Source: Candidatus Borkfalkia faecavium
GTDB lineage: Bacteria; Bacillota; Clostridia; Christensenellales; Borkfalkiaceae
Reading direction: 5' to 3'
DNA length: 51,027 nt
Assembly (NCBI GenBank): GCA_019114755.1
Contig: DXEW01000029.1
Coordinates: 112,443 to 163,469, forward strand
The position numbers and the translations under genes were made by a program. Under the pieces are notes generated by a model. It ran no database searches. It worked only from the letters and a program-made list of their open reading frames with translations, and was not told where the DNA came from. Each line of letters opens with the position of its first letter. Position 1 is the first letter of the stretch. This document shows, piece by piece, positions 1 through 51,027 of this stretch.

Positions 1-79
1 CGCACGGGCGTATGATATCATGGATGGTGAAGGCGCCGCCGCGGGATCTCCCACAACATGGCGCGGCGCAAGGAGAAAC

Positions 80-808
80 ATGGAAAAGATTTTACAGATC
101 AGCCATCTGAGCAAGACGTACGGCAAGGGCAAGAAAGCGGTGGACGATTTGAGCCTGGACGTATACGCGGGCGACATTTACGGCTTTATCGGCCAGAACG
201 GCGCCGGCAAGACCACCACCCTGCGAGCGGTGACGGGCATTTTGGAATTTGACGAGGGCGAGATAACCATCTGCGGCAATTCGGTCAAGCAAAAGCCCGT
301 GCAGTGCAAGCAGGTGACCGCCTATATCCCCGACAACCCCGACCTGTACGAATACCTGACGGGCATCCAGTACTTAAACTTTATGGGCGATATGTTCGGC
401 GTGGAGACGGGGGTGCGCAAAGAGCGCATCGAACGGTACGCCGCCATGTTCCGCATCGAGGGCGACCTCGGCTCGCTGATCTCCTCTTACTCGCACGGCA
501 TGAAGCAGAAGCTCGCCATCATCGGCGCCCTGCTGCACGAACCAAAGCTGATGGTGCTGGACGAGCCGTTCGTCGGCCTCGACCCCGAAGCCGCCTTCAA
601 GCTCAAACAGGTGTTCCGCGACATGTGCGCGGCGGGCTCTGCCATCTTCTTCTCCACCCACGTTCTGGACGTGGCGGAAAAGCTGTGCAACAAGATCGCC
701 ATCATTAAACAGGGAAAGCTGATGGCGAGCGGCGATATCGACGCCGTACGCGGCGACGAGAGCCTGGAGTCGGTATTCATGGAGGTGCTGGAAAAAGATG
801 CGCGCTAA
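80..808 (+). CDS. ABC-2 type exporter, ATP-binding subunit (EcsA/YtrE-like)
   Basis: A 242-residue nucleotide-binding subunit that would power the membrane protein encoded next to it. Walker A (GxNGAGKT) is at residues 38-45, a degenerate signature (YSHGMKQ) at 138-143, Walker B (LMVLDEP) at 157-163 and the switch His at 194. The Q-loop region (YIPDNPDLY) has the form seen in EcsA-type exporters. I start at ATG 80 because AAGGAGA lies just upstream; the open frame continues back to 20, but those residues look unlike the family. It overlaps the permease gene by 11 bp, indicating translational coupling. The transported substrate cannot be told from sequence. Confidence 0.88.
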   Translation: MEKILQISHLSKTYGKGKKAVDDLSLDVYAGDIYGFIGQNGAGKTTTLRAVTGILEFDEGEITICGNSVKQKPVQCKQVTAYIPDNPDLYEYLTGIQYLNFMGDMFGVETGVRKERIERYAAMFRIEGDLGSLISSYSHGMKQKLAIIGALLHEPKLMVLDEPFVGLDPEAAFKLKQVFRDMCAAGSAIFFSTHVLDVAEKLCNKIAIIKQGKLMASGDIDAVRGDESLESVFMEVLEKDAR

Positions 809-2396
809 ATGGATGCTGCTGACGAAATTGCAGCTGACGGGGCTGTTGGGCATCAACCGCGCCCGCAAATCGCAGGACCCGCGCGCTAAACGCAAGGCCG
901 CGGGCGGGCTTGCCGCCTTTATCATCGTCGGCATCGTGCTGCTGCTGTATATCGCCCTGCTCGCCCTCGGCATGTGCGCCGCGGGGCTTACAAAACAGGC
1001 GCCCGCCGTCGCCGTGGCGCTGGCCTCCGCCATCACCTTCTTCTTTTCGCTGATGCAGGGCTGTTCGGTGCTGTTCGCCGTCAAAGACTACGACATGCTG
1101 ATGTCTCTGCCCGTATCCAAGCGGACGGTGGTGGCGAGCCGCATGCTGTGCTCGTACCTCGTCAACCTGCTCTTCTGCGCGGGGGTGATGGTACCGGTCG
1201 CCGTCATCTTCTTTATCTTCGACGGATTTTCTTTCCTCAACCTCTTCGCCATCCTGGCGGCGGCCGTCTGCGCGCCCCTGCTGCCCGTGGTGGTGGCGAC
1301 GGCGCTGAGCACGCTGATCACGGCGGCGACGGCGGGCTTCCGCTTCAAAAACCTGCTGCAGAGCATCGTCGGCATCCTGTTTATCGTGCTGATCATGATA
1401 GGCTCGTTCAGCTTTTCCTTCAGCATGAATACAGACCCCGCCGCGGGCGTGACGGTCATCGCCGACGTCTTGACAAAGTACGTCTATCCGCCGGCTCTTC
1501 TCGTCAACATGACGATCGCGGGCGAGGCGTTTTGGGGGATCTTTGCCTTTATCGGCATCTCTCTGGCGGCGGGCGGGGCGTTCATCGCCGCCGTATCCCC
1601 CTTCTATACCAAGATCAACTCGGCGCTGTTCAACCACGGCGCGCGCGTCGGCTATAAAAAGGGCGACGTCAAGCGCACCTCCGCCTTTGCCGCCCTCTGC
1701 CGGCGGGAATGGAAGCGGCTGTTCTCCTCTTCTGCCTACCTTCTCAACGGCGTCAGCGGCACGGTGCTGCTCATCCTGGCGGGCATCGCCCTGCTGTTCG
1801 TGGACGTGCGGACGGTGATAGACGCCATCCTTGCAGAGGCGTCGGCGGAAGCGCCGGAAGTTGCGGAAGCCTTGCAAAACTGCCTGCCCTACATGGCGGC
1901 GGGATTGGCGGTACTATTCATCGGCATGTCCTGCCCGTCCGCCTCGGCGCTGTCGATGGAGGGAAAGTCGCGCGGGATCTTGTTCTCGATGCCCGTATCG
2001 GCACGGACCATCTTTTTCGCCAAGGCGCTGCCCACATTCGTGCTCAACTTTGCGGGAGGTGCGTTCGTATCCATCGTGTTCTGCGCCAAGATCGGCGCGG
2101 CGTGGGACGGCTGGCTCGCCCTGCTCGGCACCTGCCTCGTCTTTTCCGCCTTTACCGCCCTCGGCGGCATCTGGCTCAACTACAAGAACCCCAAATACGA
2201 GTGGACGACGGAACAGGAAGTAGTCAAAAACAGCATGCCAGTGTGGCTCGCCGTGCTGGGCAGCTTCGTTCTCGGGTTTGCGGTGATGTTCCTCTCCGTC
2301 TTCGGCTGGTACGCCGTGGCGGCATTTGACGCCGTTTGCATAGTACTATGCGCGGCGATGATCGCCTATTTCGGCAAGGTGCGGCTGTACGTCTGA
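798..2396 (+). CDS. ABC-2 type exporter, membrane subunit
   Basis: A 532-residue polytopic membrane protein with about ten to twelve hydrophobic segments, alternating with short basic loops (residues 1-40 are basic and precede the first segment). It is the expected partner of the overlapping ATPase; GGAGG at 781-785 serves as its ribosome binding site. Length and pattern resemble the large single-chain permeases of EcsAB/YtrEF-like exporters rather than 250-residue ABC-2 permeases. Near its 3' end (2342-2359) the coding sequence contains a partial copy of the dispersed AGTACTATG dyad described elsewhere in this window. Substrate unknown. Confidence 0.82.
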   Translation: MRAKWMLLTKLQLTGLLGINRARKSQDPRAKRKAAGGLAAFIIVGIVLLLYIALLALGMCAAGLTKQAPAVAVALASAITFFFSLMQGCSVLFAVKDYDMLMSLPVSKRTVVASRMLCSYLVNLLFCAGVMVPVAVIFFIFDGFSFLNLFAILAAAVCAPLLPVVVATALSTLITAATAGFRFKNLLQSIVGILFIVLIMIGSFSFSFSMNTDPAAGVTVIADVLTKYVYPPALLVNMTIAGEAFWGIFAFIGISLAAGGAFIAAVSPFYTKINSALFNHGARVGYKKGDVKRTSAFAALCRREWKRLFSSSAYLLNGVSGTVLLILAGIALLFVDVRTVIDAILAEASAEAPEVAEALQNCLPYMAAGLAVLFIGMSCPSASALSMEGKSRGILFSMPVSARTIFFAKALPTFVLNFAGGAFVSIVFCAKIGAAWDGWLALLGTCLVFSAFTALGGIWLNYKNPKYEWTTEQEVVKNSMPVWLAVLGSFVLGFAVMFLSVFGWYAVAAFDAVCIVLCAAMIAYFGKVRLYV

Positions 2397-2440
2397 TATC
2401 AGGGGCATATATTATTTGACGTCATCTTTGCATGATTTTT

Positions 2441-2475
2441 AAGGCGCTCCCGAACGGGTGCGCCTTTGCTTTTTA
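2441..2475 (+). terminator. intrinsic terminator after the ABC exporter genes
   Basis: AAGGCGC and GCGCCTT arms close over a GC-rich loop and are followed by a T-rich run at 2467-2474. It lies 45 bp past the permease stop. Confidence 0.7.
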
Positions 2476-2490
2476 TATGGTATGATCTTA

Positions 2491-2518
2491 GGGGGGCGCC
2501 CGAACGGGCGCGCCCCCT
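2491..2518. terminator. second GC-rich hairpin between the exporter and the aminopeptidase
   Basis: GGGGGGCGCCC and GGGCGCGCCCCC arms flank a GAAC loop. There is no good T run on either side, so it may be a back-up structure or mRNA-stabilising hairpin rather than a terminator. Confidence 0.4.
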
Positions 2519-2572
2519 GCCGTATCGTATGTGATTTATATCAAGGGCGAACGCCTTCCGCCCCTTCCAAAC

Positions 2573-2606
2573 CAAAAAAACAGAAAACGCCCCGACGCAA
2601 GGCGGC
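2573..2606 (-). terminator. terminator of the aminopeptidase pair (minus strand)
   Basis: On the minus strand, ACGCC and GGGCGT arms follow directly on the stop codon and run into TTTTCTGTTTTTTT. Stem pairing is imperfect. Confidence 0.5.
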
Positions 2607-2607
2607 G

Positions 2608-3837
2608 TCAGAACGCCCAGCGGCCATCCCGGAAGATCGGGTAGCGGGCGCCGGTATCGGTACGGCCGTCGATGTGCAGGTCGTCGCTGCCGATCATGAA
2701 ATCGACGTGGACGACCGAGTCGTTGACACCCATGGCGTGCAGCTCTTCTTCCGTGTGCTCTTCATACCCGCGCACGCAGTTGGTAAAGCCGCGCCCGAGC
2801 GCCAGATGGCAGGCGGCGTTTTCGTCGAACAGGGTATTGTAAAAGAGCAGGCGGCTGCGGTTGATGGGAGAATCGTACGGGACGAGCGCGCACTCGCCCA
2901 GGTACGCCGCGCCTTCGTCCGTTTCGATCAGGCGCTTCAGCTGCGCCTCCCCTTCCGCCGCGTGCACCTCGACCGCCTTACCATGAGAAAAACGCACGGA
3001 AAAGTTGCGGATGAGCTGCCCCTGGTAGGAGAGCGGCTTGGTGGAATACACCACCCCCTCCGCCTCGCCGCGCATGGGCGAGGTGAACACCTCTTCGGAG
3101 GGGATATTGGGGTTGAAGGATATGCCGGAGAGGGTCGTCTCTTCGCCGGCGGCGAACAGCCCCTGCCGCAGCAGCCCCACCTGCAGGCGGGTGCCGTTGG
3201 AACTTTCATATTCGAGGGAAGTCAGCCCCAGCGAATTGAGGTACGAACAGCGCGCGGCGAGGTCTTCGTTGTGCGCCTTCCAGTTGGCGAGCGGATTCCC
3301 CTCCAGCGAACGCGAACACTCCAAGATCGCCCGCCACAACTTGTCTTCGGCGAGGGTGGGGTTGGTGGCGCGCGGGAACACCTTTTTCGCCCAGGCGGCG
3401 CCGGGGACGGCGGCGATGCACCACTGGTATTTGTTTTCCATCTTGTCGCGATAGGGCTTGAACACCTGCGACCGCGCCCGCATGGCGCGGGCGTATTTGG
3501 CCCCGTCGATGCCCTTCAGCCCGTCGGGGTCGGCGCTTTCCAAATACAGGCGGGCGGGCAGCTCGCGCAGGCGGCAGCGCATCTGCTCTTCTTCCCACGG
3601 CTGCACGGCGGACATGACCTCTTCGCTGCGGTATTCGGCGCCCAGGCGCACGAGCGGCCTGTGCGTCCACTCCACGCGCACCTTGGAAGCGCCGGCGCGG
3701 TAGCATTCTTCCGCGACCAACGCGACAAATTCGGGCTGGTCGAGCTCGGCGGAGACGATCACCTCCTGCCCTTTCTGCACGTTCAGCCCCGCGCGCGCCA
3801 ACAGTTTGGCATAATTTTTGAGAACCGTTTTCTGCAT
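2608..3837 (-). CDS. M29-family aminopeptidase (PepS/AmpS-like), second of two
   Basis: A 409-residue cytosolic metallo-aminopeptidase of family M29 (thermophilic aminopeptidase T, AmpS, PepS), which removes N-terminal residues from peptides using two metal ions. Family-typical blocks are visible: SNGTRLQVGL, the NIPSEEVFTSPMRG stretch with metal-ligand Glu, GECALV, LFDENAACHLALG and the C-terminal HVDFMIGS with the last ligands. It follows a clear paralogue (3932-5167) by about 94 bp on the same strand, with only a repeat array and no terminator between, so co-transcription is likely. Ribosome binding site AGAGGG precedes the ATG. Length is normal for the family. Confidence 0.9.
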   Translation of the reverse strand: MQKTVLKNYAKLLARAGLNVQKGQEVIVSAELDQPEFVALVAEECYRAGASKVRVEWTHRPLVRLGAEYRSEEVMSAVQPWEEEQMRCRLRELPARLYLESADPDGLKGIDGAKYARAMRARSQVFKPYRDKMENKYQWCIAAVPGAAWAKKVFPRATNPTLAEDKLWRAILECSRSLEGNPLANWKAHNEDLAARCSYLNSLGLTSLEYESSNGTRLQVGLLRQGLFAAGEETTLSGISFNPNIPSEEVFTSPMRGEAEGVVYSTKPLSYQGQLIRNFSVRFSHGKAVEVHAAEGEAQLKRLIETDEGAAYLGECALVPYDSPINRSRLLFYNTLFDENAACHLALGRGFTNCVRGYEEHTEEELHAMGVNDSVVHVDFMIGSDDLHIDGRTDTGARYPIFRDGRWAF

Positions 3838-3852
3838 CGCCTTACCCTCTAA

Positions 3853-3947
3853 CGTAAAGATTGCTTTTATCGTAAAATGCTGCTTCTTCTACCGTAAAAG
3901 ATCGTTTCTTCTATCGCAGAAGATCGCCTCTTTATCGCAAAAGGCTG
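3853..3947 (-). repeat. degenerate 18-22 bp tandem array spanning the stop of the upstream aminopeptidase gene
   Basis: Five degenerate units centred on CTTTTRCGATARAAG (minus strand) start near 3943, 3922, 3900, 3878 and 3859, spaced 18-22 bp. The first unit encodes the final Leu-Leu-Arg and the TAA of the 3932-5167 gene; later units lie in the gap up to the next aminopeptidase. Several units keep an in-phase-looking TAA or TAG. Confidence 0.75.
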
Positions 3948-5167
3948 CTCCAGCCGCCCTTTTCAAACACGGGCACACGCTGCCCCGACTGCGTGACGCC
4001 GACGATCTCCAGATCTTCGCTGCCGATCATGAAATCGACGTGGACGGAGGAATCGTTGACGCCCATGCGGGCGAAATCGCCGCGGCCGTACTTTTCAAAC
4101 CCGACGATGGTGTTGCTGTACCCCCTGCCGAGGGCCAGATGGCAGCAGGCGTTTTCGTCGAACAGGGTGTTATAGAAGAGGAAGCCCGTTTCGTTGACGG
4201 GGGAATCGAAGGGAACGAGCGCGCACTCGCCCAAATACGACGCCCCCTCGTCCATGGAAAGGATCTTGCGCAGCAGCGCCTCTCCCCGCGCCGCCCCGCA
4301 TTCGACCGCCTTTCCGCCTTCAAAGCGCAGCCAGAAATCTTCGATGAGCTCGCCGCGGAAAGAGAGCGGCTTGACCGCGTACACGGTGCCCTCCGCACTG
4401 CCGCGCATGGGGGTGGTGAACACCTCTTCGGTGGGGATGTTGGGGTTGAAGTACTTGCCGCCCACCGTGCACTTTTTGCCGGAGATAAACTGCGCCTCGG
4501 GGATGAGCCCCACGCGCAGGCGGGTGCCGTTGGAGCTGCGGTATTCCAGCGATTTGAGGTGCAGGGCGTTGACCTTGTCGCACTTTTCGCGTAGGGCGCG
4601 GTTGTGCCACATCCAATCGGTCAAAGGGTCTTTGCCGTCGGCGCGGCACACCTGCAGGATGAGCTCCCACAAGTGCTCCACCGCCGTGCCGGCGCGGTCG
4701 AGCGGGAACAGCTTTTTCGCCCAGCCGACGGAGGGCACTGCCGCCACGCACCACTGGTGGCGGTTGACCATGGCGTCGCTGTACTGCTTGGTGATGGCCG
4801 AGCGCGCCACCTCGGCAAGGGTCAGCTTTTCGCGGTCCGCCCCCTGCATTGCGTCCGGCGGGGATGAGAGGATCTTGATGGTGACGGGCGGGTCTTCGGC
4901 GCGGGCGCGCAGCTTTTCCTCTTCCCAGGCGGGGACGGCGGCCAGCTCTTTGACCTCTTCAAAGCGGGAGGCGAGCTTTTCCAGGGCGCAGCTTTGCCAT
5001 TCGACGGCAACGTCTGCCGCGCCCGCGCGGTAGCACTCTTCCGCCAGCATGCAGATGAACTCCGGCTGGTCGAGCTGCGCCGTGATGACGACGCGCTGCC
5101 CCTTTTCCACGTTCGCACCCACGCGGGCGATGAGTTTGGCATAATTGCGCAGCAAAGTCTTCTTCAT
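3932..5167 (-). CDS. M29-family aminopeptidase (PepS/AmpS-like), first of two
   Basis: A 411-residue M29 aminopeptidase, colinear with its neighbour at 2608-3837 over the whole length (both begin with M-x-K-T-x-L-x-NYAKL and share LDQPEF, AEECYRAGA, SSNGTRL, NIPTEEVFT, GECALVPFDSP, LFDENA and HVDFMIGS). The pair therefore looks like a tandem duplication. The metal-binding Glu, His and Asp positions are kept in both, so both should be active. A consensus promoter lies upstream at 5239-5267, followed by a roughly 65-nt leader carrying a dispersed-repeat dyad. The last three codons are part of a tandem repeat. Confidence 0.9.
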   Translation of the reverse strand: MKKTLLRNYAKLIARVGANVEKGQRVVITAQLDQPEFICMLAEECYRAGAADVAVEWQSCALEKLASRFEEVKELAAVPAWEEEKLRARAEDPPVTIKILSSPPDAMQGADREKLTLAEVARSAITKQYSDAMVNRHQWCVAAVPSVGWAKKLFPLDRAGTAVEHLWELILQVCRADGKDPLTDWMWHNRALREKCDKVNALHLKSLEYRSSNGTRLRVGLIPEAQFISGKKCTVGGKYFNPNIPTEEVFTTPMRGSAEGTVYAVKPLSFRGELIEDFWLRFEGGKAVECGAARGEALLRKILSMDEGASYLGECALVPFDSPVNETGFLFYNTLFDENACCHLALGRGYSNTIVGFEKYGRGDFARMGVNDSSVHVDFMIGSEDLEIVGVTQSGQRVPVFEKGGWSSLLR

Positions 5168-5191
5168 TTCACATTATTCCGAAAGATACAT

Positions 5192-5209
5192 AGTATTATG
5201 TCAGACATA
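5192..5209 (-). repeat. dispersed dyad element, copy 1 (in aminopeptidase leader)
   Basis: On the minus strand this reads TATGTCTGACATAATACT, matching the window-wide consensus TATGYCNGRCATAGTACT. It sits in the leader between the promoter and the start codon at 5167. Confidence 0.65.
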
Positions 5210-5238
5210 GACGGGCGTTACTCGCCATGTCTGTGTTT

Positions 5239-5267
5239 ATTGTACACTTTTTGCGGAAAAATGTCAA
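5239..5267 (-). promoter_or_regulatory. sigma-A-type promoter for the aminopeptidase pair
   Basis: Minus strand -35 TTGACA (5262-5267), 17-bp spacer, -10 TACAAT (5239-5244). The leader to the ATG at 5167 would be about 65 nt and can fold (AGACATGGCG pairs with CGCC/ATGTCT). Confidence 0.8.
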
Positions 5268-5390
5268 CCCGTTGCCGCGCCTTTCTGCCGCGCATCGGGT
5301 CGAAAACGGGAGAAAAGCGGGCGCATCTTGCAAAATTTTCGTAATAATTGTAATAAATTTGAAAAATGCGAACGAATCTTTCAAAATGAA

Positions 5391-5419
5391 TTGACTTTTT
5401 TACAAAAATATACTATTCT
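5391..5419 (+). promoter_or_regulatory. sigma-A-type promoter for the zinc-ribbon Nudix gene
   Basis: -35 TTGACT (5391-5396), 17-bp spacer, -10 TATTCT (5414-5419), in a strongly AT-rich stretch 40 bp before the start codon. Confidence 0.7.
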
Positions 5420-5458
5420 AATAGGTGAGAATACTTTTTGAACGAGGAGGAAAAGTCT

Positions 5459-5953
5459 ATGTTTTGCCAAGACTGCGGACACAAGCTGACTTTGAAGTTT
5501 TGCGAAAACGAAGGGCTTGTCCCCTACTGCAACGAATGCGAAGCGTTTAAGTTCCCCACTTTTCAAACGGCCGTCAGCATGGCAGTTGTCAACCGGGCAC
5601 AAGACAGAGTGCTGATCGCAAAGCACACCAACGGCGAAAACCTGCTGTTTGCGGGGTATGTGAAGAAGGGCGAATCGGCGGAAAAGACCATCATCCGCGA
5701 GATCCGCGAAGAGACGGGCCTGAACACCATTAAATACCGCTACACGCGCTCGCGCTACCACGAGCCGCGCAACGTGCTGATGCTGGGGTTCATCGTCGTA
5801 GTCGGCGACGGCGAGCTGCGCCTGAACAGCGACGAGATCACCGAGGCGCACTGGTACAGCTTTGACGAGGCGTTGGGGCAGGTCCAGCCCGACTCGACGG
5901 CGGAATTCTTTTTGAAAAACGCCATCGCCGAGATGAAGAAGAACAAACTGTGA
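5459..5953 (+). CDS. Nudix hydrolase with N-terminal zinc ribbon
   Basis: A 164-residue Nudix hydrolase. Residues 1-35 form a four-Cys zinc ribbon (Cys3, Cys6, Cys24, Cys27), and the Nudix box (G-x5-E-x7-REIREETGL) spans 66-88 with all catalytic Glu residues. The ribbon-plus-Nudix layout recalls NudC-type NAD+ pyrophosphatases but the protein is shorter, so the substrate (NADH, dNTP or NDP-sugar) is open. ATG 5459 is chosen because AGGAGG sits at 5445-5450; the frame also has an upstream TTG at 5438 that would place this site inside the gene. It is monocistronic, with its own promoter and terminator. Confidence 0.82.
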   Translation: MFCQDCGHKLTLKFCENEGLVPYCNECEAFKFPTFQTAVSMAVVNRAQDRVLIAKHTNGENLLFAGYVKKGESAEKTIIREIREETGLNTIKYRYTRSRYHEPRNVLMLGFIVVVGDGELRLNSDEITEAHWYSFDEALGQVQPDSTAEFFLKNAIAEMKKNKL

Positions 5954-5957
5954 GCGC

Positions 5958-6004
5958 AAAAGGCCGCGTCCCCTTCCGCAAAGCGAGGGGCGCGGCCTTT
6001 TTTC
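5958..6004 (+). terminator. intrinsic terminator after the Nudix gene
   Basis: Long stem AAAGGCCGCG...CCCCT pairing with AGGGGCGCGGCCTTT, followed by a T run. Confidence 0.85.
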
Positions 6005-6083
6005 AATTTGCGGCCAAGCCAAGGCAAACTTTTGCCTTTGCCGGTCGAGGCGCGAAAACGATCCCGCCTGTATGGCGCGAAAA

Positions 6084-6239
6084 TTATCTCTTGCGGAAAT
6101 TTTCGCAGCAGGTGCAGCTTTCGGCATCGCAGTCGCAGGTATTGCCGACGACGATCTTGTCAAGCGTGCAATTTTTGCCTTCACAGTTGAAGAGGCAATC
6201 GGAAACTTCACAGCCGATGGAATGATTCACTTTCTGCAT
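6084..6239 (-). CDS. DUF1540 small cysteine-rich protein
   Basis: A 51-residue protein too short for ordinary ORF calling. It has nine Cys residues in the DUF1540 arrangement: an N-terminal C-E-V-S-D-C-x3-C-x4-C-T-L segment (Cys10, 15, 19, 24), a central I-V-V-G, then C-D-C (35, 37) and C-T-C-C (42, 44, 45) near the end. The family is widespread in Clostridia and Bacilli and is presumed to bind metal; its role is unknown. The start is well supported by AGGAGGT on the minus strand 5-11 nt before the ATG. It diverges from rplI. Confidence 0.85.
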   Translation of the reverse strand: MQKVNHSIGCEVSDCLFNCEGKNCTLDKIVVGNTCDCDAESCTCCENFRKR

Positions 6240-6297
6240 GGCACACCTCCTATACCCTGTTATGTGCGCGGGGCGGGGGAATTATGCGGCAAAGCGG

Positions 6298-6326
6298 TTG
6301 ACTTTTGCGGCGAATTTTTGTAAAAT
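6298..6326 (+). promoter_or_regulatory. sigma-A-type promoter of rplI
   Basis: -35 TTGACT (6298-6303), 17-bp spacer, -10 TAAAAT (6321-6326), then AAAGGAGGT and the rplI ATG at 6349. Confidence 0.8.
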
Positions 6327-6348
6327 AATGGGTAAAGGAGGTGCGGCA

Positions 6349-6792
6349 ATGAAAGTCATTTTGAAACAAGACGTAAAGGGAACGGGCAAAAAGGGCGACA
6401 TTTTGGAAGTGAGCGACGGCTACGCCAAGAACTTTTTGCTGAAAAAAGGTTTGGCGGAGCAGGCTTCTTCGGTGGCCGTCAACAGCCTGAAGATACAAAA
6501 AGAGGCGGAGGAACACCGCCGCCGCGAAGAGATCAAGGCCACGCGCGAGCTGGCGCAGAAGATGGACAAGAGCACCGTGACCATCTCGATCCGCTGCGGC
6601 GAAAACGGGAAGGTGTTCGGCAGCGTCACCTCGAAGGAGATCGCGGGGAAACTTGCAGAGCTGGGATTTGACATCGACAAGAAGAAGATCCTGCTCAAAG
6701 ACCCCATCAAGACGGTGGGCGACACCGCCGTAGACGTGCGCCTGATGGAGGGCGTGACAGCCAAGATCTTCGTCAGCGTGGTGCCCGAATAA
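6349..6792 (+). CDS. rplI: 50S ribosomal protein L9
   Basis: A 147-residue L9, the usual bacterial length. The N-terminal rRNA-binding domain begins MKVILKQDVKGTGKKGD and includes GYAKNFLLKKGLA; a long charged helix follows (about residues 45-75), then the C-terminal domain with GKVFGSVTSKEIA and the closing IFVSVVPE. The start is fixed by AAAGGAGGT 7 nt upstream and by the family N-terminus, although the frame stays open back to 6238. Unlike the usual Firmicute order, rplI is not next to dnaB or a GdpP gene here and is transcribed alone. Confidence 0.97.
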   Translation: MKVILKQDVKGTGKKGDILEVSDGYAKNFLLKKGLAEQASSVAVNSLKIQKEAEEHRRREEIKATRELAQKMDKSTVTISIRCGENGKVFGSVTSKEIAGKLAELGFDIDKKKILLKDPIKTVGDTAVDVRLMEGVTAKIFVSVVPE

Positions 6793-6873
6793 GGCGGCGC
6801 GGCATTGGACGGGCACGCGGCCCTGCCCGCGCGGGCGCGGCCGTTTAGGCAAAAGACAAACCATACAACAGCC

Positions 6874-6908
6874 GAGGGGCTTGCCGCATGGCAAGCCCCT
6901 CGTTTTTT
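6874..6908 (+). terminator. intrinsic terminator of rplI
   Basis: Perfect 12-bp stem (GAGGGGCTTGCC / GGCAAGCCCCTC), GCAT loop, then GTTTTTT. Confidence 0.9.
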
Positions 6909-6924
6909 GACAGAACACAACGCA

Positions 6925-6974
6925 AGAGCGCGGCGCCCCTTCCGAGCGGGAGGGGCGCCGCGCTTCTTTTTATA
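6925..6974 (+). terminator. second terminator-like hairpin after rplI
   Basis: AGCGCGGCGCCCCT pairs with AGGGGCGCCGCGCT and is followed by TCTTTTT. It forms a tandem arrangement with the hairpin 17 bp upstream. The gene-free stretch 6793-7133 holds these two hairpins and the direct repeat at 7016-7093. Confidence 0.7.
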
Positions 6975-7015
6975 GGAAAGCGTTGTCGGCGGAAAAGCCT
7001 CGGCGATCGCTGCCG

Positions 7016-7093
7016 CAGTGAAAAATCATTTTCTATGCGGCGGGGAGGCCAAGGGCCCCTTCTTCAGTGAAAAATCATTTTCTATGCGGCGGG
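7016..7093. repeat. two direct 29-bp repeats
   Basis: The same 29 bp, starting CAGTGAAAAATCATTTTC and ending GCGGCGGG, occurs at 7016-7044 and 7065-7093, separated by a 20-bp GC-rich spacer. No ORF or clear hairpin explains them. Confidence 0.8.
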
Positions 7094-7133
7094 AGCGCAT
7101 ATAGGGCGAGGGCGCATTTACGGCGGGAAGCGT

Positions 7134-7934
7134 TCATTCCCCCTTCATGCCCAAAAGGCGCAGGGCGTTTTTAGAATAGATGAGCTCCAGCTCTTCCTTC
7201 GTAAAATGCATCCCCTCCAGATAGCGCACGGTGGGCGCGGGGGTATCCCAGGGGCAGTCGGTGCCGAACAGCACGCGGGAAACGCCGAAGGCGCGGATGA
7301 CGCGCTCCGCCGTCTCGGCGGGGATAGAGCGGGAGGAAAAGCTCGTATCCACATACACGTTCGTATCGGCGAGGTATTCGATCGCCTCGTCCGCCATCGT
7401 CTGCCCGCCCAGATGGGCGACGACGATCTTCGCCTGCGGGAAGGCCTCGGCGACGCGGCGCATGCGCTGCGGGGGCGTCTTGTACGGGGGCTCAAACCCG
7501 TAATCGACGCCGCCGTGGAAGAGCATGATCATGCCGTATTCGGCGCAGCGTTCGTAGACGGGGAAGGCGAGCGGGTCGTCGACGTATAGCCCCTGATAAT
7601 CGCAGTGGAATTTGACCCCGCGGACGCCCGCCGCGTGCAGGCGCGCCAATTCTTCGAGGGCGTGCTCGGAGGCGGGGTGCACCGAGCCGAAGGGAATGAT
7701 ATTCGGGCGGGAAAGAAGGGAAATGGCGAAGTCGTTGACGTGCCGCTCGGTGCGCGGGGCGACGGCGATGTTCAGCGCCACGAATTTATCTACCCCCTGC
7801 TCTTTCATCAGCCGCTCGGTATCGGCGACGGTGCCGTCGGTAAAGGGAGTGAAGTGCGAGCGCGCCGCCAGCGAGGCGATGGCGCCGGGAGCCAATTTAT
7901 CTAAAAAAGTGTGTACGTGAAAGTCGATCAGCAT
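7134..7934 (-). CDS. amidohydrolase-2 family metal-dependent hydrolase (TIM barrel)
   Basis: A 266-residue protein of the amidohydrolase-2 superfamily, which uses a metal in a TIM barrel for hydrolysis or decarboxylation. The first-strand metal site D-F-H-V-H is at residues 4-8; later barrel strands show GVKFHCDYQG, LFHGG, VVAHLGG and the terminal FGTDCPW with the catalytic Asp. Short relatives are annotated as putative TIM-barrel hydrolases; the true substrate cannot be inferred. GGAAG upstream is the probable ribosome binding site. It stands alone on the minus strand, about 95 bp after the membrane protein gene at 8031. Confidence 0.82.
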   Translation of the reverse strand: MLIDFHVHTFLDKLAPGAIASLAARSHFTPFTDGTVADTERLMKEQGVDKFVALNIAVAPRTERHVNDFAISLLSRPNIIPFGSVHPASEHALEELARLHAAGVRGVKFHCDYQGLYVDDPLAFPVYERCAEYGMIMLFHGGVDYGFEPPYKTPPQRMRRVAEAFPQAKIVVAHLGGQTMADEAIEYLADTNVYVDTSFSSRSIPAETAERVIRAFGVSRVLFGTDCPWDTPAPTVRYLEGMHFTKEELELIYSKNALRLLGMKGE

Positions 7935-8030
7935 ATGGTTTTTCTTCCTTCAAAAAATAATAAAGCGGGGGCATACAAAAGAAACGGGGAGACGCCATCC
8001 GGCGCCCTGCAAAGCGTCGGGAGGCGGGCG

Positions 8031-8966
8031 TCAATCGTCTGCCCGCGACATATTGGCGGAGATCTTTTTGCGGGCGCGCAGGCAGGAAAAGAGATTGTAC
8101 GAGGTGCCGATGAGGTCGAACACGACCAAAAAGATGACGTTGAGGAGAAAGGCGCCGCGGTAATCGGCATCCCCCCGCAGGTCGGCGGCGATCTTAGCAA
8201 AGACGCTGCCCGTATAGCCGGAGAGGGAGACTTCAAAATACAGGCAGAGCGCGTAGGTGACGAGCAGCACGAGGAGGGTCAGCCCCGCCGTGAAGGCGAC
8301 GCGGAAGCCGTCGTTTTTGCCGCCGCACTTGCAGTACAGCCAGCCGCCGAGGAGAGTGCCCGCCGCGGCGGCGAGAGCGGCGAAATCCCACCAGATGAAC
8401 AGCAGCACGAACAGCATGGCGGCGACCAGCGCCCCCGCCACTGCCCCGGCAATGCCGCGCAGCCTGTGCGCGGGGGCGGAACGCTGCGCCTCTTCCCGCT
8501 TCACCGCAGCGGCATAGGCGCCGCCGTAACAGGCGGCGTGCGCTTCGAAGGGGATGCCCGACTCCACCATGGAGACGCGGTCTTCGCCGAGGGGCTTGCC
8601 GCAGTACGGGCACACGTCCGCCCCGGGGAAGCCCGCCCGTTTCAAGTAGGCGACTATTTTATCGAGGATAGTTTCGACCTGGCGGAACACGCCCGCGTAC
8701 AGCTGGGGGCTCGCCATCAGCCCGATGCCGACCACGCCGTAAGCGGTCAGCTTGAGCTCCTTTTTGTGCTTTTCGAGATATTTTTCCAGGTCTAAATTGC
8801 GCCCCTTCGTGTCGGTGACGACGGTCAGAAGGCAGGCGGGGTTCGCCATGGCGCGATATTTGACGTGTACGCGGTAGCCGCCGTACACGCCGTAGCAGCA
8901 ATGCTTGCCTACGGTAAGCCCGTGTTTTGCCGCGAACTCGCGCAGGCCGAATTTTTGCTCGCTCAT
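8031..8966 (-). CDS. hypothetical membrane protein with cytosolic zinc-finger-like domain
   Basis: A 311-residue protein I cannot place in a named family. Residues 1-165 are soluble and carry a C-P-Y-C-G-K-P-L knuckle near residue 118, with a further His and Cys about 25 residues on, suggesting zinc binding. Residues 167 to about 285 contain four hydrophobic segments. The end is basic (RARKK). The start has AGGAGAAG upstream. The gene begins 10 bp after dinB ends, so the two are probably co-transcribed, but no functional tie to DNA damage can be read from the sequence. Confidence 0.75.
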   Translation of the reverse strand: MSEQKFGLREFAAKHGLTVGKHCCYGVYGGYRVHVKYRAMANPACLLTVVTDTKGRNLDLEKYLEKHKKELKLTAYGVVGIGLMASPQLYAGVFRQVETILDKIVAYLKRAGFPGADVCPYCGKPLGEDRVSMVESGIPFEAHAACYGGAYAAAVKREEAQRSAPAHRLRGIAGAVAGALVAAMLFVLLFIWWDFAALAAAAGTLLGGWLYCKCGGKNDGFRVAFTAGLTLLVLLVTYALCLYFEVSLSGYTGSVFAKIAADLRGDADYRGAFLLNVIFLVVFDLIGTSYNLFSCLRARKKISANMSRADD

Positions 8967-8976
8967 TTCTCTTCTC

Positions 8977-10245
8977 CTATTCGTCTTTTGTATCGCCCTC
9001 CGGCAAATCGCCCGCCGCCGGCTCGCCCACGGAAAGGCCAGCGGGGCGCTCGTGGCGCACGTCTAAGCCGAGGGCGGCGCGGTCTTCAAATACGATGCCG
9101 CGCTGCAAACTGGCATAGCCGTGCTTTTGGCGGATGCGCTCCACCGCCTCTTCGGCGCGCGCCTTTTTGTCGTAACCGCCGCCGAGGCTTTCAAAGCTGA
9201 GCTGTTCGACGCCGTGGTCGAAGCCGGACACGGTGACGCCCAGCCCGCGCACGGCGCGGCGGGCGGTATATCGCTCGCGGAAGAGGGAAAATGCCGCTTC
9301 GGCGATCTCGCCGCACAATGCCGTGGGGCGCACCTTCTTTTGCCAGGAATAGTTCTGCATCTCTTTATCGCGCACCCACAGATGCACGGTGTCCGCCTTG
9401 CCCAGGCCGGCGGCGCGCTGGCGGGAAGCGACGCTTTCGCTGAGCACATAGATGAGCCGCTTGACGTCGCGGATGCGGTAGATGTCTTCAAAATAGGTGA
9501 GGGAATTGCCCACCTGCTTGAGGGGTTCCCGCTCGCCCGCCGCGCGCACGGGCGAGGCGTCTTCTCCGCGGGCGTAGGCGGAGAGGGTGGCGCCCCACTT
9601 GCCGAGGTAATCGCTCAAAAAGCGGGGATCTGCCGCCGCCAGGGCGCCGATGGTGGCGATGCCCACCTTTTGCAGCCGCTGCGCCGTCGCCCTGCCGACA
9701 TATAAAAGATCGGTGACGGGGAGCGGGAAGATCTTTTCGCGGAAGTTTTGGCGGTCCACCACCGTGACGGCGTCCGGCTTTTTCAAATCGGACGCGAGCT
9801 TGGCGAACACTTTATTGAAGCTGACCCCCACCGAAACGGTGAGGCCGAGTTCCGCTTTGACGGCGGCGCGGATGCGTTCGGCGATCTCTTCTCCGCTGCC
9901 GAAGACGGAACTGCGGGTGACGTCGAGCCAGCATTCGTCCATGCCGAAGGGCTCGATCTGATCGGTGAAGCGGGCGTAGATCTCCCTGCCCGCCCGCGAA
10001 TAGCGGGCGTATTCCGAAAAGCGCGCCGGGCGGACGATGAGGCCGGGGCACTTGCGCTTTGCCTCCCAGATGACGTCGCCCGTCTTGACGCCGCGCGCCT
10101 TCGCCTCTTCGCTCTTGGCAAGAACGATGCCGTGGCGAAGCTCGGGATCGCCGCAGACGGCGACGGGCTTGCCGGCAAGTTCGGGGAACAATTTGCGCTC
10201 GACGGAGGCGTAAAAATTGTTGAAATCGGAATGGAGAATGACCAT
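8977..10245 (-). CDS. dinB: Y-family DNA polymerase (DinB/UmuC-like)
   Basis: A 422-residue translesion polymerase. The palm begins with HSDFNNFYASVE (catalytic Asp7, steric-gate aromatic about residue 12) and continues with GDPELRHGIVLAKS, and the second catalytic pair lies in MDECWLD. The VSFNKVFAKLASDLKKPDA segment precedes the thumb helix-hairpin-helix (LLYVGRATAQRLQKVGIATIG), and a little-finger domain follows. The ECWLD and NNFYASVE wording matches the Clostridial branch of DinB-like polymerases. No beta-clamp peptide was recognised at the low-complexity C-terminus. No Shine-Dalgarno site is evident; a dispersed dyad element sits 11 bp upstream. No LexA box (GAAC-N4-GTTC) was seen. Confidence 0.93.
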   Translation of the reverse strand: MVILHSDFNNFYASVERKLFPELAGKPVAVCGDPELRHGIVLAKSEEAKARGVKTGDVIWEAKRKCPGLIVRPARFSEYARYSRAGREIYARFTDQIEPFGMDECWLDVTRSSVFGSGEEIAERIRAAVKAELGLTVSVGVSFNKVFAKLASDLKKPDAVTVVDRQNFREKIFPLPVTDLLYVGRATAQRLQKVGIATIGALAAADPRFLSDYLGKWGATLSAYARGEDASPVRAAGEREPLKQVGNSLTYFEDIYRIRDVKRLIYVLSESVASRQRAAGLGKADTVHLWVRDKEMQNYSWQKKVRPTALCGEIAEAAFSLFRERYTARRAVRGLGVTVSGFDHGVEQLSFESLGGGYDKKARAEEAVERIRQKHGYASLQRGIVFEDRAALGLDVRHERPAGLSVGEPAAGDLPEGDTKDE

Positions 10246-10255
10246 ATACGCATAT

Positions 10256-10314
10256 TATGCGCAGCATAGTACTGTGCAAACGGTTGATTTTTGCTGTATA
10301 TCGCTATTTTTATG
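10256..10314 (+). repeat. dispersed dyad element, copy 2 (full length)
   Basis: The head TATGCGCAGCATAGTACT is followed by GCAAACGG, TTGATTTTTGC, TATATCGC and a run of T. It aligns along about 58 bp with the copy at 19095-19152. It lies between dinB and trhP. Confidence 0.7.
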
Positions 10315-10344
10315 CCCGTAAAGGCAAAAAACGGGACAGCCGGC

Positions 10345-11559
10345 TCAGCTGCGCCTGCGGAGGATATCCCCCGCCGCCAGCGGAAAGGGACAGGCAAGAC
10401 GCAGCTTCTGCATGACCAGCTTTGCATCTTCCACGGGCGCGCCTGCCTCGTCTTCCATTTCACGGACAACAAAGCGCTTGTTGCACGCGCGTGAGGGAGA
10501 GAGCACTTCCAGCTCATCCCCCACGCGGAAGCGGTTGCGCATCTGCACGAGGCCGTCTTCCAGCACGTCGGCGACGTATTCGTGCGTGCCCTGCCGCTGC
10601 GAGTCGGCATAGCTGACCGTCTCGTCGTTGCCGCCGAAGGCGTAGGCGGCGGTAAAATCGCGGTGAGCGGCCTTGCGCAGTTCCGCCTGCCCCTCTTCGA
10701 CCGTCATCGCCCCGTCCATCACCCGCCGATAGGCGTTGACGACGGTGGCCAGGTAATAGCGGCTCTTCATCCGCCCCTCGATCTTGAAGGAGCACACGCC
10801 CGCCTCCGCCAGCGCGGAAAGGTGCGGGAGCATGTACAGGTCTTTGCTGTTGAAGATATAGCTGCCGCGCGCGTCCTCTTCCACGGGGCATTCGCCGCCC
10901 CCTTCTCGGGCGCGCACGGTAAACTTCCAGCGGCAGGCCTGGATGCAGGCGCCGCGGTTGGAATCGCGCCCGGCGAGGTAGTTGCTCAAAAGGCACCTGC
11001 CGCTGTACGAGATGCACATGGCGCCGTGCACGAAAGCTTCCAACTCCAGCGTCGGCTCGGCGGCGTGGATCTCGGCGATCTCCGCAAGGGACAGTTCGCG
11101 CGCCAGCACCACGCGCTCCGCCCCCTGCTCACGCCAGAACGCCGCCGCATAGCGGTTGGTGGTGTTCGCCTGGGTGGAGATGTGCAGAGGCAGGCGGGGC
11201 GCGACGCGCCTTGCCAGGGCGAAGGCGCCGGGATCGGAGACGAGCGCCGCGTCGGCGCCGATCTTCTGCAGATAGGCAAAGGCGTCGGCGAGGGCGGGAA
11301 AGTCGGCATTGCGGGCGAAGATGTTGGCGGCGACATATACCTTTTTGCCGCGCGCGTGCGCGTAGGAGACGGCTTCCTTCATCTCCTCTGCCGTGAAGTT
11401 GCCAGCAAAGGAGCGGAGGGAAAATTGCTTTCCGCCCAAATAGACGGCGTCTGCACCGAAGTACAGCGCCGTTTTGAGTTTTTCAAAGTCGCCCGCGGGG
11501 GCGAGCAGTTCGGGTTTTCGGAAGCCGCCCGCGGAGGCGGACTGTTCGGGTTTTTTCAT
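10345..11559 (-). CDS. trhP: U32 peptidase-family tRNA 5-hydroxyuridine synthesis protein
   Basis: A 404-residue member of peptidase family U32. The diagnostic signature EAFVHGAMCISYSGRCLLS is followed by YLAGRDSNRGACIQACRW, whose Cys residues are thought to hold an iron-sulfur cluster; the N-terminus LLAPAGDFEKLKTALYFGADAVYLGG is classic. In Bacillus, YrrN and YrrO (TrhP1 and TrhP2) make 5-hydroxyuridine at tRNA wobble position 34 from a prephenate-derived donor, and YrrM (TrmR) methylates it. Here the trmR homologue lies immediately upstream on the same strand, 39 bp away, supporting that role over proteolysis. One gene replaces the Bacillus pair. Confidence 0.87.
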   Translation of the reverse strand: MKKPEQSASAGGFRKPELLAPAGDFEKLKTALYFGADAVYLGGKQFSLRSFAGNFTAEEMKEAVSYAHARGKKVYVAANIFARNADFPALADAFAYLQKIGADAALVSDPGAFALARRVAPRLPLHISTQANTTNRYAAAFWREQGAERVVLARELSLAEIAEIHAAEPTLELEAFVHGAMCISYSGRCLLSNYLAGRDSNRGACIQACRWKFTVRAREGGGECPVEEDARGSYIFNSKDLYMLPHLSALAEAGVCSFKIEGRMKSRYYLATVVNAYRRVMDGAMTVEEGQAELRKAAHRDFTAAYAFGGNDETVSYADSQRQGTHEYVADVLEDGLVQMRNRFRVGDELEVLSPSRACNKRFVVREMEDEAGAPVEDAKLVMQKLRLACPFPLAAGDILRRRS

Positions 11560-11574
11560 GGTTTTTCAGCGATC

Positions 11575-11611
11575 TATGCCAGACATAGTACTTGATATCA
11601 TTGCGTTTTTA
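11575..11611 (+). repeat. dispersed dyad element, copy 3 (shortened)
   Basis: TATGCCAGACATAGTACT is followed directly by TGATATCATTGCGTTTTTA; the middle GCAAACG part of the long copies is missing. It covers the trmR-trhP gap and the last codons of trmR. Confidence 0.65.
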
Positions 11612-12218
11612 CCGAAATGGCGGCGCCTTCGCCCACTTCCAGCACCACCGTGCGAAGATCGGGGTCGGTGCAGACGGCGCCGAGGTATTCGCGCAGGCGC
11701 TGGACGATGGAGCGGCGCTTATACGGCGTTTCCGCCCTTCCGCTCACCCAGCCGTACAGGAGGACGTCGTCGGCAAACAGCACCCCGCGCGGGGCGAGCA
11801 GGCGCTTCAGATCGGGCAAATAATGGATGTACTGCGCCTTGGGCCCGTCTAAAAAGATGAGCTCGTACTCCCCTTGCAGGGCGGGCAGCACATCGGCCGC
11901 GTCCGCGAGCAGGGCGCGCACCCGCCCTTCCACGCCGAAGCGGGCAAAATTTGCCTTGGCGCGCAAAAAGCGCTCTTCGTCCGATTCCACGGTGGTAAGC
12001 CGCGCCCCCGCGCACTCGGAAAGCAAGGCGACGGAGGTGAGCCCCTCCGCCGTGCCGATCTCCAATATATGCTGCGGCGCACGCATGCGGGCGCAGGCCA
12101 GCAAAAGCGCCAGCGTGTCGTCGGGGGCGCAGGGATCGCGCCCCTGTTTGGCTGCGTCGCGAAGGCGCAGCAGCTCTTCGTCTAACGACAAATGCAAAAG
12201 CGAAGCGAGGTAGTCCAT
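11598..12218 (-). CDS. trmR: tRNA 5-hydroxyuridine methyltransferase (TrmR/YrrM-like O-methyltransferase)
   Basis: A 206-residue class I SAM-dependent O-methyltransferase of the family-3 (COMT-like) type. Motif I is ILEIGTAEGLTSVAL (about residues 52-66), the acidic residue after strand 2 is in TTVESDE, and FLDGPKAQYIHYL supplies the metal-binding Asp. In Bacillus, TrmR converts 5-hydroxyuridine to 5-methoxyuridine at the tRNA wobble base. The neighbouring U32 gene strengthens the assignment. The start is ATG 12218; a GTG at 12224 overlaps the RNase J stop and is an alternative giving two more residues. The tight junction implies translational coupling. Confidence 0.82.
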   Translation of the reverse strand: MDYLASLLHLSLDEELLRLRDAAKQGRDPCAPDDTLALLLACARMRAPQHILEIGTAEGLTSVALLSECAGARLTTVESDEERFLRAKANFARFGVEGRVRALLADAADVLPALQGEYELIFLDGPKAQYIHYLPDLKRLLAPRGVLFADDVLLYGWVSGRAETPYKRRSIVQRLREYLGAVCTDPDLRTVVLEVGEGAAISVKTQ

Positions 12219-12220
12219 GG

Positions 12221-14155
12221 TCACACGCGGACGATATTCGCCATGATGACGGGGTTCTGCTTGGTCTTTTTATAGATAAAGTTCTTCACCTGCTTTTTGA
12301 TGGCGGCGGGAAGGTCGGTATTGTCTGCGTCGCCGCGCACGTCTACCTGCTGCACGCAGGCGATGACGATGCGGCGGATCTCCGCGGCGTAGTCGGCGTT
12401 TTCGGGCATCAAAAATCCGCGGTAGACGACGGCCGGGTCGCTCAAAAGCTCGCCGCTTCGTTCGGAGACGCAGGCGGTGATGACGAAAATGCCGTCTTCG
12501 GAGAGGTGCTTCCTGTCCTTCATGACCACGCTGTTTTCGCGGTCTTCCAGGCTTCCTCCGTCGACAAGGCGGGAGCCGGAGGAGACACTTTCGCCGAATT
12601 GCAGGTTGTCGGGCGTGAGCTCGACGCAGTTGCCGATGTCGGCGATGAGGATGTTGTTCTCGCTCATGCCCAGCTCCATCGCCAGCTGCGCGTGCCTCTT
12701 GAGGTGGCGGTACTCGCCGTGCACGGGGATGAAGAACTGCGGCTTCAACAGGGAGTGCAAAATTTTCAGCTCTTCCTGGCAGGCGTGGCCGGAGACGTGG
12801 ATCTTTTCCAGCGATTCATACACGACCTTGGCGCCCTTGCGGTAGAGGTTGTTGATGACTTTATACACCATCTTCTCGTTGCCGGGGATGGGGCTGGCGG
12901 AGATGATGATGGTGTCGTTGGCGCCGACGCGCACTTTATTGAACTCGCCCGCCGCCATGCGCGTGAGGGCGCTCATCGGCTCGCCCTGGCTGCCCGTGGA
13001 GATGATGACGATCTCTCGGTCGAAATAGTTTTTGATCTTTTCGACGTCGATGAGCACCCCTTCGGGGATGGTGAGTTCGCCGATCTTGAGGGCGGCGTCT
13101 ACCACGTTGATCATGCTCCGCCCCGAAAGCGCCACCTTGCGGCGGTACTTGGCGGCGATGTCGATGATCTGCTGCACGCGGTGCACGTTGGAAGCGAAGG
13201 TCGCCACGATGATGCGGCGGTTCATGTTTTCGGAAAAGAGATGATCGAGGGTGGTGCCGACCACCGTTTCGCTCATCGTATAGCCCATGCGCTCGACGTT
13301 GGTGGACTCGCACAGCAGCAGTTTGACCCCCTCTTTGCCGATCTCGGCGATGCGCGAGAGGTCGATGGGCCTGCCCGCGACGGGCGTGAGGTCGATCTTG
13401 AAGTCGCCGCTGTGGTAGATCTTGCCGTTGGGCGTATCGATGCAGAGGGCGACGGCGCCGGCGATGGAATGGTTGACGTTGATGAATTCCACCCCGAAGC
13501 AGCCGAGCTTGATCTTATCTCCCGGCTGCACGCACACCAGCTGCGCCTTGTTGATGTGCTGTTCGCGCAGCTTGTTGTCGGCAAGCGCCAGCGTCAGCCT
13601 GGTGCCGTAGACGGGCATATTGATCTCTTTGAGGAGATAGGCGATGCCGCCGACGTGGTCTTCGTGCCCGTGGGTGATGAGCAGCGCCCGCACCTTGTGC
13701 TTGTTGGCGACGAGGTAGCTGATATCGGGGATGACCAGATCGATGCCGGGCAGCTCTTCATCGGGGAAGGTGAGGCCGGCGTCGATGACGATGATGTCGT
13801 TGCCGTATTCGATCGCCGTCATGTTTTTGCCGATCTCGCCGATGCCGCCCAAAAAGATGACCTTGACGGGGGGCTTGCCCTTGCCGCGGCGGGGTTTGCG
13901 CCCCTGCGGACGGCCCTGCCCTTTGCCCTTTTCTTCTTTGAATTTTTCTTCTTTGAATTTTTCTTCCTTGAGCGCCCGCTCTTCTTTGGGCGCCTTTGCC
14001 TTGGGCGCTTTGCAGCGGCGCTCGGGCTGCGCCTCGGCGCGAGGCTGCTTGCCCTTCAACTCGTTCGTGTTGCCCAAAAACTGCGGCATATCCGGCCTGC
14101 GAGGTGCGCGGAATGCCGCCTGCTGTGATAGATGTTCTGTTCTTTTCTGCTTCAA
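12221..14155 (-). CDS. rnj: ribonuclease J with long basic N-terminal extension
   Basis: A 644-residue metallo-beta-lactamase/beta-CASP nuclease for 5'-3' exonucleolytic and endonucleolytic RNA decay and rRNA maturation. The core starts near residue 96 (VKVIFLGGIGEIGKNM); the zinc site HGHEDH is at 162-167, with further ligands in NVNHSIAGA and YHSGDFKID; beta-CASP motifs include STNVER, SGRSM, STGSQGEP and PVHGEYRHL. The first 95 residues are a highly charged extension with KEEKF repeats, absent from most homologues. I start at TTG 14155 because AAAGGAG precedes it by 5 nt; the frame is open to 14221. The next gene overlaps its stop. Confidence 0.93.
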   Translation of the reverse strand: MKQKRTEHLSQQAAFRAPRRPDMPQFLGNTNELKGKQPRAEAQPERRCKAPKAKAPKEERALKEEKFKEEKFKEEKGKGQGRPQGRKPRRGKGKPPVKVIFLGGIGEIGKNMTAIEYGNDIIVIDAGLTFPDEELPGIDLVIPDISYLVANKHKVRALLITHGHEDHVGGIAYLLKEINMPVYGTRLTLALADNKLREQHINKAQLVCVQPGDKIKLGCFGVEFINVNHSIAGAVALCIDTPNGKIYHSGDFKIDLTPVAGRPIDLSRIAEIGKEGVKLLLCESTNVERMGYTMSETVVGTTLDHLFSENMNRRIIVATFASNVHRVQQIIDIAAKYRRKVALSGRSMINVVDAALKIGELTIPEGVLIDVEKIKNYFDREIVIISTGSQGEPMSALTRMAAGEFNKVRVGANDTIIISASPIPGNEKMVYKVINNLYRKGAKVVYESLEKIHVSGHACQEELKILHSLLKPQFFIPVHGEYRHLKRHAQLAMELGMSENNILIADIGNCVELTPDNLQFGESVSSGSRLVDGGSLEDRENSVVMKDRKHLSEDGIFVITACVSERSGELLSDPAVVYRGFLMPENADYAAEIRRIVIACVQQVDVRGDADNTDLPAAIKKQVKNFIYKKTKQNPVIMANIVRV

Positions 14156-14183
14156 AATGACTCCTTTTTTGCCGCCAAACAAA

Positions 14184-14204
14184 GGGCAAGGCGACGCCCT
14201 GCCC
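14184..14204. other. hairpin in the RNase J leader
   Basis: GGGCA and TGCCC arms with inner GGCG/CGCC pairing form a compact stem about 30 nt before the RNase J start, with TTTGTTT following on the minus strand. It could act as an attenuator or decay-control structure; this is inference. Confidence 0.35.
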
Positions 14205-14260
14205 GTGACAGCCCGCCGCAATCCCTGCGGCGTGCCCGGCGCTTACACTATGATATATTT

Positions 14261-15181
14261 TTACTTTTCTTCCGGCGCGCCGCCTTGCGGCCCTGCCGGC
14301 TCTTCTTCCCGTATTTGTGCCCCGCCGACTTCTTCTCCTTGCGCCGCGGGATCCTCTTCCGCAGTTTCGGCGGTTTCCGCGGGGGCTTCCGTGCTTTCCG
14401 CACCCGCCTCTTGCGCGGGCGCTTCTTCCGCAACTGCTGCGGTTTCCGCGGGGGCTTTCGTGCTTTCCTCTCCGCTGCTTTCTGCGGGGGCTTCTTCCTC
14501 GTTTACCGCCGGCGCTTCCGCGGTCTCTGCGGGGGCTTGTTCCGAAGCGGTTACTTGGGGCGCTTCCGAAGGGGCGCCTTCCTCCTCCCCTGCCGCGGGG
14601 ACTTGTTCGGAAATATCTTCCGCCGCGCTTTCCTCTTCGGAAATAAGCTCGGGCGCATTTGCGGGGAACGCGGACTTTTCCCCTTGCGCGGCATCGGCTC
14701 CGGCGGGGAGTGCGGCGAGGAAGGCGGCTCCGCCGAGGCGCTCTATGACGCGCTCGGCGACGCGGTCTGCCAAAGCGTCGATGACGAGCGACAGCTCGTC
14801 GTAAGCGGCGCTCGTCTGCCGCGAATAAAATTTCAGTTCCTGCAGCACATCTCTTCGGGCACGCCCGACGTCTGCGGAAAGAGCTTCGTACAATTTTTCC
14901 AGCGCGGCGGAAAGGCTGGTGCGCTCTTTGGGCGCCTCTTCCGCGTTCTGCCGCTGCACCTCTGCCGCCAGCGCGGCGCGGCGCTCCTGCTGCCGGCCGA
15001 GAAGTTCCAGCACGTCGCTGCGGCGGAAGCCGTTGTAGTCGTCAGACTCCGGCTCGCCCCTGCGGCGGCGCAGCGCGGCGATCTCGTCCATGTCGGCAAG
15101 GACGGCGCGCAGCTCTTCGATACGGCGGTCCGTCTCCGCGAGAAGTTCCTTGATCTCTTTCTGCCGCCCGATATCCTGCAT
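14261..15181 (-). CDS. hypothetical coiled-coil protein with acidic repeat tail
   Basis: A 306-residue protein not matched to any family I know. Residues 1-155 are predicted helical and coiled-coil-like (heptad-rich RQKEIKELLAETDRRIEELRA and later LSAALEKLYEALSADVGRAR). Residues about 165-306 are low complexity, very rich in Ala, Glu and Pro, with degenerate repeats of the type APAETAE and EEAPAE. It has no signal peptide or membrane segment, so it should be cytosolic. It has its own promoter and precedes RNase J by 105 bp, so the two could share a transcript. GGGGGAC is the likely ribosome binding site. Confidence 0.7.
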   Translation of the reverse strand: MQDIGRQKEIKELLAETDRRIEELRAVLADMDEIAALRRRRGEPESDDYNGFRRSDVLELLGRQQERRAALAAEVQRQNAEEAPKERTSLSAALEKLYEALSADVGRARRDVLQELKFYSRQTSAAYDELSLVIDALADRVAERVIERLGGAAFLAALPAGADAAQGEKSAFPANAPELISEEESAAEDISEQVPAAGEEEGAPSEAPQVTASEQAPAETAEAPAVNEEEAPAESSGEESTKAPAETAAVAEEAPAQEAGAESTEAPAETAETAEEDPAAQGEEVGGAQIREEEPAGPQGGAPEEK

Positions 15182-15239
15182 GTTCCTGTCCCCCTTTTCT
15201 CACCGTTCTTTGCCTGCGCGTGCAGGCTGTACTGCATTT

Positions 15240-15268
15240 ATTGTACTATATTTTGCACAAAAAGTAAA
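15240..15268 (-). promoter_or_regulatory. sigma-A-type promoter for the coiled-coil protein (and perhaps RNase J)
   Basis: Minus strand -35 TTTACT (15263-15268), 17-bp spacer, -10 TACAAT (15240-15245), about 58 bp before the start codon. Confidence 0.65.
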
Positions 15269-15368
15269 TGTTTTGCCACTATATTTTGAGAGGATACGGG
15301 CAACTTTTTATGAAAAAGGCGGTTTTTGCAAAAAATTTTTTCGGATATACTTTTCCGCCGCCGAAAGG

Positions 15369-15398
15369 CTTGTCAAAAATCGACAAGTACGATATAAT
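15369..15398 (+). promoter_or_regulatory. serC-serA promoter with overlapping dyad
   Basis: -35 TTGTCA (15370-15375), 17-bp spacer, -10 TATAAT (15393-15398). A perfect inverted repeat, CTTGTC-N7-GACAAG (15369-15387), covers the -35 and spacer, the position of a repressor operator. The leader of about 80 nt also contains GTTTCCG/CGGGAAC arms. No riboswitch fold was recognised. Confidence 0.75.
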
Positions 15399-15482
15399 AA
15401 TGATATGCGTGCAAGAGAACGTTTCCGCTATACGGGAACAGCCTTTGCAGACAGTAAAATTTCACCGTAAGGAGTGTATGAT

Positions 15483-16556
15483 ATGAGAGTGTACAATTTT
15501 TCGGCAGGCCCTTCCATGCTTCCCCTCGAGGTTTTGGAAGAAGCACAGAAGGAGCTTTTGGACTTTGCCGGCACGGGAATGAGCGTGACCGAGATCAGCC
15601 ACCGCGACAAGGCGTTTTCCGCCATCGTGGAAGAGGCGGAAGCCAACCTGCGCGAGCTGATGAACATCCCCGAAGAGTACTGCGTACTGTTCGTGCAGGG
15701 CGGCGCCAGCCAGCAGTTTGCTGCCGTTCCCCTCAACCTGATGCACACCGGCAAGGCCGATTACATCGTCACCGGCAACTTCTCGAAAAAGGCATGGCAG
15801 GAAGGCAAGATCTTCGGCGAGGCGCGCTGCGTCGCTTCTTCGGAAGATAAGACCTACACCTACATCCCCGACGTAGACAAGATCGCCTTCAACGACGACG
15901 CCGACTATGTACACATCTGTTCCAACAACACAATCTTCGGTACCCGCTATATCAAGTTCCCCGAAGTCAAGGCGCCGCTGGTGGCGGACATGAGCTCTGA
16001 GATCCTCTCCCGCGAGGTAGACGTGACCAAATTCGGCGTCATCTATGCCGGCGCGCAGAAGAACCTCGCCCCCGCAGGCGTGACCATCGTCATCGCCCGC
16101 AAAGACCTGATCGAGAACCCCCTGCCCGGCTGCCCCACCATGCTCAAATGGAAGACGCAGGCGGAAGCGGGCTCGCTGTATAACACGCCCCCCTGCTTCT
16201 CCATCTACATGGCCAACCTCGTGCTGCGCCACCTGAAAAAGCTGGGCGGCATCAAAGAGATCAACAAGGTCAACGAATACAAGGCAGGGCTGCTGTACGA
16301 CTTTATCGACAACTCTTCCTTCTACACCAACAGCGTGGTCAAGGAATACCGCTCGATCATGAACGTGCCCTTCGTGACACCTTCGAAAGAGCTGGACGAG
16401 AAGTTCGTCAAAGAGTCGAAGGCGAACGGCCTCGTGTCTTTGAAGGGCCACCGCCTGGTGGGCGGCATGCGCGCTTCCATCTACAACGCGATGCCCGTCG
16501 AAGGCGTGCAGAAACTCATCGAGTTCATGAAGAAATTCGAACAGGAGAACGCCTGA
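15483..16556 (+). CDS. serC: phosphoserine aminotransferase
   Basis: A 357-residue PLP enzyme converting 3-phosphohydroxypyruvate and glutamate to phosphoserine, the second step of serine synthesis. The N-terminus YNFSAGPSMLP, the GGASQQF loop (73-79), the SSEILSREVDV stretch and the PLP lysine in AGAQKNLAPAG (Lys193) are canonical, as is the C-terminal GGMRASIYNA. Length is standard. The start at 15483 follows AAGGAG (15469-15474) by 8 nt; a GTG at 15474 overlaps that site and is unlikely. It is 48 bp upstream of serA and shares its promoter. Confidence 0.96.
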   Translation: MRVYNFSAGPSMLPLEVLEEAQKELLDFAGTGMSVTEISHRDKAFSAIVEEAEANLRELMNIPEEYCVLFVQGGASQQFAAVPLNLMHTGKADYIVTGNFSKKAWQEGKIFGEARCVASSEDKTYTYIPDVDKIAFNDDADYVHICSNNTIFGTRYIKFPEVKAPLVADMSSEILSREVDVTKFGVIYAGAQKNLAPAGVTIVIARKDLIENPLPGCPTMLKWKTQAEAGSLYNTPPCFSIYMANLVLRHLKKLGGIKEINKVNEYKAGLLYDFIDNSSFYTNSVVKEYRSIMNVPFVTPSKELDEKFVKESKANGLVSLKGHRLVGGMRASIYNAMPVEGVQKLIEFMKKFEQENA

Positions 16557-16604
16557 GGGCGCGCCCTGTCAGCAAACGGCAATACGAGCAAGGAGGAACA
16601 TACA

Positions 16605-17762
16605 ATGCCTGAAATACTCAAGCTGAACGAGATCAGCGAAGTCGCAAATAAAGAATTCCCCGAAAGCTACGTCTTTTCCAAAGAGGTAAAAGACCCCGAA
16701 GGCATCATGCTGCGCAGCTTCAACATGCACGAATACCCGCTGGGAGAAAAGCTCCTCGCGGTGGCGCGTGCGGGCGCGGGCACCAACAACATCCCCATCC
16801 CCGCCTGCACGGAGAAGGGCATCGTCGTCTTCAACACCCCCGGTGCCAACGCCAACGCCGTCAAAGAGCTGGTCATCTGCGAGCTCTTCCTCGGCGGCCG
16901 CAAGATCGTGGACGCCATCGAATGGGTCAAGACGCTCAAGGGCACCGAGGGCATCTCCAAGGCGGTGGAAAAGGGCAAGTCTTCCTTCGTCGGCCATGAA
17001 GTGCTGGGCAAGACGCTGGGCGTCATCGGCCTGGGCGCCATCGGCGTGATGGTGGCAAACACCGCCGTGGAGCTGGGCATGAACGTCATCGGCTACGACC
17101 CGTACCTCTCCATCAGCGGCGCGCTGCACCTGGATAACCGCGTGCACATGGCGGACCTGCCCGCCCTGCTGCAGAAGGCGGACTTTGTGACCGTACACGT
17201 CCCCCTGACCCCCTCTACCGAGCGCATGTTCAACGCCGAAAACATCGCCAAGATGAAGGACGGGAGCGTGCTCATCAACAACTCGCGCGGCGAGCTGGTG
17301 GACACCGACGCCGTGCTGGAAGCCCTGGAAAGCGGCAAGCTGGAGCGCTACATCACCGACTTCCCCGCCGATAAGCTCATCGGCGCCAAAAACTGCATCT
17401 GCGTGCCCCACCTGGGCGCGAGCACGCCCGAGGCGGAAGACAACTGCGCCGCCATGGCCGCCCGCGAGCTGGTGGACTACATCGAGAACGGCAACATCAC
17501 CCACAGCGTCAACTACCCCGACGTCTGCGCGCCCCGTTCCAGCGTCTGCCGCATCACCGTCATGCACGAGAACGTGAAGGAAGTCATCTCCAAGATCACC
17601 TCGCTCATCTCGGCGGGCGGCATCAACATCGCCAACCTCCTGGATAAGTCGAAGGGCAACACCGCCTATATGCTGCTCGATCTGGACGACATCCCCGACG
17701 ATTCCGTCATCGAAAAGATCAAGGCGATGGAAAGCGTTTCGCGCGTGCGCGTGTTCTGCTGA
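16605..17762 (+). CDS. serA: D-3-phosphoglycerate dehydrogenase with C-terminal ACT domain
   Basis: A 385-residue NAD-dependent dehydrogenase for the first committed step of serine synthesis. The substrate domain is split around a Rossmann domain with GLGAIG at 142-147; the catalytic Arg is in NNSRGELV, the Glu region follows, and the catalytic His is in PHLGASTPEAE. Residues about 313-385 form an ACT domain, suggesting feedback control by serine. This is the short SerA type lacking the intervening ASB domain. AGGAGG precedes the ATG. The serC-serA order and terminator define a two-gene serine operon; serB is not in the window. Confidence 0.95.
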   Translation: MPEILKLNEISEVANKEFPESYVFSKEVKDPEGIMLRSFNMHEYPLGEKLLAVARAGAGTNNIPIPACTEKGIVVFNTPGANANAVKELVICELFLGGRKIVDAIEWVKTLKGTEGISKAVEKGKSSFVGHEVLGKTLGVIGLGAIGVMVANTAVELGMNVIGYDPYLSISGALHLDNRVHMADLPALLQKADFVTVHVPLTPSTERMFNAENIAKMKDGSVLINNSRGELVDTDAVLEALESGKLERYITDFPADKLIGAKNCICVPHLGASTPEAEDNCAAMAARELVDYIENGNITHSVNYPDVCAPRSSVCRITVMHENVKEVISKITSLISAGGINIANLLDKSKGNTAYMLLDLDDIPDDSVIEKIKAMESVSRVRVFC

Positions 17763-17782
17763 AAACGCCTGTAACTTGACCT

Positions 17783-17813
17783 GCCGCCGCTCCTTGGAGC
17801 GGCGGTTTTTTTA
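17783..17813 (+). terminator. terminator of serC-serA
   Basis: CCGCCGCTCC / GGAGCGGCGG stem with a short loop, followed by TTTTTTT. The rest of 17814-17990 contains further degenerate GCCGC/GCGGC pieces and no gene. Confidence 0.9.
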
Positions 17814-17991
17814 TTGTTTTGAAGTATAGCGCATGAAAGTTCTGCCGCTCCACCGGGCGGCGGCTTCTTTCTTTTAACGAAGCGGCGGGGAGCGGCGGCT
17901 TTTTGTCTTTCCCAAACAGATATTAGAGAGCGCCTTCCAAAAAAGAGCGCAGCTTACTCCGAAAAGGGCGGAAATAATTTCAAAACCATGA

Positions 17992-18056
17992 TTCCAAGCA
18001 CCTTGGAACCATTCCGACTTTTTCAGGTTGCTTTTTCTTCCCCTTTCTGCTACAAT
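17992..18056 (+). promoter_or_regulatory. promoter of the XRE gene with upstream operator-like palindrome
   Basis: A perfect palindrome TTCCAAG-CAC-CTTGGAA (17992-18008) lies 19 bp upstream of a -35 TTGCTT (18028-18033), 17-bp spacer and -10 TACAAT (18051-18056). The position suggests binding by the encoded XRE regulator or an activator. Confidence 0.7.
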
Positions 18057-18111
18057 AAAGCTGCAAATGCGGCGGGGAATACCGCCCTGCCATAGAACGG
18101 AGGCTAATAAG

Positions 18112-19101
18112 ATGACTAAGATAAGTATGGGTGAATTTATCAGCGTACAGCGCAAAGCCAAGGGGATGACGCAGCAGCAGGTGGCGGACGAACTGGGCGT
18201 TTCCAACAAGACGGTGAGCAGCTGGGAGACGGGCGCATCCTGCCCGGACATCTCCCTCATCCCCGCCATCGCCGACCTGTTCGGCGTGACCTGCGACGAG
18301 ATCTTGCGCGCGGAGCGCGTGCCGCCCGCAGAGCCGGAAGACGTTTCGGCACGGCAGCGCGAACACGCCCTGCGCTATGCCCTGACGCGGCGCAGGAGCA
18401 ACGCCGTGCTGTGCGGCTGGATCTCTGCGGGCTTGAGCGCCGTGGGGCTGATCGTGACGCTGATCGTCGCCTTTGCCGCCTCGAACAGCCTCATCGCCTT
18501 TTTGGTGGGACTGATCTTCCTCATCGCCTCGCTGCTGGTGACGCTGATCGCCTGCTCCCGCGCCATGCTGATGACGCAGCAGGAGTCCGTCGAGGGCGCG
18601 CCGCTGGACGAATTCCGCCGCGAACTGTTCTCCATCCGCATGCGGGCGATCGTCCTGAATTTGGCCGTCTTCGGCTTCATCCTGCCCCACCTGTTGATGG
18701 TGCTCATCTACCGCTCCAACGGCGACCTCGTGCACTTTACCGACGTCGCCCTGTCCGTGCCCTATGCCTTTTTATACGGCGCCGTCTGCTGTGCGGCGAT
18801 TCTGCTGCTGTGCTTCCCCCTCTACCTGATCGCCAAGGGCAACTGCAAGGCGTTCGACGAGCGGGCGCGCAAGCTGGCGTTTTGGAACTTGCGCCACGGG
18901 TGCCTGCTGGGGCTTTCCTTCCTCGTCCTCTCCTTCGGCATCATCACGGGGTGCGTCGTGCTGACGGTCACCTTTTCCATCCATGCCGCCGTCACGACGA
19001 TCGCCGCCATCCTCGTGGAAGGGGCGCTGCTGGCGGGGACCATCTGGCTGTATATCCGCGCGCGCAGGCAGTACATCGCCAAACAACAGCGGACTATGTG
19101 A
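18112..19101 (+). CDS. membrane-anchored XRE-family transcriptional regulator
   Basis: A 329-residue protein. Residues 5-62 form a Cro/CI helix-turn-helix (SVQRKAKGMTQQQVADELGVSNKTVSSWETG), followed by a linker. Then come about six hydrophobic segments in three pairs, separated by charged loops, from about residue 100 to 320. This DNA-binding-plus-membrane layout is common in Clostridia and usually senses an envelope or small-molecule signal, but no ligand domain is recognisable. The start at ATG 18112 has GGAGG upstream; the HTH begins right after it. A palindrome upstream of its promoter suggests autoregulation. The stop overlaps a dispersed repeat. Confidence 0.85.
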   Translation: MTKISMGEFISVQRKAKGMTQQQVADELGVSNKTVSSWETGASCPDISLIPAIADLFGVTCDEILRAERVPPAEPEDVSARQREHALRYALTRRRSNAVLCGWISAGLSAVGLIVTLIVAFAASNSLIAFLVGLIFLIASLLVTLIACSRAMLMTQQESVEGAPLDEFRRELFSIRMRAIVLNLAVFGFILPHLLMVLIYRSNGDLVHFTDVALSVPYAFLYGAVCCAAILLLCFPLYLIAKGNCKAFDERARKLAFWNLRHGCLLGLSFLVLSFGIITGCVVLTVTFSIHAAVTTIAAILVEGALLAGTIWLYIRARRQYIAKQQRTM

Positions 19102-19152
19102 GGCATAGTACTTCGCAAACGATTTGATCTTGCACGATATCCGCCGTTTTTA
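19095..19152 (+). repeat. dispersed dyad element, copy 4 (full length)
   Basis: The head TATGTGAGGCATAGTACT contains the TGA stop of the XRE gene; it is followed by GCAAACGA, TTTGATCTTGC, ATATCCGCCG and TTTTTA. It is the best partner of the copy at 10256-10314. Confidence 0.7.
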
Positions 19153-19168
19153 CCCACCGGCGCGTGAA

Positions 19169-19200
19169 AAGCGGGCAGGCACATGGTGCCTGCCCGCTTC
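19169..19200 (-). terminator. terminator between the convergent XRE and lipoprotein genes
   Basis: Perfect 12-bp stem GCGGGCAGGCAC / GTGCCTGCCCGC with a 3-nt loop; on the minus strand it continues into TTTTC. Confidence 0.7.
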
Positions 19201-19217
19201 CCTACGCATTGCCGTTT

Positions 19218-20192
19218 TTATAAGATGCCGCCTTCGGGATAGGTATCGAGATCGCCGGGGAGATCGACGGAGACGTCGCCCGCTTCCAATGCGGCGGACG
19301 CCTTGCAGCGGAAGGAGATGTCTTTCCCCTCTTCGATATACTCGCCCGTCGCCATGTCGAAGGTGGCGGCGGCGACGGTGGCTTCAAAGTCTGCCTTGAC
19401 GCTGAGAGAGGTGAACTGCCCTTCTCCGTCTACCACTAAAAACACCTGTACCGCCGCGCCCGCGCCGATGCGCAGGTCGAGCGTACTTGCGTCGACGGGA
19501 TAGATGCTGCCCAGCACCTCGCGCAGCAGTTCTTCCAGCGCCGCCGTGGAGAAGGAAGCGCGCACCTTGACGCCGTCGGAATCGTCGATGGCGATGTCTG
19601 CGCCGCTCTCTGCCAGCGCGTTCAGAAGCGAGGCGAAATCGGCTTCCGCTGCGCCCGGGATCTGCGGCAGCGACGGAATGCCGAGATCGAGCGGGATCTT
19701 CTTTTTATAGCTGCTCGAATCGGCAGCCCCGCCTGCTGACGCCTCGGCGCCGATATCCAGATACAGGTTTTCGCCGTCTATGTACACGTTTGCCCGCGCC
19801 GCGGCGTCGGCAGCGGCGTCGTCCGCCAGCGACCCGTGCGCTTCGGCGGAATTTTTACACGCCAGCAAAAAGATCAGCTCGTCTTGTTCGCTCGCGCCAA
19901 TGCTCAGCTGCATCTCCGAGCGCGCCTCCGCTTCCAGCGAAGCGCTGCCCTGCTCTGCCGTCACAGACGCTTCCGCCCGCGCCTTGGCGCCGAACGACCA
20001 GCCCTCGGCAGAGGTATCGCCCAGCGGACTTTCCGCCCCCACCGCCTCTAACGCCTGCACCGCCTCCTGCACGGTCACGCTGCGGTAATCGCCGGGGACG
20101 CTGCCGTCGCTCTGTACGCCGCCGCAGGCCGAAAGGGCTGCAAGCACGCCGACGAGCAGCAGGCAGGTGAGTGCCGTCCACAATTTTTTCAT
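19218..20192 (-). CDS. putative lipoprotein, function unknown
   Basis: A 324-residue exported lipoprotein. The first 22 residues form a type II signal (MKKLWTALTC... to LAALSAC) with lipobox Cys23. The mature part contains alternating beta-rich segments such as ANVYIDGENLYLDIG, KVRASFSTAAL and DLRIGAGAAVQVFLVVDGEG, resembling LolA/LppX-like or DUF6612-like lipid-binding lipoproteins of Gram-positives, but I do not claim the family. It is rich in Ala, Ser and Asp. The start is supported by AAGGAGG; the frame extends upstream to 20225. It has its own consensus promoter and is monocistronic. Confidence 0.8.
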   Translation of the reverse strand: MKKLWTALTCLLLVGVLAALSACGGVQSDGSVPGDYRSVTVQEAVQALEAVGAESPLGDTSAEGWSFGAKARAEASVTAEQGSASLEAEARSEMQLSIGASEQDELIFLLACKNSAEAHGSLADDAAADAAARANVYIDGENLYLDIGAEASAGGAADSSSYKKKIPLDLGIPSLPQIPGAAEADFASLLNALAESGADIAIDDSDGVKVRASFSTAALEELLREVLGSIYPVDASTLDLRIGAGAAVQVFLVVDGEGQFTSLSVKADFEATVAAATFDMATGEYIEEGKDISFRCKASAALEAGDVSVDLPGDLDTYPEGGIL

Positions 20193-20263
20193 ACATTCCT
20201 CCTTTCCCGCCGATACTCCCTCCAAAGAAAAATTTATCGACAGGTGTTGATTATCTTGCCTAT

Positions 20264-20292
20264 ATTATACCATAAAAGGGGCGATTTGTCAA
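20264..20292 (-). promoter_or_regulatory. sigma-A-type promoter of the lipoprotein gene
   Basis: Minus strand -35 TTGACA (20287-20292), 17-bp spacer, -10 TATAAT (20264-20269). It matches both consensus hexamers exactly. Confidence 0.88.
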
Positions 20293-20310
20293 TATACATT
20301 TACAAAATTC

Positions 20311-20420
20311 TATGCAGCAAAATGCCGCCCCATGCGGAGGCGGCGCAGAACGGAAAACTCTACCATCCAACGGGTTTCAAAGCCATAGAAAATGCCGCCC
20401 CTGTTCAGGAGCGGCATCGG
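20311..20420 (-). terminator. tandem terminators of the lysyl-tRNA synthetase gene
   Basis: On the minus strand ATGCCGCTCC / GGGGCGGCAT plus TTTCT (20389-20418) is a good intrinsic terminator. About 40 bp further, GCCGCCTCCGCATGGGGCGGC plus ATTTTG (20318-20345) is a second one. Both share the string AAAATGCCGCCCC on the plus strand. Confidence 0.75.
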
Positions 20421-20449
20421 ATGGCGCTTTCTATGCGCCAAATGCGTTT

Positions 20450-22480
20450 TCAGTGCACGAGCGAGCCGATCTCGGCGTCGTCGGCGGCGAAGAGCACGCG
20501 GCAGGCGCCGTCCGAATTGGTGGAGGCGAGCAGCATGCCGTTGGAATATTCGTTGCCGAACTTGTGCGGCTGCAGGTTGACCAGCACGACGATCTTTTTG
20601 CCCACGAGCATATCCGGCTCGTATTGGTCAGCGATGGACGAGACGATGACGCGCTCGCCGGCGCCGTCGTGCAGGGTGAGCTTCATCAGCTTGTTGGTCT
20701 TGCGCATGGGCTTGGCGGAGAGCACCTTGCAGACGCGGATGTCGCAGGCGTCGAACGCCTCGATGCCGATCGTCTGCTTGAAGGGCGCGGCTTCGGGCAC
20801 GAACTTGTCTTCGGCGGGGGCTGCGGGCGCCTCTTTCGCCTCTACGGGCGCGGGCTCTTCCTCTTTGGCGTCGGGGTCTTCCGATTCGGGCAGAGAGAAG
20901 TCGAGCAGGCGCAGGTAGCGGTCGGCGTCGACGGCGAAGAGGTACAGGTACAGGCGCGGCCCGCGGTCACGGCCCAAAATCAGGTTATACACGTCTTGGA
21001 AAAACTTGCTCTGCACCTGTTTGAGGGCGTTTTTGTCTTCCGCCTTGTCGGGGAACACCTGCTTGGGGATGGCGTACAACTCCGACTGCAGCGAATCGAG
21101 GGTGTAGCCGCCCGCGGCGATGTAGTCGTGCAGGGCGCGGACGCAGGCGCGCTCGGGCTCTGCCATGGTGCGCCAGTACTTCCAGTTGCGCTTTTTGAGG
21201 ATGATGTACTCGCTTTCGGGCGAGCAGGTCTTGAGCCAGAACTTCGCCTTTTCAAACAATTCCGAAAACTCCTCTTTTGTGTACGGCGTTCCGATCTTTT
21301 GGAACAGCTTTTCCATCATGTCGGGATTGAAATCGACGACGCTGCCCAGGTCCACCAGCTGGCTCATGGGCACGGGGACGAAGTTGCGCCCGGCGATGAG
21401 GCTGTTTTCGATGATGCGCTTTGTGTTCTCGTCGGCGGTGCCGGCGCGGACGGCGCCGACCATCTTTCCAAATTCAAAATACTGGCGCAGGATCTCGTCG
21501 CTGAGGCAGAAGTCGAACGCCTTGAGCGGCTCCGTCTTGGCGTACAGCCACAAGATCATTTCCGGCGGGTACAGCTTCAAGAGGAAATCGGGCGTCATGT
21601 TGAGGCCGGAAGAGCCGGACATTTTGCCCACGCTCCCCTTGATGCCGATAAACTCGTACCCCTGGAAGAGGGGCGGGTCGTAGCCGAAGACCTGTTTTGA
21701 AATGTCTTTGGCGGTGTCGTAACTGCCGTTTTTGGAGGCGTGGTCTTTACCGCCCGGCTCGAAATCGACCCCTTCCGCCTTCCAGCGCATAGGCCAGTCT
21801 ATCTTCCATTGCAGCTTGCAGTTGAAGTCTTTGGTGAAGTCGAAATCGCCCTCGTGCCCGCACTCGCACACATAGTGCGCCTTGGTGCAGTCTTCCGAGA
21901 GGGAGACGATCTTGGTGCTGTCTTTATGGCAGTGCGGGCAGAAGATGCTGACGGGGTAATAATTTTTGCGCTCTTCTTCCGTCGCATCCTGCGTGCGGTG
22001 ACTGTCTAAGATGGAAAAGATCTTGTCGCGGTTTTTGAGGGCGAAGATGATATATTCCGCATACCTGCCCGAACGGTATTCCTTGGCCTGATAGCGGTAT
22101 TCCATCTGGATGCCGAAGCGCTCGACGGAGACCATGAACTCCTTTTCAAAGTGGGCGGCGTACGACTCCTCTTTGCCGAAGGGGTCGGGGATGTCTACAT
22201 ACGGGCAGCCGATGTACTGCTCGAACGAGTTGTTGCCGAGGTAGTCGGAGACGTTTTTCGGCACCTTGCGCAGGCGGTCGAACTCGTCCCACGAAAAGAG
22301 CAATTTTGCCTTCTTCCCCTTCTTTTGCAGCGCCCTGCACACGAAATAGCTGGTGGCTATATCGCGGAAGTTGCCGATGTGCACCGAGCCGGAGGGGGAA
22401 ATGCCGGCGGCGCAGACGTATTCTTCTTTATCCGGCTTTCTGCGGATGATCTCGTCAGCCAATTGATCTGCCCAATACAT
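20450..22480 (-). CDS. lysS: class I lysyl-tRNA synthetase fused to a C-terminal tRNA-binding (EMAP-II/Trbp111-like) domain
   Basis: A 676-residue protein. Residues 1 to about 530 are a class I LysRS, the archaeal/spirochaete type: HIGN at 34-37, KMSGS at 286-290, zinc-binding pairs CPHC (181-184) and CECG (206-209), and the DHASKNGSYDTAKDI stretch. A Glu/Ala/Pro linker (about 535-565) joins an OB-fold domain (568-676; IEAFDACDIRVCKVL...ERVIVSSIA...VVLVNLQPHKFGNEYSNGMLLA) like the C-terminal domain of dimeric MetRS. It charges tRNA-Lys; the extra domain probably adds tRNA affinity or dimerisation. The start is ATG 22480 with GGAG 8 nt upstream. Its own promoter and terminators make it monocistronic. 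Confidence 0.93.
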   Translation of the reverse strand: MYWADQLADEIIRRKPDKEEYVCAAGISPSGSVHIGNFRDIATSYFVCRALQKKGKKAKLLFSWDEFDRLRKVPKNVSDYLGNNSFEQYIGCPYVDIPDPFGKEESYAAHFEKEFMVSVERFGIQMEYRYQAKEYRSGRYAEYIIFALKNRDKIFSILDSHRTQDATEEERKNYYPVSIFCPHCHKDSTKIVSLSEDCTKAHYVCECGHEGDFDFTKDFNCKLQWKIDWPMRWKAEGVDFEPGGKDHASKNGSYDTAKDISKQVFGYDPPLFQGYEFIGIKGSVGKMSGSSGLNMTPDFLLKLYPPEMILWLYAKTEPLKAFDFCLSDEILRQYFEFGKMVGAVRAGTADENTKRIIENSLIAGRNFVPVPMSQLVDLGSVVDFNPDMMEKLFQKIGTPYTKEEFSELFEKAKFWLKTCSPESEYIILKKRNWKYWRTMAEPERACVRALHDYIAAGGYTLDSLQSELYAIPKQVFPDKAEDKNALKQVQSKFFQDVYNLILGRDRGPRLYLYLFAVDADRYLRLLDFSLPESEDPDAKEEEPAPVEAKEAPAAPAEDKFVPEAAPFKQTIGIEAFDACDIRVCKVLSAKPMRKTNKLMKLTLHDGAGERVIVSSIADQYEPDMLVGKKIVVLVNLQPHKFGNEYSNGMLLASTNSDGACRVLFAADDAEIGSLVH

Positions 22481-22515
22481 AAAGTTCACTCCAAGTTCTA
22501 TTGAATATCCTTACC

Positions 22516-22544
22516 ATTATACCATATCGGGGAAATAAAATCAA
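22516..22544 (-). promoter_or_regulatory. lysyl-tRNA synthetase promoter
   Basis: Minus strand -35 TTGATT (22539-22544), 17-bp spacer, -10 TATAAT (22516-22521). No T-box-like leader is present; the leader is only about 30 nt. Confidence 0.75.
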
Positions 22545-22584
22545 ACCGACTGCGGCAAAAGTTCAAAATTGCCCGAAAAATGAT

Positions 22585-22613
22585 TATACACGGGGGCGAA
22601 TTTGTGCTATAAT
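22585..22613 (+). promoter_or_regulatory. azlCD promoter
   Basis: Extended -10 TGCTATAAT (TATAAT at 22608-22613) with a weak -35 TATACA (22585-22590), divergent from the lysyl-tRNA synthetase promoter. Confidence 0.6.
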
Positions 22614-22647
22614 AAGACGCTGAACGACTCATTTTTTGGGTGATCTT

Positions 22648-23478
22648 ATGGAATTTACAAAAGGCATCAAAGACGGGCTGCCCATCGCCCTGGGGTATGT
22701 GCCCGTCGCGTTCGCGTACGCCGTGGGGGCGGTGGACCGGGGCTTTCCGCTGTGGTTCCCCATCCTCATTTCCGCCAGCAACTTTACGGGCACGGGGCAG
22801 TTTGCCGGCACCAACCTCATCGCCGCGGGCGCGAGCCTGGCGGTGCTGTTTGCCACCATGCTCGTCATCAATATCCGCTATGCGCTGATGTCGCTGTCGC
22901 TGTCGCAGAAGATGGAGGGCTTCCCGCTGTGGCAGCGCGCCGTCATCGCCTTCGGGGTAACGGACGAAAACTTTGCCGTCGCCATCCGCCGCCCGCAGAA
23001 GCTGACCTTCCCCTACCTGATGGGGCTGATGAGCTGCTCTTTCTGCGGCTGGGTGGGCGGCACGGTGCTGGGCGCGGCCCTCGCGGCGATCCTCTCCTCT
23101 CTTCTCACGGGCAGCGCCGCAGCCTATTACCAGCTCGCCATGAGCGCCTTCAACATCGCCCTGTATGCGATGTTCGTCGCCATCGTCATCCCCGCCGCCC
23201 GCGAAGAGCGCAGCGTACTGCTGCTGGTGGCGCTGTCGGTGGCGGCAAGCTGCGTGTTCTACTTTGTGCCCGCCCTGCAGGCCCTCCCCGACGGGCTGGA
23301 GATCGTCATCTGCTCGATCGTCTGCACGGTCGCCGTGTCGCTGCTCTTCCCGCGCAAGGAAGAGGGTACGGATAAACAGGAAGAAACGCCTGGCGCGGAA
23401 AAGGCGGAAGGTGCGCCGGGCGCGGAAAAAGCGGAAGAAGCGAAAGGTGAGCCGGGCGCGGAAGGAGGGAAGCAATGA
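22648..23478 (+). CDS. azlC: AzlC-family branched-chain amino acid exporter, large subunit
   Basis: A 276-residue membrane protein of the AzlC/YgaZ (LIV-E) family that exports branched-chain amino acids together with AzlD. Family features are GIKDGLPIALGYVPVAFAYAVGA, ASNFTGTGQFAGTNLIAAGA and NIRYALMSLSLS, and there are about seven to eight membrane segments to residue 235. The last 35 residues are hydrophilic with tandem PGAEKAE-like repeats, which is unusual for AzlC. The start at ATG 22648 has a GGTGAT site; a TTG at 22636 is less likely. It overlaps azlD by 4 bp (ATGA). Confidence 0.9.
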   Translation: MEFTKGIKDGLPIALGYVPVAFAYAVGAVDRGFPLWFPILISASNFTGTGQFAGTNLIAAGASLAVLFATMLVINIRYALMSLSLSQKMEGFPLWQRAVIAFGVTDENFAVAIRRPQKLTFPYLMGLMSCSFCGWVGGTVLGAALAAILSSLLTGSAAAYYQLAMSAFNIALYAMFVAIVIPAAREERSVLLLVALSVAASCVFYFVPALQALPDGLEIVICSIVCTVAVSLLFPRKEEGTDKQEETPGAEKAEGAPGAEKAEEAKGEPGAEGGKQ

Positions 23479-23795
23479 ATATCGCCTCTATGCTCGTCGG
23501 CGCCGCGGTGATGTTCGCCGTCACCTACCTGTGCAAGGGGCTGACGCTGCTGTGCTTCCGCAAGAATATCAAAAATACCTTCGTCAAGTCGTTTTTATAC
23601 TACCTGCCCTACAGCGTGCTGGCGGTGATGGTGTTCCCCGTCATCCTCTTTTCCACCTCCTCTATCTGGTCGGGCATCGCGGGGACGGCGGTGGCGCTGC
23701 TGCTCGCGTACTTCCGCAAGGGGCTTCTGGTGGTGGCTCTCTCTTCCATCGCCACCGTATTTGTGGTGGAACTTGCCATTATGCTGCTCGGCTGA
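23475..23795 (+). CDS. azlD: AzlD-family branched-chain amino acid exporter, small subunit
   Basis: A 106-residue hydrophobic protein with four predicted membrane segments, typical of AzlD/YgaH. The central PYSVLAVMVFPVILF segment corresponds to the family's conserved proline-containing helix. It overlaps azlC by ATGA, with GGAGG 9 nt before the start, so the two are translationally coupled and presumably form one exporter. Nothing readable follows for about 215 bp except the promoter of the next gene. Confidence 0.88.
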   Translation: MNIASMLVGAAVMFAVTYLCKGLTLLCFRKNIKNTFVKSFLYYLPYSVLAVMVFPVILFSTSSIWSGIAGTAVALLLAYFRKGLLVVALSSIATVFVVELAIMLLG

Positions 23796-23951
23796 ACGTC
23801 CTTTGCAGGTCAGGCGCCCGCCGCATTCTGTATCGGGCGCCGCGCCCGCCGTTCTCTATGCGCCTTCCCCGTGCTCGCTATGTGAACCCGCCATTGTTTG
23901 TCGACAATTTTCATTCTTTGGTAGAAGTTTGCAAAAATTTTCGCTCAACGA

Positions 23952-23980
23952 TTGATTTTTCGACGGATGTATGATAAAAT
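23952..23980 (+). promoter_or_regulatory. promoter of the 168-residue membrane protein gene
   Basis: -35 TTGATT (23952-23957), 17-bp spacer, -10 TAAAAT (23975-23980), then AAGGAGG and the ATG at 24013. Confidence 0.75.
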
Positions 23981-24012
23981 AAGGGTAAGTTTGATTTGCA
24001 AGGAGGTCAACC

Positions 24013-24519
24013 ATGGCTAAAAAAGGGGTCAAGTACTACATTCCCGGCGCGATCGCCCTCGTGTTCGGCATTGCAGCGTTCTGCATGATGTTTTTGGAAG
24101 GCGTGAAATACTCTGCCGATCTATGGCTGTTTGAAACGAGCAGCTCTTTTACGGGAGCCCAGCTCGCCTTCGGCTACTCAGAATCGGAAGGCGCGCTGAG
24201 CGTCACGGTGCTGAGCTTTAACTTTATGGCGTTCCTCGCCTTCCTGCTGCCCGTGATCGGCGGTCTCATCGCCCTGCTGTTCAAAAACGGGCTGATCACC
24301 AAGATCGTTTCGACGGCTTGCTTTGTCGTCGGCGCGGTATTCCTGTTCAGCATGGTCGGCTTCGCCCCCATCGGCATGAGCGAAGAGATGGCCGCCGGCC
24401 TGGAAAATGTCGACGCCTCCCTCGGCGTCGGCTGCATCGTCGGCGCGGTGCTCTCCATCATTGGCGCGGCGATCTGCCTGTTCAAGGGTTCCATCGCCAA
24501 GGCACTGGGCGGCGACTGA
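24013..24519 (+). CDS. hypothetical four-helix membrane protein
   Basis: A 168-residue protein with four hydrophobic segments (about residues 10-28, 65-90, 96-118 and 137-158). An outward loop at 29-62 is rich in Ser, Phe and Thr. I recognise no family or motif. The start is clear (AAGGAGGTCAACC before the ATG), and the gene has its own promoter and terminator, so it is a genuine monocistronic gene. Length and layout resemble small Clostridial membrane proteins of unknown role; nothing in the neighbourhood points to a function. Confidence 0.78.
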   Translation: MAKKGVKYYIPGAIALVFGIAAFCMMFLEGVKYSADLWLFETSSSFTGAQLAFGYSESEGALSVTVLSFNFMAFLAFLLPVIGGLIALLFKNGLITKIVSTACFVVGAVFLFSMVGFAPIGMSEEMAAGLENVDASLGVGCIVGAVLSIIGAAICLFKGSIAKALGGD

Positions 24520-24561
24520 GAAAGAGCAAAAACATTCCATCTCATTTGAAATTTGTACCGG

Positions 24562-24590
24562 AAAAGGGAGAGCTGCGGCTCTCCCCTTTC
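24562..24590 (+). terminator. terminator of the 168-residue membrane protein gene
   Basis: AAAGGGAGAGC / GCTCTCCCCTTT stem followed by CTCTTT. Confidence 0.7.
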
Positions 24591-24645
24591 TCTTTGCCCC
24601 TGCGCGGCGGGGATGCGGGCGGCGGACGACGGGCGGGCGGCATAG

Positions 24646-24682
24646 GAAAACGGCTGAGCCGCGCATTTGCGGCTCAGCCGTC
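24646..24682 (-). terminator. terminator of the amino-acid ABC importer operon
   Basis: Perfect 12-bp stem CGGCTGAGCCGC / GCGGCTCAGCCG with TTTTCC following on the minus strand, about 22 bp past the ATPase stop. Confidence 0.8.
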
Positions 24683-24703
24683 CGTTTATATTGAAATAAC
24701 CTG

Positions 24704-25651
24704 TTACAGCACCTTCGACAAAAAGTCGCGCAGGCGCTCGTTCTGCGGGTTCCCGAACACCGCTTCGGGCGGGCCCTGCTCCTGTATTTTGCCGTCTGCC
24801 ATGAACATGACGCGGGTCGCCACTTCGCGGGCGAAGCCCATCTCGTGCGTGACGATGACCATGGTCATCCCCTCGTCGGCGAGCTCTTTGATGAGCGCCA
24901 GCACCTCGCCGACCATTTCGGGGTCGAGGGCGGAGGTAGGCTCGTCGAAGAGCATGACCTTGGGGTTCATGGCCAGTGCCCGCACGATGGCGATGCGCTG
25001 GCGCTGGCCGCCCGAAAGGGTGGACGGATAGACGCTCGCCTTGTCGGCGAGGCCGATGCGGGTGAGAAGGCGCATGGCGTTGCGCTCGGCGTCTTCTTTG
25101 ATCTGCTTTTTGCTCGTCTGTATCGGCTGCAGCGGCTGCTTTTTGGCGGCGCTGCGGAAGAGGTTGCAGAACTTGATGCGCAGGTTCTGCCGCTTGGTCT
25201 TGCGAAGGTCCTGCAAGCCCACGTGCACGGGCGCGAGCATGATATTCTTGAGCACGTTCATGTTGTTGAACAGGTTGAACTGCTGGAACACCATGCCCAT
25301 GCGGCGGCGCTGCAGATTGATATCCACCTTCAGGTCGCAGAGGTTGTTGCCTTCAAAAAAGACATAGCCGTCCGTGGGGTCTTCGAGCACGTTCAGGCAG
25401 CGCAGAAAGGTGCTCTTGCCGCTGCCCGAAGGGCCGATGACGGCGACCTTTTCGCCCTGCACGATCTTTTCGCTGATGTCGTCGAGCACGACCAGATCGC
25501 CGTAGCGCTTGGTGAGGTGCTGTACCTCGATGAGCGCGGCGGGGTCGCACGGCTCGACGGGCGTCTTGCTCTCTTTGCCAAACTTGGGCTGATACGCCTT
25601 TTTGTCCTGTTTCCGCCTGTTTGCCGCGGCGATCTTTTCAGCGTCTTTCAC
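24704..25651 (-). CDS. polar amino acid ABC importer, ATP-binding subunit with unusual insert
   Basis: A 315-residue ATPase of the GlnQ/PAO type. Walker A GPSGSGKS is at 73-80, the Q-loop VFQQFNLF at 121-128, signature [15 protein letters not shown] from 212, Walker B VMLFDE at 232-237, D-loop SALD and switch His in [12 protein letters not shown]. Homologues are about 240-255 residues. The excess here is a 40-residue N-terminal extension and a Lys/Arg/Gln-rich insert at about 145-185, between the Q-loop and the signature. The GTG start at 25651 has AAGGAGG upstream and overlaps the permease gene by 14 bp. It is the last gene of a binding protein-permease-ATPase operon. Confidence 0.9.
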
Positions 25652-26327
25652 TCTTGCGCATCCTCCTTTCGATCAAGCGGATGATGACGGTAAAGATGAT
25701 CACGATGACAAGATAGACCAAGGCAAGGAAAACATACGGAAGAATGATCTTGTAATCGTTAGAAGCCAAAGAACTAAATGCCAGTGTCAAATCAGTTGTG
25801 CCGACATAACCTGCGACGGAAGTATCCTTGGTGATGGCAATCAACTCGTTACCCAGCGTAGGGATCACATTTTTGACCGCCTGCGGAAAGACGACGCGCA
25901 GCATAGTCGTTGCAAACGAAAGGCCAAGCGTGCGCCCCGCTTCCGTCTGGCCGATATCGACGGACTGGATGCCGCCGCGCATGATCTCGGAGACATATGC
26001 ACCGCTGTTGAGGCCGAACACAATGACAGACTCCCACACACCGGGAATATTCAGTTTTAACGGAAGAAAGATGACAAAATGGAAAACGAGCAATTGCACG
26101 ACGATCGGAGTGCCGCGAAAGAGCGTGGTATAAACATCTCCCACAACCGCAAATACGCGCGCGACTTTATTGCGCGTACCGGCAACGTGGATCACGGCAA
26201 CGAGCGTGCCCAAAAATATACCGATGACCAAGCCTATAAGGGCGATTTTCATGGTATTTTGCAAACCCTGCAAGACAAGCTTATAGCCGTCGTAGGTTAT
26301 AAATTGTTCGTAAAAGCTCTCCCACAT
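25638..26327 (-). CDS. polar amino acid ABC importer, permease subunit (HisM/GlnP family)
   Basis: A 229-residue permease with about five membrane segments. The N-terminal family block [37 protein letters not shown] and the EAA loop ([22 protein letters not shown]) that docks on the ATPase are all present. ATG 26327 lies 5 nt past the binding-protein stop; a TTG at 26336 overlapping that stop is possible. By eye its codons are more AT-rich than those of flanking genes, as are those of the binding protein, hinting at separate ancestry of the operon. Confidence 0.92.
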
Positions 26328-26332
26328 TTGCG

Positions 26333-27268
26333 TCAACCGTTAATGCCGTTCACTGCCTCGGCGAGGGTAAATTTATCGCCGACGACGACGCGCAGCCTTG
26401 CGCCTGCGAGGTCTTGTACTGCAAGCCCGATAGAATTATACTGTTTGATCTCTTTGAATACGTCAGCAAAACCTTTGAAGTCGTCCCCCATCGTGCCGCT
26501 GTTATCACCGGCAAGATAGGTATAACCGGTCTGCCCGGTAGCTGCGCCTGCGATCTCACCCGTAAGGGTGTTCAATACTGCAACAACGTCCGCTTTTGTC
26601 TTGCAATCATCAAATGCGATGTCATCGGAGAGGACTGCGACGCGCTGTGCCGCGTTATAATAGCTGTCAGAAAAAGTAACGGCTTCCGCACGATTGGGCG
26701 TGACCGTCAAGCCGGCCATACCGATATCCGCCTGAATGCCGTCCGGCGCCACAGCTGTGCCGTCTTCACTGTCACCCGCATAATCGTTGCCGGAAACGGT
26801 AGGGATGACCGACTCAAACTTCATATGGCGGATGACGAGCGTCTTGCCCAGCGCATCGGCAAACAATTTGGCGATGTGCATATCGATACCTGCGAAATAT
26901 GCTCCCTGGAAATATTCAAAAGGAGCAAATTCTGCATTGGTCGCCACGACGAAATAATCACTGCGATCCGCCCCGGCGGGAACTTCCGTAAGGACGTCGC
27001 CCAAGTTCTTCGCCGTGCCGTCTGCCTCGGCGTCAAACAATTCGTCGATAGTAACGCCGTTCAAACCATCTTCACTCTTAAGATCGGCGATATAACCATT
27101 GATCGTTTCGGTCAACTCACTGCCCTTCGGGAGAATGAAAGCGTATTCCTCTTCCGTCAAATCGATCTCAATAATTTTGACCGAAGTTCCGCCGCTGCAG
27201 GCAGTCACCGAAAATGCCATAACCGCAGCCAAGACTGCAGAAGCGGCAATCGTCAGAAATTTTTTCAT
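26333..27268 (-). CDS. amino-acid ABC importer, substrate-binding lipoprotein with permuted domain order
   Basis: A 311-residue family-3 (SBP_bac_3) binding protein anchored by a lipobox (VTAC, Cys24). The usual N-terminal motif of the mature fold, FVVATNAEFAPFEY, begins only at residue 106. Residues 38-80 (TEEEYAFILPKGSELTETINGYIADL...) match what is normally the C-terminal end of this family (EEYGIAV-KG-ELL-INKALAELK). The protein instead stops after QDLAGARLRVVVGDKFTLAEAV, where ordinary members would continue into that segment. I infer a circular permutation. Ligand-loop elements GLTVTPNRAEAVTFSDSYY are present. AGAGGT precedes the ATG; the frame extends to 27328. Confidence 0.88.
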   Translation of the reverse strand: MKKFLTIAASAVLAAVMAFSVTACSGGTSVKIIEIDLTEEEYAFILPKGSELTETINGYIADLKSEDGLNGVTIDELFDAEADGTAKNLGDVLTEVPAGADRSDYFVVATNAEFAPFEYFQGAYFAGIDMHIAKLFADALGKTLVIRHMKFESVIPTVSGNDYAGDSEDGTAVAPDGIQADIGMAGLTVTPNRAEAVTFSDSYYNAAQRVAVLSDDIAFDDCKTKADVVAVLNTLTGEIAGAATGQTGYTYLAGDNSGTMGDDFKGFADVFKEIKQYNSIGLAVQDLAGARLRVVVGDKFTLAEAVNGING

Positions 27269-27391
27269 TTCTATACCTCTTGATACAAATTTACTCCGGC
27301 GGGCTGCGCTTCCGACCATAGTCTGCATACGCGAAGGCGCCGCGCCCCTGCGGGCGGCATAACGCCCTGCCCCTTCCCGAGCATTAGATTT

Positions 27392-27420
27392 ATCATATCA
27401 TTTCATGCGCGAAAAGGCAA
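27392..27420 (-). promoter_or_regulatory. promoter of the amino-acid importer operon
   Basis: Minus strand -35 TTGCCT (27415-27420), 17-bp spacer, -10 TATGAT (27392-27397), with a leader of about 120 nt. No T-box or riboswitch fold was recognised in it. Confidence 0.65.
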
Positions 27421-27518
27421 TCGTTTTTCAGGCAAATCTTATTTTTATTCACTTTATGCGCGCAGGCGACGAAAAAAGTGCAGACCGACCATTCGATCTT
27501 GCATGAACGGCGCGCAGA

Positions 27519-27541
27519 CGCCGCCTTTCGAGGAAAGGCGG
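27519..27541. terminator. hairpin downstream of the ATP-grasp gene
   Basis: Perfect 10-bp stem GCCGCCTTTC / GAAAGGCGGC with GAG loop, 17 bp past the ATP-grasp stop. It lacks a convincing T run on the minus strand, so terminator activity is uncertain. Confidence 0.45.
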
Positions 27542-27557
27542 CCTTGCTTTGACTTGG

Positions 27558-28433
27558 CTATTCTGCATGCAGGGTGCGCAGGATGTGCTCCGCATACGCG
27601 CCCGCCACGTTGACGCCCGTCACCTTTTCCGCCTCGTTGAACATGGCGTTGGAATTGACCTCACAGACGAAGGGTAGCCCGCCCTCGTCTAAGATATCGA
27701 CCCCGCAGTAATCCAGCCCCAGGAGGGCCGCGCAGCGCTCTGCGGCGGCGGTAAAGGCGGGCGGGGGCGATGCCGCCTCGCCGCGGCCGCCCAGCTCGAC
27801 GTTGGAGCGGAAGTCCGCCTCGTTTTTGCGGCGCATGCAGGCGACGGCTTTGCCGCCGACTACCAAAACGCGCAGATCCTCTCCCCGTTTTCCTACCCGT
27901 TTTTGGTATAAGTGCGGGACCAGCTTCCATTCCTCGGCGAGCTGCCGCAGGGCGGCTTCGCTTTCTACGAGGCGCACGCCGTCTCCCCAGCTGCCGAAGC
28001 TTTTTTTTGCCACCAACGGATAGCCGAGCCTTTCCCCCACGGCGCGGACGTACTCTTCGCGCACGGCGGCGTCGGTATAGTAACAGAGGGGCGCGGGCAG
28101 GGTATCGGGCAGATGCAGGCCGTGCCCTGCGAGGGAGATGTAGGTCGTCATCTTGTCGTCGCACGCCTCCACGGCGGCGGCGCTGTCGAACAGGCGCACG
28201 CCCGCCTTTTCCAACATGTGCGAGAGGTACTTGTCTTTATCGAGATAGACGACGCAGTCGCACGGCTCGGCGAGGGAGATGTTCCCCCCTTCCACCGCGC
28301 ACAAAAATCCGCCGTTGCGGCGGATGAGGCATTGCGCCCCGCGGGCGCGCAGCTCTTCGGCGATGCGCTCCGCCTGGCGAAGCATGGCGGGGGCGCGGAT
28401 ATAGGCGTTGACGAGGACGATGACTTTGGGCAT
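27558..28433 (-). CDS. RimK-like ATP-grasp ligase
   Basis: A 291-residue ATP-grasp enzyme of the RimK/LysX type, which joins a carboxylate to an amine or thiol through an acyl-phosphate. The ATP site shows LVAKKSFGSWGDGVRLV, and metal-binding residues lie in LDYCGVDILDEGGLPFVCEVNSNAMF. The N-terminal substrate lobe begins VIVLVNAYIRAP. Relatives modify ribosomal protein S6 or coenzyme F420, or act in peptide synthesis; none of these can be chosen from sequence. The start is ATG 28433 after GGAAGGA; the longer frame to 28547 looks spurious. It follows the cupin gene by about 120 bp on the same strand. Confidence 0.87.
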   Translation of the reverse strand: MPKVIVLVNAYIRAPAMLRQAERIAEELRARGAQCLIRRNGGFLCAVEGGNISLAEPCDCVVYLDKDKYLSHMLEKAGVRLFDSAAAVEACDDKMTTYISLAGHGLHLPDTLPAPLCYYTDAAVREEYVRAVGERLGYPLVAKKSFGSWGDGVRLVESEAALRQLAEEWKLVPHLYQKRVGKRGEDLRVLVVGGKAVACMRRKNEADFRSNVELGGRGEAASPPPAFTAAAERCAALLGLDYCGVDILDEGGLPFVCEVNSNAMFNEAEKVTGVNVAGAYAEHILRTLHAE

Positions 28434-28552
28434 ATAGGTTTCCTTCCCGCATATAAAAAATAGCGGACGCGGCGGTGCACGCAAAACAGGCGCAGCTCGC
28501 CTACGCATAACAGTAAAAAAACAGCGCCGATACAAAGACCGGCGCATAGTGA

Positions 28553-28897
28553 CTATTCCGCCACGATGAAGGCGAGGATCTTGAGCGGGGCTTCGCGCTC
28601 GTTGCGGATGGCGTGGCTCTCGCCGTCAAAACAGACGAGCGCATCGCCGGCGCGGACGTGCGTTTCGGCTTCGCCGTCGCTGTACACCCCTTCGCCATGC
28701 AGGACGTAGATGACCTCCCCCACGCCGTTGTGGCTGTGGAAGCCGACCGAGCAGCCGCGGAACAGCGTCATTTCGTTGCAGTCGCGCACGCTGCCCGGCT
28801 TTTTGCCGGCGGTGAGGTCTTTGATGATGACTTCGCCCGTGCCGCCGCGGAAATTTTCTTCGATGCGGACGGGCATATTTTCGCTGCGGTTGACCAT
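28553..28897 (-). CDS. single-domain cupin protein
   Basis: A 114-residue cupin with motif 1 G-F-H-S-H-N-G-V-G-E-V-I-Y-V-L-H-G-E-G (about residues 52-70) and motif 2 GDALVCFDGESHAIRN. The His-x-His and Glu that bind the metal are all present. Such stand-alone cupins may be isomerases, dioxygenases or small-molecule sensors; the substrate is unknown. The ribosome binding site GAGGAG lies 13-18 nt before ATG 28897, slightly long, so an internal Met (residue 8) is a possible start. It lies between the homoserine dehydrogenase and ATP-grasp genes on the same strand. Confidence 0.83.
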   Translation of the reverse strand: MVNRSENMPVRIEENFRGGTGEVIIKDLTAGKKPGSVRDCNEMTLFRGCSVGFHSHNGVGEVIYVLHGEGVYSDGEAETHVRAGDALVCFDGESHAIRNEREAPLKILAFIVAE

Positions 28898-28954
28898 GGT
28901 TTGGCGTTCAAAACTCCTCTTTAGCTTTGCCTGCGCCCGCGCAGGCGGCGGGGC

Positions 28955-30265
28955 TCAGTTTTCCACCCGGATGACGCTGTTGACCTTGACGATGTCTTCC
29001 AACGCGGCGATGCGCGATACGGCGCGGCGCACGGAAAATTCGCTCGTGGTGTGGGTGATGAGGATGACGGGGATATTGTCGCCGCTCTCTTCGCGCTGCG
29101 CCCTGTCGATGTCTTCCCCTTTCTGGATGAAGTCGACGATGCTGATGTTATACTTGGCAAAGACGCCCGCTACCTTGGCGAGGACGCCGGCGCGGTCGTG
29201 CGCGGTGAAGCGGATATAATAGCGGCTGTTGAAGTCGGTGACGAAGCGCACGCCCTTTTCGGGCAGCTGGGTGTTTTTGAAGGTGGCGTACTTGTGCTCG
29301 CCGTGCGTGGCCGCGTAGATGATGTCGGAGACGATGGCGCTGCCCGTGGGGAGCGCCCCGGCGCCGCGGCCGTAGAGCATGACGTCGCCCACGCTGTCGC
29401 CCTGCAAAAAGACGGCGTTGAAGCTGTCGTTGACGGAGGCGAGCGGGTGGTCTTTGCGGATGAAGGCGGGATGCACGCGCACTTCTACCTTGCCGCCGCC
29501 GTCGTTTTTGCCGATGGCGAGCAGCTTGAGCACATAGCCCAGTTCTTCGCCGTAGGCGATATCGAGCGAGGAGATGCCGCGGATGCCCTCGCGGTACACC
29601 TTTTCCAGCGGCACCTTGGTGTGGAAGGCGAGGCTGGCCAAAATGGAGAGCTTATAGGCGGCGTCGAAGCCGTCCACGTCCGCCGTGGGATCCTTTTCGG
29701 CATAGCCGAGCGCCTGCGCCTCGCGCAGCACCTCGTCAAAGCCCAGCCCTTCCCGCGTCATGCGGGTGAGGATGTAGTTGGTGGTGCCGTTGATGATGCC
29801 CGTCAGCGAATGCACGACGTTCGCCTGCATGCCGTCGATGAGGGTGCGGATGATGGGCACGCCGCCCACGCAGCTGGCTTCAAAGTACAGCCCCGCGTTG
29901 GTGCGACGGGCGACCTTTTCCAGTTCGTACCAGTATTTGCAGAACAGCTCTTTATTGGAAGTGACGACCGTTTTGCCGCTGTGCAGCGCCGCCAGCACGA
30001 AGCTCTTGGCGGGTTCGACGCCGCCGATGACTTCCACGACGATATCGACGTTCGGATTGCTGACCACCTCGGCGATGTTGTCGGAAATTTTGCTCTCTTC
30101 GATGCCGAGGGCGAGCGCGCGCTCGCGGTTGATCTCGAGCACGCTCTCGACGGAAATATCCACGTTCTGCGTGCGGCGGTAGAAATCGCGGTGCTCGGTC
30201 AAAATTTTGTAAGTGCCGCCGCCGACAACGCCCAAACCGAGTATTGCCACGCCGATGGTCTTCAT
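28955..30265 (-). CDS. hom: homoserine dehydrogenase with ACT domain
   Basis: A 436-residue NAD(P)-dependent enzyme reducing aspartate semialdehyde to homoserine, the branch point to threonine and methionine. The Rossmann motif GLGVVGGGT is at residues 10-18; the catalytic region has GIINGTTNYILTRM, LGYAEKDPTADVDGFDAAYKL and GAGALPTGSAIVSD. Residues about 355-436 form an ACT domain (YYIRFTAHDRAGVLAKVAGVF), suggesting threonine feedback. AGGAGG precedes the ATG. thrB and thrC are not adjacent. Length is typical for ACT-containing forms. Confidence 0.96.
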   Translation of the reverse strand: MKTIGVAILGLGVVGGGTYKILTEHRDFYRRTQNVDISVESVLEINRERALALGIEESKISDNIAEVVSNPNVDIVVEVIGGVEPAKSFVLAALHSGKTVVTSNKELFCKYWYELEKVARRTNAGLYFEASCVGGVPIIRTLIDGMQANVVHSLTGIINGTTNYILTRMTREGLGFDEVLREAQALGYAEKDPTADVDGFDAAYKLSILASLAFHTKVPLEKVYREGIRGISSLDIAYGEELGYVLKLLAIGKNDGGGKVEVRVHPAFIRKDHPLASVNDSFNAVFLQGDSVGDVMLYGRGAGALPTGSAIVSDIIYAATHGEHKYATFKNTQLPEKGVRFVTDFNSRYYIRFTAHDRAGVLAKVAGVFAKYNISIVDFIQKGEDIDRAQREESGDNIPVILITHTTSEFSVRRAVSRIAALEDIVKVNSVIRVEN

Positions 30266-30320
30266 TCAGGTGATCCTCCTGTCACAAAAGTTTTGGAAAA
30301 GCGGCAGGCCCGCGCAAGTT

Positions 30321-31103
30321 TTACCTGCGTTCGGCGCCGCTGTTGATATCGTATAAGTATTTCAGCCCCTGCAGGGTGAGGAGTTTATCCACATGGTCGA
30401 TGCAGGAAATTTCGGCGGCGATGATCTCGCTGAACCCGCCCGTGGCGACGACGCGGATGTTCGGCTGCTTCATCTCTTTTTTCATCTTTTTGACGATGTA
30501 ATCGACCAGCCCCGCAAAGCCGAACACCAGCCCCGCCTGCATGTTGGTGGTGGTGTTTTTGCCGATGACGGACTTGGGGATCTCGATCTCAACCCGCGGC
30601 AGGCGCGCCGTGCCCGAAACGAGCGAATCCATCGAGCTGCGGATGCCGGGGGCGATGGCGCCGCCGATGAACTCGCGCTGCTCGTTGACGGCGTTGAAGG
30701 TGGTCGCCGTGCCGAAGTCGATGACGATGACGGGCGCGCCGTACTTGCGGATGGCCGCCACGTCGTTGACGATGCGGTCGGCGCCCATCTCGCGGGCGTT
30801 GTCGATGCGCAGGTTGTGCTCCGTCTTCAATCCCGCCCCCACCATCAGCGGCTCCACGCCCAAATACGAGACGCACATGTGCGAGATGGTGTAGTTGAGC
30901 GAGGGCACGACGGAGGAGATGATCGCCCCGTCGATGGCGGAAGCGGAGATGCCCTTGACGGCGAGCATGTCGATGATCGCCGTGCCGTACTGGTCGCTCG
31001 TGCGCTTCATGTCGGTGGCGACGCGGAAGCTGACGACGAGCTCGTCGCCGTCGAAGATGCCGTATTTGATGTTGGTATTGCCGACGTCGATACAGATGAT
31101 CAC
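30321..31103 (-). CDS. coaX: type III pantothenate kinase
   Basis: A 260-residue CoaX that phosphorylates pantothenate in the first step of coenzyme A synthesis. The ASKHA-fold phosphate-1 motif DVGNTNIKYGIF starts at residue 6, followed by ISSVVPSLN, the GADRIVNDVAA stretch with catalytic Asp, and DFGTATTFN (phosphate-2). The adenosine motif lies in VVATGGFSEI. Length is normal. The gene follows an ECF S component by 13 bp on the same strand, which couples vitamin uptake to its phosphorylation. Confidence 0.95.
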   Translation of the reverse strand: MIICIDVGNTNIKYGIFDGDELVVSFRVATDMKRTSDQYGTAIIDMLAVKGISASAIDGAIISSVVPSLNYTISHMCVSYLGVEPLMVGAGLKTEHNLRIDNAREMGADRIVNDVAAIRKYGAPVIVIDFGTATTFNAVNEQREFIGGAIAPGIRSSMDSLVSGTARLPRVEIEIPKSVIGKNTTTNMQAGLVFGFAGLVDYIVKKMKKEMKQPNIRVVATGGFSEIIAAEISCIDHVDKLLTLQGLKYLYDINSGAERR

Positions 31104-31116
31104 GGTGCGTTCCCTC

Positions 31117-31854
31117 TCAGCTTTTTGTTTCGGGCACTTCCGCCCGCTTGCCGCCCTGTGCGGGCCTGTTATCGCCTGCGGGCATGCCGCTCTGTGCGGG
31201 CATAGCGCTCTGTACGGGGGGCTCGCCGTCCTGTTTCGGGGCGGCCTTTTTCCCCTTCAAGACCCGCCGCTCGATCAACCGCTCCACCGTATAGATGGCG
31301 GGAGAGGCGACGGCGTTGACGATGAATTCCACCACGAAGTTCAGCCCCGCGCAGCCGATGACGAGAAAGTACAGCACCGTGGTGCCGTCGGCGACGAATT
31401 TTTCGCCGATCGTGTCGCTCATCAGCAGGGCGCCGAGGATGAACAGCCCCGTGTTGACCACGGGCGCGGACAGCGCGGCGGCAAATACGGCGGCGTATTC
31501 GTTCTTCCTGCGCACCAGCTTGAATAAAAGCCCGGCAGCGGCCCCTGCCGCCGCCCCTTTGACGAGGCACAAAAGCACGGTGAGGGCGGGATGGTCTGAC
31601 AAAAGGGTGAGCGTGAACGGGTCTCCGCCCGCAACGGCCACGACGACCACCACGACGCCGAAGGCCGCGCCCAAAAACGCGCCCGCGGCGGGCCCCAGCA
31701 GTACGGCGCCCAGCACGATGGGGATGAGCGTCAGGCTGATCCTGGTCGCCCCCAGCGGGATGGCGCTCGCCCAGATCTGCAATACGATGACAAGTGCCAG
31801 CAATACCGCCAGAAAGGCGATGTTGCGGGAAGTGAAAAAGCGGCTGCTCTTCAT
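31117..31854 (-). CDS. ECF transporter S component, probably for pantothenate
   Basis: A 245-residue membrane protein with six hydrophobic segments to about residue 195, typical of substrate-specific S components that use a shared EcfAAT energising module. The N-terminal ISLTLIPIVLGAVLLGPAAGAFLGAAFG fits the PanT/RibU-like branch. Specificity for pantothenate is inferred from the adjoining coaX. The C-terminal 45 residues are hydrophilic with a repeat of the type SxMPAQSGMPAGD and have no counterpart in typical S components. GGAGG precedes the ATG, and a promoter lies at 32008-32036. Confidence 0.82.
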   Translation of the reverse strand: MKSSRFFTSRNIAFLAVLLALVIVLQIWASAIPLGATRISLTLIPIVLGAVLLGPAAGAFLGAAFGVVVVVVAVAGGDPFTLTLLSDHPALTVLLCLVKGAAAGAAAGLLFKLVRRKNEYAAVFAAALSAPVVNTGLFILGALLMSDTIGEKFVADGTTVLYFLVIGCAGLNFVVEFIVNAVASPAIYTVERLIERRVLKGKKAAPKQDGEPPVQSAMPAQSGMPAGDNRPAQGGKRAEVPETKS

Positions 31855-31963
31855 GGTTTACCTCCATCGGATCTCTCAACGAGTATCCGTGAAAAAAAAT
31901 GTATTTATGCGTTCAAAGGGATACGGCCCTTGCGGTGCCGTTCCCGCGCACATCCGTTTTAGC

Positions 31964-32215
31964 TCCGCCCGCAAAACGGGGGCGGAAATCGCCTGATTCG
32001 GTATATAATTATAACAAATATCGCCCGCAAATGCAAGTAAATCGACGGGGTACTTTTTCCGGCGCGCCCACGGCGGGGGCAAGAGAACGTTTCGCTCCCC
32101 TTTTTGGCAAAAAATGCGCCCGAATGCGGGCGAGCAAAAACATTTCCGCCCGCCGCTGCGTATATATGAATAGAGACAGCCGCACGAAAAAGCCCCCGCA
32201 AAACGGGGGCGGGCG
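31964..32215. repeat. two copies of a GC hairpin in the S-component/Cys-rich gene gap
   Basis: The string CCCGCAAAACGGGGGCGG occurs at about 31969-31987 and 32196-32213, each able to fold as CCGCCC/GGGCGG or CCCCCG/CGGGGG. The stretch 31855-32285 otherwise holds the S-component promoter and an AT-rich region before the small membrane gene; I see no further gene. Confidence 0.6.
32008..32036 (-). promoter_or_regulatory. promoter of the S component-coaX operon
   Basis: Minus strand -35 TTGCAT (32031-32036), 17-bp spacer, -10 TATAAT (32008-32013), giving a leader of about 145 nt. Confidence 0.6.
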
Positions 32216-32285
32216 GCTGCCGGCACCGCCGCAGAAAAAATAAAAAAATACATATCTTTTTGCGGCGCATTCGGAGGGATCGTCA

Positions 32286-32486
32286 ATGAATTGTTTCGCA
32301 AATTTGGGGGGCAACGGCTGCCTTTGGATACTCATCCTGCTGCTCATACTCTTCTTTTCGCAGAGCGGCGCGCTCAATGACATACTCGGCAGCAGTTATC
32401 TGCCCGTGATCCTCGCCGTCGCCTACTGCGTGTGCAAGAACGGCGGCCTGTGCAACCTGTTCGGGGGCGGCGGCTGCAATAACTGA
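32286..32486 (+). CDS. small cysteine-rich membrane protein
   Basis: A 66-residue protein. A short Cys- and Gly-containing head (MNCFANLGGNGC) precedes one or two hydrophobic segments (residues 12-25 and 38-49), and the tail is C-K-N-G-G-L-C-N-L-F-G-G-G-G-C-N-N. It has five Cys outside or at the edges of the membrane spans and one inside. GGAGG ends 8 nt before the ATG, and a very strong terminator follows, which supports expression. The pattern recalls small Clostridial and Bacillus spore-associated hydrophobic proteins (YjcZ-like), but the resemblance is only in composition. Confidence 0.72.
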   Translation: MNCFANLGGNGCLWILILLLILFFSQSGALNDILGSSYLPVILAVAYCVCKNGGLCNLFGGGGCNN

Positions 32487-32528
32487 CGCCCCTGCCCTCT
32501 CCCCGCAAACCAACGCCTTTGGTTACGA

Positions 32529-32571
32529 CGGCGCCCGCACGAGAACGTGCGGGCGCCGTTTTTTTGCGATT
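32529..32571 (+). terminator. terminator of the small Cys-rich gene
   Basis: Perfect 13-bp stem CGGCGCCCGCACG / CGTGCGGGCGCCG, AGAA loop, then TTTTTTT. Confidence 0.92.
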
Positions 32572-32595
32572 TGGAAGCTGCCGCAGCGGGGGGGC

Positions 32596-33236
32596 TGCTT
32601 CCGAATGTAAAATGTAGAATGTAAAATGTAAAATTAAGGATGAATTTTTGTTTTCAGAGATCCTTCGATGCGTGCGGGCTATGCCCGCACTTACTCAGGA
32701 TGACAGAGGGGGAGAAGCGGGCTTGCCGCATTTACTCAGGATGACAAGGAAAACGCTATTTGTCATTTCGACCGAGCAACGCGAGCGGAGAAATCTTGCG
32801 CGGTGCGTATCGGAAGACCAACGCCTTTGCCGTGTTCGGAACGGCTTTTGCGTTCTGTGCAAGATCCCTCGACTGACGCTCGGGATGACAGGAGGGCGAA
32901 CGCCCCTCTTCCGTCGGCTATGCCGACACCTTCCCCCGAGGGGGAAGGCAAGAAAGAAGCCGTGTTCGGAACGGCTTTTGCGCTCTGTACAAGATCCCTC
33001 GACTGACGGTCGGGATGACAGGAGGCGCACGACGTGCTCGGGATAACAGGTACAAGCGACGAGAGGCCTCAATGACGGCAAGAGACCCGTTCGACTGCGC
33101 GGGTGCAACGATGTTGCCCCCGCTCCGCTCAGGGTGACATAAGAGGGATACTCCGTCTGTCATCCTGAGCGAGCAAAGCGAGCCGAAGGATCTCTGAAAA
33201 TAATATTATCTTCAACTTACCATTTTACATTTGTAT
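32596..33236. repeat. composite dispersed-repeat island with inverted ends
   Basis: The gene-free stretch 32572-33283 is filled by many copies of GGATGACA-type segments (for example 32697, 32736, 32884, 33014) and by their inverse TGTCATTTCGACCGAGC and TGTCATCCTGAGCGAGC (32761, 33159). The outer ends are inverted: TTTTCAGAGATCCTTCG near 32653 against CGAAGGATCTCTGAAAATA near 33184, and outside these AATGTAAAATGTAAAAT (32620) against ATTTTACATTTG (33222). Inside is a perfect hairpin CCTTCCCCC-GAG-GGGGAAGG. No protein-coding frame with a ribosome binding site was found. Confidence 0.8.
32829..33025. repeat. 67-bp direct repeat within the island
   Basis: GCCGTGTTCGGAACGGC...GATGACAGGAGG is present at 32829-32895 and again at 32959-33025, with three differences. 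The spacer contains the GAGGGGGAAGG hairpin. Confidence 0.85.
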
Positions 33237-33283
33237 GAGGCGGATCGGCCGCACGGAAGGCGGCAGGCGCCGCACGGGGAAAC

Positions 33284-33811
33284 TCATTTTTGCAGGCGCA
33301 GGCTCATGACGGCGATGATGGTCTTGGCGTCTTTGATCTCGCCTTTTTCGATCATGGAAAGCACTTCATCTACGGGGTAGAATGCCGCGGTGACGAACTC
33401 GTCTTCGTCGGGGTGGACCTGCCCCTCGCGCACGCCGTGGGCGCGGTAGATGTAGATCTTTTCGGCGGAATAGCCGGGCGTGGGGTAGATGGTGAACATA
33501 TGCTCGACCGAGGCGGGCTGCCAGCCCGTCTCTTCCGCCAGCTCGCGCGCCGCCGTCCGGGCGGGGTCCTCGCCGGGGTTTAACTTGCCTGCGGGGATCT
33601 CGAGCGTTTCTTCCATATACGGATAGCGGAACTGGCGCACGAGCAGCACCTTCCCCTCCCGCACATACAGCACGCTCGCCCCGCCCGCATGGTCCACCAC
33701 CTCGCGCTTGCAGGGCTTGCCGTCGGGCAGCTCGGCGTCGTCACAGCGGACGCGGATGATCTTGCCTTCGAACACGACGTTCTGTTTGACAGTCTTTTCG
33801 GTCAGATTCAT
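33284..33811 (-). CDS. Nudix hydrolase, ADP-ribose pyrophosphatase type
   Basis: A 175-residue Nudix enzyme likely to split ADP-ribose into AMP and ribose 5-phosphate. The Nudix box G75-x5-E81-x7-REL-x-EE-x-G-W97 is complete. The YPTPGYSAEKIYIYRA segment with conserved Pro after the box, and the N-terminal dimerisation strand (VVFEGKIIRVRCDDAELPDGK), are typical of the NudF/YqkG group. It overlaps the upstream gene by 4 bp (ATGA), so both are translated from one message. Confidence 0.9.
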   Translation of the reverse strand: MNLTEKTVKQNVVFEGKIIRVRCDDAELPDGKPCKREVVDHAGGASVLYVREGKVLLVRQFRYPYMEETLEIPAGKLNPGEDPARTAARELAEETGWQPASVEHMFTIYPTPGYSAEKIYIYRAHGVREGQVHPDEDEFVTAAFYPVDEVLSMIEKGEIKDAKTIIAVMSLRLQK

Positions 33812-34530
33812 AACTGCTCCTTGAATTTTTCAAATGCCGAGAACATATCGGAGATGTTTTCGCTCTTCCAGCCGGCGGCGCGCACGAAGTAGCCGTAGCC
33901 GCACAACAGCCCGCCCAGAAGGCGCGCGTCCGCCTTTGCCGCCGCCTCCGCCAGGGCGTTGAGGATGAGCAGCCCGTCCACCTTTTTGGCGTCGGCAAGG
34001 GAAGATTCGAACACGCGGTCGCGCTCGCTGCGGACGATGCGCGCCAGGTGCTCTGCCGCCGCCTTGCCGCGGGCGCGGACGACGCGCGGGTCCGTCGCTC
34101 CCGAACGGAACATCTGGCGGATGAGGTTTTTCAGGGGTAAAACGACTTCGGCGCCGAACTGGCGGAAGCCGAGGTTCATATCCCCTTCGGCATAGTAATA
34201 CTCGCTCAAAAACTCGCCCAGGTCGATGACGCGGGTGTCGATATCGACGAGCAGGCAGAAGATGAACGCCAGCTTTTCGGTCGGGTCTTCGGGGAAGAGG
34301 AGTTTATGCTTGCGCGAGCCGGGGTACGGCATATAGTTCATGTACCGCAGCTGCGCGGACACATAGTCGAAATTCTGGGTGATGTTCTGAAAAAAGATGT
34401 AGAGAAGATCGGACGTCGCGATCGACTTCAAAAGTTCTGCGATCTTGGCATCTGCCAAGATGAAGCTGGTGTGCATCACGTCGTCGCAGCGGCGCAAAAA
34501 CAGATCGATCTGGCCCTTTCCTGAATCCAT
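33808..34530 (-). CDS. hypothetical cytosolic helical protein
   Basis: A 240-residue, largely helical protein with no signal, membrane segment or motif that I recognise. It is rich in aromatic residues in the middle (LLYIFFQNITQNFDYVSAQLRYMNYMPYPG) and basic near 150-180. The ATG at 34530 has AAAGGAGGGAGCC directly upstream; the frame continues to 34602 without support. It is coupled by a 4-bp overlap to the ADP-ribose pyrophosphatase gene, suggesting a linked role, but what that is cannot be said. Confidence 0.75.
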   Translation of the reverse strand: MDSGKGQIDLFLRRCDDVMHTSFILADAKIAELLKSIATSDLLYIFFQNITQNFDYVSAQLRYMNYMPYPGSRKHKLLFPEDPTEKLAFIFCLLVDIDTRVIDLGEFLSEYYYAEGDMNLGFRQFGAEVVLPLKNLIRQMFRSGATDPRVVRARGKAAAEHLARIVRSERDRVFESSLADAKKVDGLLILNALAEAAAKADARLLGGLLCGYGYFVRAAGWKSENISDMFSAFEKFKEQL

Positions 34531-34590
34531 GGCTCCCTCCTTTGCGGTGTATTGTTGTGCAGAATTGACAACTTTTCTCACTTGCCTATC

Positions 34591-34619
34591 ATTATAGCAC
34601 AAATTTTTTAATTTATTAA
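34591..34619 (-). promoter_or_regulatory. probable promoter for the 33808-34530 gene
   Basis: Minus strand -10 TATAAT (34591-34596), 17-bp spacer and a poor -35 TTAATA. It is back to back with the plus-strand promoter at 34639. Confidence 0.5.
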
Positions 34620-34638
34620 CTTATTTTTCAGAAATATC

Positions 34639-34667
34639 TTGATTTTAAAAAAATTTTTAGGTATAAT
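34639..34667 (+). promoter_or_regulatory. promoter of the HPr-like gene
   Basis: -35 TTGATT (34639-34644), 17-bp A/T spacer, -10 TATAAT (34662-34667), then GGAGG and the ATG at 34696. Confidence 0.8.
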
Positions 34668-34695
34668 ATAGGAAATTCAATTTGGAGGTCTCCTT

Positions 34696-34920
34696 ATGAA
34701 ATCCGTAAAAATCTCTCTGCAAATCGCACAGAACGTAAAAGACTTCGTCAAAGTCGTTCAAGACTATCCGTACGAGATCGACCTGAAGAGCGACAAGTAC
34801 GTCGTCGATGCCAAGTCTATCCTCGGCATTTTCAGCCTCGACCTCTCTAAGCCGCTCACCGTCGAGATCCATTCCGACGACTGCGACGACCTGATCGAAG
34901 CGCTCAAGAAATTCGCGTAA
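34696..34920 (+). CDS. HPr-like protein lacking the phosphoacceptor histidine
   Basis: A 74-residue protein with the HPr fold pattern: KYVVDAKSILGIFSLDLSKPLTVEI (34-58) corresponds to the HPr stretch around regulatory Ser46 (here Ser41) and the following helix and strand. The position of His15 in the N-terminal active loop is replaced: residues 8-18 read LQIAQNVKDFV and the whole protein before 50 has no His. It cannot therefore carry PTS phosphate in the normal way. A regulatory or binding role is an inference. GGAGG is 7 nt upstream, and a terminator-like hairpin follows. Confidence 0.85.
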   Translation: MKSVKISLQIAQNVKDFVKVVQDYPYEIDLKSDKYVVDAKSILGIFSLDLSKPLTVEIHSDDCDDLIEALKKFA

Positions 34921-34951
34921 TCTTACTTCGCAAAACCGACCGGACAAGAAT

Positions 34952-34984
34952 ATCCGCTTTTTCCCTTAAAAAGCGGATTTTTTG
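34952..34984 (+). terminator. terminator after the HPr-like gene
   Basis: ATCCGCTTTTT / AAAAAGCGGAT stem followed by TTTTT, ending 37 bp before the next start codon. Confidence 0.8.
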
Positions 34985-35020
34985 TCCGTGCAGAAAAGTT
35001 TGTTCACAAAGGATATTTCC

Positions 35021-35545
35021 ATGCTCATCCAAGGCGAAACTTCCGTCAACAAGTTAATATTGCTGTTCGTCTTCGATAAGATGGAGAGCGCCCTTTCCGA
35101 ACGGACGATCATCGACATGTGTTCGACCAGCAACGACTGGATCAACTACATGGACTGCATGATGATCATTTCGCAGCTGCTGGAAGACGGGTTCATCTGC
35201 ACGGTGGAGACCAACGATGACACCCTGTATACCATCACGCCCGACGGCAGGAGCTGCCTGGCAAACTTTTATATCAACATCCCCAAGAGCACGCGCGAAG
35301 AGATCTCGGTATTCGTCAAAAACAACAGCGCGCGCTACCGCAACCGGCAGGAGTGCAAGTCTGACTACTATCAGAACAAAGACGGCACCTATACCGTCTT
35401 TCTGCGCATCCTCGCGCCCGCCCAGCCCATGCTCGAGCTCAAGTTCGTGGTCCCCGACCGCAAGACGGCGCAGAACATCTATAAAAAATGGGAGCTCAAG
35501 GCAGCGGACGTGTACGCCGTGATCTATGAAAATCTTGTAGACTAA
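35021..35545 (+). CDS. DUF4364 family protein with winged-helix-like N-terminus
   Basis: A 174-residue DUF4364 protein. Residues 5-75 (NKLILLFVFDKMESALSERTIIDMCS...MMIISQLLEDGFI, then YTITPDGRSCLANF) have the pattern of a winged-helix domain with the wing; the C-terminal half is alpha/beta and unassigned. The family is confined largely to Clostridia, and its function is unknown; a transcriptional role is plausible. I chose ATG 35021, preceded by AAAGGATAT, because the longer frame from 34982 starts within the terminator. It is 23 bp from the TSCPD gene downstream. Confidence 0.82.
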   Translation: MLIQGETSVNKLILLFVFDKMESALSERTIIDMCSTSNDWINYMDCMMIISQLLEDGFICTVETNDDTLYTITPDGRSCLANFYINIPKSTREEISVFVKNNSARYRNRQECKSDYYQNKDGTYTVFLRILAPAQPMLELKFVVPDRKTAQNIYKKWELKAADVYAVIYENLVD

Positions 35546-35568
35546 TTTTGAGGTAACAAAAAATCGGT

Positions 35569-35829
35569 ATGTTTACTTACAGCACCAAAGGGACGTGTTC
35601 GCGCCAGATCTTGTTCGACGTGGACGCAGACAACAAATTGCACAACGTGAAATTCATCGGCGGCTGCGGCGGCAACCTGCAGGGCATCGCAAAGCTGGTG
35701 GAAGGAAAGGATATCGACGATATCCAGAAGACGCTGCAGGGCATCAAATGCAGGAACAACACCTCCTGCCCCGACCAGCTCGCCCGCGCCATCCAGGCAT
35801 ATAAAGACAGAGAAAACGCCCGCGCCTGA
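35569..35829 (+). CDS. TSCPD domain protein
   Basis: An 86-residue protein ending in the eponymous motif T-S-C-P-D-Q-L (residues 65-71), with GGCGGNLQGIAKLVEG at 31-46 and CSRQI near residue 10. The TSCPD domain occurs alone, as here, or at the C-terminus of vitamin B12-dependent ribonucleotide reductases, where its Cys residues are thought to take part in redox or metal binding. The stand-alone form is of unknown function. GAGGT lies 13 nt before the ATG, and a terminator follows at 35845. Confidence 0.88.
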   Translation: MFTYSTKGTCSRQILFDVDADNKLHNVKFIGGCGGNLQGIAKLVEGKDIDDIQKTLQGIKCRNNTSCPDQLARAIQAYKDRENARA

Positions 35830-35844
35830 ACGCGGCAATATACG

Positions 35845-35876
35845 AAGGCCCCTCCCCTGCGGGAGAGGCCTTTTTG
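35845..35876 (+). terminator. terminator of the TSCPD gene
   Basis: AAGGCC and CTCCC arms pair with GGGAG and GGCCTT around a CTGC loop, then TTTTT. Confidence 0.75.
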
Positions 35877-36011
35877 CCTGCCCTTTTGCCGACTATTTGC
35901 CCGCCCCGAACGGGGCGGGCGGCCCTGCCGTCTGCCAGGCAAAGAAAGCCTCCCTGCCGAACAAAAGAGCTTCCCCTGCCGCGCCCCGCAAAAGCGTGCG
36001 CCGGCGCATAC

Positions 36012-36041
36012 AAAAAACGGCCTCCCGCGGGAGGCCGTTTT
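36012..36041 (-). terminator. terminator of rpsO-pnp
   Basis: Self-complementary AACGGCCTCCC-GC-GGGAGGCCGTT with a TTTTTT run on the minus strand, 27 bp after the pnp stop. Confidence 0.88.
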
Positions 36042-36067
36042 GCTTACGGATATTTTTCCGTCGAAAT

Positions 36068-38161
36068 TTATGCGTCGATTTTTTCGAGCAGCTTCAAGTC
36101 GATGCCCTTTTCGCCGATCTTGATGATCTCGACCTTGACGGTATCGCCGATGTTGAGCACGTCCTCTACCTGGCCGATGCGCTTGTCGCTCATGCGGGAG
36201 ATGTGGATCATGCCGTCTTTGCCGGGAGCGAGCTCCACGAAGGCGCCCACCTTGGAGAGGATGCGCACGACCGAGCCGATGAACATATCGCCCACCTCCG
36301 GATCGCGTGCGATGGAGAGGATGATCGCCTTGGCGTGCTCGGCGTTTTCGGTGTTCTCGCCGTAGGTGGCGATGCAGACGCGGCCGTCGTCTTCGATGTC
36401 GATCTTGACGCCCGTCTCTTCGATGATCTTGTTGATGACCTTGCCGCCGCTGCCGATGACCTCGCGGATCTTGTCGGGATCGATGGAGAAGGTGATGATC
36501 TTGGGCGCGTATTTAGACAGCTCTGCGCGGGGTTCGGGCAGCACTTCGAGCATCTTGTGGAGGATGAACTGCCTGCCCTCGTTCGCCTGGGCGATGGCGC
36601 GGCGGAGGATGTCTTCGGAAATGCCCTTGATCTTGATATCCATCTGGATGGCGGTGATGCCCTTCTCGGTGCCGGCGACCTTGAAGTCCATGTCGCCCAG
36701 GAAGTCTTCGAGGCCCTGGATATCGGTGAGGATGGCGACGCGGTCGCTGTCGGCGTCTTTAATGAGGCCCATGGCGCAGCCCGCGACGGGTGCCTTGATG
36801 GGGACGCCCGCATCCATCAGCGCCAGCGTAGAGCCGCACACGCTCGCCTGCGAGGTGGAGCCGTTGGAGCTGAGAACATCCGAGACCATGCGGATGGCGT
36901 ACGGGAACTCGTCGGCGCCGGGCACGACGGGCTCGAGGGCGCGCTCTGCAAGGGCGCCGTGGCCGATCTCGCGGCGGCCGGGGCTCTTGAGGCCCTTGGC
37001 CTCGCCCGTGGAATAGCCGGGGAAGTTATACTGGTGCATGTAGCGCTTGGAGACTTCGTCGTCCAAACCGTCCAGCTTCTGCACTTCGGACAGGGTGCCC
37101 AGGGTGCAGGTGGAGAGCACCTGCGTCTGGCCGCGGGTGAACACGGCGGAGCCGTGCACGCGGGGCAGGATGCCCGCCTCGCACCAGATGGGGCGGATCT
37201 CTTTCAAAGACCTGCCGTCGGGGCGGATGCCCTTATCCAAAATTTTGGCGCGGACCTTTTCTTTGGTCAGGTAATACAGGCTGTCTTTGATCTCGCGCGC
37301 TTTATCGGGATAGGTGTCGGCAAAGTGGGCGAGGACGTCTTTTTCCACCTCGTCCTGCTTCTCTTCGCGGGCGGCGCGGTCGTACTCTTCCAAAGCCTTA
37401 TCGAGCATGTCGGACGCATAGGCGCGCACGGCGGCGTCGATATCTTCGGGAACATGGTACAGTTCCATCTGGCGCTTGGGTTTGCCGATCTCTTTCTGGA
37501 TCTGTTCGATGAAGGCGCACTGCTTTTTGATCTCTTCATGGCCGAAGAGGATGGCGCCGACCATCTCTTCGTCGGAGATCTCCTTCGCGCCCGCTTCGAC
37601 CATCATGATGGCGTCTTTGGTGCCGGAAAGGCCGAGGTGCAGGCGGCTGCGCTCGCGCTGGGCGTTATCGGGGTTGATGACGTATTCGCCGTCCACAAGC
37701 CCTACCTGTACCGAACCCGTGGGGCCTGCCCAGGGGATATCGGAGATGCTCAGGGCGATGGAGCTGCCCATCATGGCGAAGGGTTCGGGCGGGATGTTCG
37801 TATCGACGGAAAGCGCCGTGGCGATGACGACGACGTCGTTGAACAGCCCCTTGGGGAACAGCGGGCGGATGGGCCTGTCGATGAGGCGGGAGGTGAGGAT
37901 CCCCTTGTCGCTCGCCCTGCCCTCGCGCTTTTTGAAGCCGCCGGGGATCTTGCCCACGGCGTACATCTTCTCTTCGAAATCGACCTGCAGGGGGAAGAAG
38001 TCCATCCCCTCGCGCGGCGTTTCGGACATGGTGACGTTGACCATGACGACGGTGTCGCCGCAGCGGACGACGCAGGAGCCGTTTGCCTGCTCTGCATACT
38101 TGCCCGTTTCGACGATGACTTTCCTGCCGCCGACCTCTGTTTCAAACTGTCTGTAATTCAT
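36068..38161 (-). CDS. pnp: polyribonucleotide nucleotidyltransferase (PNPase)
   Basis: A 697-residue phosphorolytic 3'-5' exoribonuclease. Two RNase PH domains (about 1-215 and 310-545) flank a helical domain; recognisable blocks are GDTVVMVNVTMS, DRPIRPLFPKG, HGSAVFTRGQTQ, GRREIGHGALAERAL and the catalytic SNGSTSQASVCGSTLALMDAG region. The KH domain has IGSGGKVINKIIEETGVKIDIEDDG, and the S1 domain ends the protein (VGDMFIGSVVRILSKVGAFVEL). AAGGAG precedes the ATG. It follows rpsO as in most bacteria, with a hairpin in between. Confidence 0.98.
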   Translation of the reverse strand: MNYRQFETEVGGRKVIVETGKYAEQANGSCVVRCGDTVVMVNVTMSETPREGMDFFPLQVDFEEKMYAVGKIPGGFKKREGRASDKGILTSRLIDRPIRPLFPKGLFNDVVVIATALSVDTNIPPEPFAMMGSSIALSISDIPWAGPTGSVQVGLVDGEYVINPDNAQRERSRLHLGLSGTKDAIMMVEAGAKEISDEEMVGAILFGHEEIKKQCAFIEQIQKEIGKPKRQMELYHVPEDIDAAVRAYASDMLDKALEEYDRAAREEKQDEVEKDVLAHFADTYPDKAREIKDSLYYLTKEKVRAKILDKGIRPDGRSLKEIRPIWCEAGILPRVHGSAVFTRGQTQVLSTCTLGTLSEVQKLDGLDDEVSKRYMHQYNFPGYSTGEAKGLKSPGRREIGHGALAERALEPVVPGADEFPYAIRMVSDVLSSNGSTSQASVCGSTLALMDAGVPIKAPVAGCAMGLIKDADSDRVAILTDIQGLEDFLGDMDFKVAGTEKGITAIQMDIKIKGISEDILRRAIAQANEGRQFILHKMLEVLPEPRAELSKYAPKIITFSIDPDKIREVIGSGGKVINKIIEETGVKIDIEDDGRVCIATYGENTENAEHAKAIILSIARDPEVGDMFIGSVVRILSKVGAFVELAPGKDGMIHISRMSDKRIGQVEDVLNIGDTVKVEIIKIGEKGIDLKLLEKIDA

Positions 38162-38220
38162 TCTACTCTCCTTGACTCGTTGTTCTTACGGCAGATCCCC
38201 GACCCGCCGCATATATATCA

Positions 38221-38245
38221 TGAGGGCGAACAGCCGTTCGCCCTC
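38221..38245 (-). other. rpsO-pnp intercistronic hairpin
   Basis: Perfect 11-bp stem TGAGGGCGAAC / GTTCGCCCTCA with a 4-nt loop, without a T run on the minus strand. Its site in the leader of pnp fits a processing or autoregulatory structure, as known for enterobacterial pnp; this is by analogy. Confidence 0.6.
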
Positions 38246-38258
38246 ACATATTCGGAAA

Positions 38259-38522
38259 TTATTTTCTCAAATCGAGACGGGCAACGATATCTCTGTATTT
38301 TTCAATGTCCTTCGATTTGATGTAATCGAGCAGGCCGCGGCGCTGGCCGACCATTTTCAAAAGACCGCGGCGGCTGTGGTTGTCGTGCGGGTGCTCTTTG
38401 AGGTGCTCGTTGAGGTGGTTGATGCGCTCGGTGAGAAGGGCGATCTGCACTTCGGAAGAACCGGTGTCGCCTTCGTGGCGCTTGAACTCGTTGATGATCT
38501 GGTTTTTCTTTTCCTTTTCCAT
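38259..38522 (-). CDS. rpsO: 30S ribosomal protein S15
   Basis: An 87-residue S15 of standard length: [53 protein letters not shown] and the closing [12 protein letters not shown] are near-universal. It binds 16S rRNA helices 20-22 early in small-subunit assembly. AAGGAG is 6 nt before the ATG. A matching promoter lies at 38604-38632, and pnp follows. Confidence 0.98.
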
Positions 38523-38603
38523 TGTTTTACTCCTTGGAAGAAATATTCACGCCGATCAAGGCACGGCGAGGAGAACCGCCCGGCTTTGACCGCGCATACG
38601 ATT

Positions 38604-38632
38604 ATTTTAGCATATTTTGCCGCGGTTGTAAA
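38604..38632 (-). promoter_or_regulatory. rpsO-pnp promoter
   Basis: Minus strand -35 TTTACA (38627-38632), 17-bp spacer, -10 TAAAAT (38604-38609). The -35 begins within 10 bp of the end of hemZ. Confidence 0.75.
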
Positions 38633-38637
38633 CTAAA

Positions 38638-40002
38638 TCAGCCATACAATTTGCGCTTGTCTGCAATTATCTCGTCAATTTTTTTGATATAGGTGGGGAT
38701 ATCCTTGGGGGCGCCGACCCGCTCGATGCGCGCGCCGCCTTCGAACAGCTTTTTGCCCACGGCGTTGGCGCCGCAGGCGATGTTGTCGGCGATCTCTTCC
38801 ATCACGTCGATGTTGTACACGCACGCCGTACCGGGCTTGCACCAGCCCGTGTTCTCGTTGTTGCCCGCCATGTACTTCTGCCTGTATAAATAATACGGCT
38901 CATACCCCGCGGCGGCGAGGGCACTGCGGGCATAGGCGATCATCTCGGAAACGCCCGCGCCTTCGAGGCGGTCTTCCTCCTCTTTCAGCCGCGCGCCCTT
39001 TTTCAGGCACAGGGTGTGCACGGTGATGTTTTCGGGCGAAAGCTGTATGGCGCGGTCGATGCCGCGGCAGAATTCCTCCGCGCTCTCCCCCGTCAGCCCG
39101 GCGATGAGGTCGAAGTTGACGAGAAAGCCGAAGGGGCGCGCCATCTCGAAGGCGCGGTCGATATCCGCCGCCGTGTGCCGCCTGCCGATGCGCTCTAATG
39201 TGGCGTCGCAGAAGGTCTGCGGGTTGACGCAGATGCGGGTGACGCCGAACTCCCGCAAAAGCTCCAGCTTTTCGGGGGTGAATACGTCCGGCCGCCCCGC
39301 CTCGACGGTGTATTCGACGCCGCCCTCCGCAAAGGGCGCCAAGGCTTCCAGCACCCGCCGCAGCCGATAAGGTTCTAAGACCAGCGGGGTGCCTCCGCCG
39401 ATGTACACGCTTTTCAGGCGCCTGTACAGGCCGCGGCAGGCGGCGATCTCGCGCCCGAGCGCTTCCAAATACCCTTCCACATACTGACCCGTGCGGCCGA
39501 TGTCGGCGGTGATGAAGGAGCAGTAATTGCACTTGGAGGGGCAGAACGGGATGCCGACGTAGAGGTCGGCCGCCCCCTCTTCCCGCCCGTAGATGCCCTG
39601 CTGCGCCCGCAGGACGGCGCGCACGAGGGCGATGTTCTCTTCGCTGACGCCGAAGGCGCGGAACATGGGGGCAAAATCTCTGCCGGCGGCCTCTTCGGCA
39701 TAGGCGAGCTTGGTGGGACGGATGCCCGTCAGCGCACCCCAGGGCATGGAGATGCCCGTCAGCTCGCGCAGGGCAAGGTAGACGGCGAGCTTGGCAAAGC
39801 GCTTGGCGTAGCGCTTGCGCTCCAGCTCGCCCTGCCAGGGCTGCTCGTTTTGATAGGAAAAGACCCGCCCGCCGGCGCGGACTTCGTTCAAAAACAGGCA
39901 GCCTTCCAGGCGGAAGGCGTGCTCGATGTCGGGCGGGGCGGGGAACAGCCGCACCACGTCCATCAGTTCGGGGTATAAAAACTGCGTGTCTGTCGTCAGC
40001 AT
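38638..40002 (-). CDS. hemZ: HemZ-type coproporphyrinogen dehydrogenase (radical SAM)
   Basis: A 454-residue radical SAM protein. The cluster motif CPSKCNYC is at Cys154, Cys158 and Cys161; GGGTP follows, then the HemN/HemW-like YTVEAGRPD, RICVNPQTF and NFDLIAGLTGE. The N-terminal 140 residues with LTGIRPTKLA are specific to HemZ, which lies downstream of rel in many Clostridia. It is named for oxygen-independent coproporphyrinogen III oxidation, but in organisms lacking the haem pathway the substrate is uncertain. No strong ribosome binding site was seen before ATG 40002. It ends the conserved SCIFF-sec-recJ-rel block in this window. Confidence 0.9.
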   Translation of the reverse strand: MLTTDTQFLYPELMDVVRLFPAPPDIEHAFRLEGCLFLNEVRAGGRVFSYQNEQPWQGELERKRYAKRFAKLAVYLALRELTGISMPWGALTGIRPTKLAYAEEAAGRDFAPMFRAFGVSEENIALVRAVLRAQQGIYGREEGAADLYVGIPFCPSKCNYCSFITADIGRTGQYVEGYLEALGREIAACRGLYRRLKSVYIGGGTPLVLEPYRLRRVLEALAPFAEGGVEYTVEAGRPDVFTPEKLELLREFGVTRICVNPQTFCDATLERIGRRHTAADIDRAFEMARPFGFLVNFDLIAGLTGESAEEFCRGIDRAIQLSPENITVHTLCLKKGARLKEEEDRLEGAGVSEMIAYARSALAAAGYEPYYLYRQKYMAGNNENTGWCKPGTACVYNIDVMEEIADNIACGANAVGKKLFEGGARIERVGAPKDIPTYIKKIDEIIADKRKLYG

Positions 40003-40078
40003 AACAAATCTCTGGATGTATGTGATGTATAAACGGAATTTACTAAGGAAAAATGCTCCTCTATATAAGAAAAAGCGC

Positions 40079-40129
40079 CCCTCAGCGGAAGGCTCTCCGA
40101 TAGAAGAAGCAGCCGCCTCAGCGGAAAGG
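40079..40129 (-). repeat. duplicated 3' end of the hydrolase gene
   Basis: On the minus strand CCTTTCCGCTGAGG (stop TGA included) at 40116-40129 recurs as CCTTCCGCTGAGGG at 40079-40092, 37 bp downstream of the true end. Confidence 0.65.
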
Positions 40130-40717
40130 GTTGTACTTGCGCTCGTAGGCGAGGGAGGTCGGCTCGTCGTGCCCCGGGTAGACGGGAAGATCGCCGGGGA
40201 GGGCGAGCAGGCGGCGCACGCTGTCTTGCAGCTGCGCCCCGCTGCCGCCGGGGAAATCGGTGCGGCCGACGCTGCCGCAGAACAGGGTATCGCCCGTGAA
40301 CAGCGCCCCTTCCGTGCGGAAACACACCCCGCCCGGCGTGTGCCCGGGCGCGGCGATGACGGAAAAACGGATGCCGCACAGGTCGAGCTCGTCGCCGCCG
40401 CGGAAGGTAAAGTCGACGGTGAAGGGCGGGATGCGCACGCCCACTTCGGCGGCGAGGTTATCCTGCGAGAATATGAGGGGCAGCTCCGCCTCGCTGCAGC
40501 CGATGCGCGCCCCCGCCCCCTGCAGCGCCGCGCAGCCGCCGATGTGGTCGAAGTGCCCGTGCGTCAGCAAGACGGCGCGGACGGCAAGCCCCCGCCGCTT
40601 CGCCTCGGCGAGCGGCTCGGGCCCGCCGCAGTCGATGAGGACGGCGTCTTTGCCGTCCTGCGTCAGCAAATAGGAATTGGCCCGCAAAATGCCCGCGGGC
40701 ACGCAGACGATGTCCAT
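40118..40717 (-). CDS. glyoxalase II-like metallo-beta-lactamase hydrolase
   Basis: A 199-residue metallo-beta-lactamase fold protein of the YcbL/GloB type. The binuclear zinc motif THGHFDH is near residue 53, with further ligands in APGHTPGG (His), FTGDTLF (Asp) and YPGHDEPT (His). Short members of this group act on thioesters or have unknown substrates; the gene is regularly found between rel and hemZ in Clostridia. The start is ATG 40717 with GAGGAGGG upstream. The longer frame to 40771 would begin inside a dispersed repeat. Its last codons and stop are repeated downstream. Confidence 0.9.
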   Translation of the reverse strand: MDIVCVPAGILRANSYLLTQDGKDAVLIDCGGPEPLAEAKRRGLAVRAVLLTHGHFDHIGGCAALQGAGARIGCSEAELPLIFSQDNLAAEVGVRIPPFTVDFTFRGGDELDLCGIRFSVIAAPGHTPGGVCFRTEGALFTGDTLFCGSVGRTDFPGGSGAQLQDSVRRLLALPGDLPVYPGHDEPTSLAYERKYNPFR

Positions 40718-40740
40718 GTTTCCCTCCTCTTTCAAAGACC

Positions 40741-40839
40741 TATGTCCGGCATAGGTCTTGTCCTTTTCCATACAAACGCGCCTTTTGCGGCAACATGCGG
40801 CCGATATGGCGGCGTTTATAGAGTACTATGCGCGACATA
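40741..40839. repeat. dispersed dyad element, copies 5 and 6 as an inverted pair
   Basis: TATGTCCGGCATAGGTCT (40741-40758, plus) and, on the minus strand, TATGTCGCGCATAGTACT (40839-40822) face each other. The interior contains CAAACGCG, TTTTGC and GATATGGCGGCGTTTA, which resemble the tail of the long copies at 10256 and 19095. Confidence 0.6.
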
Positions 40840-40840
40840 T

Positions 40841-40908
40841 TTCGCCGTTATTTGGCGATCGTGCGGCTCTTCCGACGTTATCGGGCGACCCCGCCGTTAT
40901 TGGGCGAC
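40841..40908 (-). repeat. triplicated rel 3' end
   Basis: The minus-strand segment GTCGCCCAATAACGGCGG, which contains the rel stop TAA (40897-40899), is followed by GTCGCCCGATAACGTCGG (40872-40889) and ATCGCCAAATAACGGCGA (40841-40858). Confidence 0.75.
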
Positions 40909-43032
40909 GGTGCGGTACACCTCGCTGATGCGCTCGTCCGAGCGGATCTTTTTGATGAGAAGGTCGATGTCGTCTTTGCCGTTGAGGCGGATGTTCGCCT
41001 CGATGACGGCGTCTTTATTCTTATCGAAGCGGGAATTGACGCCCGTGATCATCAGGCGCATGTCGCTGACCACGTTCGTCAGCACGGACAGGGCGACGCC
41101 CTGGTCCTTGGCCTTGATGATGATGCCGGCGACGAACCTGCCCACGTTGGCGCCCGTCCATTCGGCGGGGAGGATGCGGCCCTCTTCCCGCTCCAGCTCT
41201 TTGATGTTCGGGCAGTCTGCACGGTGGATGACCACCCCCCTGCCGCGGGTGACGAAGCCGACGATGTCGTCGCCGGGGACGGGGTTGCAGCAGCCGGCAA
41301 AACGGGTCAGAAGCCCGCTCATCCCCTTGACGACGACGCCGCTGGGGTCGGACGACTCACCCGCGTTGCGGTACACGGGCTGCTTGGGGATCTCTTTGCG
41401 GTAGAAGTCGATCAGCTTGAACAGCACCTGATTGACGGTGATCGCCCCGTAGCCGATGGAGGCGAACATTTCGTCCTGCGAGAAGAAGGAGAACTTTTCC
41501 GAGATCTTGGCGAAGCTGTCTTCGGTGAGGATGTCGGAGAGGTTATAGCCGCGGTGCTTTGCCTCCGCTTCGAGCATGCTGCGGCCGATCTTGACGTTTT
41601 CGTCCTTCATCTCCCGCTTGAAGAACTGCTTGATCTTGGCGCGGGCGCTGGACGACTTGACGATCTTCAGCCAATCCCACGAAGGGCCCTTGGAGTTGGA
41701 AGAGGTGACGATCTCGACCACGTCGCCCGTCTGCAGGGTCGTGTTGAGGGGCACCATCTTGGAGTTGACGCGGGCGCCGACGCAGCGGTTGCCGATCTCG
41801 CTGTGGATGGCGTAAGCAAAGTCGATGGGGGTCGCGTCCTTGGGCAGGGAGATGACCTTGCCCTTGGGGGTAAACACGAGCAGCTCGTTGGAATACAGCT
41901 CGGTCTTGAGCGAGCTCATGAAGTCTTTGGAATCCTTCACGCCCCCTTCCCAGTCGAGCACCTCGCGGATCCAGGAGAGGCGCTCGGTGAAGGCGGAGTC
42001 GTCGGCGCGCTTTTCCTTATACTTCCAGTGGGCGGCAATACCGAATTCCGCCGTCTTGTGCATCTCGTAGGTGCGGATCTGTATCTCGAACGGCTGGCCG
42101 AAGTTGGTGACCACCGTAGTGTGCAGCGACTGGTACATGTTCGCCTTGGGGGTGGCGATGTAGTCTTTGATGCGGCCGGGGATGGGCTTCCAGCGCTTGT
42201 GGATCTTGCCCAGCACCTCGTAACACTCGTCTACCGTGCCGACGATGACGCGCACTGCCGTCAGGTCGTAGATCTGGTCGAGGGTCTTGTTCTGCGTCTT
42301 CATCTTTTTATAGATGGAATAGAAGTGCTTGGGCCTGCCGAACACTTCCCCCTCGATCTTGCTTTCGATGAGGATATTTTTGATCTCTTTGACCACGAAG
42401 TCGACGAAGTTATGCCGCTCGTACAGCTTCTGATGGATGTTTTCCACCAAAAATTCGTACGCTTCCGGCTCCAGATATTTGAGGCATAGATCTTCCAGCT
42501 CGCACTTGATCTGCGAAATACCCAGCCTGCCCGCGAGCGGGGTGTAGATATCCAGCGTCTCCTGCGCCATCTTCACCTGCCGCTCTTTGGATAAAAAGTT
42601 GAGCGAGCGCATGTTGTGCAGGCGGTCGGCAAGCTTGATGATGATGACGCGGATGTCCTTGGCCATGGCGACGAAGATCTTGCGGAAGTTTTCCGCCTCC
42701 TCCTCTTCGCGCGATTTGAACACGATCTTGTCCAGCTTTGTGACCCCGGAGACGAGCTCGAGGATCTCTTCGCCGAACTCGGCGGCGATGTCCTCTTCGG
42801 TGACGGGCGTGTCTTCGATGACGTCGTGCAGAAACGCCGCCGCGACGGTGGCGCTGTCAAGCCCCAGCTCCATGAGGATCTGCGCCACGGCGCAGGGATG
42901 GATGAAGTACGCCTCGCCCGAGGCGCGCTTCTGGCCGCTGTGCGCCTCTTCGGCGTAGTGATAGGCGCGGACGAGCAGGGCGCGGTCGGCGCCCGCGTAG
43001 TTGTCGTAGATCATCTGCAATACCGTATTCAT
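40897..43032 (-). CDS. rel: bifunctional (p)ppGpp synthetase/hydrolase, long RelA/SpoT homologue
   Basis: A 711-residue Rel protein controlling the stringent response. The hydrolase HD domain occupies about 20-150 (FIHPCAVAQIL, AAFLHDVIEDTPVT, KLADRLHNMRSL). The synthetase domain is about 200-340 (GRPKHFYSIYKKM, YDLTAVRVIV, KDYIATPKANMYQSLHTTV), then the TGS domain (VFTPKGKVISLPKDATPIDFAYAIHSEIG), a CC/ZFD region with HRADCPN, and the C-terminal ACT domain. Both catalytic sites look intact, so it should be bifunctional. GAGGGGAAGG precedes the ATG. It is 61 bp downstream of recJ on the same strand. Its 3' end is triplicated. Confidence 0.97.
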   Translation of the reverse strand: MNTVLQMIYDNYAGADRALLVRAYHYAEEAHSGQKRASGEAYFIHPCAVAQILMELGLDSATVAAAFLHDVIEDTPVTEEDIAAEFGEEILELVSGVTKLDKIVFKSREEEEAENFRKIFVAMAKDIRVIIIKLADRLHNMRSLNFLSKERQVKMAQETLDIYTPLAGRLGISQIKCELEDLCLKYLEPEAYEFLVENIHQKLYERHNFVDFVVKEIKNILIESKIEGEVFGRPKHFYSIYKKMKTQNKTLDQIYDLTAVRVIVGTVDECYEVLGKIHKRWKPIPGRIKDYIATPKANMYQSLHTTVVTNFGQPFEIQIRTYEMHKTAEFGIAAHWKYKEKRADDSAFTERLSWIREVLDWEGGVKDSKDFMSSLKTELYSNELLVFTPKGKVISLPKDATPIDFAYAIHSEIGNRCVGARVNSKMVPLNTTLQTGDVVEIVTSSNSKGPSWDWLKIVKSSSARAKIKQFFKREMKDENVKIGRSMLEAEAKHRGYNLSDILTEDSFAKISEKFSFFSQDEMFASIGYGAITVNQVLFKLIDFYRKEIPKQPVYRNAGESSDPSGVVVKGMSGLLTRFAGCCNPVPGDDIVGFVTRGRGVVIHRADCPNIKELEREEGRILPAEWTGANVGRFVAGIIIKAKDQGVALSVLTNVVSDMRLMITGVNSRFDKNKDAVIEANIRLNGKDDIDLLIKKIRSDERISEVYRTVAQ

Positions 43033-43093
43033 TCGTATGCCTTCCCCTCCTGTCCGTTCTGCTTTATTTTCGTGTAACGGCCTCTTCGATCAC

Positions 43094-45424
43094 TCATTCG
43101 CAGGCGTATGCCGTGCCGCGCTCCTGCAGGGCGCGGACGGCGCGGTACAGCGGCGAGCGCTGCAAGTCCGTCTTTTTTCCGCGCACGGGAAGGGCGGAAC
43201 CGCGCTCGAAGCGGATGAGCCCGAGCTCTGCGAATACTTCCAAGGCAAAGATGCGCTGGGGCATCGAAAAGCCGACATCCAGCCCCGCGGCTGCGGAGAC
43301 GCTGTCTTCCCCCGCGCAGCCCCCGCGGAGGGCGCGGTAGATCTCGCCCAGCACCTCGCGCGAGGTCTCTAAGGATACAATAGTATTATAGCCGCAAATT
43401 TCGCCGTTGACAACCACTTTTTTGCCCTCGAGGGCAGGAATATTCACATCGGCGGGCGCATCGAGGAAAATGACCTCCCGATACAGGGAAAGGTCGGCGT
43501 CGGCGGCGGGCGAGAGCAGCACGCGGTTGCCGACGTTGTGCGAGCCGGGGCGGAACAGGTCCTGCTCCAAGCCCGCCACGCAGTCTGCAAACGCCGCGGG
43601 CACCGATCCGGAGGCGATGACCGCCAGCCCGTAGTTGCAGCGGGCGCGGGCGGCGCGGATGCGGGCGGCGATGCCCGCCGAGGTGTCCTTTTCCACCTCT
43701 ACCCGCGGCTGCGGCCCCGTCAGGCGCAGAAGGGCGCTGCGGAAGCAGTACAGGCCGCAGGAAGCGCCTCCGCCGGTGCAGAGCATGTCCTGCACGATGC
43801 CGCGCACGCTCTCCTGCCCGCGGAAGCGGGAGATATTGCATTCAAACAACAGCGTCTTGCCCACGTCTGCCGACAACAGGGGCAGCGCCCCCTCGCCGCC
43901 GAACCAGATGAGTTCCACCCCGCCCGCCTGTAAGCTCAAATGCGGCGAACCCTCTTTCAGCCGCCGCGCGGGGATCTGCCCCGCCGAAACGCTGAACAGC
44001 GGGCGCTTGTTGCCGACGCCGAAGGGCTCCAGCCGCTCCAGCTCTTTGGCGAAGGAGAGGCCGAACCAGTCGCCCGCCTCTTCGCAGACGGCGATGGAAG
44101 GCTCGAAGTCGGCGGGGGTATAATGCGCGCCGATATAGGCGTCCAGCGCCTGTGCCAGCGCATCGAACTCGTCGCAGCGGACGTTGACGCCCGCCGCCTG
44201 CGCGTGGCCGCCGAACTCGGCGATATGATCGGAGCACGCCTTCAGCGCTTCATAGATATTGATATTTTCGATGGTGCGGGCAGAGCCCTTGCAGTAGTCG
44301 CCATGGCGGACGAAGAGGATGGCGGGGCGGTTGAACTCCTCCGCCAGGCGGGCGGCGACGATGCCGATGATGCCGGGGTTCCAGGAGTCGTCTGCCAGCA
44401 TGATGACGTTGCGGTACGCCCCCTCCCCCGCGATGCGCTCTTTGGCGCTGCGGTACACCTCGTCGCAGATGGCCTGGCGCTCTAAGTTGAAGGCGCTGAG
44501 GCGGCAGGAAAGGTCGTAGATCTCGGCGCGGTCGGTGGATGTGAACAGGCGCAGGGCGCTGCCCGCGTCCCCCATCCTGCCCGCGGCGTTGATGCGCGGC
44601 GCCACCGTGAAGGCGAGCGTCTGGGCGGTGATCTCCTCTTTTTTGGTCGCCAAGAGGCATTTGAGCGCCTCGCGCGGGCGGGTGTTGATGAGGCGCAGCC
44701 CCTCCGCCACGATGTCGCGGTTTTCGCCCGTCAGCGGCACGCTGTCCGCCACGGTGGAGACGGCGGCGAGGTCTAAGAGGGAATACGCCTTTTCGCCCAG
44801 CAGGGCACAGGCGATCTTGAAGGCGACGCCGGCGCCGCAGAGGTTGTCGTAGGGGTAGTCGTCATCCAGCTTGGGGTTGACGACCACGCAGTCGGGAAGC
44901 TGCGGGGGCAGTTCATGATGGTCGGTGACGATGACGCGCACCCCGCGCGAGCGGATGTAGGCGACTTCTTCTCTATTGGAGACGCCGCAGTCTACGGTGA
45001 CGATGAGCTCGGGCCGGCGCTCGTCGATGATCTTTTCCAGCGCGGCGACGGACATGCCGTACCCTTCCGCGCGCTCGGGGATATAGGCGGAGCACGCCAC
45101 GCCGAAGCGGCGCAGGGCGGTGACGAGGATGGAAGCGGCGCCGATGCCGTCGGCGTCGTAGTCGCCGAAGACGACGATGCTGCCCCCTTCCCCTTTCACC
45201 TCTTTGACGGCTTCCACCAGTTCGCGCATGCCGCGCATCAGAAAGGGCGAGAGGAAGTGCTCGCGCGAGGGCGAGAGAAAGCGCTTCGCCTTTTCGGGCG
45301 TATCCACCCCGCGCGAGACGAGGATGCGCGCCGTGACCTCGTGCAGACCGCATGCCGAAGCCACCGCCTGCACGGCGGCGCTTTGCTCCTGCGTGAATGT
45401 ATATTCGGGGACGATCTTGGTCAT
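43094..45424 (-). CDS. recJ: single-stranded-DNA-specific exonuclease RecJ
   Basis: A 776-residue RecJ (DHH-family 5'-3' exonuclease) for recombination and repair. The DHH domain contains FGDYDADGIGAASIL, TVDCGVSN, VTDHHELPPQLPD and a NPKLDDDYP stretch; the DHHA1 domain has EFGGHAQAAGV, and an OB-fold with REAWRLKEGS-like content follows. A C-terminal extension of about 200 residues, common in Firmicute RecJ, completes it. ATG 45424 has GAAGGAG upstream and fits family N-termini (TFTQEQSAAVQAVASACGLHEVTARIL); the open frame to 45745 runs through a tandem repeat and is not coding. Confidence 0.95.
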   Translation of the reverse strand: MTKIVPEYTFTQEQSAAVQAVASACGLHEVTARILVSRGVDTPEKAKRFLSPSREHFLSPFLMRGMRELVEAVKEVKGEGGSIVVFGDYDADGIGAASILVTALRRFGVACSAYIPERAEGYGMSVAALEKIIDERRPELIVTVDCGVSNREEVAYIRSRGVRVIVTDHHELPPQLPDCVVVNPKLDDDYPYDNLCGAGVAFKIACALLGEKAYSLLDLAAVSTVADSVPLTGENRDIVAEGLRLINTRPREALKCLLATKKEEITAQTLAFTVAPRINAAGRMGDAGSALRLFTSTDRAEIYDLSCRLSAFNLERQAICDEVYRSAKERIAGEGAYRNVIMLADDSWNPGIIGIVAARLAEEFNRPAILFVRHGDYCKGSARTIENINIYEALKACSDHIAEFGGHAQAAGVNVRCDEFDALAQALDAYIGAHYTPADFEPSIAVCEEAGDWFGLSFAKELERLEPFGVGNKRPLFSVSAGQIPARRLKEGSPHLSLQAGGVELIWFGGEGALPLLSADVGKTLLFECNISRFRGQESVRGIVQDMLCTGGGASCGLYCFRSALLRLTGPQPRVEVEKDTSAGIAARIRAARARCNYGLAVIASGSVPAAFADCVAGLEQDLFRPGSHNVGNRVLLSPAADADLSLYREVIFLDAPADVNIPALEGKKVVVNGEICGYNTIVSLETSREVLGEIYRALRGGCAGEDSVSAAAGLDVGFSMPQRIFALEVFAELGLIRFERGSALPVRGKKTDLQRSPLYRAVRALQERGTAYACE

Positions 45425-45466
45425 ATGCGCTCCTTCGCCGTATGCGCGGACGCACCGCGCCTCTTG

Positions 45467-45571
45467 CCGCCTCTGCAAGGGGCGGATATTCCGAATTTTT
45501 ACCGCCTCTGCAAGGGCGGGATGTTCCGAATTTTTACCGCCTCTGCAAGGGGCGGAATGTTCCGAATTCAG
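45467..45571. repeat. three tandem 35-bp repeats in the recJ leader
   Basis: Units start at 45467, 45502 and 45537. Each has CCGCCTCTGCAAGGGGCGG, a small hairpin (CCGCC/GGCGG), followed by an AT-rich segment TTCCGAATTTTTA. They lie between secF and recJ. Confidence 0.88.
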
Positions 45572-45574
45572 ACA

Positions 45575-45603
45575 AAAAGGGCGGGAAAAAGTACCCGCCC
45601 TTC
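45575..45603 (-). terminator. terminator of secD-secF
   Basis: On the minus strand AAGGGCGGG / CCCGCCCTT stem around a T-rich loop, ending TTTTTGTC, 24 bp after the secF stop. Confidence 0.75.
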
Positions 45604-45626
45604 GTATTTTTTCATATACAAAGCGA

Positions 45627-46643
45627 TCAGTTTTCCGCGCTCTCCTGAACGGGGGCGGCTTCCTGCTTGCTCTTCTTTTCGGGAGTGTAGTTGTACCTCG
45701 CCTTGTTGGCGCGGACGGCGTCCGACTTCTCTTTGATGCCCGCATAGATGGCGGGAGAGAGGAACAGCGCCGAAGTGACGCAGGCGGCCACGGCGATGAG
45801 CGCCGTGAGCATGCTCCACAACAGGTCTGTGCCGATGAAGATGCCGACGATGCCGAGCAGGACGCACAGCGCGGCCGCCAGAACGGCGATCAGCAGCACC
45901 GTCTTGCTGCCGTCGGCGACGGACTTGGCCACGGCTTCGCGCGCGGGGATGCCCTTGTATTCGTCGGAGGCGAAGTCTTTGCGCATCTTGCCGAACACGA
46001 GCAGGTTCAAAAGCGCCGAGAAGAACAGCGCGAACACGGCGACGCCGATAAGGCCGACGCCTGCGGGGATGCGCAGCAGCGCCGCCAGGGCGAGGGTCAG
46101 GGCGAGGTCGCGCACGGCCGAGATCAGCATGGTGACGCCGGGGCCGACCTTGAAGCGGATGCAGCCGTAGATGAACAGCAATACCACCACCGCGCCCGCG
46201 CCGATGGCGGTGCGCCAGATATACATGGTGTACGGTGCGTTGGCCGTCGTATGCACGCTGACGGTGACAAGACCGCCGCTGACGCCGGCGACGTTGCCGG
46301 AGACGATGGCCTCTTCCAGCGAGTCGGCAAATTCTGCCGTGGCAGTTTCGCCGCCCGCCAGGGTATAGCGGAGGATAGAGCCGCCGGTAGCGGACTCTTC
46401 GCCGTATTCCACTTTCGCGAGGGAATACTGCGCTTCGATGCGCTCGGTGCAGAAGTCTTCGAGCGCTTCGCGCTCTTCGTCGGAGAGGCGCATGACGTCG
46501 CTCACTTCGATGACGCTCGCGTCGCGCATGGTGGAATCGGGGTTGAAGCCGGCAAAGGCGAACACCGCAGCGCCCGCGATGATGAGCACGAGGCTGACGA
46601 TGAGGCTGAGAAGCAGCGCTTTTTTGGTGACAGGTTTATTCAT
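45627..46643 (-). CDS. secF: protein translocase subunit SecF (divergent)
   Basis: A 338-residue membrane protein with one N-terminal segment, an external domain (about 35-145) and five further segments, the SecF layout. SecDF uses proton motive force to pull proteins through SecYEG. The sequence is divergent: the segment YIWRTAIGAGAVVVLLFIYGCIRFK and AVRDLALTLALAALLRIPAGVGLIGVAVF correspond to conserved SecF helices, but the proton-path Asp expected in the D-x-VVVxDRIRE stretch appears replaced (LLNLLVFGKMRKDF). It overlaps secD by 8 bp. The C-terminus is a Lys/Glu tail. Confidence 0.82.
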   Translation of the reverse strand: MNKPVTKKALLLSLIVSLVLIIAGAAVFAFAGFNPDSTMRDASVIEVSDVMRLSDEEREALEDFCTERIEAQYSLAKVEYGEESATGGSILRYTLAGGETATAEFADSLEEAIVSGNVAGVSGGLVTVSVHTTANAPYTMYIWRTAIGAGAVVVLLFIYGCIRFKVGPGVTMLISAVRDLALTLALAALLRIPAGVGLIGVAVFALFFSALLNLLVFGKMRKDFASDEYKGIPAREAVAKSVADGSKTVLLIAVLAAALCVLLGIVGIFIGTDLLWSMLTALIAVAACVTSALFLSPAIYAGIKEKSDAVRANKARYNYTPEKKSKQEAAPVQESAEN

Positions 46644-48123
46644 CTTCTTCCGCCTCCTCTCTCTTGAAGTTGCAGAACGCTATCTTGCGCTTGGCCTGAG
46701 ACAGCCAGATATACAGGAAGAAGCGGGTCACGCCCAGCGTGCACGCCGCCGAGATGACGACGCCCAGCATGAGGATGAGCGCAGCCGCGTGCGCCGCGCC
46801 GAAGGACGCGAAGTACAGGATGAGCGAGGCGAGGAAGAGCACGATGTGCGCGTCCAGCGTCAAAGACAGGCTCTTTTTGTAGCCCGACTTGATGGCGGAG
46901 GTCAGCGTCTTGCCGGTAGCAAACTCGTCGCGGATGTTTTTGAAGGCAAACCAGTCGAAGCCGCACATCATCGCCCCCGCGAACAGGATGGCGAGCACGC
47001 CGCCGATGTTGAGGGCAACGCCGCCGATGAGGGAGATGCAGAGGATATACACCAGCGCGAAGGTCAAAAAGCCGTACACATGCGCCAGGCCCATCCCCTT
47101 ATAGCGGACGAGGGACCAGACGATCATCGCCAGCGACAGGACGCCGAAGGCGATGGCGACCCACAGGCCAGCGTTCTCGCCCATGGTGGGAGCGAGCGAA
47201 TAGACGTAGGGCGCGTTCAGTTCGATGGAGAACACGTCTTCGTCGGCGAGGGCGGAATTGATGAGCACCGCCACCGTCTCTGCCGACTCGACTTCGTTGA
47301 AGGAGCCGCTGATGTACACGGTGGGCTGGTTCATCGCCTCGGAGACCTCGGCGTACAGCAGGCGGTCTTCACCGATACAGAGGTAGAACATGGTATGGTT
47401 GTGCTCGTCGCTGCCGGTAGAATCGGAGCTTGCCGCAGCCGCCAGTTCGGTGGTAACTTCGTAAAAGCGCGCCTGCCCTTCCGCCGTGAAGTTGATGGCG
47501 ACGCCGTAGGTATCTTCCGTCATCTGCACGGCCTCGGCGCTTTTCACGTAGCGGGCGTTGCCGTCCATCAGCGTTTCAAAGTGCTCGTCGGTAAAGCGCA
47601 GCTCGCCCGAATACGCGAAGGTATCGAAGAGGGTGGAAGCATCCTCTGCCGTGGCGGGCACTTCCACGCGCACGGTGTAGTCGTCTTGCAGCTTGACCGC
47701 ATGGCCGGAGAGGTTCTTCTGTTCGAAGCGCTCCTGCAAAATGCGGTATGCGGTGTCAAATTCCGCCGCAAAGCGCTCGGTCACGCTGCCGTCGGACGCG
47801 GTGATGTCTGCCGAGAGATACACGCCGCCGTGGCGGGTATATTCGTCGGCGGGGTCGGCGACGTTGTCGCTCGTGTCCGGCGTTTCGAGGCGCGCCTCGT
47901 AATCTGCGACGAGCGCGTCATATTCTTTTTCGGAAATGACGCCCTCGGGGTAATACACGGTATAATAGCCGCCGCCCAGATCGGTGCTCAGATCGATCAG
48001 GCCGAGCAGCGGTTGGAAATAATACGGCGTGCCGAGCGGGAACGACGCCACGCTGATAAACACGAGCGCCGCCAGCACGATGGTGGAAAGTACGATCAGC
48101 ACCACCGATTTCTTCTTGCCCAT
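46636..48123 (-). CDS. secD: protein translocase subunit SecD (divergent)
   Basis: A 495-residue SecD. The first membrane segment (VVLIVLSTIVLAALVFISVASF) is followed by the D1 motif region LSTDLGGGYYTVYYP, a large external domain with repeated beta-alpha units (to about 310), and five more helices with the FDWFAFKNIRDEFATGKTLTSAIKSGYKKSLSLTLDAHI block matching the SecD helix-4 signature in degenerate form. The Asp after Phe in that block may be the conserved proton-path residue. Start ATG 48123 has CAGGAGGAGG upstream. It has its own promoter (48290-48318). Confidence 0.85.
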   Translation of the reverse strand: MGKKKSVVLIVLSTIVLAALVFISVASFPLGTPYYFQPLLGLIDLSTDLGGGYYTVYYPEGVISEKEYDALVADYEARLETPDTSDNVADPADEYTRHGGVYLSADITASDGSVTERFAAEFDTAYRILQERFEQKNLSGHAVKLQDDYTVRVEVPATAEDASTLFDTFAYSGELRFTDEHFETLMDGNARYVKSAEAVQMTEDTYGVAINFTAEGQARFYEVTTELAAAASSDSTGSDEHNHTMFYLCIGEDRLLYAEVSEAMNQPTVYISGSFNEVESAETVAVLINSALADEDVFSIELNAPYVYSLAPTMGENAGLWVAIAFGVLSLAMIVWSLVRYKGMGLAHVYGFLTFALVYILCISLIGGVALNIGGVLAILFAGAMMCGFDWFAFKNIRDEFATGKTLTSAIKSGYKKSLSLTLDAHIVLFLASLILYFASFGAAHAAALILMLGVVISAACTLGVTRFFLYIWLSQAKRKIAFCNFKREEAEEDE

Positions 48124-48289
48124 TGCCTCCTCCTGCAACTTAAAATAAAATGTTTTTTGAACGTTTTGACCCGGCCGCAACAGACCGGAGCCGGCCTGTA
48201 CCGCCTTAGTACTGTCTTCCGAAACGGACGCGGGCAGCCGAACGGGCGGCCGTGCGGGCGTTTATGAACGGGAAGAGATATACCCAATT

Positions 48290-48318
48290 ATTATAATAAA
48301 GAATGGTGTTTTAGTCAA
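48290..48318 (-). promoter_or_regulatory. secD-secF promoter
   Basis: Minus strand -35 TTGACT (48313-48318), 17-bp spacer, -10 TATAAT (48290-48295). The leader is about 160 nt and GC-rich, with a TTAGTACT fragment of the dispersed repeat near 48207. A GCGCCGC/GCGGCGC stem at about 48374-48413, after the scfB stop, could end the scfAB message. No gene is visible in 48124-48423. Confidence 0.8.
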
Positions 48319-48423
48319 GTGTAAATTATCCGTTTTTGCGGATTTTTGCCCCATTTTCACTTTTATGCCGCAGCATGCGCCGCGCACCCTGCCCTGTTTG
48401 CGGGAGCGGCGCAGGCATATGGT

Positions 48424-49767
48424 TTATTCGCGGCCCTCTTCCCCTTCCCGCAGCTTTTTTTTGCAGGCGAGGATGTGCATGGCGTCTTCGGTGCGCTTTC
48501 TCATCATCTCGCAGGTGATCTCGTACGGCTCATCGATATCGCCGTTGAAGTGATAGTTGTTGGCGCTGCAGCCGCCGCTGCAGATGAACTTGGCAAAGCA
48601 GGAATCGCACTTTTTGCGGGTGAACAGGCAGGAATTTTTGAACTTGGCGCGGATGGCCCCGTCCAGCTTGCCCTCGTACACATTCCCCATCAAAAAATCT
48701 GTATCGCCCGCGAACTGATGGCAGGGATAGATGTCGCCGTTCGGCGTGACCGAAAAATATTCGTTTCCCGCGCCGCAGGCGCTGACGCGCTTGGCAAGGC
48801 AGGGGCCGCCTTCCAGATCGACGTTGAAATGGAAGAAGTTGAAGCCCTTCCCTTCCGCATAGCGCTTGAGGTAGGCGTCGCACAACACGTCGTACTGCTC
48901 TTTGATGGCGGGCAGGTCTTTTGCCGTGATGGCGAGGTCTTCCAGCTCCGTGACCACGGGCTCCATCGAGATGCTGTCAAAGCCGCTGTCGGCGATGAAC
49001 AGCACGTCTTTGGCGAAGTCGAGGTTTTTGGCGGTGAAGGTGCCGCGCACATAGTAGCTCTTGTCCCCGCGGATGGCGACGAAGTCTTTGAGGTTTTGAA
49101 TGACGTAGTCGAAACTGCCCTTGCCGTTTGCCGTCTTGCGGACGGCGTCGTGCACCTCTTTGCGGCCGTCTAAACTCAAAACGACGTTTTCCATCTCTTC
49201 GTTGAGGAATTTTGCCACGTCGTCTTTGAGCAGCAGCCCGTTGGTGGTGAGGGTGAAGAGGAACTTTTTGCCCCGCTTGGCGGCCTCCTCTTTGGCGTAA
49301 TAGACCGTCTGTTTGACGACGTCGAAATTCATCAGCGGCTCGCCGCCGAAAAAGTCGGTCTCCAAGATCTTGCGATTTCCCGAATTGGCGATGAGGAAGT
49401 CGATGGCCTTTTTCGCCGTTTCCAAACTCATGAACTCGCGGCGGGAATGGTAGGCGCCCTCGTCTGCGAAGCAGTAGCGGCAGCGCAGGTTGCAGTCGTG
49501 GCAGATGTGCAGGCACAGCGCCTTGACCTCGTCAGACTTGACGGGGCGCGCCTGCACCTCGGGCGCGAACAGCAGGCCGTTTTTTTGCAGTTCGGCAAAG
49601 TCTTCTTCGGCGGCGCGGCGCTCCTCTTGCGAAATATGCGAGGTGTCTACCGCCTCGCCCAGCTTTTCGCGCAGAAGGAGGGCGGCGTTTTCGTCGCACT
49701 CGTGCAGCGACGAGCTGCCCGTATCGAAGATATAGTGGTGGTTTCGTACTTGAAAAACGTGGACCAT
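48424..49767 (-). CDS. scfB: thioether cross-link-forming SCIFF peptide maturase (radical SAM/SPASM)
   Basis: A 447-residue radical SAM enzyme. The SAM-binding cluster motif C-N-L-R-C-R-Y-C is at Cys92, Cys96 and Cys99, preceded by a short peptide-recognition-like region (residues 1-75). DFFGGEPLMNFD and TNGLLL are typical of the fold. The C-terminal SPASM domain carries many Cys (CGAGNEYFSVTPNGDIYPCHQF...CLFTRKKCDSCFAKFICSGGCSANNY...C) for two auxiliary clusters. Homologues CteB and Tte1186 join Cys thiols of the SCIFF peptide to alpha-carbons. The start is ATG 49767 after GGAG; the longer frame runs into the intergenic dyad. Confidence 0.95.
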   Translation of the reverse strand: MVHVFQVRNHHYIFDTGSSSLHECDENAALLLREKLGEAVDTSHISQEERRAAEEDFAELQKNGLLFAPEVQARPVKSDEVKALCLHICHDCNLRCRYCFADEGAYHSRREFMSLETAKKAIDFLIANSGNRKILETDFFGGEPLMNFDVVKQTVYYAKEEAAKRGKKFLFTLTTNGLLLKDDVAKFLNEEMENVVLSLDGRKEVHDAVRKTANGKGSFDYVIQNLKDFVAIRGDKSYYVRGTFTAKNLDFAKDVLFIADSGFDSISMEPVVTELEDLAITAKDLPAIKEQYDVLCDAYLKRYAEGKGFNFFHFNVDLEGGPCLAKRVSACGAGNEYFSVTPNGDIYPCHQFAGDTDFLMGNVYEGKLDGAIRAKFKNSCLFTRKKCDSCFAKFICSGGCSANNYHFNGDIDEPYEITCEMMRKRTEDAMHILACKKKLREGEEGRE

Positions 49768-49796
49768 AGTTGCTCCGTAAATACGTTGAACATAAT

Positions 49797-49824
49797 TTAA
49801 GGAGCAGTGACCACTGCCCCTTAA
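49797..49824. other. dyad between SCIFF precursor and maturase genes
   Basis: TTAAGGAGCAGTG-AC-CACTGCCCCTTAA is almost perfectly self-complementary (one mismatch per arm). It lies in the 118-bp gap of the scfA-scfB message, where it could attenuate maturase expression or protect the scfA mRNA end. Confidence 0.7.
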
Positions 49825-49885
49825 AAATTCGGTTGATCGGTTGTGACCAAAGCAATCGGGCGCCGCCAAGAGCGGCTTGCCTCGG

Positions 49886-50047
49886 TCAGTTATTCTTTTC
49901 GGGATCGTTCTCTCTGGAAATCCTCTCGCAGGACTGGTTGCCGACCGTGCAGCTTGTCTTGCACGCGGACTGGCAGGTGCTTCTGCATTCGCCGCAGCCC
50001 GTCACTTTTTTTGCCGCGGGGCGGGCGATCGTCTTGATCTTATTCAT
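49886..50047 (-). CDS. scfA: SCIFF precursor peptide (six cysteines in forty-five)
   Basis: A 53-residue ribosomally made peptide, too short for routine gene calling. Six Cys (18, 21, 25, 29, 33, 40) sit in the hallmark context C-G-E-C-x3-C-Q-S-A-C-K-T-S-C-T-V-G-N-Q-S-C, after a basic leader (MNKIKTIARPAAKK). The adjacent maturase installs a thioether bond in such peptides. SCIFF is near-universal in Clostridia, and its biological role is unresolved. The start is certain: AAGGAG lies 8 nt before the ATG, with a promoter 31-59 bp upstream. The 13-residue tail after Cys40 is acidic and polar. Confidence 0.96.
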   Translation of the reverse strand: MNKIKTIARPAAKKVTGCGECRSTCQSACKTSCTVGNQSCERISRENDPEKNN

Positions 50048-50077
50048 AACGCATCTCCTTATGTCGCATTTTTTATT

Positions 50078-50106
50078 ATTATAGTATACCGTGCGCAAAA
50101 TTGCAA
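50078..50106 (-). promoter_or_regulatory. SCIFF operon promoter
   Basis: Minus strand -35 TTGCAA (50101-50106), 17-bp spacer, -10 TATAAT (50078-50083), with a leader of about 24 nt to scfA. Confidence 0.8.
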
Positions 50107-50270
50107 GCGTTTTTGGCAAAAAATGCGCAGAAGGCAAAGAGCGGGGCAGAAAAGCCGCGCCCTTCTGCATTGGCGAAGGCAAGGAGCGGGGCCGCCGCGC
50201 CCTTATAAATTTGAAAAAACAGATATGCCCCCCTTCCCGTGCACGCGCCTGCGTTATGAGAAGTGCTAAA

Positions 50271-50299
50271 AGCGGGTTCAAATCCCGACCTCTGCGCCA
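50271..50299 (+). other. tRNA 3'-end-like remnant
   Basis: AGCGGGTTCAAATCCCGA followed by CCTCTGCG and CCA has the form of a T-arm (GGG-TTCAAAT-CCC), acceptor strand, discriminator base and CCA end. No matching 5' acceptor (GCAGAGG), D-arm or anticodon arm exists at tRNA distance upstream, so this is at most a fragment, possibly left by recombination at a tRNA gene. Confidence 0.5.
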
Positions 50300-50305
50300 T
50301 TTTTC

Positions 50306-50418
50306 CTTTCCGCGGACGAGGGCGGGTAAATCTTTCGAATGCGCCGCCCCTTCCTTTCCGCAAATAAGGATGGGGTCGTTTCTGAATTTACCTTCCCCCT
50401 ACTTTCCGCGGACGAGGG
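50306..50418 (-). repeat. duplicated 3' end of the TIGR04086-type gene
   Basis: On the minus strand CCCTCGTCCGCGGAAAGT (50401-50418, running into the TAG stop) recurs as CCCTCGTCCGCGGAAAG at 50306-50322 and in a degenerate form (CCTTATTTGCGGAAAGG) at 50353-50369. Confidence 0.75.
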
Positions 50419-50776
50419 TGCACAGGGCGCCGCTCAAAAAACCCGCCAGGGCGCCAAGCAAAAAGTCGAGGACGTTTCCCCATCCGAAAGAGATCTCGCC
50501 GGCGATGACGGCGAAGAGGAAATAGGTCAAAACGCCCGCGCAGGCGCCGACGATCGCGCCCTTGAGCGCGGCGCGCTCCGGCCGCAGGCAGAAAAAACAG
50601 CCGCAGAACACGGCCAGCACCTTGATGACCTGGTTGACGGGCATGATGACCGCCGAGGGCACGGCAAACAGCTTGATGACGAGGGCGAACAGCAGCACCG
50701 CCGCCAGCGTGACCACGGCGGCAAGGCACACGCTTTTACCCACTTCCGCGGCGGCCCCGCTCACTTCTTTTTTCAT
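50399..50776 (-). CDS. TIGR04086-family (DUF3792/YrzE-like) membrane protein
   Basis: A 125-residue membrane protein with four hydrophobic segments (about 15-37, 43-60, 70-90 and 98-118) separated by very short loops, including GCFFCLRPERAALKGAIVGACAGVLTYF. It matches my recollection of the TIGR04086 family, a Clostridial protein encoded beside the SCIFF genes, often after yajC. Its position immediately upstream of scfA agrees, and a part in SCIFF handling has been only guessed. GGAGG lies 9 nt before the ATG. The 3' end is repeated in the following 100 bp. Confidence 0.8.
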   Translation of the reverse strand: MKKEVSGAAAEVGKSVCLAAVVTLAAVLLFALVIKLFAVPSAVIMPVNQVIKVLAVFCGCFFCLRPERAALKGAIVGACAGVLTYFLFAVIAGEISFGWGNVLDFLLGALAGFLSGALCTLVRGK

Positions 50777-51027
50777 AGAAAAAACCTCCGCAAGGGATAG
50801 TTAACCAAGTCAAAATAAACAGAACCCGCCCTGCAAGGCGTCTTTTGCGCGCCTTGGGGACTCATTGCAATACCGCTGGGGGTATTGCTGCTTCGCCGCC
50901 CCAATCCATCGCAAAATGCGCTCTTTCAGGGTGCGAAGCAATCGAAAGCGGGTAGATCACTACAGATGCAAGGCAAAGCCCGCAGGCAATACAGCGACGT
51001 ATTGGCAAGGGCTTTAACGCCGCAGAT
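50777..51027. other. structured non-coding DNA at the window edge
   Basis: No gene is visible. The stretch has a perfect hairpin GCAATACC-GCTGGG-GGTATTGC (50867-50888), inverted GCAAGGCG/CGCCTTG pieces (50833-50854), AAAATGCGC near 50921 and repeated AATAC-GC words further right (50978-51004). The composition suggests a dispersed intergenic repeat or structured RNA continuing past the window. Confidence 0.45.

Follow-up and report, generated by a model that had tools for sequence, protein, structure and literature searches.

A circularly permuted family-3 solute-binding lipoprotein in Candidatus Borkfalkia faecavium and the likely repeated change of domain order in its family

The window analysed here, a stretch of 51,027 nucleotides from Candidatus Borkfalkia faecavium, holds on its minus strand a PAAT-type importer operon in which a solute-binding protein (SBP) gene is accompanied by one HEQRo-type permease and a GlnQ-type ATPase. 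The SBP belongs to family 3 (SBP_bac_3), whose members can be described as three modules: Y is lobe 1, extending from LVVATNAEFAPFEY as far as the first hinge; Z is the lobe-2 core, from KIGVQ... to the D298 strand and the last helix; X is the remainder, comprising the last lobe-2 strand (VKII), the hinge strand (EEYAF) and the C-terminal helices. Ordinary SBPs run Y-Z-X, whereas the window SBP runs X-Y-Z. The features of the operon are as follows.

24704 to 25651, minus strand: GlnQ-type ATPase, longer by about 36 residues between Q-loop and signature motif (spacing 89 against 53)
25638 to 26336, minus strand: GlnP-type permease (open reading frame list; BPD_transp_1 and HEQRo_perm_3TM matches)
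26333 to 27268, minus strand: permuted SBP lipoprotein gene, order X-Y-Z, 311 amino acids plus stop (open reading frame; normal-order profile)
27197 to 27268, minus strand: signal peptide and lipobox, residues 1-24 (VTAC24; sequence, and helix 2-23 of the AlphaFold2 model)
27023 to 27181, minus strand: segment X, residues 30-82 (C-terminal profile, 31 bits on 29-66)
26957 to 27022, minus strand: X-Y linker, residues 83-104, leading from the old C-terminus to the old N-terminus (gap between segments)
26633 to 26956, minus strand: segment Y (lobe 1), residues 105-212, running from FVVATNAEFAPFEY up to the first hinge (Pfam SBP_bac_3, alignment to GlnBP 5-120, conservation)
26735 to 26785, minus strand: extra loop within Y, about residues 162-178 (some 17 residues; alignments, pLDDT below 50 at 164-167)
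26339 to 26554, minus strand: segment Z, residues 239-310, lobe-2 core up to the VKII strand, carrying D298 (profile, conservation)

The permease has a TTG start, or else an ATG three codons later, which overlaps the stop codon of the SBP gene or comes after it. A preliminary description of this DNA had called the permease and ATPase otherwise ordinary, which stands for the gene order and fails for the enlarged ATPase. The ATPase insert lies at about residues 135-190; across related operons the spacing from Q-loop to signature ranges from 53 to 168, and it seems to track clade, not SBP order. Immediately upstream of the SBP gene is a RimK-like ATP-grasp protein (27558-28547, minus strand), and an AzlC-AzlD branched-chain amino-acid transport pair lies near the operon (22636-23795, plus strand). 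Also encoded in the window, at 20450-22489 on the minus strand, is a class I lysyl-tRNA synthetase (PF01921) that carries tRNA_bind (PF01588) as its C-terminal domain, an unusual pairing.

The SBP continues VKIIEIDLTEEEYAFILPKG... after the signal peptide and Cys24, a cysteine that is invariant across the 60 rows of the permuted-SBP alignment A3, the window protein included. Segment X, of which residues 30-63 read VKIIEIDLTEEEYAFILPKGSELTETINGYIADL, follows the lipobox; in an ordinary SBP_bac_3 protein its counterpart, made up of the last lobe-2 strand, the hinge strand and the C-terminal helices, closes the chain. The preliminary description had recognised the C-terminal strand and helix in this block, with which the hinge strand also travels; it had placed the cut at EEYGIAV, while the actual cut falls inside lobe 2, before the VKII strand. 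The chain terminates ...LRVVVGDKFTLAEAVNGING, with the C-terminal sequence VVVGDKFTLAEAVNGING, a few residues beyond the end first quoted. The extra loop within Y is common to the homologues L005-L009 and missing from the other rows of the alignments examined.

Pfam SBP_bac_3 (PF00497) matches the window SBP at 56.9 bits against a cut-off of 26.4, and all 60 rows of A3 match it at E 0.01 or better. In a phmmer comparison with E. coli GlnBP, residues 106-238 correspond to positions 5-120 and residues 19-68 to positions 164-212, an inverted order; the second match has 8.4 bits and is not significant alone. The main test profile, with 229 model positions, was built from 29 normal-order relatives, excluding the rearranged homologue L169; all of its sequences are normal-order, but profiles of permuted proteins served to place their segment borders. 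Residues 28-70 match model positions 176-219 (22 bits) and residues 106-305 match 2-171 (128 bits). The two homologous parts jointly cover the reference in swapped order, and the collinear succession of lobe 1, lobe 2 and C-terminal strand and helices that marks SBP_bac_3 is absent. Used by itself, the C-terminal piece of the profile reaches 31.0 bits (i-E 4.3e-9) at residues 29-66. The highest-scoring stretch among 5000 shuffles of the protein has 9.7 bits, and the highest in any other open reading frame of the window has 2.6 bits. A 30-protein version of the profile that includes L169 gives the same permutation result. These matches bear out the central claims of the preliminary description, namely that an SBP C-terminal end precedes the mature start, that the normal mature start comes at residue 106, where FVVATNAEFAPFEY begins, and that the protein is a natural circular permutant. 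Of the checks it had proposed, aligning the halves separately with the family profile gave complementary coverage and nothing that refutes the claim, and the search for homologues of the same order found them abundant in the genome samples.

Could the front segment be an extra domain or linker that merely resembles an SBP C-terminus, the real fold being complete or truncated on its C-terminal side? The short match of 8.4 bits in the single-sequence comparison would suit such a reading, which we regard as extremely improbable in view of the profile score against shuffles and the complementary coverage. The normal C-terminal piece stands upstream of lobe 1 in 177/177 X-Y-Z and 39/39 Z-X-Y proteins. 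The X-Y-Z proteins end a median of 3 residues past Z, and a second X, looked for after Z in these proteins, was not found. Nor is the front piece a spare copy, given that the match on the C-terminal side goes no further than position 171 of the 229 in the model.

An assembly or gene-calling artefact in a metagenome bin deserves almost no credence. The window genome is indeed incomplete (89.88%) and in 38 contigs, and one X-Y-Z homologue of the order-wide sample, L131, has an internal stop codon (it is kept in the counts). Against this, the same order is present in the single-contig genomes G632, G660 and G779 and in records whose titles name the isolates Thermoclostridium caenicola DSM 19027 and Thermobacillus xylanilyticus XE, and a lipobox-like Cys lies 5-29 residues ahead of the first element in 174 of the 177 X-Y-Z proteins. 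Divergence at the protein level is also low: segment X has a dN of 0.024 relative to L005, and its dN/dS against the nearest relative (one pair) is 0.011, a rough value because dS is near saturation even there. The window SBP is under purifying selection. On the single-contig genomes, the low dN and the normal-order profile match, the extra domain, the assembly artefact and a pseudogene were all rejected.

The AlphaFold2 model of the window SBP, made from 60 permuted sequences, is confident (pLDDT 90.8, pTM 0.82), as is that of the Thermoclostridium caenicola homologue (pLDDT 92.3, pTM 0.81). In the window model, strands 30-33 and 40-46 and helices 52-64 and 74-82 precede the first strand of Y. 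Foldseek, which aligns in sequence order, ranks ArgBP and GlnBP entries highest. The alignments cover about 204 columns, and the target TM is about 0.63 for ligand-bound structures and lower for several apo ones; a score of about 0.63 is as expected because a sequential aligner must leave X out. The best Foldseek matches include Thermotoga ArgBP entries, and Thermotoga ArgBP forms helix-swapped dimers. X might by analogy act in trans, the X of one molecule completing its neighbour in a domain-swapped dimer. We think this very unlikely, since the monomer model is confident and the X-Y linker is tightly kept, with a median of 18 residues in the 177 X-Y-Z proteins (interquartile 18-20), as for closure in cis; the median is 20 in the 39 Z-X-Y proteins.

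The amino-acid site of GlnBP we take to consist of D10, F13, F50, G68, T70, R75 and D157. The window SBP keeps equivalents at F114, F151, G186, T188, R193 and D298, which are conserved in all orders, and all of these except D298 lie in segment Y, together with N111, the Asn that stands at the position of GlnBP D10 both here and in most relatives of every order. R193 is kept in 174/177 X-Y-Z, 39/39 Z-X-Y and 30/30 Y-Z-X proteins, and D298 in 176/177 (with one gap), 39/39 and 30/30, the 30 including L169 in both cases. In alignment, V30 of the window SBP falls on GlnBP F173, which would set the new N-terminus, and with it the lipid anchor, in the small lobe, as the preliminary description had proposed in placing the anchor beside the other lobe; the small domain of GlnBP spans 90-180 in the available part of the source (PMC13229503).

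How widespread is this arrangement? The window SBP is matched in 74 of 101 genomes, its own and those of relatives. Of the 396 genomes in the order-wide sample, at least 38 yield one match that spans the permuted model; the 35 of these that were examined are all X-Y-Z, and among at least 32 rows with the pattern of a second permutant, the 21 examined are all Z-X-Y. The class-wide sample adds spanning matches in at least 36 of 391 genomes, 36 of 36 being X-Y-Z. Of 299 genomes in the phylum sample, 38 match at E 1e-30; 33 of these lie outside the class, and none of the 33 rows covers the permuted model from its start. One of the 33, L261 (G897), is a Z-X-Y SBP, so permutation is not confined to the class; another, L269 (match 42-284), is a tandem SBD-SBD-permease protein. 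A contig scan gave at least 539 relatives, the best 80 of which are all X-Y-Z and include the Thermoclostridium caenicola and Thermobacillus xylanilyticus records as well as Thermobacillus sp. ZCTH02-B1.

Classification of 246 loci, a sample biased by retrieval and containing some duplicates of the same gene (e.g. L028/L114, L029/L120, L030/L118), gives 177 X-Y-Z, 39 Z-X-Y, 29 Y-Z-X and one, L169, cut within lobe 1. Dropped before this count were L001, a normal-order paralogue with Z below threshold, and L002 and L003, which are copies of the window. Thinning below 80% identity leaves 147 loci, 86 X-Y-Z, 32 Z-X-Y and 29 labelled Y-Z-X, L169 among the last. Whatever the order, the partner is the same: a permease lies directly downstream in 173/177 X-Y-Z, 37/41 Z-X-Y and 53/55 Y-Z-X cases (L169 counted with the last) and is fused to the SBP in 1, 3 and 0, respectively. 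The in-frame fusions are L139 (X-Y-Z-TMD) and L226, L227 and L228 (Z-X-Y-TMD). Among the 60 listed of 82 PDB sequences for the permuted profile there is no solved structure of the permuted order, and the best match across the junction comes only from the tandem SBD1-SBD2 of GlnPQ (6h30).

Phylogenetic analysis indicates that the orders are intermingled. The careful SBP tree comprises 89 of the 147 thinned loci over 206 columns, with the segments set in a common order. It requires 16 order changes with L169 as its own state and 15 without it, where the minimum for three orders is 2, although such counts do not separate repeated gains from gains followed by reversions. The larger quick SBP tree of all 147 loci gives 17. 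A quick permease tree, with 87 of the 89 loci and few well-supported branches, gives 20 changes, or 19 without L169, and shows largely the same mixed groups as the SBP tree, with some rows placed elsewhere.

It could be argued that there was a single ancient permutation and that the mixed pattern reflects tree error, paralogy or gene transfer. Many branches are weak, and most sampled X-Y-Z proteins fall in a few large groups. Even so, 0% of 200 bootstrap SBP trees give a single origin to any of the three orders, and the well-supported branches alone, with L169 left out, force at least 6 changes for X-Y-Z, at least 4 for Z-X-Y and at least 7 for Y-Z-X. The permease is an independent gene, and transfer alone cannot alter the order on a gene's own tree. 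Close pairs point the same way: over 198 columns, normal-order L242 shares 80% identity with the permuted L209. A single permutation is therefore very unlikely. Three further proteins, L121, L165 and L147, are 62-65% identical and have three different orders.

Other cut points and tandem forms exist as well. L169 (G176:C99) appears by eye to be cut within lobe 1, with its first strand, ...QLVVLTNVPFSPFEYLA, at the C-terminus, and its profile match begins at model position 20. L297 (G752:C1, a 3.26-Mb single contig) is cut within Z, running through model positions 130-228 and then 5-127. L296 (G495:C31), with 1000 amino acids, reads Z-X|Y-Z-X|Y-Z-X|Y plus permease, that is, three Z-X-Y units in a row, and includes two complete SBP domains and a permease domain. 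L298 and L299 are X-Y-Z proteins that, because of their low scores, probably belong to another subfamily and stand outside the trees.

Together, these results make it likely that order changes happened many times in this family, and that the circular order is labile, with lobe 1 (X-Y) and Z acting as interchangeable modules around two hinge strands. The best tree puts the number of changes at 16, and its well-supported branches taken alone at no fewer than 7; they run between all three orders and take place beside the same permease, and the cuts of L297 and L169 add to them.

What could move a segment in this way? A permuted order would result if an SBD-SBD tandem duplicate lost its two outer parts. 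In the tandem GlnPQ chain 6h30, the match to the permuted profile is contiguous and runs from the tail of SBD1 into SBD2. When a tandem SBD-SBD query is used, Z-X-Y genes (G463, G556) align at 103-352, X-Y-Z genes (G744, G632) at 185-420 and 191-430, and normal-order genes at about 250-480; each order is thus a contiguous window of a tandem duplicate. The existence of a further cut point and of a tandem array also favours permutation by duplication, although the duplication intermediates found belong to other subfamilies. Alternatively, X or Z may have been displaced as a block of some 150 bp by cut-and-paste, or by fission and fusion. At the DNA level L242 and L209 align along 1.3 kb of the operon downstream and 0.5 kb of the SBP body, collinear apart from X, which matches over 121 bp elsewhere, so that only a short block is displaced. 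Neither the loci analysed nor the matches listed for 391 genomes include a plain Y-Z-X-Y-Z-X protein of this subfamily. Tandem SBD-SBD proteins that hold the different orders as contiguous windows do exist, however (6h30, L269, L296), no separate halves happened to be encountered, and we consider displacement of a block possible but the less favoured route.

We are highly confident in the overall reading: the window protein is a working, lipid-anchored type II amino-acid SBP of a GlnPQ/PAAT-type importer and is circularly permuted, its order probably having arisen by tandem duplication and loss of the outer parts, in a family with many order changes. The old C-terminus would be joined to the old N-terminus through a linker of about 18-22 residues, making lobe 1 one continuous stretch (X-linker-Y), and the chain would be opened instead within lobe 2, ahead of its last strand. 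X is expected to fold back and restore both hinge strands and the pocket; with these kept, the protein is predicted to bind a polar amino acid between its lobes. The closed form would then dock on the permease and hand over the amino acid as usual.

The consequences may lie in the tether and in the hinge. The membrane anchor, which pulls on a strand of lobe 1 in ordinary SBPs, would here pull on one of lobe 2, and this shift may be selectively favoured, an idea close to the one raised for Tp0684. The Z-X-Y proteins likewise place the anchor on lobe 2. L169, cut within lobe 1, would keep it on lobe 1, which speaks against the shift as the only reason for permutation. Simulations of GlnPQ SBD2 describe the C-terminal helix as a lock on the open form, according to the available part of the report (PMC7679957). 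The equivalent of this lock lies in X, which is tied by the linker to lobe 1, while the C-terminus of lobe 2 is free, so rates of opening and closing may differ.

With ordinary SBP_bac_3 binders (GlnH/GlnBP, ArgBP; PF00497) the window SBP shares family, ligand-site residues and an operon of GlnP-type permease and GlnQ-type ATPase; it differs in circular order, in its new termini in lobe 2, in a continuous lobe 1 and in an anchor on a lobe-2 strand. Collinear profiles split such proteins, and annotation pipelines may consequently misread them as truncated. A family with more than two orders has a precedent in the DNA methyltransferases, among which several circular orders are found. Saposin/swaposin and the DNA methyltransferases are the textbook cases of permutation by duplication, in which tandem duplication is followed by a new start and stop, in the part of the review available (PMC3320104). 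The mechanism proposed here is the same, but those are other folds, and the window family combines three cyclic orders and further cuts within one bacterial SBP family beside the same partner gene. GlnPQ SBD1-SBD2 (6h30; PMC8025302, available part) offers a natural model of the duplicated intermediate, since the SBD1 tail and SBD2 together read as the permuted order; unlike the window SBP, it consists of two complete normal-order domains fused to a permease and is not permuted.

The closest parallel is Tp0684 (TpMglB-2) of Treponema pallidum, a sugar binder assigned to 'Type Ic' or 'Cluster Bc' SBPs and, like the window SBP, a natural circularly permuted and lipid-anchored protein (PMC4990184). 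Ligand binding and conformational change survive permutation in Tp0684, and its authors raise the possibility that the topology is an adaptation to anchoring. Tp0684 is a type I (cluster B) protein in which the first three N-lobe strands lie at the C-terminus and a fourth cross-over is created, whereas the window family is type II, family 3, serves an amino-acid importer, has the last segment at the front and shows several cuts and repeated changes. The Pfam, PDB-sequence and listed Foldseek matches of the window SBP are to family-3 amino-acid binders and related proteins, not to a type I (cluster B) permuted fold, and the two are set apart by these family matches rather than by direct comparison. 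In the full-text literature on permuted SBPs and the permutation surveys covered, which were available mostly as titles and abstracts and did not extend to subscription papers and preprints, we found no report of permuted family-3 SBPs; natural SBP permutation appears there only in Tp0684 and its relatives, as a type I sugar binder.

Repeated changes of order in the window family have left the sequence family, the ligand-site residues and the partner permease as they were, with pairs as close as 80% identity. Most natural circular permutants have, to our knowledge, been described as single events. The family therefore offers a natural series, in effect an experiment, on how permutation arises and how it affects folding and hinge motion, and it lets one ask whether the position of the membrane tether is selected, as has been raised for Tp0684.
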